Assembly: GCA_902784345.1 (NCBI GenBank)
Contig: CACZUD010000002.1
Span: forward strand, 222,183 to 261,885
Source: an uncultured Pseudomonadota bacterium
GTDB taxonomy: Bacteria; Pseudomonadota; Alphaproteobacteria; Rs-D84
Direction of reading: 5' to 3'
Length of the DNA stretch: 39,703 nt
Part shown: in pieces, positions 1 to 39,703 of the stretch
Position numbering within the stretch: position 1 is the stretch's first letter
Layout: each line of letters starts with the position of its first letter
The notes under the pieces: generated by a model
What the model was told of the DNA's origin: nothing
Databases searched by the model: none
The model's input: only the letters and a program-made list of their open reading frames with translations
Translations under genes and position numbers: made by a program

Positions 1-625
1 CTGAAACGATTTCGCTGCCGTGTTTGTCTGTAAGATTGGTTTTTGCGATTTCTGTGGTTGCCAATGTGCCAAAGGTTATGATTATTCGTGGCGACAACAT
101 TTCAATCATTTTATTAACAAAAGGCAAAGATAAATCCAATTCTTCACGATTTGGACCACGACCGCCAGGTGTGCGCCAAAATAATAATGGGATAATCGAA
201 ACATTTTCGCGCGACATACCAATCGCAGATAACATTTTATCCGTTAATTCGCCGGCCTGACCTGACAATATTTTTCCAGACATATCATCGTCAGAACTTG
301 GTAAATCTGTTATAATCAGCAATCCGTTTGGTTTTGTTGCAATATTTGGCATAACTACATTTGTTGCGCCGCTACGCAGCGGATGATTAAATTCGCCGAT
401 CATACGAAGCATCGAATCGATATCTGTCGGCCGTTCAACCATAGATTTAACTGTGTCCAATGTGATAGGCGCACAAGCTGGTATAATAATAGGTTTTGAT
501 TCTGTTTTCGTGGCAAGAAGACTTTGTTGAACCGGTGTTTTTTTGATATCTGGTTTTAATGTGTTTTCTGACAATTCCCATTGAACACCAGCCATAACCA
601 AATCTTGCAACGTATAATTTTGCAT
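1..625 (-). CDS. Uracil-DNA glycosylase family 4-like protein (3' end outside window)
   Basis: About 208 codons are visible, running off the left edge, so the C-terminus is missing. The start is the ATG at 625, with AAGGA a few bases upstream. The region around residues 80-180 follows the family 4 UDG layout: an ATN-V segment, a strand plus acidic loop, SGQAGELTDKML, then FWRTPGGRGPNREEL and a strand ending in FGTLA. Family 4 enzymes excise uracil from DNA and carry a [4Fe-4S] cluster. Here the usual GEAPG active-site motif reads TDLPS, and only one Cys (in PACAP) is visible, so the cluster ligands seem lost at least in this part. It is divergent from pal. The family call is fairly safe; glycosylase activity is uncertain. 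Confidence 0.72.
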   Translation of the reverse strand, partial: MQNYTLQDLVMAGVQWELSENTLKPDIKKTPVQQSLLATKTESKPIIIPACAPITLDTVKSMVERPTDIDSMLRMIGEFNHPLRSGATNVVMPNIATKPNGLLIITDLPSSDDDMSGKILSGQAGELTDKMLSAIGMSRENVSIIPLLFWRTPGGRGPNREELDLSLPFVNKMIEMLSPRIIITFGTLATTEIAKTNLTDKHGSEIVS

Positions 626-700
626 GTTTTATTCCTTGATTTTTTAATATTCTTAATATAGAATATACACTGAGCAACAAAAACTCAAGGGAGTATTTTC

Positions 701-1109
701 ATGAAAATAGTAAATTTTGCTTTATTAGCTGGTGTTGCTGGATTGTTGGCCGCTTGCGGTGGATCCAGTGTTGTTGAACCTGAATGATCAACGCGTTTTC
801 TTTGCGTTTAATTCTGCAGAAATTTCTGACGAAGCTGAAAACAACTTGTTGGGTCAGTCTTTGTATATGAAAAACCACGAAGATACAAAAATCCAAATCG
901 CTGGTAATTGCGACGAACGTGGTTCCACAGAATACAACTTGGCTTTGGGTGCCCGTCGTGCAAACGCTGCAAAAGCAGTTTTGGTTAAAGACGGTATAGC
1001 GGCTTCTCGTATTTCCACCATTTCTTATGGTAAAGAACGTCCATTGGTCAAAGGTACTGGTGAAGCGGTTTGGAAATATAACCGTAATGCAACAACAACA
1101 GTTAAATAA
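701..1109 (+). CDS. pal: Pal, peptidoglycan-associated lipoprotein, with apparent frameshift
   Basis: The ATG at 701 follows AAGGGAG and opens a lipoprotein signal with lipobox LAAC (Cys19). This frame hits TGA at 785-787, after 28 residues. The OmpA/Pal domain continues in the +1 frame to TAA at 1107-1109: FFAFNSAEIS, then CDERGSTEYNLALGARRANA and SYGKERP. Skipping one base near 785 joins the parts as VVEPE-DQRVFFAF, which looks like a normal Pal. Pal binds peptidoglycan through this domain and works with the Tol system; the Asp and Arg of the binding loop are kept, while the usual GH before CDERG is GN. A GTG at 732 can start the second frame alone but would lack the lipobox. Sequencing error, a real mutation and recoding are all open. 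A terminator follows. Confidence 0.85.
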
Positions 1110-1124
1110 TATAACTTTTGTTAT

Positions 1125-1160
1125 TAAAAAAACACCGGCATTTGCCGGTGTTTTTTTATT
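1125..1160. terminator. Bidirectional intrinsic terminator between pal and parB
   Basis: The 8-bp stem CACCGGCA/TGCCGGTG (1133-1140 and 1143-1150) has an A tract before and a T tract after, so it can stop convergent transcripts on both strands. The same stem-loop is used after infB. Confidence 0.85.
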
Positions 1161-1165
1161 TGTTT

Positions 1166-2041
1166 TTATTTTAACAATTTATTTATCAAATCTTCCATTT
1201 GTATACGATTATCAAAAGATATAACAAATTGCCCTGCCCCGCCACGTTTTTCACGCAATTTTACATCCAGTCCCAAATGTTTAGATATTTTTGATTCCAC
1301 CTTTGAAACATATTGCGCGTCCAAAGTGTTTTTTACAAAATTACGGCTTGTTTTTGAACGCGCAGTGTTTTTTACATGTTTTTGCGTTTCTGCGACAGAT
1401 AAGTTGTTGTTTATAATATCGTGCGCCAATTGTTCTGGATTGTCAGAAACTGCGATTGTGCGTGCATGTGATGGCGATATTTTTCCTTCTTTGATTAATT
1501 CTTTGACGGATTCTGGCAACGAGTTAATGCGCATCAAATTTCGTATATAACTGGCGGATTTTCCAATTAATTTGGAAACATCTTCCAAAGAATATTGATA
1601 TTTTTCCATCAGGTTTTTGAAACCTTCTGCCTCTTCTATTGGATTCAGGTTTTCACGTTGAACATTTTCAATCAGCGCAATTTCCATCGCGTTTTTATCT
1701 GATAATGTTTTGACTAATGCCGGAATTTCGCTAAGCCCTGCCCTTTGTGCTGCGCGGTATCTGCGTTCGCCCGCAACGATTTCATAAAGATGCGGCTTGT
1801 TTTGAACTGTGCGTAAAATAATTGGTGACAATACACCTTTTTCTTTGATAGATTCTGCCAAATCATTCAGTTCTGCTTCGCTAAAAGTTTTGCGCGGTTG
1901 GTCTGGGTTTGGGCTTATTTGAACCAAAGGAATTGGTTTTACAACCACCCGTTCTGCACCGGTCAGTACAGAAATATCTGGTGCGATTCCCATTTCTTCG
2001 TTCAATTGTGCTAATGATTTTCCTAAAAATTTAGATGACAT
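1166..2041 (-). CDS. parB: ParB chromosome-partitioning protein
   Basis: This 291-residue protein has the ParB order. The N-terminal ParB/Srx CTPase fold includes GERRYRAAQR at 91-100 and ENVQRENLNPIEEA at about 125-138. A helix-turn-helix (about 152-175) follows, then a C-terminal dimerisation region. ParB binds parS, loads as a CTP-dependent clamp and is moved by ParA to segregate the origin region. It starts 3 bases after the parA stop, with its RBS (AAAAAAGGA) inside the end of parA, so the two genes are co-transcribed. Length and motifs are normal. Confidence 0.96.
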   Translation of the reverse strand: MSSKFLGKSLAQLNEEMGIAPDISVLTGAERVVVKPIPLVQISPNPDQPRKTFSEAELNDLAESIKEKGVLSPIILRTVQNKPHLYEIVAGERRYRAAQRAGLSEIPALVKTLSDKNAMEIALIENVQRENLNPIEEAEGFKNLMEKYQYSLEDVSKLIGKSASYIRNLMRINSLPESVKELIKEGKISPSHARTIAVSDNPEQLAHDIINNNLSVAETQKHVKNTARSKTSRNFVKNTLDAQYVSKVESKISKHLGLDVKLREKRGGAGQFVISFDNRIQMEDLINKLLK

Positions 2042-2044
2042 TTT

Positions 2045-2818
2045 TTACATCCTTTTTTCAAGTGCGTTAACCACTTCTGTTGCGACGCGCAGATATGCTT
2101 GTGCCCCGGTTGATTTAAAATCGTAGAACAGGGCAGGCTTGCCGTGACTTGGTGCTTCTGAAACACGAACATTACGTGGGACAACGGTTTTGAAAACTTT
2201 GTCGCCAAAAGTTGCACGAACATCGTCTTCTACGGCGCGTGTAAGTCCCAATTTCTTTTCGTACATAGTCAATACCATGCCCAAAATATCCAACTTTGGA
2301 TTCCATTTTTCTTGTATTGCCTTGATAGTCGACAGAAGATGTTGTACACCTTCCAAAGCAAAGAATTCGCATTGAAGAGGTATAATCACATAATCTGACG
2401 CGGAAAGTGCATTTATTGTTAACATACCCAAATTTGGCGGACAATCTATCAGTATATAATCATAATTATCTTTAATTGTATTTAATGCATCGCGCAATCT
2501 GTATTCGCGGTTGTCTAAATCTAACATGTCCAACTCTGCGCCAGCCAATTTAGCAGAAGCGGGCAACAAATGCATGTTTGGAACCGCTGTTGTTAATATG
2601 TTTTCTGCAGCGCTGGCCGTGCCCATTAAAACGCCGTATACGCTTTGTTTGTGGGCTGCGCGAACAAATCCGAGACCCGTTCCTGCGTTGCCTTGTGAAT
2701 CTAAATCAATCAGTAAAACGCGTTTTTTTATTGCGGCAAGTGATGCAGCGATGTTTATGGCTGTTGTTGTTTTTCCAACGCCGCCTTTCTGGTTTGCAAA
2801 AGATATGATTTTTGCCAT
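2045..2818 (-). CDS. parA: ParA chromosome-partitioning ATPase
   Basis: This 257-residue protein has a deviant Walker A, KGGVGKTTT, at residues 11-19, the switch region IDLDSQGN at about 38-45 and the IDCPPNLGMLT Walker B region. These are typical of Soj/ParA. It binds DNA non-specifically as an ATP dimer and is cleared by ParB-parS complexes. It follows rsmG and a parS-like site on the same strand and precedes parB, the common rsmG-parA-parB order often found near a replication origin. AAGGAAATTTTAAA precedes the ATG. Confidence 0.96.
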   Translation of the reverse strand: MAKIISFANQKGGVGKTTTAINIAASLAAIKKRVLLIDLDSQGNAGTGLGFVRAAHKQSVYGVLMGTASAAENILTTAVPNMHLLPASAKLAGAELDMLDLDNREYRLRDALNTIKDNYDYILIDCPPNLGMLTINALSASDYVIIPLQCEFFALEGVQHLLSTIKAIQEKWNPKLDILGMVLTMYEKKLGLTRAVEDDVRATFGDKVFKTVVPRNVRVSEAPSHGKPALFYDFKSTGAQAYLRVATEVVNALEKRM

Positions 2819-2913
2819 TTTAAAATTTCCTTTTTAACAAAAGACAGCATAAAAAAAAGAAAAAAATTAGTCAATATAAATATTAAAATTACGTAAAATC
2901 AATGCGTTATAAC

Positions 2914-2931
2914 TTATTTCATGTGAAATAA
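2914..2931. promoter_or_regulatory. parS-like centromere palindrome
   Basis: TTATTTCATGTGAAATAA has perfect 8-base arms around a TG centre. Its inner 16 bases match the widely conserved parS consensus TGTTTCACGTGAAACA at 13 positions. It sits in the gap between rsmG and parA, next to the genes whose products would use it. A further half-site, TTATTTCAC, overlaps the rsmG stop at about 2936. Binding is inferred. Confidence 0.6.
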
Positions 2932-2935
2932 ATGC

Positions 2936-3496
2936 TTATTTCACATTAAAAATGTATATAATGTATCCGTCGCCTGTTTCTGATTTGTACAGTTCATAAT
3001 CAAATTTATATTTTGTTTTTGCCTGGTCTATTTCAGATTGAATTTCCCGGCCTTTTAATAAAAAAAGCCGGCATTTTGTTTTGTGTGTATAGTCCAAAAT
3101 TTTAATCAATGGTGCAAAAGCGCGTGCAGTGAATACAAAATCCCCGGCATTTACCGGCTTTTTCGATAAAAAATTTTCAATTCTGTCGTTAATAATTGTA
3201 AGATTTGGTAAATCCAATTCTTGCTTTAGTGCAGATAAAAAATTTGTTTTTTTGCCAATCGATTCGATGCAGGTTACATTCCAACCTAAAATTGCCAGCA
3301 CGACACCCGGAAATCCGGCACCACTGCCCAAATCAATGATGTTTACGTCTTTTGGTAAAAATTTAGCCAGTTGTGCACTGTCTTTGATGTGGCGTGTTTG
3401 AATGTCGCCCAAAGTGCTTGGTGCAACAAGATTCATTTTTGTTGACCATTCTTTCAGCAGTTTTTCGTATTTAATAAATTTTTCTTCTCTTTTCAT
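2936..3496 (-). CDS. rsmG: RsmG, 16S rRNA (guanine-N7) methyltransferase
   Basis: This 186-residue protein has the SAM-binding motif DLGSGAGFPG at 55-64, an early KMNLVAPS segment (family: WN-K-NLT) and FTARAFAPL in the position of the family SRAFA segment. RsmG methylates N7 of G527 (E. coli numbering) in the 530 loop. It is a little short for the family (about 200-210). It is divergent from the TPR gene, with 25 bases between the starts. mnmG, its usual upstream neighbour, is not in the window. Confidence 0.93.
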   Translation of the reverse strand: MKREEKFIKYEKLLKEWSTKMNLVAPSTLGDIQTRHIKDSAQLAKFLPKDVNIIDLGSGAGFPGVVLAILGWNVTCIESIGKKTNFLSALKQELDLPNLTIINDRIENFLSKKPVNAGDFVFTARAFAPLIKILDYTHKTKCRLFLLKGREIQSEIDQAKTKYKFDYELYKSETGDGYIIYIFNVK

Positions 3497-3521
3497 AATA
3501 TTTATTCTAACATATTTTGTT

Positions 3522-5138
3522 ATGAAAGGTATTAAAAGTTTTTATACGGGTCCATTTTTGTTGACCGTTGTTGTTTTCTGCTCTTTGTTGCTGGGGCAAG
3601 AAATGTTTAACACGTCTTTGCACAATCAGGGGCAGGGTGGTAAAGTAGCAAGTAATGATTATGGCGCGTTTTTGGCGTCCCAGCATGCGCTTTATGTCAA
3701 TGATTTTGAAGCTGCATCAAAGATGATGGCAGAGGTAAAAACAGACAACAAAAGCATTAATAAAATTAAAAATTTGACAGATTTCTTTGGTGGTAAGATG
3801 CCACAAAATGCTGAATCTTTCAAAGATTCCAAAGATGTCGTAGAAAGATTGATTTATGATGCTTTTTTAATTCAAAAAGACGATTGGAAATCTGTTTATG
3901 CGCGTCATAACAAAGATGCGTCTGTTTTGGCTGCGCCAATCCGTATTTTTTCGGGCATAAAGACAAAAAATCCAAAAGATACCGCTAAATTCATAAATTC
4001 TATGCATGCAGATGATAACTGGAAATCTTTTGTTCGCGGTCAAATTGCAGTATTGAACAATGACATAGATACCGCCGCCAAAGAATTTGCCAAAGTGCAT
4101 CCTGATTTCATGAACGTTAACGATTATCTTTATTTGATGTCGTTTTACAAGAAAAACGGCATGTTGGAAGATATGGATATATTGCGTAATGACTTTTTGG
4201 CCAAGGTTGGCAGTATGTACATGCTGGATTATGATGAAATTCCGGATTGGTCGGTTTTTGAAGGGTATAAAAACAATCTGGTGTTCAGTTTGATTCAAAC
4301 GGTATCGCATACACAGATAATGATTTATACGGATTTATCATTGATGTTTTTGCGATTTGCCGAAGTTATATCGGACGGTGCCAATCAAGATATGATAAAT
4401 TACTATTTGGGACAATATTATTATCATAATTATGGCGATTATGAGACATGTTTTAACAAAATACCAAAGACAAGTCCTTTGTATTTGTTTGGACAATTAA
4501 GAATCGCGGAAAGAAGTAATAATATCAAAGCGATAGAAAAAATCGTTCGAAAAAATCCATTGTTTGTTCCTGGGATTCAAATTATTGGTCGCGAAAAAAT
4601 AAAAAATGGTGATAAATCAGGTGCTTTGTCTGTTGTTAACAAGGCGCTTAAACAGAAAGATTTGCCGGTTCAAGGTAAACTGTTTTTGTTAAAACAACGT
4701 GCCTATGTGTACATAATGTTTGGTGATGCAAAACGTGCGCAAAAAGATTTGGACGCCATCGAAGACATAGATTTTAAAGTGTCCCCAGATATAATGATGT
4801 TGCAAGCGCGCGTATGGGCTTTGCAGGATAAAAATATGGACAAAGCGTATAATTATGCAATGGCTTTGATAAAAATGAACACTTCTGACGTGGCGGCATG
4901 GGATTTGTTGAGTCTTATCGTCGACAAAAAAGAGGGCACAGACAATGCGCTGGAAATATTGGAACGTGTTGGGGAAATCACACCGTCATCCGCTGTGTAT
5001 GAACATCTGGGCGATTTTTACAAGAAAAAAGGTGACAAAGAACGTGCAAAAAAATCTTATATGCAGGCACTTGATTTATCTGATGATTATTTGATTGTTG
5101 TGCCGCATGTTCAAAAGAAGATAAGGAAATTAAGATGA
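3522..5138 (+). CDS. Membrane-anchored or exported TPR-repeat protein
   Basis: About 538 residues if started at the ATG at 3522. The frame is open to 3402, but that would overlap rsmG head-to-head and bury the signal sequence. The N-terminus MKGIKSFYTG is followed by a hydrophobic stretch (about 11-25), so it is a signal or anchor. The rest is helical, with recognisable TPR-type pairs near the C-terminus (AYVYIMFGDAKRAQKDL and LGDFYKKKGDKERAKKSYMQAL). It ends in an ATGA overlap with gpsA, implying translational coupling. TPRs suggest a scaffold role at the envelope; the partner is unknown. Confidence 0.8.
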   Translation: MKGIKSFYTGPFLLTVVVFCSLLLGQEMFNTSLHNQGQGGKVASNDYGAFLASQHALYVNDFEAASKMMAEVKTDNKSINKIKNLTDFFGGKMPQNAESFKDSKDVVERLIYDAFLIQKDDWKSVYARHNKDASVLAAPIRIFSGIKTKNPKDTAKFINSMHADDNWKSFVRGQIAVLNNDIDTAAKEFAKVHPDFMNVNDYLYLMSFYKKNGMLEDMDILRNDFLAKVGSMYMLDYDEIPDWSVFEGYKNNLVFSLIQTVSHTQIMIYTDLSLMFLRFAEVISDGANQDMINYYLGQYYYHNYGDYETCFNKIPKTSPLYLFGQLRIAERSNNIKAIEKIVRKNPLFVPGIQIIGREKIKNGDKSGALSVVNKALKQKDLPVQGKLFLLKQRAYVYIMFGDAKRAQKDLDAIEDIDFKVSPDIMMLQARVWALQDKNMDKAYNYAMALIKMNTSDVAAWDLLSLIVDKKEGTDNALEILERVGEITPSSAVYEHLGDFYKKKGDKERAKKSYMQALDLSDDYLIVVPHVQKKIRKLR

Positions 5139-6001
5139 TAGTTGGTGTTTTTGGTGCTGGCGCGTGGGGAACAGCGCTGGCGTATACTTGTGCGAAATCT
5201 GGTAACGAAGTTAAACATTGGGCTTTTGCGGGTATTTTTGATGGCCTTGCTGATTTAGAAAAACCAGAAAATGTATTCAGAACAGATAATATGGCTGATT
5301 TAAAAGATTGCGAATACTGGTTAATCGTAACGCCGGCAGCATTTTTTCGCGAAACTGTTCGTAAAATGCGTGCTGTTTATAATGGTCAGCCGATTTTGAT
5401 TTGTACCAAAGGTATGGAAGGCGAAACCGGTGAATTTATGTCTGAAATTTTGAATACAGAAATTCCGGAATGTAAAGATTTTGGTGTGTTATCAGGTCCA
5501 CAATTTGCACGTGAAGTTGCAACTGGTGTTCCGACTGGTTCTACAATTGCTGGAAATGAACGGGTCAGGGCAGGGGGGCATATCGCGCTTTCAGAACTTT
5601 ATTTGCAAGACAGCGATGATTTTATTGGTGCGCAACTTTGTGGGGTTGGAAAAAACGCAGATTCTTTGATTTCTGGGTATATGACTGTCAAAGGTCGTGG
5701 TGAAAACGAAAGGGCACTTGTTTTTACTCGTGCTTGGAATGAAATCGCCGAATTGGGTGTAAAAATGGGTGCAGAATGCAAAACTTTTCTGGACCTTTGT
5801 GGTGTAGGCGATTTGTTTTTGTCGGCGACATCAACGACTTCCCGTAATTTTTCAGCAGGTCAAGCAATCGCACGTGGTGAACAAATCACTGCCAATACAG
5901 TAGAAGGTATTTTTGCACTTCGTGGTTTAATACACAGGGCAGAAAAATTGGGTGTAAAAACACCTGTTTTATGTGAAATGAAAGAAAAAATGGGATTGTA
6001 A
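5135..6001 (+). CDS. gpsA: GpsA, NAD(P)-dependent glycerol-3-phosphate dehydrogenase
   Basis: GpsA reduces dihydroxyacetone phosphate to sn-glycerol 3-phosphate for phospholipids. The Rossmann motif GAGAWG is at 7-12, TKG at 91-93, LSGPQFAREVA at 119-129, the catalytic-type Lys in GKN at 173, CGVGDL at 222-227 and SRNF at 236-239. At 288 residues it is shorter than the usual 325-340. The helix after the catalytic Lys is atypical: GKNADSLISGYMTVKG where most homologues have LKNVIAIAAG. It overlaps the TPR gene by 4 bases and is followed by a terminator. Confidence 0.92.
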   Translation: MIVGVFGAGAWGTALAYTCAKSGNEVKHWAFAGIFDGLADLEKPENVFRTDNMADLKDCEYWLIVTPAAFFRETVRKMRAVYNGQPILICTKGMEGETGEFMSEILNTEIPECKDFGVLSGPQFAREVATGVPTGSTIAGNERVRAGGHIALSELYLQDSDDFIGAQLCGVGKNADSLISGYMTVKGRGENERALVFTRAWNEIAELGVKMGAECKTFLDLCGVGDLFLSATSTTSRNFSAGQAIARGEQITANTVEGIFALRGLIHRAEKLGVKTPVLCEMKEKMGL

Positions 6002-6012
6002 AAATTGTTGAA

Positions 6013-6042
6013 AAAAAAGCCCCGTAAAAACAGGGCTTTTTT
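6013..6042 (+). terminator. Intrinsic terminator after gpsA
   Basis: AGCCC/GGGCT stem (6018-6022 and 6033-6037) followed by a run of T. It ends the TPR-gpsA unit. Confidence 0.8.
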
Positions 6043-6043
6043 G

Positions 6044-6071
6044 TTGCAAATAATTATTTATATTCTATAAT
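6044..6071 (+). promoter_or_regulatory. Probable sigma-70-type promoter for pnp
   Basis: TTGCAA (6044-6049), a 16-base spacer and a perfect TATAAT (6066-6071). It lies just after the gpsA terminator and leaves a leader of about 135 bases before pnp. Confidence 0.6.
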
Positions 6072-6164
6072 TCGACCAGGTCGCGAAGAGATAATTGTTC
6101 TTTCTTGCGTTTGATAGAACAAGAGCGCAAAAACGAATAATTTTTCTTCGCAAAATTAATCAAT

Positions 6165-6188
6165 CCCCCTTCGCTAAAGCTGTGGGGG
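6165..6188 (+). promoter_or_regulatory. pnp leader hairpin
   Basis: CCCCC (6165-6169) pairs with GGGGG (6184-6188) around an inner GCT-AA-AGC. It stands 26 bases before the pnp start. In E. coli, pnp is autoregulated through an RNase III-cleaved leader hairpin, so a similar role is possible but not shown. Confidence 0.4.
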
Positions 6189-6214
6189 ACAAGCAAAAAA
6201 ATGGAGAAAATTTA

Positions 6215-8377
6215 ATGTTTGGAATATTTAAAAAAAGTGAAAAAAACGTTTTGAATAATCCGATTGCTGTTGAATTCCAATATGGTGATGAAACGGTTCG
6301 TTTGGAAACAGGTCGTTATGCAAAACAAGCAACTGGCGCAGTTATGGCAACTATGGGTCAAACAATGGTGTTGGCAACTGTGTGCGCAGAAAAAACAGCC
6401 GTAGAAGGTCAAGATTTCTTTCCTTTGACTGTTGATTATCAAGAAAAATATGCGTCCGCCGGTCGTATTCCTGGATCACGCGACAGACGTGAAGGCAAGG
6501 CAAGCGTTGCAGAAACTTTGACAGCGCGTTTGATTGATCGTCCTATTCGTCCTTTGTTCCCAGAAACTTTCAAAAACAAAGTTCAAATCATTGCGCAGGT
6601 GTTTTCTTATGACAAGAAAAACCAACCTGATATTTTGGCGATGATTGCGTCAAGCGCCGCTTTGGCAATTTCTGGTGTTCCTTTTGCTGGCCCAATTGGT
6701 GCGGCACGTGTTGGATATCGTGATGGCAAATATATCTTGAACCCATCAAAGAAAGAAGTTGAAAATTCCAAGATGGATTTGGTTGTTGCTGCAACTAAAG
6801 ACGGTGTGTTAATGGTTGAATCTGAAATCGGTGAATTGGATGAAAAGACAACTTTGGGTGCTGTGAAATTTGGTTTTGACCAACAACAAACTGTTATCAA
6901 CGCAATTAACGAATTCGTTGAAAAAGCCGGTAAAGAACGTTGGGCAACCCCAGAACACAGCGAAGAATATGTTGTTATGGAAAAAGACTTTGAACAATTT
7001 GCACCACAAATCACAGATGCTTTGTTGATTAAGGAAAAATTGGTTCGTCTTGATACTTTGGCAGAAATTCATGCAAAAGCAAAAGCGCGTATCCCAGAAT
7101 TGTTTCCAGAAACCACAACAGCAACTTCTACATTGGAATCTTGGGCAGATGAAATTGTCGAAGGTATTACTGCGCGCATTATGCGTACCAATATCTTGGA
7201 AGGCAAACCACGTATTGATGGTCGTGATACAAAAACAGTTCGTCCAATTGAAATCGAATTGGGTGTTTTGCCACGCGCACATGGTTCTGCTTTGTTCACA
7301 CGTGGTGAAACTCAGGCCCTTGTTTCTTTGACTTTGGGTGGCGGTAAAGACGCATTACCATTGGAATCTTTGGATGGTGATGATGAACGCGATTTCATCT
7401 TGAACTATAACTTCCCAGGATATTCAGTTGGTGAAGCCAAAGGTTTGAAATCCCCAGGTCGTCGTGAACTTGGTCATGGTAATTTGGCATGGCGCGCAGT
7501 TCACCCAATGGTTCCAACACGCGCACAATTCGACTATGTAATTCGTATTTGCAGCGATATTTTGGAATCTAATGGTTCTTCGTCTATGGCAACAACATGT
7601 GGCGCAACATTGGCGATGATGGACGGTGGTGTTCCAATGAAAAGACCGGTTGCAGGTATCGCGATGGGATTGATTAAAGAAGGCGATGATTACGCAATCT
7701 TGACCGATATTTTGGGCGATGAAGACCATCTTGGCGATATGGACTTTAAAGTAACTGGTACAGACCAAGGTATTACCGCATTGCAGATGGATATTAAAAT
7801 CACTTCGATTACTTTCGAAATTATGGAACATGCGTTGGCTCAGGCAAAAGATGGCCGTATGCATATCCTTGGTAAAATCGAAAAAGCAATCAAAGCACCA
7901 AGAAAGAATTTGTCTGAATATGCACCACAAGCATACACGATGAAAATCGATCCAGATAAAGTACGCGATGTTATCGGTAAAGGTGGCGCCGTGATTCAAG
8001 CATTGACACGTGAAACAAATACACAAATCGAATTGGAAGACGATGGCAGTATCAAAATCATGGCGGCTGACAAAGAAAACGCTGAAGAAGCAATTCGTCG
8101 TATCAAAGAAATCGTCGCAGAACCAGAAGTTGGCGAAATCTATGAAGGCGAAGTCAGCGGTATCAAAGATTTTGGTTTGTTCGTAAAGATTTTGAAAAAT
8201 TTTGAATCTTTGGTTCATATTTCCGAAATCACAGGTGAAAGATTGAACAAAATCGAAGATGCTAAAATCAATGTTGGTGATAAAGTTTTTGTGAAATACC
8301 TTGGTACTGATAAACGCGGTAAAACACGTTTGTCTATGGTTGGTATAGATCAAAAAACTGGTAAAGAAACCAAATAA
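6215..8377 (+). CDS. pnp: PNPase, polyribonucleotide nucleotidyltransferase
   Basis: About 720 residues from the ATG at 6215, preceded by GGAG. The frame is open upstream to 6095, but PNPase homology begins after MFGIFKKSEK. There are two RNase PH domains (the second with RPIEIELGVLPRAHGSALFTRGETQ and GDEDHLGDMDFKVTGT), a KH domain from about residue 575 (VRDVIGKGG) and an S1 domain from about 640 (GEIYEGEVSGIKDFGLFV). It degrades RNA 3' to 5' with phosphate and joins the degradosome in many bacteria. rpsO, its usual upstream neighbour, is absent. It has its own promoter, leader hairpin and terminator. Confidence 0.97.
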   Translation: MFGIFKKSEKNVLNNPIAVEFQYGDETVRLETGRYAKQATGAVMATMGQTMVLATVCAEKTAVEGQDFFPLTVDYQEKYASAGRIPGSRDRREGKASVAETLTARLIDRPIRPLFPETFKNKVQIIAQVFSYDKKNQPDILAMIASSAALAISGVPFAGPIGAARVGYRDGKYILNPSKKEVENSKMDLVVAATKDGVLMVESEIGELDEKTTLGAVKFGFDQQQTVINAINEFVEKAGKERWATPEHSEEYVVMEKDFEQFAPQITDALLIKEKLVRLDTLAEIHAKAKARIPELFPETTTATSTLESWADEIVEGITARIMRTNILEGKPRIDGRDTKTVRPIEIELGVLPRAHGSALFTRGETQALVSLTLGGGKDALPLESLDGDDERDFILNYNFPGYSVGEAKGLKSPGRRELGHGNLAWRAVHPMVPTRAQFDYVIRICSDILESNGSSSMATTCGATLAMMDGGVPMKRPVAGIAMGLIKEGDDYAILTDILGDEDHLGDMDFKVTGTDQGITALQMDIKITSITFEIMEHALAQAKDGRMHILGKIEKAIKAPRKNLSEYAPQAYTMKIDPDKVRDVIGKGGAVIQALTRETNTQIELEDDGSIKIMAADKENAEEAIRRIKEIVAEPEVGEIYEGEVSGIKDFGLFVKILKNFESLVHISEITGERLNKIEDAKINVGDKVFVKYLGTDKRGKTRLSMVGIDQKTGKETK

Positions 8378-8386
8378 ATAAGATAC

Positions 8387-8417
8387 ACACCCTGAGTGCA
8401 ACACTCGGGGTGTTTTT
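8387..8417 (+). terminator. Intrinsic terminator after pnp
   Basis: ACACCC (8387-8392) pairs with GGGTGT (8408-8413), extended by GAGTG/CACTC, then five T. The stem is 10 bases past the pnp stop and just before the ybaB RBS. Confidence 0.8.
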
Positions 8418-8436
8418 ATGTAAAAAAGGAAAGAAA

Positions 8437-8730
8437 ATGGATATGGAAACATTGATGGCGCAAGCGGCAGATTTGCAAACAAAAATCGCGGCTGCACAAG
8501 ATTCGCTTGGTCAAATGCAGGTGCGCGGAATAGGGGGCAATGGTGCAGTTGTTATAACAATGACAGGGAAATATGATGTTTTGTCTGTGGTTGTACAGCC
8601 GTCTGCGCTGGAAAACGGGGCGGACAATGTATCTAAATACGTTTTTGATGCATATAAAGACGCCAAAGCAAAGGCCGATGTTTTGATTGAAAAAACAATG
8701 GGCGAAGTAACTGGTTCGCTGTCAGAATAA
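8437..8730 (+). CDS. ybaB: YbaB/EbfC family nucleoid-associated protein
   Basis: 97 residues from the ATG at 8437, which has AAAAAAGGA at the right spacing; the earlier in-frame ATG at 8418 lies at the terminator. The helical start LMAQAADLQTKIAAAQDSL, then a strand-rich core with GNGAVVITMTGKYDVLSV, then a helix with AKADVLIEKTMGEVTG, is the YbaB fold. These dimers bind DNA. In many bacteria ybaB lies between dnaX and recR; here dnaX is 13 kb away and ybaB stands alone between two terminators. Confidence 0.88.
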   Translation: MDMETLMAQAADLQTKIAAAQDSLGQMQVRGIGGNGAVVITMTGKYDVLSVVVQPSALENGADNVSKYVFDAYKDAKAKADVLIEKTMGEVTGSLSE

Positions 8731-8733
8731 AAA

Positions 8734-8757
8734 AAACCGCCAAAATGGCGGTTTTTT
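8734..8757 (+). terminator. Intrinsic terminator after ybaB
   Basis: ACCGCC/GGCGGT stem with an AAAAT loop, followed by six T. A-rich on the left flank, so it may act on both strands. Confidence 0.85.
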
Positions 8758-8771
8758 GTTGATAAAAATTA

Positions 8772-8792
8772 AAACCGGGATAAACCCGGTTT
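8772..8792 (-). terminator. Possible terminator for tRNA-Val (minus strand)
   Basis: AAACCGGG (8772-8779) and CCCGGTTT (8785-8792) form an 8-bp stem. Read on the minus strand it is followed by TTTTAATTTTTA, so it could end the tRNA-Val transcript. On the plus strand no T run follows. Confidence 0.5.
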
Positions 8793-8798
8793 GAATTA

Positions 8799-8859
8799 TT
8801 CGCTCGGCACAATTTGCCTGCGCGCAATTTTATTTTTGCTCGAACGGCGCATTGCTTGT
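8799..8859. repeat. Dispersed intergenic repeat, copy A
   Basis: Shares TTCGCTCGGC, TGCCTGCGCG, a T-rich middle and a TGCTTGT end, in the same order, with a 72-base stretch at 20570-20641. Both lie just downstream of minus-strand genes and before a minus-strand hairpin. GC-rich blocks stand out from the AT-rich surroundings. Confidence 0.45.
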
Positions 8860-8875
8860 TCTCGCATATAAAATT

Positions 8876-8952
8876 TGGTGGATGTTAAGAGACTCGAACT
8901 CCTGACCCTCTCGGTGTAAACGAGATGCTCTAGCCAACTGAGCTAAACATCC
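8876..8952 (-). tRNA. tRNA-Val (TAC)
   Basis: On the minus strand the acceptor GGATGTT pairs with AACATCC, followed by discriminator A and an encoded CCA. The anticodon arm TCTCG-TTTACAC-CGAGA places TAC at 34-36, so it reads GTA valine codons. D arm AGCTC/GAGC and T arm with TTCGAGT are normal. Confidence 0.95.
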
Positions 8953-8964
8953 AAAGCGATAATA

Positions 8965-8992
8965 ATATTACCTTAAATTTTTCATTTGTCCA
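8965..8992 (-). promoter_or_regulatory. Possible promoter of tRNA-Val
   Basis: On the minus strand TGGACA, a 16-base spacer and TAATAT end about 12 bases before the tRNA. No clear terminator separates the tRNA from the operon ending at 9004, so read-through is also possible. Confidence 0.4.
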
Positions 8993-9003
8993 GAAAAAAC
9001 TTT

Positions 9004-9756
9004 TTAACGTTGTTTTGTCCATGTGTTTGCGCGTTCTACATAAGCACGTGCTAAATCAACATCGAATTGTGGTTTTTCTTCAAACAACATTGGTGATTTA
9101 AGACGTCCTTCGGCATCAATCCATGCCCAACGATTTTCCGGCGCAACCGCGTTAATTTTGCTTAAATTTCGCATAACGTTTGTCGGCGACATTCCGCCAC
9201 TGTATCCCATTGGGTGATTTTCGTAAACTGGTGCTTGCCAACTTTCAGGGCTTTTCCCGTTTCCGCCACTGGCATCAAATAATAATGAAAACTTTGCGCC
9301 TGTTTGATGCAGTTTTTCAACCGCTTCTTTGGTATTGTTGTTATATTGCAAGATAAATTCATTGTGTGAAAAATCATGAATTATTTTTGCCAATGCATCT
9401 GGATTTATGTTTTTGGCTGTAGATTTAGGCATATTTAACTGAATACGTTTAATAAGTGGTCTGTTATAGCATTTTTCAATTTGCAGCCAATTCAAGATTG
9501 TTTCTGGGATTTTTCCGTTTGCACAAATATCATTTGCCCATTCACAGTTAATATGAATTGCCAGATTGACATGTGAAGTTTGATTTGCTTCGTGCAATAA
9601 TTCATTAAACCAAACATTGCGTGGCATGCCTGCCGACATCTTGCTTGGATGGCATTGAACCGCGATTTCTGCACGTGGCATGTGTGCCAAATCTATAATT
9701 GATTTTATCGAATTGTGTTCACGTGGGTCAGAACATGTAACAAATCTTAATTTCAT
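9004..9756 (-). CDS. TrpF-like (beta/alpha)8-barrel protein, copy 2
   Basis: 250 residues from the ATG at 9756 (AAAGGTAAAAAG upstream). The frame is open further back but would then overlap copy 1. It is a paralogue of the gene just upstream, with identical length, an MKLR..TCSDPRE start, KRIQLN at about 103-108, KFSLLFDASGGNG and GYSGGMSPTNV. The order resembles phosphoribosylanthranilate isomerase: Cys8 at the end of the first strand (TrpF KICG), Asp161 in a LLFD strand (TrpF LLDT), and GG-x2-P-x-NV at 187-194, the TrpF phosphate-binding segment. Similarity is by eye and distant. No other trp gene is present, so the substrate is unknown. Confidence 0.6.
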   Translation of the reverse strand: MKLRFVTCSDPREHNSIKSIIDLAHMPRAEIAVQCHPSKMSAGMPRNVWFNELLHEANQTSHVNLAIHINCEWANDICANGKIPETILNWLQIEKCYNRPLIKRIQLNMPKSTAKNINPDALAKIIHDFSHNEFILQYNNNTKEAVEKLHQTGAKFSLLFDASGGNGKSPESWQAPVYENHPMGYSGGMSPTNVMRNLSKINAVAPENRWAWIDAEGRLKSPMLFEEKPQFDVDLARAYVERANTWTKQR

Positions 9757-9772
9757 CTTTTTACCTTTTGTT

Positions 9773-10525
9773 TCACTTTGCGTGCTGATTATACCAATTA
9801 AGAGCATTTTGTAAATACTTTTCAGCCAATTCAAGTGTAAAAGATTCTGTCGTCTTTGGGTCGCGTAATTTTCCTTCGGCATCAATCCATGTTTCATAAT
9901 TTTGTGGTAATATCGCGTTTATCTTATCAAGGTTTTTTATAACATTATCTGGTCCCAATCCCCCGGCATATCCATTTGGAATGTTTTTATAAACAGGGCT
10001 TTGCCATTCCTTTGGTTCAATGCCTGCACCATATGAACCATCAAACAACAGAGAAAATTTTGTGCCAGATTGTTTCAACATTTCTATTTTATTTGCCACG
10101 CGTTCATTCCATGGGAAAATAAATTCTTGGTTTGCATATTTGTTAATCAACATTGATAATTTTTCTATATTAAATTTATTAGAATAATCGCCAATATTTA
10201 ATTGAATACGTTTTACAACAGGTTGACCAGTATATGAATTTGGTACACGCAACCACCAATCCAGTTCGTTTGGAACAATCCCTTCACACATATAATCACA
10301 CCAGTGATAATTTATATGCAAAGCAATGTTTGGTGGTACTGGCATATTTTGTGCAGCCTTTACTATTTGGTCAAACCATTTGTTGCGGCCCCTGTTAAAA
10401 GACATAGGACCAGGATGTGCCTGAATACCAATTTCTGAAATTGGGTATTTAGCAACAAAATTTAACAGCGATTCTACTGGTATATCTTCACGTGGGTCAG
10501 AACATGTTATGTATCTTAGTTTCAT
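9773..10525 (-). CDS. TrpF-like (beta/alpha)8-barrel protein, copy 1
   Basis: 250 residues. Its ATG at 10525 overlaps the rlmN stop (ATGA), which fixes the start. Features matching TrpF in order: Cys8 in ITCSDPRED, KRIQLNI at about 105-111 (compare TrpF VQLHG), KFSLLFDGSYGAG with Asp162, and GYAGGLGPDNV with the likely phosphate loop at 188-195, then WIDAEGKLRDP (compare VDVSSGVE). The central part differs from TrpF and is rich in His, Trp and Cys (HINYHWCDYMC, 70-80). It is the first of a tandem pair at the end of an envelope/rRNA-modification operon. Fold assignment is an inference and the function is unknown. Confidence 0.62.
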   Translation of the reverse strand: MKLRYITCSDPREDIPVESLLNFVAKYPISEIGIQAHPGPMSFNRGRNKWFDQIVKAAQNMPVPPNIALHINYHWCDYMCEGIVPNELDWWLRVPNSYTGQPVVKRIQLNIGDYSNKFNIEKLSMLINKYANQEFIFPWNERVANKIEMLKQSGTKFSLLFDGSYGAGIEPKEWQSPVYKNIPNGYAGGLGPDNVIKNLDKINAILPQNYETWIDAEGKLRDPKTTESFTLELAEKYLQNALNWYNQHAK

Positions 10526-11622
10526 TTTTTTACCTTTGCGTTTTTCAACCTTAATTGCCCACACGCAGAACCAATGTCGGCCCCCCTTTCGCGTCTGATA
10601 CGCGTATGGATTCCGTTTTTAATCAAAATATCTTGAAAGCGATGCACTGCATTTCCTGACAAGGATGCAAAATCGCGTTCGTCGACACTGTTCCATGGTA
10701 TTAAATTAACCATAACATTATGTCCGCGCAATAATTCAACCAGCTTTTCAGCATGTTCATTATTTGCGTTATAAAGCACCACAGAATCGTTTTTGTCTTT
10801 TTTGCCCAGCAGTATATATTCAATCATCAATTGGCGATTGTGTGTGTCAGAAAATGCGAATGCGGCATCTAAAACTTCGTGAAGTTTATATTTGTTGTTG
10901 ATCGGCATAATTTGACTGCGCAATTCATCTGTTGGGGCATGCAATGATATTGCCAAGTTGATTGGTCGACCCCATTTATTTAATTCTTTTATTCCTGGTA
11001 CAATTCCACAGGTTGATACCGTTATTCGTCGCCAAGATATATTTAATTCAGAATTTGCGCGTTCCAAAAAGCCGATTACATTTTCAGTGTTTTGCAGTGG
11101 TTCGCCCGTCCCCATTACTACGATATGAGAAACATCACCATTATTTGCATCACCGTTTGGTTTAATGTCGCTTGTTCTGTCGCTGCGCAATTCCCATTGG
11201 GCGACTAAAACCTGAGCAAACATTTCATTTACAGTTAAATTGCGTTTAAGCCCCAACAATGTCGATGCACAAAACTTACACCCCATTGCACATCCCGCCT
11301 GGGAAGAAACACAAACGCTGTTTCCATAGGTTGTGCGCATTAAAACGCATTCTATTTGTTCGCAATCGTTTAATTCCAGCAAGAATTTAGTCGTTTGATT
11401 ATCACTGCTTTGTAATTTTTTTACAATTTTTAATGGCAGTGTTTCTGCAATATCGTTTAATTTATTACGCAATTCTTCTGGCAGGTTTTTCATAACGCTG
11501 AAATCAGGTGCACCACGATTTAACCATTCGCGAATCTGTTTGCTGCGAAAACGTGGCTGACCTAAATCAGTCACAAATTGTTCTAATTCACCATCTGTTA
11601 AATTAAAAAGTACTGTTTTCAT
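10522..11622 (-). CDS. rlmN: RlmN, dual-specificity 23S rRNA/tRNA adenine-C2 methyltransferase
   Basis: This 366-residue radical SAM enzyme has the cluster motif CAMGCKFC (Cys111, 115, 118). It also has the mechanistic Cys in GADIGSACGQL (about 354), GTGEPL, SLHAP and the N-terminal LGQPRFRSKQIREWL accessory domain. It makes m2A2503 in 23S rRNA and m2A37 in some tRNAs, using two SAM per product. Both ends are 4-base overlaps: its ATG with the surA stop, its TGA with the first TrpF-like gene. It is therefore embedded in the lpt operon, an uncommon place for it. Confidence 0.96.
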   Translation of the reverse strand: MKTVLFNLTDGELEQFVTDLGQPRFRSKQIREWLNRGAPDFSVMKNLPEELRNKLNDIAETLPLKIVKKLQSSDNQTTKFLLELNDCEQIECVLMRTTYGNSVCVSSQAGCAMGCKFCASTLLGLKRNLTVNEMFAQVLVAQWELRSDRTSDIKPNGDANNGDVSHIVVMGTGEPLQNTENVIGFLERANSELNISWRRITVSTCGIVPGIKELNKWGRPINLAISLHAPTDELRSQIMPINNKYKLHEVLDAAFAFSDTHNRQLMIEYILLGKKDKNDSVVLYNANNEHAEKLVELLRGHNVMVNLIPWNSVDERDFASLSGNAVHRFQDILIKNGIHTRIRRERGADIGSACGQLRLKNAKVKK

Positions 11623-12443
11623 AATTTATATCTATCGTCATTTACAATGATAACTGCTTTGCGACGCAGTTGTTTTAATTGTTGTTCTGCCGCGGCAGAT
11701 GCTTTTTTATAGGTTGCATTTTGTTTTATAATTTCGTCCAGATTTTTATATTCTTTACCTTTCTTTTCGTTGCAAATCAAAAACACTGTGTTGTTTTCTT
11801 TTTTTGACCAAGTAAGCAATGGCAAACCAGTGATGCGTTCACGAACCTCTGGTGCCAATTCGTATTGCATGGCTGTTATCTTTTGTGGGTATCCACCCAG
11901 ATTTTCTACCATTTCTTCGGCCCCATCGCAACTTTTCGGTTTGCTGAGTTTTGTATAAACGTCATCAGGTATATCTATCAGACGCAACATGGTTATTTCA
12001 ATTGGTAATCCATGTTCGCGCGCGAGTGAATTTCTTTCCGCATCAATATCAGATTTGTTAATTTCTATATCTGGTACGATTGTTCGCGACATTATGACAT
12101 TCCATGCGATGTTAGCACGTACGGCCAAACGCGCCATAGAACGCACTGTTTCGTTCATTTCGCCAAGATTCATATTTTTCAATTCTTGGTCTGCGTCTTT
12201 GTCTGATGGTTTTACATTATAATTTGCCGCATAATCCAGTTTGATATAATCATCGATTATATTTTGAAAAGCCTGTTTGCGATTCGTTTTAGATGTTTTT
12301 CCTTGGCGTGCCATTAATTCTGTGCGTGCAGTTATATCAGAATCAGTTATTGCTTTTCCGTTCACCGTTCCGACAACGCTGGCAGCACTTGCACAATTAA
12401 CACTTAAAAAAACAAAAGCAAAAATATTAAAAATTTTTTTCAT
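11619..12443 (-). CDS. surA: SurA-like periplasmic chaperone
   Basis: 274 residues from the ATG at 12443. An upstream in-frame start at 12482 would overlap lptD and hide the signal peptide. The signal MKKIFNIFAFVFLSVNCASA precedes VVGTVNGKAITDSDI, the classic SurA N-domain opening. The C-terminal part (LAREHGLPIEI... LGGYPQKITAMQYELAPEVRERITGL... VFLICNEKKG) resembles a degraded parvulin-type domain. E. coli SurA is 428 residues with two such domains, so this form is reduced. SurA escorts outer-membrane proteins, including LptD, and lptD-surA is a classic pair. AAGGA and GGG lie before the start. Confidence 0.82.
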   Translation of the reverse strand: MKKIFNIFAFVFLSVNCASAASVVGTVNGKAITDSDITARTELMARQGKTSKTNRKQAFQNIIDDYIKLDYAANYNVKPSDKDADQELKNMNLGEMNETVRSMARLAVRANIAWNVIMSRTIVPDIEINKSDIDAERNSLAREHGLPIEITMLRLIDIPDDVYTKLSKPKSCDGAEEMVENLGGYPQKITAMQYELAPEVRERITGLPLLTWSKKENNTVFLICNEKKGKEYKNLDEIIKQNATYKKASAAAEQQLKQLRRKAVIIVNDDRYKL

Positions 12444-12462
12444 TTCCTTTTTTCCCTTTTCA

Positions 12463-14493
12463 TTAATAATGTTTGCCATCAATGCTCATACCAAATTTAA
12501 ATTGAAAAGTTGTGTTCCCAACATAATCTTCCAAAATCGCATTATCACGTTGGTATTCCAAAGACAAATAATAGCAAGGATGTTCATAAAATATACCGCC
12601 AGAATGTCTTTGAACAAGATGTTCATACATGTTGTATATAATAGAGCCTTTGATGTTTATTCTTTTGGTCAGTTTTAAACCGGCACCTGTAACCAATTCG
12701 TGTGTATCTTTGCTGCTGTCAGAGTAAATATCAATAGGTTGCGTGTCCCATATATGCCCAAAAGTTAAATATGTTTTACCTTCGCCAAGATATATAGAAT
12801 TTTCCATATGATTTAAATTTTTCTTTTTACGGTCTACACGAAAACGCGAAGATATTTGAAAATAATTTCTTGAATAAGCAACGCGACCAACATAGTCAGA
12901 AAAACCATTTCTGAATCCGTTTTCATAAAAATCTTCTTTGTCCGTTTTAAAATCGTAAGTTTGTCCCAAGAACACTTCGATATTATGTTGTCCCTTGAAT
13001 GCGGCCCAACGTGCACCATAATCAACAAAATTACCATTTTCCCACACATCATATCCGGCATATCTGTTGGTTGAAAATAATGTTGTGTCTGATAAGAAAC
13101 GTCCTGCAGAATCATTGTCTACTGCAAAAATCGAATCTTTGTCATTGTGTTTCATTATTGTTAAGCGTGCTTTTGGTTCTATTATGTATGTCCAATCAGA
13201 TTCTGCGCTGTAAAGCGGCAAACCCCATTCAACATAACCGCTTGGTAAAAAACGAGATTTCACACCAGTATAAGAGCCGTTTATACCATTGCCTTCATAT
13301 ATGGCGGTTTTTCTGAAATTATACACATCATATCGGGATGCAGCGCTAAGTGTTAAGCGATTTCCCCACCAAAGAGTCCATGGGGATATTATGCGTGCTT
13401 CGCCAATCATGCGCTGGCTGTCTGCGCTGTCCCCAGATATCGCCAAAACGTCACCAGAAAAAGATAAAAACGTTTCGTGCCAAAAAGGATCTGTTTGATA
13501 GGTTCCTCTTATGTTTGGCAAAATATTACCAGATGCAATTTGCTGATTCTTAGATGGTGCACGCAATTCCTGGAAGATGTGAGCATCTGCTACTGCATAA
13601 CTTGTCTGACCAAACAACTCTAATTTTGCACCAGAATCAAGGTAAGGTTGATAATCGTAAAAACCATACTTTTGCAGGTATGTTTTATCCGAAGTCCTTG
13701 CGATATAGATGGTTGAACGTGCATTTTCGCCCAATTCAATTACGTCGTTATTATACAAATGCCAACGATTTTTTCCGGCTTTGTTATGTGTAAAAGAACC
13801 CTTGGTTCGAAATTCTGACCGTTTCAAATTTAATCTGTGTTCGGCTTGAAACAATGGGTTTTCTTTTGTTAAATAAGAAAGCGTGGTTGTTAAATCGTGT
13901 CGGTCAGATATATTTATGTAAAAAGGTATGTTTATCTGTGTTCCCATACCGTTTGTAGAACCAAAACTTGGCGATAAAAAACCGGTTTTATATTTCACAC
14001 TTGGGTCAGGCATTTCGTAATAAGGCAACCAGAAAATCGGTATATTATCATCTGCTACCCAGAAAGAAGCATTATGAAAATAAAGCATTTTTTCTTGGTT
14101 GTCATGAATTATTGTGCGCGCATGAATATTCCATGCTGTGCCATAAGCATCGCAACCTTCGCATGCGGTAAAGTTTGCGTATTTTGCGATAGTTTCATCG
14201 CCGTCGCGTGTAATTTTGTCTGCTTTGATATAGACATGACTGCCCAACCATAATTCAATATCACTGGCGGAAACATTTGCAGCTTTGTTTGATAAACTTA
14301 ATTCGTTTAATTTTACGCGTTGCCCCGAAGCATTAACCATTTCTGTATTGCCAGATGCCTTCATTTCTTCGGATTTAACATTGTAATAAATCTTGTCAGA
14401 TGTTATGGTTTTTGCTTCATCTATATTTACACCCAAACAAAAAGCGTTTGTTGTAATCATACACATCAGCCAAGATAATTTTACATACTTCAT
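12463..14493 (-). CDS. lptD: LptD, LPS-assembly outer-membrane protein
   Basis: 676 residues. A signal peptide (to about residue 19) is followed by an OstA/LptA-like beta-jellyroll (DKIYYNVKSEEMKASGNTEM), then a large beta-barrel opening with IFWLPYYEMPDPSVKYKTGFLSPSFGST, the strongly conserved LptD segment. It inserts LPS into the outer leaflet together with LptE. Cysteines at 111 and 114 (ACEGC) and near the C-terminus (HPCYY) may form the disulfides LptD needs. Its ATG overlaps the lptF/G stop (ATGA). It is somewhat shorter than E. coli LptD (784). Confidence 0.95.
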   Translation of the reverse strand: MKYVKLSWLMCMITTNAFCLGVNIDEAKTITSDKIYYNVKSEEMKASGNTEMVNASGQRVKLNELSLSNKAANVSASDIELWLGSHVYIKADKITRDGDETIAKYANFTACEGCDAYGTAWNIHARTIIHDNQEKMLYFHNASFWVADDNIPIFWLPYYEMPDPSVKYKTGFLSPSFGSTNGMGTQINIPFYINISDRHDLTTTLSYLTKENPLFQAEHRLNLKRSEFRTKGSFTHNKAGKNRWHLYNNDVIELGENARSTIYIARTSDKTYLQKYGFYDYQPYLDSGAKLELFGQTSYAVADAHIFQELRAPSKNQQIASGNILPNIRGTYQTDPFWHETFLSFSGDVLAISGDSADSQRMIGEARIISPWTLWWGNRLTLSAASRYDVYNFRKTAIYEGNGINGSYTGVKSRFLPSGYVEWGLPLYSAESDWTYIIEPKARLTIMKHNDKDSIFAVDNDSAGRFLSDTTLFSTNRYAGYDVWENGNFVDYGARWAAFKGQHNIEVFLGQTYDFKTDKEDFYENGFRNGFSDYVGRVAYSRNYFQISSRFRVDRKKKNLNHMENSIYLGEGKTYLTFGHIWDTQPIDIYSDSSKDTHELVTGAGLKLTKRINIKGSIIYNMYEHLVQRHSGGIFYEHPCYYLSLEYQRDNAILEDYVGNTTFQFKFGMSIDGKHY

Positions 14494-15551
14494 TTTTTTA
14501 ACAACAAACCAATTAACAAGAACAAGACACAGATTGTACCAATTGCCAGCATTACCACATCTGTCAAACTTGTCACCATATTAGACATAGACATATAAAG
14601 CGCCATAACAGCCGCCATACCCAATACTGCCATTGCAGGGGCAAAACTGGCACGGCGACGCAAAAGTGATGATTTTAATAAAATAAGTGTACAAATAATC
14701 GCCAATATTATATTCATAAATGGATTTATAAAACGTGTACAAATCTCAACCAGTGTTAATTCGTGTTGGCGCATATCGTCTTGTGTAAATACTGTCTTTA
14801 ACAAAGTCCAACTTGGTATTCTGCGGACACGAAAAGACGCGTCTTTATCGTTTTCAACTAAATTTAAATCCATATCCAGATTATCAAAAGTCCCAGTTGT
14901 AAACCCATTGCGTCCTTGTATCTGCAAAGAACCGTTGTCTGTTATAATTGAAAGACCGTGTATAGTGGAAACCAGCTTTCCGCGCTTAGCAAAAACTAAC
15001 AATTGGTTATTGTCTTCCCGCATATCAGACAACATTACTTGATTCAAATCGTGCCCTGAAACATTATCAACATAAACGACCAGCCCGTCAGATAATTTTG
15101 TAAATGCGGATTCTTGTAATTTCAAATGTGCCAACCCATAACGCAAATTCCACTGTGTGCTGTAAAACATAGACTGACTGGTCGGAACAATCCATACGTT
15201 CAAAATAAAATGCGCAACCATTATCCAAACAGATAATCTTATCGCAGGTTTTGCAATTTGCCACGGGGACAGACCAGATGCCGCCATAACTGTAACTTCG
15301 TTTTCTGTAATCATTTTGTTGTAAATGAAAATAGTCGCAATAAATGTTACAAAAGGAACAATTATCGATATTATAAATGGTATCATCAGTGATGTAAGAT
15401 ATACAAAACTGGAAAACTTAATCCCATAGGTTATCAGGAATTTCATCATAGACATAATCTGCATCATCCATGCTAATCCAGTAAAAATCAGCAATAACAT
15501 GATGAATATACCAAGCAACTGACGTCTAAAATATTTATTGATAATCTTCAT
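14490..15551 (-). CDS. LptF/LptG-family LPS ABC-transporter permease
   Basis: 353 residues from the ATG at 15551 (MKIINKYFRRQLLGIF). The frame is open 17 codons further, but those do not look like the family start. Three N-terminal membrane helices (about 11-110) with ENEVTVMAASGLSPWQI, a periplasmic beta-jellyroll (about 130-260) and three C-terminal helices match the YjgP/YjgQ family. LptF and LptG form the inner-membrane part of the LPS exporter with LptB. Only one of the two is here; being first before lptD I cannot say which. It starts the minus-strand operon. Confidence 0.88.
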   Translation of the reverse strand: MKIINKYFRRQLLGIFIMLLLIFTGLAWMMQIMSMMKFLITYGIKFSSFVYLTSLMIPFIISIIVPFVTFIATIFIYNKMITENEVTVMAASGLSPWQIAKPAIRLSVWIMVAHFILNVWIVPTSQSMFYSTQWNLRYGLAHLKLQESAFTKLSDGLVVYVDNVSGHDLNQVMLSDMREDNNQLLVFAKRGKLVSTIHGLSIITDNGSLQIQGRNGFTTGTFDNLDMDLNLVENDKDASFRVRRIPSWTLLKTVFTQDDMRQHELTLVEICTRFINPFMNIILAIICTLILLKSSLLRRRASFAPAMAVLGMAAVMALYMSMSNMVTSLTDVVMLAIGTICVLFLLIGLLLKK

Positions 15552-15642
15552 AGTAATAAAAGTATAAAGCCCAAAACCGATACCGTCAAGCAACAAAGAC
15601 AATAATATATCTGTTTTGTATTGATATTATTTAATTTTTTTC

Positions 15643-15671
15643 TTGATTTTTGGCGATTCGGTGGCAATAAT
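15643..15671 (+). promoter_or_regulatory. Probable nusA-infB promoter
   Basis: TTGATT (15643-15648), a 17-base spacer and AATAAT (15666-15671). It leaves a leader of about 90 bases that begins with GTTCTTAAA at 15680 and holds a strong hairpin. Confidence 0.55.
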
Positions 15672-15702
15672 AAGGGCATGTTCTTAAAAGTAAGTTTTAA
15701 GG

Positions 15703-15727
15703 GCGGGGTTGAAAAACCCCGCTCTTT
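15703..15727 (+). promoter_or_regulatory. nusA leader hairpin (possible attenuator)
   Basis: GCGGGGTT (15703-15710) and AACCCCGC (15715-15722) form a perfect 8-bp stem closed by a GAAA tetraloop, followed by TCTTTT. This looks like an intrinsic terminator about 40 bases before the nusA start, so conditional read-through is plausible. Its function is inferred. Confidence 0.5.
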
Positions 15728-15766
15728 TAAATAAAAGGCAAAAAATAACATCACAAGGAGAAATAA

Positions 15767-17311
15767 ATGTCTTTTGAATCTATGCCACGCCAGGATTTGT
15801 TATTAGCAATTGATTCTTTGGCCCAAGAAAAAATGATAGACAGAGAAACTGTTATCGAATCTTTGGAAGCAGCTATTGCAAAAATCGCAAAGCACAAATA
15901 TGGTGAAGAATTTAACATTGTTGCACACATAGACCGCAAAAATGGTGCAATACATGTAAAACGTTTGTTTGAAGTTATTGCGTCACCTGAATCAAAGGGT
16001 GAAGAATATGATGCAAATACAATGTTGACTGTGGATAAAGCAAAAAAATACGCACAAAATCCACAGGTCGGTGATGTGGTCGAAGATATGTTACCAGAAC
16101 CAGAATTTGGTCGTATGGCTTTCCAAACCGCGCGTCAAATCATGACTGCACGTGTAAGGGACGCTGAAAAAGGCAACCAATACGAAGAATTCAAAGACAA
16201 TATTGGTGATATTGTTAATGGTGTTGTTAAACGTATTGAATTTGGCAATGTTTTTGTTGATATTAACGGCAAAGCCGAAGGTTATATTAAAAACACAGAA
16301 TTAATTCCTGGTGAACGTTTGGCTGTTGGTGACAGGGTTCGTGCACTGATTATGGATGTTGTTCGTTCTAATTCCGGTCCACAGATTTTCTTGACCAGAA
16401 CACATCCAACATTTATGGAAAAATTGTTCACACAAGAAGTTCCAGAAATTTATGAAGGTGTTATTAAAATTAAATCTGTATCTCGTGCACCAGGTTCACA
16501 TGCGAAAATCGCAGTTGAAACCCAAGATCCATCTATTGATGCTGTTGGTATGACTGTTGGTATCAAGGGTACACGTATTCAACCTGTGATAAACGAATGC
16601 CACGGTGAAAAAATCGATGTTATTTTGTATTCAGAAGACCCAGCAGTATTTATCGTTAATGCTATGCAACCTGCAAAAGTTGCAAAGATTATCGTCGACG
16701 AAGATACTCACACTGCGGCAGTTGTCGTAACAGAAGATCAACAATCTTTGGCAATTGGTCGTCGTGGTCAAAATGTCCGCCTTGCGTCTCAATTAACAGG
16801 TTGGAATATCGATGTTATGAGCGAAGCTGAAGAACAAGAGCGTCGTGCAAAAGAATTCAAAGAAAAGACAGAATTGTTTACATCTGCGCTGGACGTGGAC
16901 GACACAATTGCACAATTGTTAATCACAGAAGGTTTCAGAACAATCGAAGAAATCGCTTATGTTGAACAATCTGAATTGGAATCTATCGAAGGTTTCAACA
17001 CAGAATTGGCAACAGAATTGCAAAATCGTGCAAAAGCATATCTTGCCAAGGTCGAACAAGATTATTTCGATAACGGTCATAAAATGGGAATGTCGGACGA
17101 TTTGTTGAAATTTGATTTCATTAAACGTCCTGTTATCATGAAATTGGGTGAAAATGGCATTAAATCTTTGTCTGATTTGGCAGACCTTGCATCTGATGAA
17201 TTGATTGAAATCTTGGGTGAAGACAATATGTCGGCGCGTCTTGCAGAACGTATAATCATGAAAGCGCGCGAATTAGCGTATGGAATTGTACCTGATTCAG
17301 ACGAAGAATAA
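15767..17311 (+). CDS. nusA: NusA transcription termination/antitermination factor
   Basis: This 514-residue protein has the NusA order. The N-terminal RNAP-binding domain (LAIDSLAQEKMIDRETVIESLEAAI) comes first, then an S1 domain at about 145-200 and two KH domains at about 200-350 (GRRGQNVRLASQLTGW). Two C-terminal acidic helix-hairpin-helix repeats follow (about 365-430 and 450-510). It modulates pausing, termination and rrn antitermination. A strong RBS (AAGGAG) lies before the ATG. rimP, which normally precedes it, is missing and infB follows after 31 bases without ylxR. Confidence 0.97.
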   Translation: MSFESMPRQDLLLAIDSLAQEKMIDRETVIESLEAAIAKIAKHKYGEEFNIVAHIDRKNGAIHVKRLFEVIASPESKGEEYDANTMLTVDKAKKYAQNPQVGDVVEDMLPEPEFGRMAFQTARQIMTARVRDAEKGNQYEEFKDNIGDIVNGVVKRIEFGNVFVDINGKAEGYIKNTELIPGERLAVGDRVRALIMDVVRSNSGPQIFLTRTHPTFMEKLFTQEVPEIYEGVIKIKSVSRAPGSHAKIAVETQDPSIDAVGMTVGIKGTRIQPVINECHGEKIDVILYSEDPAVFIVNAMQPAKVAKIIVDEDTHTAAVVVTEDQQSLAIGRRGQNVRLASQLTGWNIDVMSEAEEQERRAKEFKEKTELFTSALDVDDTIAQLLITEGFRTIEEIAYVEQSELESIEGFNTELATELQNRAKAYLAKVEQDYFDNGHKMGMSDDLLKFDFIKRPVIMKLGENGIKSLSDLADLASDELIEILGEDNMSARLAERIIMKARELAYGIVPDSDEE

Positions 17312-17342
17312 TAAAATATAAACATTAACCAAAGGTTAAAAT

Positions 17343-19742
17343 ATGGCAACATTAACATTGGGTAAATCTGTAACAGTTGGTGCAGTGCAAAGCAAAAAAG
17401 GCGATGCGGTCTTTGTAGAACGCCGTCGTCGTATTGTTGCGCCTGGCAATAATGAATTGCGCGAAGAACCGAAAAAGGTTGAAACTGTTCGTAATGCAGC
17501 AGATGAAAAATTGCGTGCCGTTCTGGAGGCTGCAAAGGCCCGCGATGAAGAACGCAGAAAACGCGAAGCCGAAGAAGAGGCTGCGCGTCGTGCCCGTGAA
17601 GCAGAAATAGAACGCGAAAACCGCGAATACGAAGCGGTCAAAGAACAACTGGCACAACGCGAAGCCGAAGTTGAACATGTTACAGAAGAACCTGTTGTGT
17701 TGCCTGCGCGTGAAAACACACACGAAAATAAAAAGAACAATGCGACATTTACAAACCATAATAATCGTCGTGATGAAGATGCTGATGATGTGCGCGGTCA
17801 AAAACAAAATCGTTTCAAAAAGGACTTCAAAAAAGGTGGAAAAATTTCTATCCACGATATTGTTATCGGTGGTGGGGATGATGACGATGATGAAGAAATT
17901 GGATTGCGTGGTGCAAACCGCAGACGTAGCGAAGCGTCATTAAAACGTTTTCGTGAAAAAGCGCGCGCTGTATTTACTGCACCACAAAAAGTGGAACATG
18001 TTGTTACACTTGGCGACACAATCACAGTCAAAGATTTGGCGGCTGCCATGGCTGAAAAAGTCGGAAATGTTATCAAGAAATTGATGGAAATGGGCATGAT
18101 GGCTTCACAAAATCAATCTATTGATGCAGATACTGCTGAATTGATAGCAACTGAATTTGGCGCGACAGTAAAACGCGTTGATGTAAAACCTTATGCCAAT
18201 ATTTTGGAAGAAGAACCACATGCCGACAGATTGCAACCACGTTATCCTGTGGTGACAGTTGTGGGACACGTTGATCATGGTAAAACCTCATTATTGGACG
18301 CGTTCCGTAATGCAAATGTTGTTGCAGGCGAAGCAGGCGGAATCACTCAACATATTTCTTCTTATGAAGTAAAAACAAAATCGGGCGCGGTAATCACTTT
18401 CCTTGATACCCCCGGCCACGAAACATTTACAGCAATGCGTGCGCGTGGTGCGCAAATTGCAGATATCGTTGTGTTGGTTGTTGCGGCTAATGATTCAATC
18501 ATGCCACAAACAATCGAAGCGATTAATCATATTCGTGCAGCTAAGGTTCCATTTATCGTTGCAATTAATAAATGCGACCTGCCCGAAGCCGACCCAATGC
18601 GTGTTAAAACAGACCTGTTGCAACAAGAAGTTCAGGTTGAAGATATGGGTGGCGATATTCAATGTGTTGAAATATCTGCAAAAACAAAAATGGGATTGGA
18701 CAAACTGGAAGAAGCGATTCTTTTACAGGCGGAAATCATGGATTTGAAAGCCGATCCAGAAATGTTGGCATCTGCCTATGTCGTCGAAGCAAAAATGGAA
18801 AAAGGACTTGGCGCGGTCGCAACTGTTTTAATCCGTCAGGGTACACTGTCTGTTGGTGATGTGTTTGTAGTTGGTGAAACATTTGGACGCGTTCGTGGTT
18901 TGATAAATTCAAACGGTGTTCGTGTTAAATCTGTTAAGCCAGGTCAACCAGCAATGGTACTGGGATTGGAATCTGTACCAAGCGCAGGTGATGAATTGCA
19001 CGTGATGGAAAATGAAGCACAAACACGTGAAGTTGCCGCATATCGTGCACAAAAAGCAAAAGATAAAGCAAACGCGGTTAAACGTTCATCACTCGAAGAA
19101 TTATTTGCAAAACGCGACGAAACAAAAAAATTAACTTTGCCTGTTATCTTGCGCGCAGACGTGCAAGGTTCGGTCGAAGCAATCTCTGATATGTTACGCG
19201 GATTTAATTCAGACAAAGCGGGCGTAGAATTATTGTCTGCCGGGGTTGGTCAAATTACCGAAGGTGATATCAGATTGGCAACTGCATCTGGCGCGGTCAT
19301 AATTGCATTTAACGTCCGCGCAGATTCTGCTGTTCGTGATATGGCGCGCAACAACGGTGTTGATATAAGATATCACAGTGTTGTTTATCGTATTACTGAC
19401 GAAATCAAAGAAATTTTGTCTGGAAAATTGGCACCTGAAAGACGCGAAAACTTTATTGGCTATGCAGATGTTATCGCATTGTTCACCGTGGGCAAAGGCG
19501 TTAAAGTTGCCGGTTGCCGTATGAGTGAAGGCACAATAAAGAAATCTGCGTTCGTTCGCTTGCTGCGTAACAATGTTGTTATTTACGATGGTAAAATTGG
19601 CGAATTGCGTCGTGAAAAGAACGAAGTAAACGAAGTTTCCAACGGTGTAGAATTCGGAATGAGTTTCGATAAATACAATGACCTGAAAGAAGGCGATCGT
19701 GTTGAATGTTACGAAGTCCAAGAAGTCAAAGCACAGTTGTAA
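17343..19742 (+). CDS. infB: Translation initiation factor IF-2
   Basis: This 799-residue protein has a charged N-terminus with a long Glu/Arg coiled-coil stretch (about 55-110), an IF2_N domain (about 220-275) and a G domain. G-domain motifs are GHVDHGKT near 307-314, DTPGHE near 356, NKCD near 409 and SAK near 443; the C1 and C2 domains follow. It is the GTPase that brings initiator tRNA to the 30S subunit. rbfA and truB, which often follow, are absent, and the transcript ends at a terminator shared with convergent skp. Confidence 0.97.
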
Positions 19743-19760
19743 TTATCGTTTTAAACAAAC

Positions 19761-19795
19761 ATAAAAAAAACACCGGCATTTGCCGGTGTTTTTCA
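19761..19795. terminator. Bidirectional terminator between infB and skp
   Basis: CACCGGCA (19771-19778) and TGCCGGTG (19781-19788) with A run before and T run after. It is identical in stem and loop to the one after pal, and serves two convergent genes. Confidence 0.85.
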
Positions 19796-19808
19796 AAAAG
19801 TTTATTTA

Positions 19809-20465
19809 TTATAAACCCTTTGGTTTTTCCATTTTTACAGATGAAACTTTTTTGTTCAAAGAACTTACAACTTCGTCTGTGATATCTAAATTTTTTACGT
19901 TTTCACCAGTACGCGCCATACGTCCATCAATCACCAAAGACAAGTTTTTCTTTGCAATGATTTTTTGAATAACTGGATCCAAATGTTCTTTTTGGATTTT
20001 GTTCAAAGCGCTTTGATAAGAAACTTCGATTGATTGTGCGCTTTCAGAAATATGACGTTGGAAATCATTAACACGACGTTGATAATCGACAACGCGTCTT
20101 TGTAATGCTTCTTGGGATAAAATATCTTGAGATTTTTCAATGTCTGCTTTTTCTTTTTCAATAGCTTTTTGTTCTTTTTCTAATTTTGCCTTCAAAGCTT
20201 TTTCATAGTCTGCGCGTTGTTTGTGCAAATCTTCCAAAACTTTTGCATCAGTTTGGATTTTGTCCATGCTGACAATCGCGATGCGCAAATCGGATGCTTT
20301 TGCTGCGTCTGTTGTTACGGATGCTGTCGCTTCATCAACAGATACTGGTGCTTTTGCCATATGAGATATTGCCAATCCCCCCAACAAAGCAACAACAACA
20401 ACCGCTGTCGCGATAATGCCCATTTTAGTATAATTTTTTACAGGTGAATTTATTTGTTTTGTCAT
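19809..20465 (-). CDS. Skp/OmpH-family periplasmic chaperone with N-terminal membrane anchor
   Basis: 218 residues. A hydrophobic segment at about 14-34 (MGIIATAVVVVALLGGLAI) lacks an obvious cleavage site, so an anchor is likely. After a linker come IAIVSMDKIQTDAKVLEDLHKQRADYEKALKAKLE, a long Lys/Glu/Gln-rich coiled coil (about 80-150) and NLSLVIDGRMARTGENVKNLDITDEVV. This is the Skp pattern, with the closing strand that forms the trimer core. Skp holds unfolded outer-membrane proteins. It is usually near bamA and lpxD, but lpxD is 13 kb away here. GGAGAAAAC precedes the ATG. Confidence 0.85.
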   Translation of the reverse strand: MTKQINSPVKNYTKMGIIATAVVVVALLGGLAISHMAKAPVSVDEATASVTTDAAKASDLRIAIVSMDKIQTDAKVLEDLHKQRADYEKALKAKLEKEQKAIEKEKADIEKSQDILSQEALQRRVVDYQRRVNDFQRHISESAQSIEVSYQSALNKIQKEHLDPVIQKIIAKKNLSLVIDGRMARTGENVKNLDITDEVVSSLNKKVSSVKMEKPKGL

Positions 20466-20515
20466 GTTTTCTCCTTTTTTTATTTTTTTTCTCGATAAAC
20501 AATAATTAAAATCAA

Positions 20516-20550
20516 AAAAATCTTGTAAACTTCGATTTTTTAAGATTTTT
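20516..20550 (-). terminator. Possible AT-rich terminator of the dnaX-OmpA operon
   Basis: AAAAATCTT (20516-20524) and AAGATTTTT (20542-20550) are perfect inverted copies. On the minus strand the stem is followed by TTTGATTTT. The stem is weak because it has only A-T pairs and a single G-C, so the call is tentative. Confidence 0.35.
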
Positions 20551-20569
20551 CTAATTATTTATTCTCGTG

Positions 20570-20641
20570 TTCGCTCGGCTTATGCCTGCGCGGCAATCGT
20601 AACGTTTTTACTTCGCTGCGCTTGTAAAACCTACTGCTTGT
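20570..20641. repeat. Dispersed intergenic repeat, copy B
   Basis: Blocks TTCGCTCGGC, TGCCTGCGCG, a T run and TGCTTGT occur in the same order as at 8799-8859, with different spacing inside. It fills much of the 235-base gap between skp and the OmpA lipoprotein gene. Confidence 0.45.
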
Positions 20642-20700
20642 CCTTTTTGTTTGTTTGTATGTCAAGAATATAACAATTTTTATATAAAAAAGCAAAATAT

Positions 20701-21381
20701 TTATCGCGCCGGCGTTATGCGTATTTCAACGCGTCGATTCATCAATCGACCAACGTCATCTTGGGCGGCAATAGGTCGTGCCGCGCCACGTCCAACGATA
20801 AACATGCGCGCGGTTGAAACATCGTGTTGTGCGAAATATACACCTGTGCGTTGTGCCATATCCAAAGACAGTGCGTATGCCGCGTTTTTATCACTCATAG
20901 AATCTGTATATCCTGCGATTTCAAAAAATGTCGCATTGTATTTATTCAAAATTTTAGAAATTGTTTTAAGTGTATCTGCGCCGTCTGGCGATATATCTGC
21001 AACGTTTGGTTTCATTATGCTGTCGCGAACAAGAATCACGACCACATCTGTTCCTGCGCGTTGAACTGAAATCCCCGGCTTGCGCAGCGCGTCATACAAT
21101 TCGTATTCAAGTCCCGCCATATAGTTAACTAAAATTGCATTATCAATACTGTTCTTGTCGCCGTATTGCATTTTTTCAGACAATTCGCCAGTCTGTGTAA
21201 TTATTTTACCGCCATGCCCCATATATATTGGTAATTTTGCAGTGCGCGCAGTTTCTGTCATATCCATAAAACTGGCACCGGCAAGATATTGATTCCATGT
21301 GTTGCGCTGTGGACTGTGGTATTGCAAACAACCGCTAAGTCCGAAACACAAACAGATAAAAATAATTTTTTTTAAATTCAT
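20701..21381 (-). CDS. OmpA-family lipoprotein
   Basis: 226 residues. The signal peptide has lipobox LSGC (Cys18). A unique middle region (about 30-110) is followed by an OmpA-like peptidoglycan-binding domain at about 120-226: IAGYTDSMSDKNAAYALSLDMAQRTGVYF, then FIVGRGAARPIAAQDDVGRLMNRRVEIRI. The Asp and Arg that contact diaminopimelate in this family are present. It probably tethers the outer membrane to the wall. It is separate from pal and starts 3 bases after the upstream prepilin gene, so the two are co-expressed. Confidence 0.86.
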   Translation of the reverse strand: MNLKKIIFICLCFGLSGCLQYHSPQRNTWNQYLAGASFMDMTETARTAKLPIYMGHGGKIITQTGELSEKMQYGDKNSIDNAILVNYMAGLEYELYDALRKPGISVQRAGTDVVVILVRDSIMKPNVADISPDGADTLKTISKILNKYNATFFEIAGYTDSMSDKNAAYALSLDMAQRTGVYFAQHDVSTARMFIVGRGAARPIAAQDDVGRLMNRRVEIRITPAR

Positions 21382-21384
21382 GTC

Positions 21385-21840
21385 TTATTGTGCAAAAAAT
21401 GATATTTTATTGTCGCCCATTTTTAAGCAATATGAAGAATCGCCAGAATCATAATCGTTGACTTTGATATGGGTAACCCAATCCAGTTTCTTGGTTGTGA
21501 AATATGCACATTCATCATAAGTCAAATTAACCAAATTGATTGAAAATTCTGTGCCGTCGATGCTGCTGGTTATGGACCAGTCTTTTCCGCCCGCCGGTGC
21601 TTTGTCATTAGTTAGTGCACCTGCTTCTATTAAAAAACCAACAGATACCGGTTGGTACCCAGAATATTCCAAAAGTGTTTTGGTCTTTGTTGCTATGTTT
21701 TCTAAATTACTTGCCGCAATCAGTCTTTTTTGTTTTTGATTTGTCGAATTATATATCGCATAAGTACCAGAAATCATAATCGCGCCAATAGCCAACACGC
21801 CGATAATTTCAATTAATGAACGTCCTGATTGTTCCCTCAT
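21385..21840 (-). CDS. Small type IV prepilin-like protein
   Basis: This 151-residue protein has a short leader, MREQSG, then RSLIEIIGVLAIGAIMISGTYAIY. That is a prepilin cleavage site after Gly6 with Glu at +5 and a hydrophobic assembly helix. The C-terminal part has two Cys (YDECAYF and SYCLK), as in the disulfide-bonded D-region of pilins. Size and N-terminus resemble type IVb or PilS-like major pilins. It is 14 bases downstream of dnaX and 3 upstream of the OmpA lipoprotein. No assembly genes are near; it may be the major subunit used with the larger pilins at 23.9-27.8 kb (inference). Confidence 0.78.
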   Translation of the reverse strand: MREQSGRSLIEIIGVLAIGAIMISGTYAIYNSTNQKQKRLIAASNLENIATKTKTLLEYSGYQPVSVGFLIEAGALTNDKAPAGGKDWSITSSIDGTEFSINLVNLTYDECAYFTTKKLDWVTHIKVNDYDSGDSSYCLKMGDNKISFFAQ

Positions 21841-21854
21841 CTTTCACCCCTGTT

Positions 21855-23384
21855 TTATTTTGATATGTTCACAATTTCAGCATCTTCGAATAAATTCATT
21901 GCGCTGGCCACCATCGGATCGGCCTCTATTTCAGATTTTGTGTGTTCTGAAAGAGTTTGTTGATGTGGTGCGTCTTGAATCAATTCAATATTCCAATTTT
22001 TTCCGGTTTTGTCTTTCAGCCACAGTGCCAATTTTTGCGAAAAATCTTTATCGCCTTTGCGGTCAAAATATTTAATAGCACCATTTGTAAATTCTGTTAT
22101 TTCAAGATTTGAAGTATAATAAGAATACAGCAACAATTCACGAGAGTTTTGCAATGCATTTGCCAATTCATCAGATGTATTTATTTCAATGAAATTTGAT
22201 TTTTCTGCCGGCTTTTCAACCTGTTTTACAGGTGCGCTTTCCGCATTTTGTTTTAACAATTCTGAAACAGGGGGCATATCTGCAATATGCATCAATCGAA
22301 CAATCAACATATCAAAACATTGCTTTTGATTGTTTGATGCTTGCAATTCAGGAACTGCTGCAATCATAACCTGCCATATACGCGAAAGAGTGTTCAATGA
22401 AACGGTTTCGTTTATCTTTTTGATGGTTTCACGTTGATCGGCAGTATACGGTGAAGATGTTACATCTTGCAAACGCAGTGATGGATACATGCGTGTTGCC
22501 CAATGGGTCCATTCCATCATATCATTCAACAACATTGTTAAATCTGCGCCGTTATTGTAAATTTCATCTAATTTGTTTAATGCAGCATTAACATCACCAG
22601 ATAAAACAATTTTCATAAAATTAACAACTGTTCCGCGGTCTGTTCTTTTCAACATATCAAGAACCGCGCCTTCGTCGACATGGCCACCTGTTTGTGCGAT
22701 TGCTTGATCAAGAAGTGAAAGCCCGTCGCGCACAGAACCATCTGCTGCGCGTGCTAATAATTCATTTGCGCCATCAGATAATTCTATGTGTTCTTGTTCT
22801 GCAACCCACGCAAAATGTTTCTTTAATGTTTCCACAGGAACGCGTGCCAAATCAAAACGTTGACAGCGCGACAAAATGGTAACAGGAACTTTTCTTATTT
22901 CTGTTGTAGCCAAAATAAATATTACATGTGCAGGCGGCTCTTCCAATGTTTTAAGCAATGCATTAAATGCACTGGTTGATAACATGTGAACTTCGTCGAT
23001 AATATAAACTTTGTACCTTGCATTTGTTGGACGATAAAGCGCCGCGTCTAAAATTTCACGCATATTATCAACACCTGTATGGGAAGCCGCGTCAATTTCC
23101 ATTACGTCAATATGTTGACCTGCGGCAATTGCACGACAGTTTTCACAAATCCCACATGGTTTAGATGTTGCATGATCAGACGATAAACAATTTAATGCCT
23201 TGGCTAAAATACGTGCTGTACTTGTTTTGCCTGTTCCGCGAATTCCAGTAAAAATATATGCGTGTGCAATACGACCCGTATTAATAGCAGTAGTTAATGT
23301 CTTTACTAAAACATCCTGTCCAATAAGAGATTCGAAATCTTGACTACGGTATTTGCGGGCTAAAACAGTATAATTATTATCCAT
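21855..23384 (-). CDS. dnaX: DnaX, DNA polymerase III gamma/tau subunit
   Basis: 509 residues from the ATG at 23384, which has AGAGGAA upstream. The clamp-loader AAA+ domain carries Walker A GIRGTGKTS (47-55), zinc Cys66, 77, 80 and 83, and DEVH at 130-133. Domain III follows and a C-terminal tau-like region with AESAPVKQVEKPAEK linker extends to 509. It loads the beta clamp and ties polymerases to the helicase. I saw no A6G-type slippery site for a shortened gamma form. The common dnaX-ybaB-recR order is broken; a prepilin gene follows instead. Confidence 0.96.
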   Translation of the reverse strand: MDNNYTVLARKYRSQDFESLIGQDVLVKTLTTAINTGRIAHAYIFTGIRGTGKTSTARILAKALNCLSSDHATSKPCGICENCRAIAAGQHIDVMEIDAASHTGVDNMREILDAALYRPTNARYKVYIIDEVHMLSTSAFNALLKTLEEPPAHVIFILATTEIRKVPVTILSRCQRFDLARVPVETLKKHFAWVAEQEHIELSDGANELLARAADGSVRDGLSLLDQAIAQTGGHVDEGAVLDMLKRTDRGTVVNFMKIVLSGDVNAALNKLDEIYNNGADLTMLLNDMMEWTHWATRMYPSLRLQDVTSSPYTADQRETIKKINETVSLNTLSRIWQVMIAAVPELQASNNQKQCFDMLIVRLMHIADMPPVSELLKQNAESAPVKQVEKPAEKSNFIEINTSDELANALQNSRELLLYSYYTSNLEITEFTNGAIKYFDRKGDKDFSQKLALWLKDKTGKNWNIELIQDAPHQQTLSEHTKSEIEADPMVASAMNLFEDAEIVNISK

Positions 23385-23447
23385 AATGCTTCCTCTGTCG
23401 GAAAGCATAGCAAATAAATATGCGATTTCAATAAAAAACAGACCAAA

Positions 23448-23753
23448 TTATTTCAAATTTGTAATAAAATCTGGAAAGCCGATTTCTTCGTCTTCGCTAT
23501 CTGTGTTTTCCGTATTAACGGCGGCTTCTTCTGGAATTGGTGTTTTATCTTTTGGGTCGCGTTGAGAATCTATTTTAATCTGTTCTTCGTTTACAATGCG
23601 TCCATAATGTTCCGCAGCTTGTAAAAGGCGTTCGCGTTCGATTTCATCGCTGGTTTGACGCGCTTGGTCAATATATTGTTTTCTTTTTTGACGCCATTTA
23701 TGACAGCGTTGAATCATCTGACCCACAGATGTTTGGTTTTTTTTACTTGGCAT
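23448..23753 (-). CDS. DUF4167-like small protein
   Basis: This 101-residue, highly charged protein has the segment RKQYIDQARQTSDEIERERLLQAAEHYGRIVNEEQ (about 24-58, split here as a description only). It resembles the alphaproteobacterial DUF4167 core, in which a helix with A-x-GD is followed by LQHAEHY-RI. It is shorter than most members, lacking the long basic/Asn-rich N-terminus. The C-terminus is acidic (NTENTDSEDEEIGF). It lies upstream of dnaX on the same strand, 63 bases away. Function is unknown; nucleic-acid binding is sometimes supposed. Confidence 0.65.
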   Translation of the reverse strand: MPSKKNQTSVGQMIQRCHKWRQKRKQYIDQARQTSDEIERERLLQAAEHYGRIVNEEQIKIDSQRDPKDKTPIPEEAAVNTENTDSEDEEIGFPDFITNLK

Positions 23754-23856
23754 TTTTTTTACTTTTTATGTTCTAAGGAAATAAACTTTTCAAATAACAA
23801 ACTTAAATTCATTATTTGTTCTTAAACAACTTAATATTAAAACATCTTAAAACTGA

Positions 23857-23885
23857 TTGCAATAATTTTTTTCAATTGCTATGCT
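23857..23885 (+). promoter_or_regulatory. Possible promoter of the large-pilin operon
   Basis: TTGCAA (23857-23862), a 17-base spacer and TATGCT (23880-23885). It is followed at once by a very strong RBS, AGGAGGGGG, at about 23895-23903. A short leader of 10-15 bases would result. Confidence 0.45.
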
Positions 23886-23906
23886 TAACTTCGTAGGAGG
23901 GGGTAT

Positions 23907-25259
23907 TTGCAAAAACAGTCTGGTAATTTCTTGTTGCAAGCGTTATTAGCATTAACTTTGGTTTTTGCTTTTATGCCGTTTTTTGCACGCAGTATTTCTT
24001 CACGTGATACGGCTGCTCAAATGTATGCTGCTACGGAACAAATAGAATCCGCTTACGGTGCGGCACGCACATATTTGTATGAAGAAAAAGACAACCTTCC
24101 ATATAAAAAACAAGAATTAAACGGGGAAGAATTTGTTTCTGTTTTAGAAAATTATGGGCTGCCGTTGGGGTATATTCCTGAAACATATTTTAATCAAAAA
24201 ATATCTTTAATTATAGATAAAAACGAAGAAGGTGTTTTTGGTTTTATAAATGTAACCAGTGGTAAATTATCAAAACTGCAGTTGGCAGAATTGGCGCGCA
24301 GAATCGGTTTTTATGCACATGTTCATGGTAATAATATCGAAGTAGATATACCACTTGATATAAAATACAGCGATATTGTTTCTAAAAAAGAAACAAACGA
24401 ACAAGTTGGTTTTTTATCAGAATTGGATATGGGTGATAAAAGCATAGATAAAATAGGTGTTTTGTTTGCCAGAAATGGTGCCTTTGAAAGTGCACAATTT
24501 AATACACTGTCTCTTTATGGTTTAGAAGAAAGCAGAAAAGATAAGAATAAAATTTCGGATTTGTACACAAACAAAGCGGTGTTTCAAACTGCAGATGGCG
24601 GGGCGGCATTGTCTTTGTCGCGTGGCGAAATAAATACATCTGCTGCATCTTTGCGTACTATCGCCAGATTTGGAACAACAGGTGGTTTTGAATCAAACGT
24701 TGCCTCTGTATACGATTTTTCAATGACAGAAGGTCGTACTGGTTTTACTGGACCTGCTGATTGGTTGGTGCGTGGTTCTGTGCGAGCAGACAACTTCAGT
24801 TTTAATGTGGACAGATTAGATATAGGTTCTTATTTGGATGCGTCGCGCGGTCAAGATGTTTATATAGATCCAGAAAGTTTGTCTTATGTCACCAGTAAAG
24901 GTGTTGATGTAAAAAATATATATGCTGCAAATATATCGTTACGTGATCAGACATCTTATGGTTTGTTGAATGGTCAATCTGGTGTTTTGTTGGTCGATAT
25001 AAGACCTGCCGGAACTTCACTTTTGCCAGATGTTTTTGTTGATGGCATAAATAACGATTCTTTTGAAATTATTGCAGACCCAAAAGATACAAGCGGCAAA
25101 GTAGTTTCTTGTAGAGATATAATCAGCCAAATGGATGTAGATTATAACAGCAAATCTTTGGCACAGAATATCATTTGCCAATATGTTTTTTGGCAACGTT
25201 TAGAAACAAGAATAAATATAAAACAATGCTTACAGAGTGGACGCAGTGATTGTATGTAA
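23907..25259 (+). CDS. Large prepilin-like protein A
   Basis: 450 residues from a TTG start behind AGGAGGGGG. The leader MQKQSG precedes NFLLQALLALTLVFAFMPFFA. This is a prepilin-type site after Gly6, but residue +5 is Gln instead of Glu. The first 130 residues are mixed. The rest is strand-rich with many Ser, Asp and Asn and pieces such as GGAALSLSRGEINTSAASLRTIARFG. The end is Cys-rich: four Cys in the last 60 residues, the last one residue from the stop. The pattern suggests a minor or tip pilin carrying a big C-terminal domain. It is the first of three such genes and overlaps the next by 23 bases. No known family was recognised for the C-terminal part. Confidence 0.72.
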   Translation: MQKQSGNFLLQALLALTLVFAFMPFFARSISSRDTAAQMYAATEQIESAYGAARTYLYEEKDNLPYKKQELNGEEFVSVLENYGLPLGYIPETYFNQKISLIIDKNEEGVFGFINVTSGKLSKLQLAELARRIGFYAHVHGNNIEVDIPLDIKYSDIVSKKETNEQVGFLSELDMGDKSIDKIGVLFARNGAFESAQFNTLSLYGLEESRKDKNKISDLYTNKAVFQTADGGAALSLSRGEINTSAASLRTIARFGTTGGFESNVASVYDFSMTEGRTGFTGPADWLVRGSVRADNFSFNVDRLDIGSYLDASRGQDVYIDPESLSYVTSKGVDVKNIYAANISLRDQTSYGLLNGQSGVLLVDIRPAGTSLLPDVFVDGINNDSFEIIADPKDTSGKVVSCRDIISQMDVDYNSKSLAQNIICQYVFWQRLETRINIKQCLQSGRSDCM

Positions 25260-26442
25260 AAAGTATTTTGAAAAATTAAACGCTGATATTCAGCGCGGTG
25301 CAACACTGACAGAAGTGGTGTTGGCTGTCGCCATAGTGATTGCTGTTTCGCCTTTTATGTATAATCAAATTATCGAAATGTCCAACGAATCACAAGATAT
25401 TGCGCGCGCTAATGAAATTGTCGGTTTGCGTGATGATGTTATAAATTATGTTCGTGTTAATCAAGAAAAGTGGGACGAAAACGCAGAAATAAAATTATCA
25501 GAAGAAGATTTAGCAAAAATAACCCCGTTGGCACACAGCGGCTATGTTGATAAATATAAGGTTAATGGCGCATCAATAACAGATGTTTATTTGGCTTTTG
25601 ATACAAGTGGTTCTGATTTTCGTGCGGCAAGTATTGCAAAGCAAATCGGTGAAGATGCTGCTGTCGTTCGAGAAGACGGAATTGCATATTCGCAAAGTTG
25701 GGCGGTATCTGCACCAAATGATTTTTATGTTGGTGATTTAATTTTCAGAATATCTCATGATTTTGAAGGCGCGGATAAATCCAGATTTTTACATCGTGGA
25801 ACGATGGGCGAAGATGGTCTTAATAAAATGCTGCGCAATTTACATATGAATAATTTCAATGTGTTTAATGCTGCGGATATAGATGCTTTATCTGGAAAGG
25901 TCATAGATGCAGATGCTGTATTTTTAGAATCTGATGTCGTAGATGCGGGTACAGTATACTTTTCGTCTGGCGCAAATCTTAGTTCAGACAGCATAACATT
26001 TGGTACTATGCGGGTGACAGGCGACACAAGCGGCTTTAATCTTATCAAGGCAGATAAATTAAATGGTGATAAATATACTACAAAAGGTCGTTTGATTGTG
26101 GACAGAGCAACAATAGGTAATTCTGTTAATGTGGCCGGCAATCTGATTTTAAAATCATCAAGTGGTACAACTATTTCTGGTTTTGGTGGTATATCAATGA
26201 ACAAGCTTTTAACACCTTATTTATCTGCAACAGATTTAGTGTTTTTTGAAAATTTTGGTATAACTGTTTCTGGTGAATTATTACTGGCAGGTACTGCCCC
26301 GTTAAAAATAGGTAATTGGTATTTTCCGTCTTTGACACCACCGTATTTTTCGAAATTGATTTTGACACGAGCATCTGTGCCGCCTGTGCCAGATGCAGAC
26401 GAATTTAGTAAAATAATATCAAAAGATTGGCAGACAAGATAA
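25237..26442 (+). CDS. Large prepilin-like protein B
   Basis: 401 residues from GTG at 25237; the in-frame GTG at 25246 is an equally possible start. Both lie inside the end of gene A, so translation is coupled. The leader ends in QRG, then ATLTEVVLAVAIVIAVSPFMYNQI: cleavage after Gly21, Glu at +5. The middle holds KMLRNLHMNNFNVFNAADIDALSG and repeated short strand units (TTKGRLIVDRATIGNSVNVAGNLILKSSSG is one run, given here as pattern). This recalls the beta-rich stalk of PilV-like tip proteins of conjugative type IVb pili. The stop overlaps the next ATG (TAATG). Confidence 0.72.
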   Translation: MDAVIVCKKYFEKLNADIQRGATLTEVVLAVAIVIAVSPFMYNQIIEMSNESQDIARANEIVGLRDDVINYVRVNQEKWDENAEIKLSEEDLAKITPLAHSGYVDKYKVNGASITDVYLAFDTSGSDFRAASIAKQIGEDAAVVREDGIAYSQSWAVSAPNDFYVGDLIFRISHDFEGADKSRFLHRGTMGEDGLNKMLRNLHMNNFNVFNAADIDALSGKVIDADAVFLESDVVDAGTVYFSSGANLSSDSITFGTMRVTGDTSGFNLIKADKLNGDKYTTKGRLIVDRATIGNSVNVAGNLILKSSSGTTISGFGGISMNKLLTPYLSATDLVFFENFGITVSGELLLAGTAPLKIGNWYFPSLTPPYFSKLILTRASVPPVPDADEFSKIISKDWQTR

Positions 26443-27755
26443 TGAGAAATAAAAACAGATTTTTTTATAAAAATAATCAACGCGGTGGAATGCTGGTCGA
26501 ATTAATGATGACTATTGCGTTGGCTGCAATAATTATACCGTTCGTTTTTCGTTATCAGCAAACTTCTGTCGTGCGCGCTAAAAATATCGCAATCACAAAA
26601 CAAATGGAAAATGTGCAAAATGCGCTGGAAAGGTATATTGTTGAAAACAAAACAGAATTAATGCGTCCAAAAGGTAAAAATATAACACGTGTAAAAATAG
26701 AAGAATTATTAAATTATGGATTGCCAGAATATATTGCACAAACATATGGCAGGGATTACCAATTACGAATATTGAAATCTGCAGATAATAAAAACCAGTC
26801 CATATTGCAAGGAATAGTCATTTTAAACAATACAGATATGACACCAATTCGTACGCGTGAAATAGTCAATCTGGGTGGTGGAAAATTCGGGTTTGTAGAA
26901 AACGATGTTACGTATGGTGGTTTCGGTGTCTATCGCGGTCAGGCGTCTGATTTTGGACTGAAAAACACCAAAGGTTTAATTGGAACAACAAATGTTAAAC
27001 GTGGAAACACAGAATATTTGTGGCGTGTGCCGTCTGATAATGAAAATGATGCAACCATGCAATCAGCATTAAATTTGGATGGACACGATATAAAAAGCAT
27101 TCGTTTTCTGGATGCTTATAAAGCGCAATTTGATGAAAAATTGAAAGTTGGAAAATTAGATGTGGGAACATTGGTTTTTGCAAATCGTTCCACTGTTGAT
27201 TCTGTTTTTGCTGCAAATAACGCTGTTGTAAATGGTGCGTTGACGGCAGATTCGCGTAATTTGAATGTGAACGGAACATTGGAATTGGCGGATTCAGCAA
27301 AATTTTCATCGTTTTATACGAATGACCTGTATGTTAATACTTTAACGTTAAGCGGGTTCAGTGTTTCTTCTGATTCTGGAAAATCTTCGTCATTGAAAAT
27401 AATTGGCGATATGGATTTAATTTTGGGGCGCATAAATGCAACTTATGTTTCTGTAGGATATACCGGTTCTGTGACACCAAAATTAACAATCACTGATAAA
27501 ATACAAGATTCAAAAGATTCTTCTTTTTATTGGGATGTTAAAAACCAAAAGGCACGTTTTGTCGATATTAACAGTCCAGAACTTTCGCGTATGGCGTCAA
27601 TAATAATGGCTATGGAATCAAATTCTGGGACAGTTGCGACCAGTGTGTTTAGCGGTGTTTCTGCAAATGCGAATGCAACAGTTGCAGATTACATAAATGC
27701 AATCAATAACATGCAATCACAAATACGCACAAAATATGAATTGTTGAATTTGTAA
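26442..27755 (+). CDS. Large prepilin-like protein C
   Basis: 437 residues from the ATG at 26442, which shares a base with the stop of gene B. The basic leader ends in NNQRG, then GMLVELMMTIALAAIIIPFVFRYQQ: cleavage after Gly15, Glu at +5. About residues 195-330 are strand-rich and repetitive, with SALNLDGHDIKSIRFLDA then LNVNGTLELADSAKF and YTNDLYVNTLTLSG. The N-L-D-G-x-D-I-x-S pattern is also seen in PilV-type tip pilins and resembles the matching region of gene B. A helical end (SRMASIIMAMES) closes it. Role at a pilus tip is inferred. Confidence 0.72.
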   Translation: MRNKNRFFYKNNQRGGMLVELMMTIALAAIIIPFVFRYQQTSVVRAKNIAITKQMENVQNALERYIVENKTELMRPKGKNITRVKIEELLNYGLPEYIAQTYGRDYQLRILKSADNKNQSILQGIVILNNTDMTPIRTREIVNLGGGKFGFVENDVTYGGFGVYRGQASDFGLKNTKGLIGTTNVKRGNTEYLWRVPSDNENDATMQSALNLDGHDIKSIRFLDAYKAQFDEKLKVGKLDVGTLVFANRSTVDSVFAANNAVVNGALTADSRNLNVNGTLELADSAKFSSFYTNDLYVNTLTLSGFSVSSDSGKSSSLKIIGDMDLILGRINATYVSVGYTGSVTPKLTITDKIQDSKDSSFYWDVKNQKARFVDINSPELSRMASIIMAMESNSGTVATSVFSGVSANANATVADYINAINNMQSQIRTKYELLNL

Positions 27756-27792
27756 TATTTTGTGATATAAGAATACTAAACGGAGCAGGTTT

Positions 27793-28302
27793 ATGAAAAC
27801 GGTATGTGATTTTTGTAAAACAGAATATATTTTGGAACGTGCACCAAGCACACCTGTAAAATGCGCGGTGTGTGGTCATGTTTGGATGCCACGCAAACAA
27901 ATTTCTCAAAAGACAATGATAAAATTTATTGCAGCGATATGTGCATTTATTGCGGCATGTATATTTTCTTTTGTTGCGATAGTTAATTTTTCTGGAAATG
28001 GTAAAAATAAAGCTCTTGTTACGAAAATAGACGAAAAAAACATACATACTGTTATGGATGAAAAAGGGGACAAACGCATCTTTGTTTCTGGGGATATTAC
28101 AAACACAACAGATGATATATATGGCCTGCCGAATATAATAATCGTATCGTATGATTCATTGGGCAATGTTTTGTCGCGCCAGACTTTCATGCCTCCTGCA
28201 ACATTATTGGAAGCAAAAACCACAGTAACTTTTAACCATGTATTATCAGTAGACCCAACAAATGTAAAAAGATTATCTGTTGAATTAAAGGAATCAAAAT
28301 GA
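27793..28302 (+). CDS. Zinc-ribbon membrane protein with DUF3426-like domain
   Basis: This 169-residue protein has an N-terminal zinc ribbon with Cys5, 8, 24 and 27 (MJ0042 type). A membrane helix lies at about 43-65. The outer domain reads IFVSGDITNTTDDIYGLPNIIIVSYDS and LLEAKTTVTFNHVLSVDP, matching the DUF3426 pattern (strand, G-x-I-x-N, P-I, strand, late F). Such proteins are common in Proteobacteria, but their role is not settled. CGGAG stands before the ATG. It follows the pilin genes by 37 bases and overlaps the next gene (ATGA). Confidence 0.8.
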   Translation: MKTVCDFCKTEYILERAPSTPVKCAVCGHVWMPRKQISQKTMIKFIAAICAFIAACIFSFVAIVNFSGNGKNKALVTKIDEKNIHTVMDEKGDKRIFVSGDITNTTDDIYGLPNIIIVSYDSLGNVLSRQTFMPPATLLEAKTTVTFNHVLSVDPTNVKRLSVELKESK

Positions 28303-28790
28303 GATTTTTATCGGCAATATTTTTATCTTTGTTATGCGTTTCCGCTTTTGCAGATTCTGTGCCAACTCCGCCGCCAGTGCCAGGACCAACGCCTGGGCCT
28401 GTACAACGTGTAAGTGTGTTTTCAACTACGGTTGATTGGGCGGCTGTTACGGGATTGCCATTGAATCAATATACTGGAACAATCAAGGGCACAGATAAAT
28501 CTTTGGTTAAAGATGGTTTGGTATTATATTACCTTGATTCTTTTCCTTGCTATGGTGAAGCAGACAGTGTTCGCGTATGGCTTTCGCCAAAGGGGAAAAT
28601 GTCCGGTCATCTGCGTATAGTTTGTGTTTATCAGCCAGACTATATTTCTTTTGCGTGGCGCAATGCCAGCGAAGATGCTATTCAGGCGCGTTCGACAGGG
28701 ATTTTAACTTGCCCTGTGGAAGGCAAACGTAACTTTACAATCGATATTTCAAAATGTGAACGTGGTCCAGATTGGGACGAACGCAGATAG
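28299..28790 (+). CDS. Small exported Pro-rich protein, unknown family
   Basis: 163 residues. The signal peptide ends at about residue 18 (VSAFA). A Pro-rich linker (PTPPPVPGPTPGPV, about 22-35) leads to a compact domain with four Cys (FPCYGE, RIVCVY, LTCPVEG, SKCERG), enough for two disulfides. I do not recognise the fold. The ATG overlaps the DUF3426 gene stop, and rluD starts 3 bases after its own stop, so it is part of the same operon. A periplasmic or secreted partner of the pilins is possible but not shown. Confidence 0.7.
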   Translation: MRFLSAIFLSLLCVSAFADSVPTPPPVPGPTPGPVQRVSVFSTTVDWAAVTGLPLNQYTGTIKGTDKSLVKDGLVLYYLDSFPCYGEADSVRVWLSPKGKMSGHLRIVCVYQPDYISFAWRNASEDAIQARSTGILTCPVEGKRNFTIDISKCERGPDWDERR

Positions 28791-28793
28791 CCA

Positions 28794-29753
28794 ATGTCCG
28801 AAATAAAAAAATTTTTAGTATCCGAAGAAAATGTAGGTATAAGAATTGATAAATTTTTATCAAACGAAATGCCTGAATTTTCGCGCAGCGAAATTCAAAA
28901 ATTCAAAATATCCCGCAACGACGGCAAAACATTGAAATTGTCAGATAAAACCAAACTTGGCGATGAATTTATTGTGGAAATTGCAGAAAAGCAAACCGAA
29001 GTTGCGTACGACAATATTCATAGTGATTTTGAATTGGAAATTTTGTACGAAGACGATGATATTATCGTGATAAACAAACCACGTGGTGTGGTGATGTACC
29101 CCAGTGCTGGAAACAAAACGGGAACATTGGTACAAAATTTGTTGGCTTATACGAATTTATCGACTTTGGGTGGTCAAACAAGACCTGGGGTTGTTCATCG
29201 TTTGGACAAAGATACCAGTGGTGCGATGGTTTTTGCCAAAAGTGATGCGGCGTATCGTGGCCTGGTCAAGATTTTTTCTGCGCACGATTTAACACGCAAA
29301 TATGTTGCGTTTGTTTGGAATGTACCACCTTGGGGCGGGGCAGAAATCACTGGAAATATTGCCCGTTCTTCGCGTAATCGTCAAAAAATGAGCATGGTTA
29401 AGACGGGTGGCAAGCCGGCACATACAATCGTCAATGTTATGGATGTCTGGACACGCAGCAATGTATCTATGTTTCGTTGTACATTAATGACGGGACGTAC
29501 ACATCAAATCAGGGTTCATCTGTCTTCGCATGGTTTCCCAGTGTTGTGTGATCCGCTTTATGGTCGTGAAAAAAATCATATTGGTTCGGTAAAAGACCCT
29601 GAATTACTGGATTTCTTGAAGAATCATAACGGTCAGATGTTGCATGCAGAAATTTTGGAATTTGTTCATCCTGTGACTGGTGAAAAAATGCATTTTAAAG
29701 CACATATGCCAGATGACATGATTGAATTGAAAGAAATTTTAGATAACGAGTAA
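28794..29753 (+). CDS. RluA-family 23S rRNA pseudouridine synthase (RluD-type)
   Basis: This 319-residue protein has an N-terminal S4 RNA-binding domain (about 13-65) and a synthase domain with VINKPRGVVMYPS (92-104), the catalytic HRLDKDTSG with Asp138, and GRTHQIRVHLSSHGFPVLCDPLYG. This fits the RluC/RluD group. RluD modifies U1911, 1915 and 1917 in helix 69 of 23S rRNA; the exact target here cannot be told from sequence alone. It is the last gene of the pilin operon by spacing. Confidence 0.93.
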   Translation: MSEIKKFLVSEENVGIRIDKFLSNEMPEFSRSEIQKFKISRNDGKTLKLSDKTKLGDEFIVEIAEKQTEVAYDNIHSDFELEILYEDDDIIVINKPRGVVMYPSAGNKTGTLVQNLLAYTNLSTLGGQTRPGVVHRLDKDTSGAMVFAKSDAAYRGLVKIFSAHDLTRKYVAFVWNVPPWGGAEITGNIARSSRNRQKMSMVKTGGKPAHTIVNVMDVWTRSNVSMFRCTLMTGRTHQIRVHLSSHGFPVLCDPLYGREKNHIGSVKDPELLDFLKNHNGQMLHAEILEFVHPVTGEKMHFKAHMPDDMIELKEILDNE

Positions 29754-29838
29754 TTTTTAGCGACAAAACTGTTATTTTTCTCTTTTCTTATTTTTGAAAC
29801 TATGATAAAATAAATACAAAGTAATATGGAGAAAGGGG

Positions 29839-32800
29839 ATGAAAACTATCACCAAAACACTTAGTTTATTGTCAATTATGGCTGTAATTCCGGGGGCTAT
29901 GGCGGCTACTTCGCGTGTAAGCACCACGGCAAAAATGACGCCACGTTTACCATCAATTGCTGGTTATATCATGACGGGCAGCAGTTCTACAACCAGCGGT
30001 TTGACAAGTGCGTCAACTGGTACCACCTATCTGGCGGATGTCGATTGTATTGATGACTATACGTCCTGTATCAAGGCCGATGATGCGTGTGGTTCTGATT
30101 TCGAAGAATGCACAACAAATGTTTTGTTCCATGCCCAGATGTCTAAATGTTTAAGCACACTTTATCAATGCAATTCCAGCGGGGTTAATGCTTTGTTCGG
30201 AACTTCTGCGATAAACGCTTTGTCCACGGTATCCAGTTACGAAACCATTGATGGCGTTCAAGAAGTCAAAAGATATACATACCCAACGGACGGTTCTGTT
30301 TTGGGTCAGTTGATTATTGGTGCGGGTATTTCAAACAAACTGACAACAGAACAATGTGTTCGTCGTTATACAAATTGTTTGAAACGTGAAGATATTTGTG
30401 GTGAAGATTTCGAATTGTGTACAGATCAAAAATCTTTCAAAAAACAAGCGTTGCTTTGTGATTCTACGTTGGCGCGTTGTCAAAATGATGGCAAGATTCA
30501 AATGTTTGGGTCGGTTGCAAACGCTTCATCTTTGAAACCAAGCACAGATTCCAGACTGGGCACATTAATAGAAGAAGGTGCGGCATTGGCTGCATTGAAT
30601 GCTGTTAAAACATGTAACAAGGTTGTTGATAACTGTTTGGTAAATTCTTGTGTTAAAAACCCATTCCGTTGTGTCGAAGGTATTTCTTTGCAAACGATTG
30701 ATACAGCAGATATCATTGCGGGTGCCGAAGGCGACAAATTCAATCTTGCTGCACTTAACGGCAGTGATGGCACAGAATTAACAACTGCATCTGATGTTCG
30801 TAAATTGTTAAAGACACAATGTCTTGAAACAATTGGTGCAAATAAATATTGCCATATGACATATCGTGAAAAAATGCCAACAAAACGTGAATTGGGCGAT
30901 CCAGAATTACAGGAAGAAGTCTTTTCATTGGCATATTCTGCACGTAAAGATTATGCAAATACTAAAATCCAAGAAGGAATCAAAAAGTTTGATTCTGACA
31001 CCAAAAACAAATGTATCGACACAATATCTTCTTGTGTAATGCGTTCTTGCGGTGGCGGTATTGGTTCTGTATGTTATAAAAGGGCAAAATCTTCTAACAA
31101 TATCGGCGAAGTGAACGTTAATTCCAAGAATACATATAATGATATCAAGGCCGGATGTTCTGCGATTGTAAATGCTGATGCAAATTGTATTTATTCTGCA
31201 ATGGCTGGTGGCGAAGACGGTTATCAATATTCATTTGTGAACAATGATACATTTACAACTTTGTTCCCAGAATACACAGGAACCGAAAACGATCAAATTG
31301 GTGCAATTGCAACATTGAATTCTGTGTTGGCTACATCTTATAATGATGCAGCGATTGAACAAATGAAAAAACAATGCCAAACAACAGCCTTGGGTTGCGT
31401 AAGATCTATGTGCGGTAAAGATTACATAAACTGCTATCGTAACAGAACAGATATCGTTGCCGGTACATATGATACAGGTAATTCAAAACTGGATCGCAGT
31501 ATGAATAAAATGGGCGGTATATTGGATTATAATATCGTTATTGGTTTGTGTATGAACACTGTTAAAAACGCATCTATTTGTGAAGAACATTTGAAAGTTG
31601 CAGCGGCTGATTGGCGCGATGAAAGTTTCAAAGACGCAAACAGTTGGGGTGACAGCAGCTCTGTTCGTGCCGGTTGGTTAGATGCAAACACAACAAAAAT
31701 CAACACAAGGGTAAACGATGTTTTGATTGGTTGTGCGATTCCTACATCCGAAGCACAATCAAAACCAAACTGTGTTGCATATGACCGCGCAGAACCAAAT
31801 GCAAATGGAACATGTGACGGTGTTATGGACGAAGATGGTTGCTTGTATTCTGAACCTGTATATCAAAGCAACGCTGAATATGTATTAGAAAATGCTGGTA
31901 AAACATTGTTCCAAGAATTGTTGGCAGACGTTGAACGCGAAGTTCAGGCAAAATACAACGCAAAACTTACAAAAGAACAAAATGTTTGCCTTGCACAAAA
32001 CAATGGTGGAATCAAGGGTGCATCTGATAATGGTTCAACATTTATGTGGGTTAAGTTGAAAAATAACAAAATCCCAAAGAACTATAACACCAAAGGATTG
32101 TCGACAAAACAATTTACTGCATCTAATGATTTGTATGGTTCGTTCTGCCGTGCAAGAATAACCGTTACATCTGATGATAAAGCGGTTCAAGAAGTATTGG
32201 CTGGGACCGGTGAATCAACAGCATACTTTGCAGTTGGTGATGCATTTACTTGCGGTTCTTGGATAAGCCAAAACACTTTGAACAAAATAACAAACATTAT
32301 CGGCGACAAAGCACGTAAAGATGCTGGTGAAGGCTCTGCAGCGGAAGACAGAGATTTGATGTGGACACAACTTATCTCTACTATTGTTGGTGGTGCCGGT
32401 GGTGCGGTCGCTACAAATGCATTGCAAAACAATGGTTTGTTGGGCGGTGTCAGCAAGAAAAAAACAAATGCATTGGATGATTGTTTGAAAAATGTAGACA
32501 ATGCTAAGGCAGCGAGTGGTGCGACAGCGACTGCCTATGCAAACAAAGCGTTAAGCAATGCAAGAGAAGGCGGGGCAGACGTGTCTGGTATAGATTTCAG
32601 CAATCAAACACAGTATCGATTCAAAGAAACAGGTTTAGAATTGTTTTATGCCTCAGCAGACGAACTGGTAAAAAAATGTGAAGGAAATGAGGTATTGAAA
32701 AATAAAGTTGACAGCTTTGTTGCTGGATATAAGAATGGTACTAAAAAACCTACTTCAAAGGATTACGAATATGTAGGAAGAACATTGGATACGTATGCAA

Positions 32801-33183
32801 AAGACGCTGGGTGCACCCCTGGAAAAACATATGCCAATACTGTATTCTTAGAAGTTGAAGAAAACCGTTCTGTAGTAGTTAATCCTGATAAATCAAAACT
32901 GGATAAACTTGCCAATGCATGTCGAACCGAAAAATCTAACAACGGCGAAGACAAGACCAAGAAAACTTTGATTAACATTGGTGGGGCTGTTGTTGGTGGT
33001 CTTGCGACAAACATGATTGCTTATCGTGTGGCAAAGACAACTAAAGAAGCTGGTTATGAATCTGCTGCGAACAGTGCAATCGCTGAATGGATGAGTGAAG
33101 TTGGTGATCATATCCAATGTTATCTGGGAACAGAAGAATTGGGTTCGTATGGTGACACAATAGCATTCACTGTTGAAGAATAA
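29839..33183 (+). CDS. Very large exported protein with repeated six-cysteine modules
   Basis: 1114 residues with a signal peptide (MKTITKTLSLLSIMAVIPGAMA) and a strong RBS (GGAG). Two modules have exactly the same Cys spacing, C-x6-C-x6-C-x6-C-x12-C-x6-C: Cys70-111 and Cys173-214. Shared residues include YT-x-C and CG-x-DFE-x-CT. Three more modules run C-x6-C-x4-C-x6or7-C followed by a C-x9-C pair: Cys259-338, 392-450 and 513-581. The C-terminal half has scattered Cys and two glycine-zipper segments (IVGGAGGAVATN and GGAVVGGLATN). Not recognised as any known family. Being secreted, it is likely disulfide-rich. Own transcript, ended by a terminator. Confidence 0.85.
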   Translation: MKTITKTLSLLSIMAVIPGAMAATSRVSTTAKMTPRLPSIAGYIMTGSSSTTSGLTSASTGTTYLADVDCIDDYTSCIKADDACGSDFEECTTNVLFHAQMSKCLSTLYQCNSSGVNALFGTSAINALSTVSSYETIDGVQEVKRYTYPTDGSVLGQLIIGAGISNKLTTEQCVRRYTNCLKREDICGEDFELCTDQKSFKKQALLCDSTLARCQNDGKIQMFGSVANASSLKPSTDSRLGTLIEEGAALAALNAVKTCNKVVDNCLVNSCVKNPFRCVEGISLQTIDTADIIAGAEGDKFNLAALNGSDGTELTTASDVRKLLKTQCLETIGANKYCHMTYREKMPTKRELGDPELQEEVFSLAYSARKDYANTKIQEGIKKFDSDTKNKCIDTISSCVMRSCGGGIGSVCYKRAKSSNNIGEVNVNSKNTYNDIKAGCSAIVNADANCIYSAMAGGEDGYQYSFVNNDTFTTLFPEYTGTENDQIGAIATLNSVLATSYNDAAIEQMKKQCQTTALGCVRSMCGKDYINCYRNRTDIVAGTYDTGNSKLDRSMNKMGGILDYNIVIGLCMNTVKNASICEEHLKVAAADWRDESFKDANSWGDSSSVRAGWLDANTTKINTRVNDVLIGCAIPTSEAQSKPNCVAYDRAEPNANGTCDGVMDEDGCLYSEPVYQSNAEYVLENAGKTLFQELLADVEREVQAKYNAKLTKEQNVCLAQNNGGIKGASDNGSTFMWVKLKNNKIPKNYNTKGLSTKQFTASNDLYGSFCRARITVTSDDKAVQEVLAGTGESTAYFAVGDAFTCGSWISQNTLNKITNIIGDKARKDAGEGSAAEDRDLMWTQLISTIVGGAGGAVATNALQNNGLLGGVSKKKTNALDDCLKNVDNAKAASGATATAYANKALSNAREGGADVSGIDFSNQTQYRFKETGLELFYASADELVKKCEGNEVLKNKVDSFVAGYKNGTKKPTSKDYEYVGRTLDTYAKDAGCTPGKTYANTVFLEVEENRSVVVNPDKSKLDKLANACRTEKSNNGEDKTKKTLINIGGAVVGGLATNMIAYRVAKTTKEAGYESAANSAIAEWMSEVGDHIQCYLGTEELGSYGDTIAFTVEE

Positions 33184-33185
33184 GA

Positions 33186-33211
33186 AAAAACGCCCCGCGG
33201 GGCGTTTTTTT
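33186..33211 (+). terminator. Intrinsic terminator after the six-cysteine protein
   Basis: The palindrome CGCCCCGCGGGGCG (33191-33204) is preceded by AAAAAA and followed by a run of T, so it can work in both directions. Confidence 0.88.
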
Positions 33212-33214
33212 AAT

Positions 33215-33389
33215 AACAACCCTCCCCGTCTTGTGCTGGCGCACAATCCACCCCGCCCCAGGCGGGGAATTTACTATTTTTCCAGAATAACATTGAATTT
33301 CTAAAATACGAAATTTGGGTTTTTTATTCCGGAAAGCAAGGTTCCCCGCCTGGGGCGGGGTGGCCGCGAAGCGGACGGGGAGGGTTGTT
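33215..33389. repeat. MITE-like inverted-repeat element
   Basis: Left arm 33215-33269 and right arm 33342-33389 are inverted copies. The outer 16 bases (AACAACCCTCCCCGTC) and the inner 22 (CCACCCCGCC... to GGCGGGGAA) match exactly. Between these blocks each arm has its own small palindrome of different sequence: TTGTGC/GCACAA in the left, CCGC/GCGG in the right. The arms are very GC-rich in an AT-rich genome; the 72-base interior is AT-rich and codes for nothing. It looks like a mobile palindromic element or two facing copies of a shorter one. No flanking target duplication is obvious. Confidence 0.65.
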
Positions 33390-33408
33390 GGCTTCCTTAA
33401 ATAAACCG

Positions 33409-33437
33409 TTGCCTTTCGTTTTTTTTCTTTTTATAAT
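33409..33437 (+). promoter_or_regulatory. Probable lpxD promoter
   Basis: TTGCCT (33409-33414), a 17-base T-rich spacer and a perfect TATAAT (33432-33437). It begins 20 bases after the inverted-repeat element and ends 25 bases before lpxD. Confidence 0.6.
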
Positions 33438-33462
33438 CCCCGTATTAACAAAGGAATAAAAT

Positions 33463-34509
33463 ATGAAAGATTTATTGCGTAAAATTTTTGGACCACGTGG
33501 AATTAAAATTACTGCCGGGGAATTAGCAAAAAAATTCGGTCTGGAATTAAAAGGCGATGAAAAAGTTGTCGTTAATGGTGTTGCACCAATCGCAGAGGCC
33601 AAACCAGGACAATTGGCTTTTTATTCCACAGAACGTAATTCAAACGCTTTTAAAATTTTACCTATCGAAGTTTTACAAAAAACGCGTGCATCTGTAATTT
33701 TGTTGCAGCGCGAACAAATCAAAGATGCACCAAAAGGCGCAACCCTTTTGATAACAGATTCTCCGCGTGGAAATATTGTTAAAATATTGGGCGAAGTTTA
33801 TCGCGAAAAACCACGTTTTGGTGTGTCTTATTTTGCAACTGTTGAACGGGGTGTGTTTTTCCGCAAAAAACGTACAAACTATATCGGCCAATATGCCACT
33901 GTAGAAAAAGGTGCAGTGTTGGAAGAAGGTGTCAAGATTTATCCTGGGGCTTTTATTGGGCGTAATGTTGTCCTTGGTGCAAATACGGTCGTTCACAGTG
34001 GTGCACACATAGAAAACGCTACAATCGGTTCAGATTGCGTGATAAATGCAAATGCGGTAATTGGCAAAGACGGTTTTGGTTATACACGTCAGAACGGAAA
34101 AAATGTGTTTATACCGCATACTGGACGTGTCATTTTGGGTAATCGTGTTTCTGTTGGTGCAAATACATGTATCGATCGTGGTGCAATGACAGATACAATT
34201 GTTGGCGAAGGTACAAAAATAGATAATCTATGTCAGATTGCGCACGGTGTTGTGATTGGTAACGAATGTTTCTTGGCTTCTGGTGTTGGTATCGCCGGTG
34301 GTACAGTTGTTGGCAATCGTGTGTTGCTGGGTGGACATGTTGGAATTTCAAATGGTTTAAAGATTGGTGATGATGTGGAAATCGGCGCAAACAGTGGTGT
34401 TTTCCGCAGTATTCCAGCGGGTGAAAAATGGATGGGTATGCCAGCTGGACCAGGAATTGAATTCTTTCGTCATTATTCTTGGGTTAAATCGCAAGTTTCA
34501 AAGAAATAA
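33463..34509 (+). CDS. lpxD: LpxD, UDP-3-O-acylglucosamine N-acyltransferase
   Basis: This 348-residue protein has an N-terminal uridine-binding domain (about 1-115, with APIAEAKPGQLAFY) and a left-handed beta-helix of hexapeptide repeats (about 120-320). The catalytic His261 lies in NLCQIAHGVVIG; DGFGY at 203-207 and GAN-C-IDRGAM at 232-242 are conserved family segments. It adds the second acyl chain in lipid A synthesis from acyl-ACP. The usual partners fabZ, lpxA, lpxB and bamA are absent; here it stands alone with its own promoter and terminator. AAGGAA precedes the ATG. Confidence 0.96.
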   Translation: MKDLLRKIFGPRGIKITAGELAKKFGLELKGDEKVVVNGVAPIAEAKPGQLAFYSTERNSNAFKILPIEVLQKTRASVILLQREQIKDAPKGATLLITDSPRGNIVKILGEVYREKPRFGVSYFATVERGVFFRKKRTNYIGQYATVEKGAVLEEGVKIYPGAFIGRNVVLGANTVVHSGAHIENATIGSDCVINANAVIGKDGFGYTRQNGKNVFIPHTGRVILGNRVSVGANTCIDRGAMTDTIVGEGTKIDNLCQIAHGVVIGNECFLASGVGIAGGTVVGNRVLLGGHVGISNGLKIGDDVEIGANSGVFRSIPAGEKWMGMPAGPGIEFFRHYSWVKSQVSKK

Positions 34510-34511
34510 TA

Positions 34512-34535
34512 AACGCCCAAACGGGCGTTCTTTTA
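34512..34535. terminator. Terminator between lpxD and convergent secreted-protein gene
   Basis: AACGCCC (34512-34518) pairs with GGGCGTT (34523-34529) with AAAC loop, then CTTTTATT. The stem ends just before the convergent gene's stop at 34533. Confidence 0.75.
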
Positions 34536-35351
34536 TTCTGGACATACTGATAATAAATCCAAAGCGTTCTGCACATCTTCGTTTACAGAAACATTTATTT
34601 CGCGTCCCATACCATCTGTGTATGAATAAACAAAAGGTTCACTGCTAAAATTTGGTACGCGTTCGTATACATCAACAAAAGGCTGTAACATAGAATCAAA
34701 CCATTTGTGATTTTTGCATAAGCATAAATTACGAACGTCCATAACCATTTCGCCTGTTACGCCATTTGAATATTTGTCTGCGATATCTTCTGGACCCATT
34801 ACCAAACAACGCTTTGTAATGGCAAATTTATTTGCATCGTCTTTCAAGAATTTGTAAATTTCTTTGTCTGATGCACCCTTTTCACGCATTTTATTTATTA
34901 TCCCAGCCGTACAACATGAATTGCTGGCATTCATAAGCATTTTATATCTTTGTGTTAATGGATACATTTCTGACATATTCGCATTTACTTCGTCATAGGA
35001 ATACATAGCAAATATTACATTATCAATGCTGGCAGAATTAAAATGTGGTGCGCGTGGCGCAACAGTTGTTTTAAATGCCGGTTTTTTATACCAGATTGCA
35101 CAGGCTTCTGGGGTGTCAAACGGGCAATTATAATCGTGTTTGCACATTTGTTCTGGTTCAACACAAGTTTGTTCTGGAACAATCCATTTTAATTCATATT
35201 CGACAGGCTCTGAAATATCGATTATTTTGATGTCTTCACCGATTTCAGCAAGAACCAATTCGCAATCATCACCAATGCATTCAGATGCGCAAACGTAATT
35301 TACATTTAGCGCAATGGCAAACATAGCCAAAAAAGATATTTTGTTTTTCAT
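34533..35351 (-). CDS. Cys-rich secreted protein, unknown family
   Basis: 272 residues from the ATG at 35351; the frame is open 13 codons upstream, but the signal peptide starts here. The signal MKNKISFLAMFAIALNVNYVCA is followed by SECIGDDCELV. About a dozen Cys occur, including CVEPEQMCKHDYNCPF, the pair SCCTAG, and NLCLCKNHKW. No known domain was recognised. It has no clear SD; the region before it is shared with the divergent barrel-protein gene. Like the 1114-residue protein it points to an oxidising envelope with many disulfides. Confidence 0.75.
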   Translation of the reverse strand: MKNKISFLAMFAIALNVNYVCASECIGDDCELVLAEIGEDIKIIDISEPVEYELKWIVPEQTCVEPEQMCKHDYNCPFDTPEACAIWYKKPAFKTTVAPRAPHFNSASIDNVIFAMYSYDEVNANMSEMYPLTQRYKMLMNASNSCCTAGIINKMREKGASDKEIYKFLKDDANKFAITKRCLVMGPEDIADKYSNGVTGEMVMDVRNLCLCKNHKWFDSMLQPFVDVYERVPNFSSEPFVYSYTDGMGREINVSVNEDVQNALDLLSVCPE

Positions 35352-35401
35352 AAGACTAATTTTATCACAAAAAAGGTGTGTTTTAAACAAAAAATTTATT
35401 G

Positions 35402-35430
35402 TTGTGTATTGTGTATCAAATATTTATAAT
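35402..35430 (+). promoter_or_regulatory. Probable promoter of the outer-membrane barrel gene
   Basis: TTGTGT (35402-35407), a 17-base spacer and a perfect TATAAT (35425-35430), then GTTCTTAAA at 35440-35448, the same 9-mer found just after the nusA -10 box. Confidence 0.55.
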
Positions 35431-35472
35431 TAGGAACAGGTTCTTAAACACAACAGCACAAAAGGCAATAAC

Positions 35473-36567
35473 ATGAAAAAAATCTCTATGATTTCAATAT
35501 TATCTGTATTAATAATTCCTGCTTTTGCAGAAACAGAAACCAAAGATTTGTATGGTGATCCAGCTAATATTCAACAGGCTGTGGCGCCAAAAGCTGATGC
35601 GCAACCAGCGGCACAACAAGCCAAAGAACAATCTGTCGATTCGAAAGAAGTCATAGAAGAAAAGAAAATAGAAGAAAAAAAGATAGAAAAACAAATAAAG
35701 AAATCAGCACAAGCAAAGGAAAAACAAACAAAAGTTCAAGAAGAAGAACAACAGCTTCAACCTAGAAAAACAGAAGAACAAAAATTTGAATCAAAAACAT
35801 TTTCAAATCCGGATACAAAATTTCCTCACGGGCTTCAACTTGGAATTGGTGTGTCGCCAACCAGTGGTCTGAATGCGTTTGTTGGATATAATAATAAAAA
35901 TTTTGATTCTTTCTGGTGGAAAAGATTAGGTTTTCGTTTGGATTTTGCAACATATTCACCAATTAAAAGTACTTTGAATAACAGAATAAACGATTCTATT
36001 GGTGATGACGGAATCAAAATTGATGATAATTTAAAAGTTAACAACGTAGATATAAACGCAAAACATATTGCTGCGTTAATTGATTTTTATCCATTTGGTG
36101 ATACGTGGTTCCTTGGCGGATTGCGTGTGTCTGGTGGTTACATGACAGGTGATTTGGATTTGAATGCAGATATTCGTGGAACCAAAAAATTAAATGAAAT
36201 CGAATTTGAACTTGGCGGCCGCAAGTATAAATATGATGGAAGTGAAATGCGTGGTAAATCAAATGTAAATTGGAAATACAGTGGGCCATACCTTGGTGCA
36301 GGTTTTGATTTGGGAATATTCCGCGGGCTTAAACTTTATTTTGATGCGGGTGTCGTATTTACTGACAATCATGCAAAGATTAATTTGGATGTTCCTATCA
36401 CAAGCGATTTAAAAGATATAACCAGTGGCGCACCACAGGAAATAACCGGTGTAATAGAAACCGAGTTTGAAGAAGCAAAAGCAAAAGCGACAGCGGATGC
36501 ACAGAGTGAATTAAATAAAGTGGATTATTTCCCAATTGTGAAACTGGGCTTAATGTATCGTTTCTAA
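35473..36567 (+). CDS. Outer-membrane beta-barrel protein with charged periplasmic linker
   Basis: 364 residues. The signal peptide ends at about residue 19 (IIPAFA). A Lys/Glu/Gln-rich, probably coiled-coil linker covers about 40-110 (EEKKIEEKKIEKQIKK). From about 117 on, alternating strands follow: LQLGIGVSPTSGLNAFVGYN, FRLDFATYSP, WFLGGLRVSGGYM, YLGAGFDLGIFRGLKLYFDAG. The last residue is Phe (LGLMYRF), the usual beta-signal of BAM substrates. The barrel is small (8-12 strands by eye). The ligand is unknown. It has its own promoter and terminator. Confidence 0.82.
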   Translation: MKKISMISILSVLIIPAFAETETKDLYGDPANIQQAVAPKADAQPAAQQAKEQSVDSKEVIEEKKIEEKKIEKQIKKSAQAKEKQTKVQEEEQQLQPRKTEEQKFESKTFSNPDTKFPHGLQLGIGVSPTSGLNAFVGYNNKNFDSFWWKRLGFRLDFATYSPIKSTLNNRINDSIGDDGIKIDDNLKVNNVDINAKHIAALIDFYPFGDTWFLGGLRVSGGYMTGDLDLNADIRGTKKLNEIEFELGGRKYKYDGSEMRGKSNVNWKYSGPYLGAGFDLGIFRGLKLYFDAGVVFTDNHAKINLDVPITSDLKDITSGAPQEITGVIETEFEEAKAKATADAQSELNKVDYFPIVKLGLMYRF

Positions 36568-36572
36568 AAATT

Positions 36573-36596
36573 ACCGCCCTTTGGGCGGTTTTTTTT
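36573..36596 (+). terminator. Intrinsic terminator after the barrel gene
   Basis: ACCGCCC (36573-36579) pairs with GGGCGGT (36583-36589) around TTT, followed by eight T. Confidence 0.9.
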
Positions 36597-36611
36597 AGTG
36601 CGATTCGGTGT

Positions 36612-36639
36612 CGATTCGGTACAAGACGAATCGTTTTTT
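36612..36639 (+). terminator. Second possible terminator, with CGATTCGGT direct repeat
   Basis: CGATTC (36612-36617) pairs with GAATCG (36628-36633), followed by six T. The 9-mer CGATTCGGT is also present as a direct repeat at 36601-36609. It could back up the stronger terminator just before and insulate the rRNA operon. Confidence 0.5.
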
Positions 36640-36766
36640 GCCCTTTTAGGCGTGTTTATAAGAACAAAACAAAAAATATTTTAAAAATATTAATGCAACA
36701 GGATGCCGGATTTCTGGGGTTTTTGAATTTTTTGTGTTTTTCTTAAAATTATTTTTGAAAAAACGC

Positions 36767-36795
36767 TTGACTTTTTGTTGGTTCACAATCATAAT
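36767..36795 (+). promoter_or_regulatory. rRNA operon promoter
   Basis: TTGACT (36767-36772), a 17-base spacer and CATAAT (36790-36795). This is the best -35 in the window, placed about 320 bases before 16S. The stretch from here to 37118 is the rRNA leader: it holds the inverted repeat GATTTTTGA/TCAAAAATC (36898-36919) and half of the 16S processing stem, and no gene. Confidence 0.7.
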
Positions 36796-36928
36796 AACCG
36801 GGCTTTAAGTTGGGACTGTATGGAAAATAAGGTTCTAACCTCTGAAATTCCGTGATAAAAAATCACAACATTGTTAATAAAAGCAGCTCATCAAAATGAT
36901 TTTTGAATTATCAAAAATCTGTTCAAGA

Positions 36929-36945
36929 AGAGATATGCAGACAGT
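36929..36945 (+). other. 5' half of 16S rRNA processing stem
   Basis: AGAGATAT-G-CAGACAGT (36929-36945) is complementary to ACTGTCTG-A-ATATCTCT at 38665-38681, giving 16 base pairs with one G-A mismatch across the whole 16S gene. Such stems are cut by RNase III to release the 16S precursor. Confidence 0.7.
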
Positions 36946-37118
36946 TGAATTTGGAATATCCAAACTTTGACTAAGTCAAATGTGCATATCCTAGACAGGT
37001 AGTAGGTTAAAATATAACCTCGTTAAAAAACTTGTCTTGCGAATATATATATGTAAAGACGAACTGATTAAAGTCAGCTTTGTTAAATGCACAGGACTTA
37101 AATTACAAGTTTTTTTTA

Positions 37119-38623
<1,505 letters not shown>

Positions 38624-38631
38624 TAGAGAAA

Positions 38632-38651
38632 ACCACTTACACGAAAGTGGT
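38632..38651 (+). other. Hairpin just after 16S
   Basis: ACCACTT (38632-38638) and AAGTGGT (38645-38651) form a 7-bp stem inside the 16S processing loop. It is probably a structural or processing element; no T run follows. Confidence 0.4.
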
Positions 38652-38664
38652 CAATCCAAACCCG

Positions 38665-38681
38665 ACTGTCTGAATATCTCT
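38665..38681 (+). other. 3' half of 16S rRNA processing stem
   Basis: Complement of 36929-36945, 16 pairs with one mismatch. It lies about 40 bases after the 16S 3' end and about 55 before tRNA-Ile. Confidence 0.7.
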
Positions 38682-38736
38682 TTTTGATGATTCTGGTATC
38701 AGCAGAACTAATGGCTTGAAATCAGAATGTTTCTAT

Positions 38737-38813
38737 GGGTCAGTAGTTCAGTTGGTTAGAATGTCGCTCTGATACAGCGAAGGTCGAAGATTCGAGTTCT
38801 TCCTGACCCACCA
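38737..38813 (+). tRNA. tRNA-Ile (GAT)
   Basis: Acceptor GGGTCAG pairs with CTGACCC, followed by A and an encoded CCA. The anticodon arm TCGCT-CTGATAC-AGCGA gives GAT. T arm GAAGA-TTCGAGT-TCTTC is perfect; the D stem (GTTC/GAAT) has one G-T pair. It sits in the 16S-23S spacer. tRNA-Ala, its usual partner, is not found between here and 23S. Confidence 0.95.
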
Positions 38814-38831
38814 GTTTTTAAGATGAGGTTA

Positions 38832-38861
38832 GAATCAAAAATGATTTTTCATTTTTGATTC
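38832..38861 (+). other. Perfect 13-bp hairpin in the 16S-23S spacer
   Basis: GAATCAAAAATGA and TCATTTTTGATTC with a TTTT loop. It lies 18 bases after tRNA-Ile. The remaining spacer to about 39109 (about 250 bases) shows only a further inverted repeat, TTGAAGA/TCTTCAA near 39083-39102, likely part of the 23S processing stem, and no gene. Confidence 0.5.
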
Positions 38862-39109
38862 CAAATATTCCAGAAGAATATCCAATGGAATCTGCTTTTA
38901 TAGCAAAATATTGTTAATCGGTTTTTATGTCGCAAGTTAAATCGAAAGATTTGATTTGTTGAACATCGTAATCTCAAAATATTCTTTCTGAAAGAGTAAT
39001 CACGAAAGTGATAATTCAATTAGATAGCAAGAATCAACTTAAATGCTTAAAAAACTCATTTCAAGTTTCTTTTAAGATTATCTTGAAGACATTCTCTTCA
39101 AGCATAAGA

Positions 39110-39703
<594 letters not shown>

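Follow-up and report, generated by a model that had tools for sequence, protein, structure and literature searches.

The minor-pilin tip complex of type IV pili contains one GspK-like member without the glutamate at position 5 (Glu5), and CofJ/TcpF-type proteins are soluble exported partners of a minor pilin that are secreted with type IVb pili. TraN of F-type conjugation is a large cysteine-rich envelope protein that contacts another cell, and the chlamydial OmcA/OmcB complex consists of abundant cysteine-rich exported proteins in a reduced-genome lineage. In Myxococcus, the minor pilins and PilY1, which are encoded together in clusters, prime the pili and occupy their tip (PMC8833165). CHCH or twin CX9C proteins are helical hairpins with one Cys pair per helix and two disulphides, and they are oxidised outside the cytosol (PMC12114033).

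The gene and its product in Candidatus Enterousia

Candidatus Enterousia falls in the order Rs-D84 of GTDB; the genomes of this order are mostly smaller than 1 Mb, respiratory chains are absent, and the bacteria are predicted to be obligate symbionts or parasites (PMC12306168). The DNA analysed here, a stretch of 39,703 nucleotides referred to as the window, belongs to an assembly of 785 kb (C2:222183-261885), and the nearest public sequences to the protein under study are from Alphaproteobacteria MAGs, several of them named Candidatus Enterousia. The source of the window is Candidatus Enterousia, a group of uncultured Alphaproteobacteria (order Rs-D84) that live in the gut and have reduced genomes.

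The open reading frame at 29839-33183 (+) encodes 1114 amino acids with 42 Cys. The first-pass annotation had described an exported protein of this length built from five six-Cys modules, and its spacings were matched exactly when the frame was checked. The gene has a strong ribosome-binding site, and the N terminus of the protein is a typical signal peptide (...VIPGAMA/ATSR). The parts of the gene are as follows.

29828..29838, + strand: Shine-Dalgarno-like GGAGAAAGGGG, immediately 5' of the ATG (from the sequence)
29839..29904, + strand: signal peptide, residues 1-22 (MKTITKTLSLLSIMAVIPGAMA), without a lipobox (from the sequence and the hydrophobicity peak)
29905..30036, + strand: Ser/Thr-rich linker, residues 23-66, predicted to be disordered (pLDDT <50 over 15-61)
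30046..30171, + strand: module 1, C70-C111, C-x6-C-x6-C-x6-C-x12-C-x6-C
30355..30480, + strand: module 2, C173-C214, spacing of module 1, duplicate of it
30613..30852, + strand: module 3, C259-C338, C-x6-C-x4-C-x6-C-x49-C-x9-C
31012..31188, + strand: module 4, C392-C450, C-x6-C-x4-C-x7-C-x27-C-x9-C
31375..31581, + strand: module 5, C513-C581, C-x6-C-x4-C-x6-C-x38-C-x9-C
31879..32328, + strand: conserved C-terminal mixed helix/strand domain, residues 681-830, with invariant C717, C770 and C805
32356..32451, + strand: glycine-rich hydrophobic segment 1, residues 840-871
32452..32949, + strand: hypervariable helical region flanked by the glycine segments (85-334 aa and 17% identity among orthologues)
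32950..33048, + strand: glycine-rich hydrophobic segment 2, residues 1038-1070
33049..33180, + strand: conserved C-terminal tail with C1094 (EWM..VG.HI.CYIG.E..YGD)
33184..33212, + strand: terminator-like inverted repeat AAAAAACGCCCCGCGGGGCGTTTTTT, directly after the stop (flagged by the scan on the - strand; + has a T run as well)

The five-module part spans residues 67-600. Both glycine-rich segments (about 840-871 and 1038-1070), a pair already noticed near the C terminus, are kept in most orthologues; being moderately hydrophobic (the best 19-residue mean has a median of about 1.2 in the first and about 1.5 in the second), they could possibly be inserted in a membrane. Downstream, the gap before lpxD (window 33225-33385) holds GC-rich inverted repeats (ccccgcc...ggcgggg and cctccccgtc...gacggggagg) that resemble a dispersed intergenic repeat.

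Cysteine modules and their predicted disulphides

Modules 1 and 2 have identical spacing, and modules 3-5 share a second one, C-x6-C-x4-C-x6/7-C followed by C-x9-C. Five four-Cys cores were observed against 0.008 expected from 500 shuffles. The Cys spacing, whose loss in homologues would have spoken against the first-pass reading, was retained: all 30 module Cys were invariant in 80/80 aligned orthologues from 80 species, and the within-block spacings were identical in 80/80, with one spacing at 79/80 (x13 in one sequence). The sole spacing that varied among the 80 orthologues was the C4-C5 loop of modules 3-5. Because of the excess of cores, the invariant cysteines and the fixed within-block spacings, a chance origin of the module pattern is excluded.

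When the modules were compared with one another by hhalign, module 1 matched module 2 with an E of 3e-19, modules 1 and 2 matched module 5 in register (E 1e-3 and 5e-4), and modules 3 and 4 matched module 5 at an E of about 0.01. By alignment, the duplication that links modules 1 and 2 is certain. The homology of modules 3-5 to modules 1-2 is weak at the sequence level (best E 5e-4) and not proven, and the simplest reading would be that all five share one common module type. The earlier suggestion of five modules of one kind therefore stands for the first pair and, for modules 3-5, rests mainly on spacing and register.

The protein gave no match to Pfam or NCBIfam at E up to 1, or to PHROGs, and sequence searches of the PDB with the full profile and with the module profile returned chance-level matches only. 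The best Foldseek E values against the PDB were 1.8 for the full model and 2.0 for residues 62-600, weak matches that do not amount to proof of a new fold. The best BFVD E was 0.14, and the best VIA-align Z for the full model was 5.9, confined to about residues 866-1046. For residues 62-600, the best VIA-align Z of 4.6 was likewise a weak match (rmsd 22.0 over 303 residues). We take all these structure-search values as evidence neither for nor against a relationship. A likeness to an ejectosome tunnel was dropped for its weak VIA-align rows (Z 3-4), and a mobile-element origin was rejected after plasmids and phages gave no match. The module profile found matches in genomes of its own order and none in described families, in agreement with the first-pass remark that the layout belonged to no known bacterial family. 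We call the family new, as the protein falls within no described family and no detected fold; its function is what we infer below.

In both AlphaFold models, most pLDDT values of the module helices are 85-95, and the module cysteines lie on or beside these helices. Within module 1 the Cys positions have equal sums (70+111 = 77+104 = 181), and so do those of module 2 (173+214 = 180+207 = 387), which is what antiparallel helices with C1-C6 and C2-C5 staples should give. Modules 3-5 keep the same antiparallel placement, with the sums offset by 3 throughout (x9 in place of x6). The C3-C4 pairs at 84-91 (module 1) and 187-194 (module 2) would close the loop, and the pairing C1-C6, C2-C5 and C3-C4 is proposed for each module. 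The cysteine complement varies in a manner that supports disulphides. The mature Cys count was even in 68/76 full-length orthologues despite widely differing totals, and C632 and C668 were both present in 25 orthologues and both absent in 55, with zero exceptions; C882 and C1028 showed the same tendency to joint gain and loss, more weakly. These parity and co-variation figures are inflated by shared ancestry, but totals as varied as these point to the cysteines having repeatedly changed by two. The best-supported description of the gene product, and a probable one, is an envelope protein that is exported and consists of several hairpins stapled by disulphides, and the stapled helical hairpins of the first-pass annotation gained support from the structure prediction it had called for, from Cys parity and co-variation, and from the order-wide presence of DsbA.

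DsbA (PF01323) was found in 37/40 order genomes; that of the genome under study has a membrane anchor and a CPYC motif (L155:1498-2316; own genome C1:63940-64416). DsbB and VKOR gave no match above the cut-off in any of the 40 order genomes, and control genomes did match, so that only the first half of the expected DsbA/DsbB pair was detected. This counts against the oxidation model, because reoxidation of DsbA in a non-respiring anaerobe is left unexplained: either DsbA is reoxidised by an unknown enzyme or small-molecule oxidants, or it has another role. A disulphide-rich exported proteome, with DsbA but with DsbB and VKOR undetected, in a lineage reported to be without respiration, poses a testable puzzle. 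The same uncertainty about oxidising power, along with the invariance and regular spacing of the cysteines, would fit modules that bind a metal (zinc or copper) without disulphides. We regard metal binding as highly improbable: the spacings of 4, 6, 7, 9 and 12 residues are not those of CxxC ligand pairs, the Cys pairs are placed antiparallel, Cys number is even with C632/C668 gained and lost as a pair, and the protein is exported in an order that carries DsbA throughout.

Gene neighbourhood, paralogues and candidate function

Upstream of the gene, the window carries the following genes.

23907..25259, + strand: large minor prepilin 1, G/NFLLQ, Gln at +5
25237..26442, + strand: large minor prepilin 2, G/ATLTE, Glu at +5
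26427..27755, + strand: large minor prepilin 3, G/GMLVE, Glu at +5; likely start 26442
27793..28302, + strand: membrane protein with weak zinc-ribbon similarity, conserved neighbour
28299..28790, + strand: exported 163-aa protein, conserved neighbour
28794..29753, + strand: RluD-type pseudouridine synthase (name from sequence recognition)

In 69/80 loci rluD lies directly upstream of the gene, and in nearly all of those the three large prepilins, the zinc-ribbon-like membrane protein and the 163-aa exported protein precede it; some loci without an adjacent rluD are contig ends or belong to divergent species. Position 5 is Glu in prepilin 2 (65/66) and prepilin 3 (68/68) and Gln in prepilin 1 (61/62). 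A cluster of three prepilins, one of them without Glu5, resembles the tip complex of type IV pili. The downstream genes are not conserved across the 80 loci; an exported protein with 13 Cys, about 270-285 aa long and with no family match (window 34533-35390, -), occurs near the locus in 38/80. The housekeeping gene rluD intervenes and a gap of about 57-211 bp separates it from the gene, which may therefore have its own promoter and no pilus link.

The genome carries type IVb pilus genes, namely those for a secretin (PF00263), TcpQ (PF10671) and a prepilin peptidase (PF01478), the type IVb-like secretin and TcpQ genes being at L154:8408-10909. With both of these present, Enterousia probably has a type IV pilus. 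Type IV pili were reported for the UBA9783 lineage only in the set of PMC12306168.

The protein was matched in 34/34 same-genus genomes first searched; a few other genomes of the genus gave weaker module matches only, and the gene is therefore called nearly universal across the genus. The profile of modules 1-2 matched 143/151 order genomes, in many of them several times, but none of about 381 sampled Alphaproteobacteria or about 395 sampled phylum genomes, two samples that overlap (about 770 in total) and in which the profile might miss remote relatives. Within its own genome, this profile leads to another five exported proteins, whose open frames span about 740-880 aa, a census that is a minimum.

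L150:4490-6919: Cys-module paralogue, wider module HMM match and C-x6-C-x6-CG-x5-C core
L150:6939-9140: Cys-module paralogue, wider module HMM match and C-x6-C-x6-CG-x5-C core
L151:5888-8260: Cys-module paralogue, wider module HMM match and C-x6-C-x6-CG-x5-C core
L152:5466-7679: Cys-module paralogue, wider module HMM match and C-x6-C-x6-CG-x5-C core
L153:6012-8573: Cys-module paralogue, weak (E 0.03), from the modules 1-2 profile

The C-x6-C-x6-CG-x5-C core in an exported protein is thus found in the window protein and four paralogues of its genome. Three other Cys-rich genes (L150:9628-11928, L152:32-1936 and L152:2038-4275) were rejected as family members, their core being undetected. Judged from these profile matches, the 1114-aa protein belongs to a superfamily that is restricted to the order, has several paralogues in each genome and had escaped the first-pass annotation; we define this Rs-D84 Cys-module superfamily by the core in an exported protein. 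Near the Cys-rich genes, L152:10539-13916 encodes three membrane proteins of VirB6/TrbL-like look, with no Pfam match above the cut-off. On L157, L159, L160, L161 and L162, further Cys-rich genes (21-41 Cys) are inserted among the conserved housekeeping genes around rpsT and dnaA at positions that vary, as though such cargo had a fast turnover.

Part of the C-terminal domain (residues 681-830) is matched by a stand-alone exported protein of 270 aa (L154:6427-7236; E 1e-8), which was present in all same-genus genomes searched except one, a genome 70% complete and matched via the full-length protein only. Its gene sits between plsY and dprA and, in several genomes, a few genes from those for the type IVb secretin and TcpQ. 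A direct link to the secretin was considered and is weakened by the intervening plsY and rpsT.

Our tentative proposal is a disulphide-stapled adhesin or priming protein of the envelope or pilus tip, possibly PilY1-like in working but not PilY1. The pilus-tip function would be read from the neighbourhood, the size and the lifestyle; surface position, pilus association and adhesion are all inferred. Sec would export the protein to the envelope, where the membrane-anchored DsbA would oxidise it. Each of the five modules would fold as a helical hairpin with three nested disulphides (C1-C6, C2-C5, C3-C4), and together they would form a stiff arm, about 540 residues long and resistant to proteases, that follows the flexible Ser/Thr linker. 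In the C-terminal half, the mixed domain and the two glycine-rich segments would probably bind the membrane or the pilus complex, and the fast-changing helical region that these segments bracket would probably be exposed. Placed at the tip of the type IV pilus whose three minor prepilins are encoded upstream, the protein would act as a large adhesin or prime the pilus, and would hold the partner cells on which these reduced-genome bacteria depend. Against the pilus reading, the paralogues of the same genome are not beside pilin genes, except one near a prepilin peptidase, and structure searches gave no match, leaving adhesion unsupported by fold. Among the functions first suggested, a surface adhesin or structural protein is plausible and backed by the conserved minor-prepilin neighbourhood, and a toxin is unsupported.

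The main rival to a pilus-tip protein is an envelope coat that is cross-linked by disulphides and built from all the paralogues together, like the chlamydial cysteine-rich complex, and that would give rigidity and protease resistance and not specific adhesion. The five further exported proteins of the genome, four with the four-Cys core, the other Cys-rich proteins beside them, the spread of the family over the order, the conservation of a nearly universal gene and the glycine-rich segments, which could anchor the protein in a membrane, are consistent with a coat. We nevertheless find it rather doubtful, since even Cys counts make intrachain pairing appear complete and leave few cysteines for interchain links, and the fast-evolving region suggests contact with variable targets. 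A substitute wall also seems less needed where rod shape and peptidoglycan genes are reported, as in Rs-D84 (PMC12306168).

The conserved prepilin neighbourhood and the near-universal gene would equally suit a chaperone or periplasmic scaffold that acts in assembly or secretion at the pilus or envelope and is not surface-exposed, and so would the stand-alone relative of the C-terminal domain a few genes from the pilus secretin. This is distinctly unlikely: a hypervariable segment and a long Ser/Thr linker are features found more typically in exposed proteins, and the genes between the stand-alone protein and the secretin are unrelated to either. An effector or toxin delivered or secreted to a partner cell, with the staples protecting it outside the cell, would agree with the secreted, stable architecture, the hypervariable region flanked by two hydrophobic segments and the predicted symbiotic or parasitic life (PMC12306168), but it is improbable for a gene that is nearly universal and syntenic, not patchy or mobile, and whose product matched no catalytic or toxin domain. 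For these gut Alphaproteobacteria, which are uncultured and predicted to be parasites or symbionts, the protein is a concrete candidate molecule for contact with other cells. The full scenario, in which Rs-D84 evolved its own stapled-hairpin module and expanded it to an envelope family, one member becoming a type IV pilus tip protein that contacts partner cells, and in which all of them are oxidised by a DsbA working without DsbB or VKOR in non-respiring cells, is unlikely to hold in every part.

Comparison with described systems

The PilY1/PilC proteins of type IVa pili are likewise exported, of about 1100 aa, and encoded beside large minor prepilins, one of which lacks Glu5. The set of three prepilins upstream of our gene is conserved, with small genes and rluD intervening, so that our gene does not share one unbroken operon with the pilins; moreover, the protein consists mainly of helical Cys modules and gave no Pfam match to the PilC beta-propeller (Neisseria_PilC) at E up to 1. 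CofJ/TcpF-type proteins invite comparison through the TcpQ and secretin genes of the genome and the export of the protein, but no family match was obtained, the 1114-aa protein is far larger, and Cys modules are not described for CofJ/TcpF. Unlike that of TraN, the gene lies outside a conjugation locus, and its product matched no conjugative-transfer TraN model of Pfam or NCBIfam at E up to 1. No family match to the OmcA/OmcB proteins was obtained either, and even Cys counts favour intrachain bonds here.

CHCH or twin CX9C proteins of the mitochondrial intermembrane space (COX17 and the CHCHD families; NDUFB10 with CX6C-X29-CX11C) are like the stapled hairpins proposed here, whereas our protein is bacterial, exported and 1114 aa long, with five six-Cys modules and a third Cys pair in each. 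Its modules combine CX6C with CX6C or CX9C instead of twin CX9C, and no Pfam CHCH match was found (E up to 1); in the predicted model, the helices are confident, and the Cys positions would fit CHCH-type nested disulphides. As the defining features tested were absent, the protein is, by these comparisons, not a member of PilY1, CHCH or TraN. As a device, it resembles known kinds, namely stapled helical hairpins and large envelope adhesins, and this bacterial multi-module design would join the short list of helical-hairpin disulphide scaffolds.
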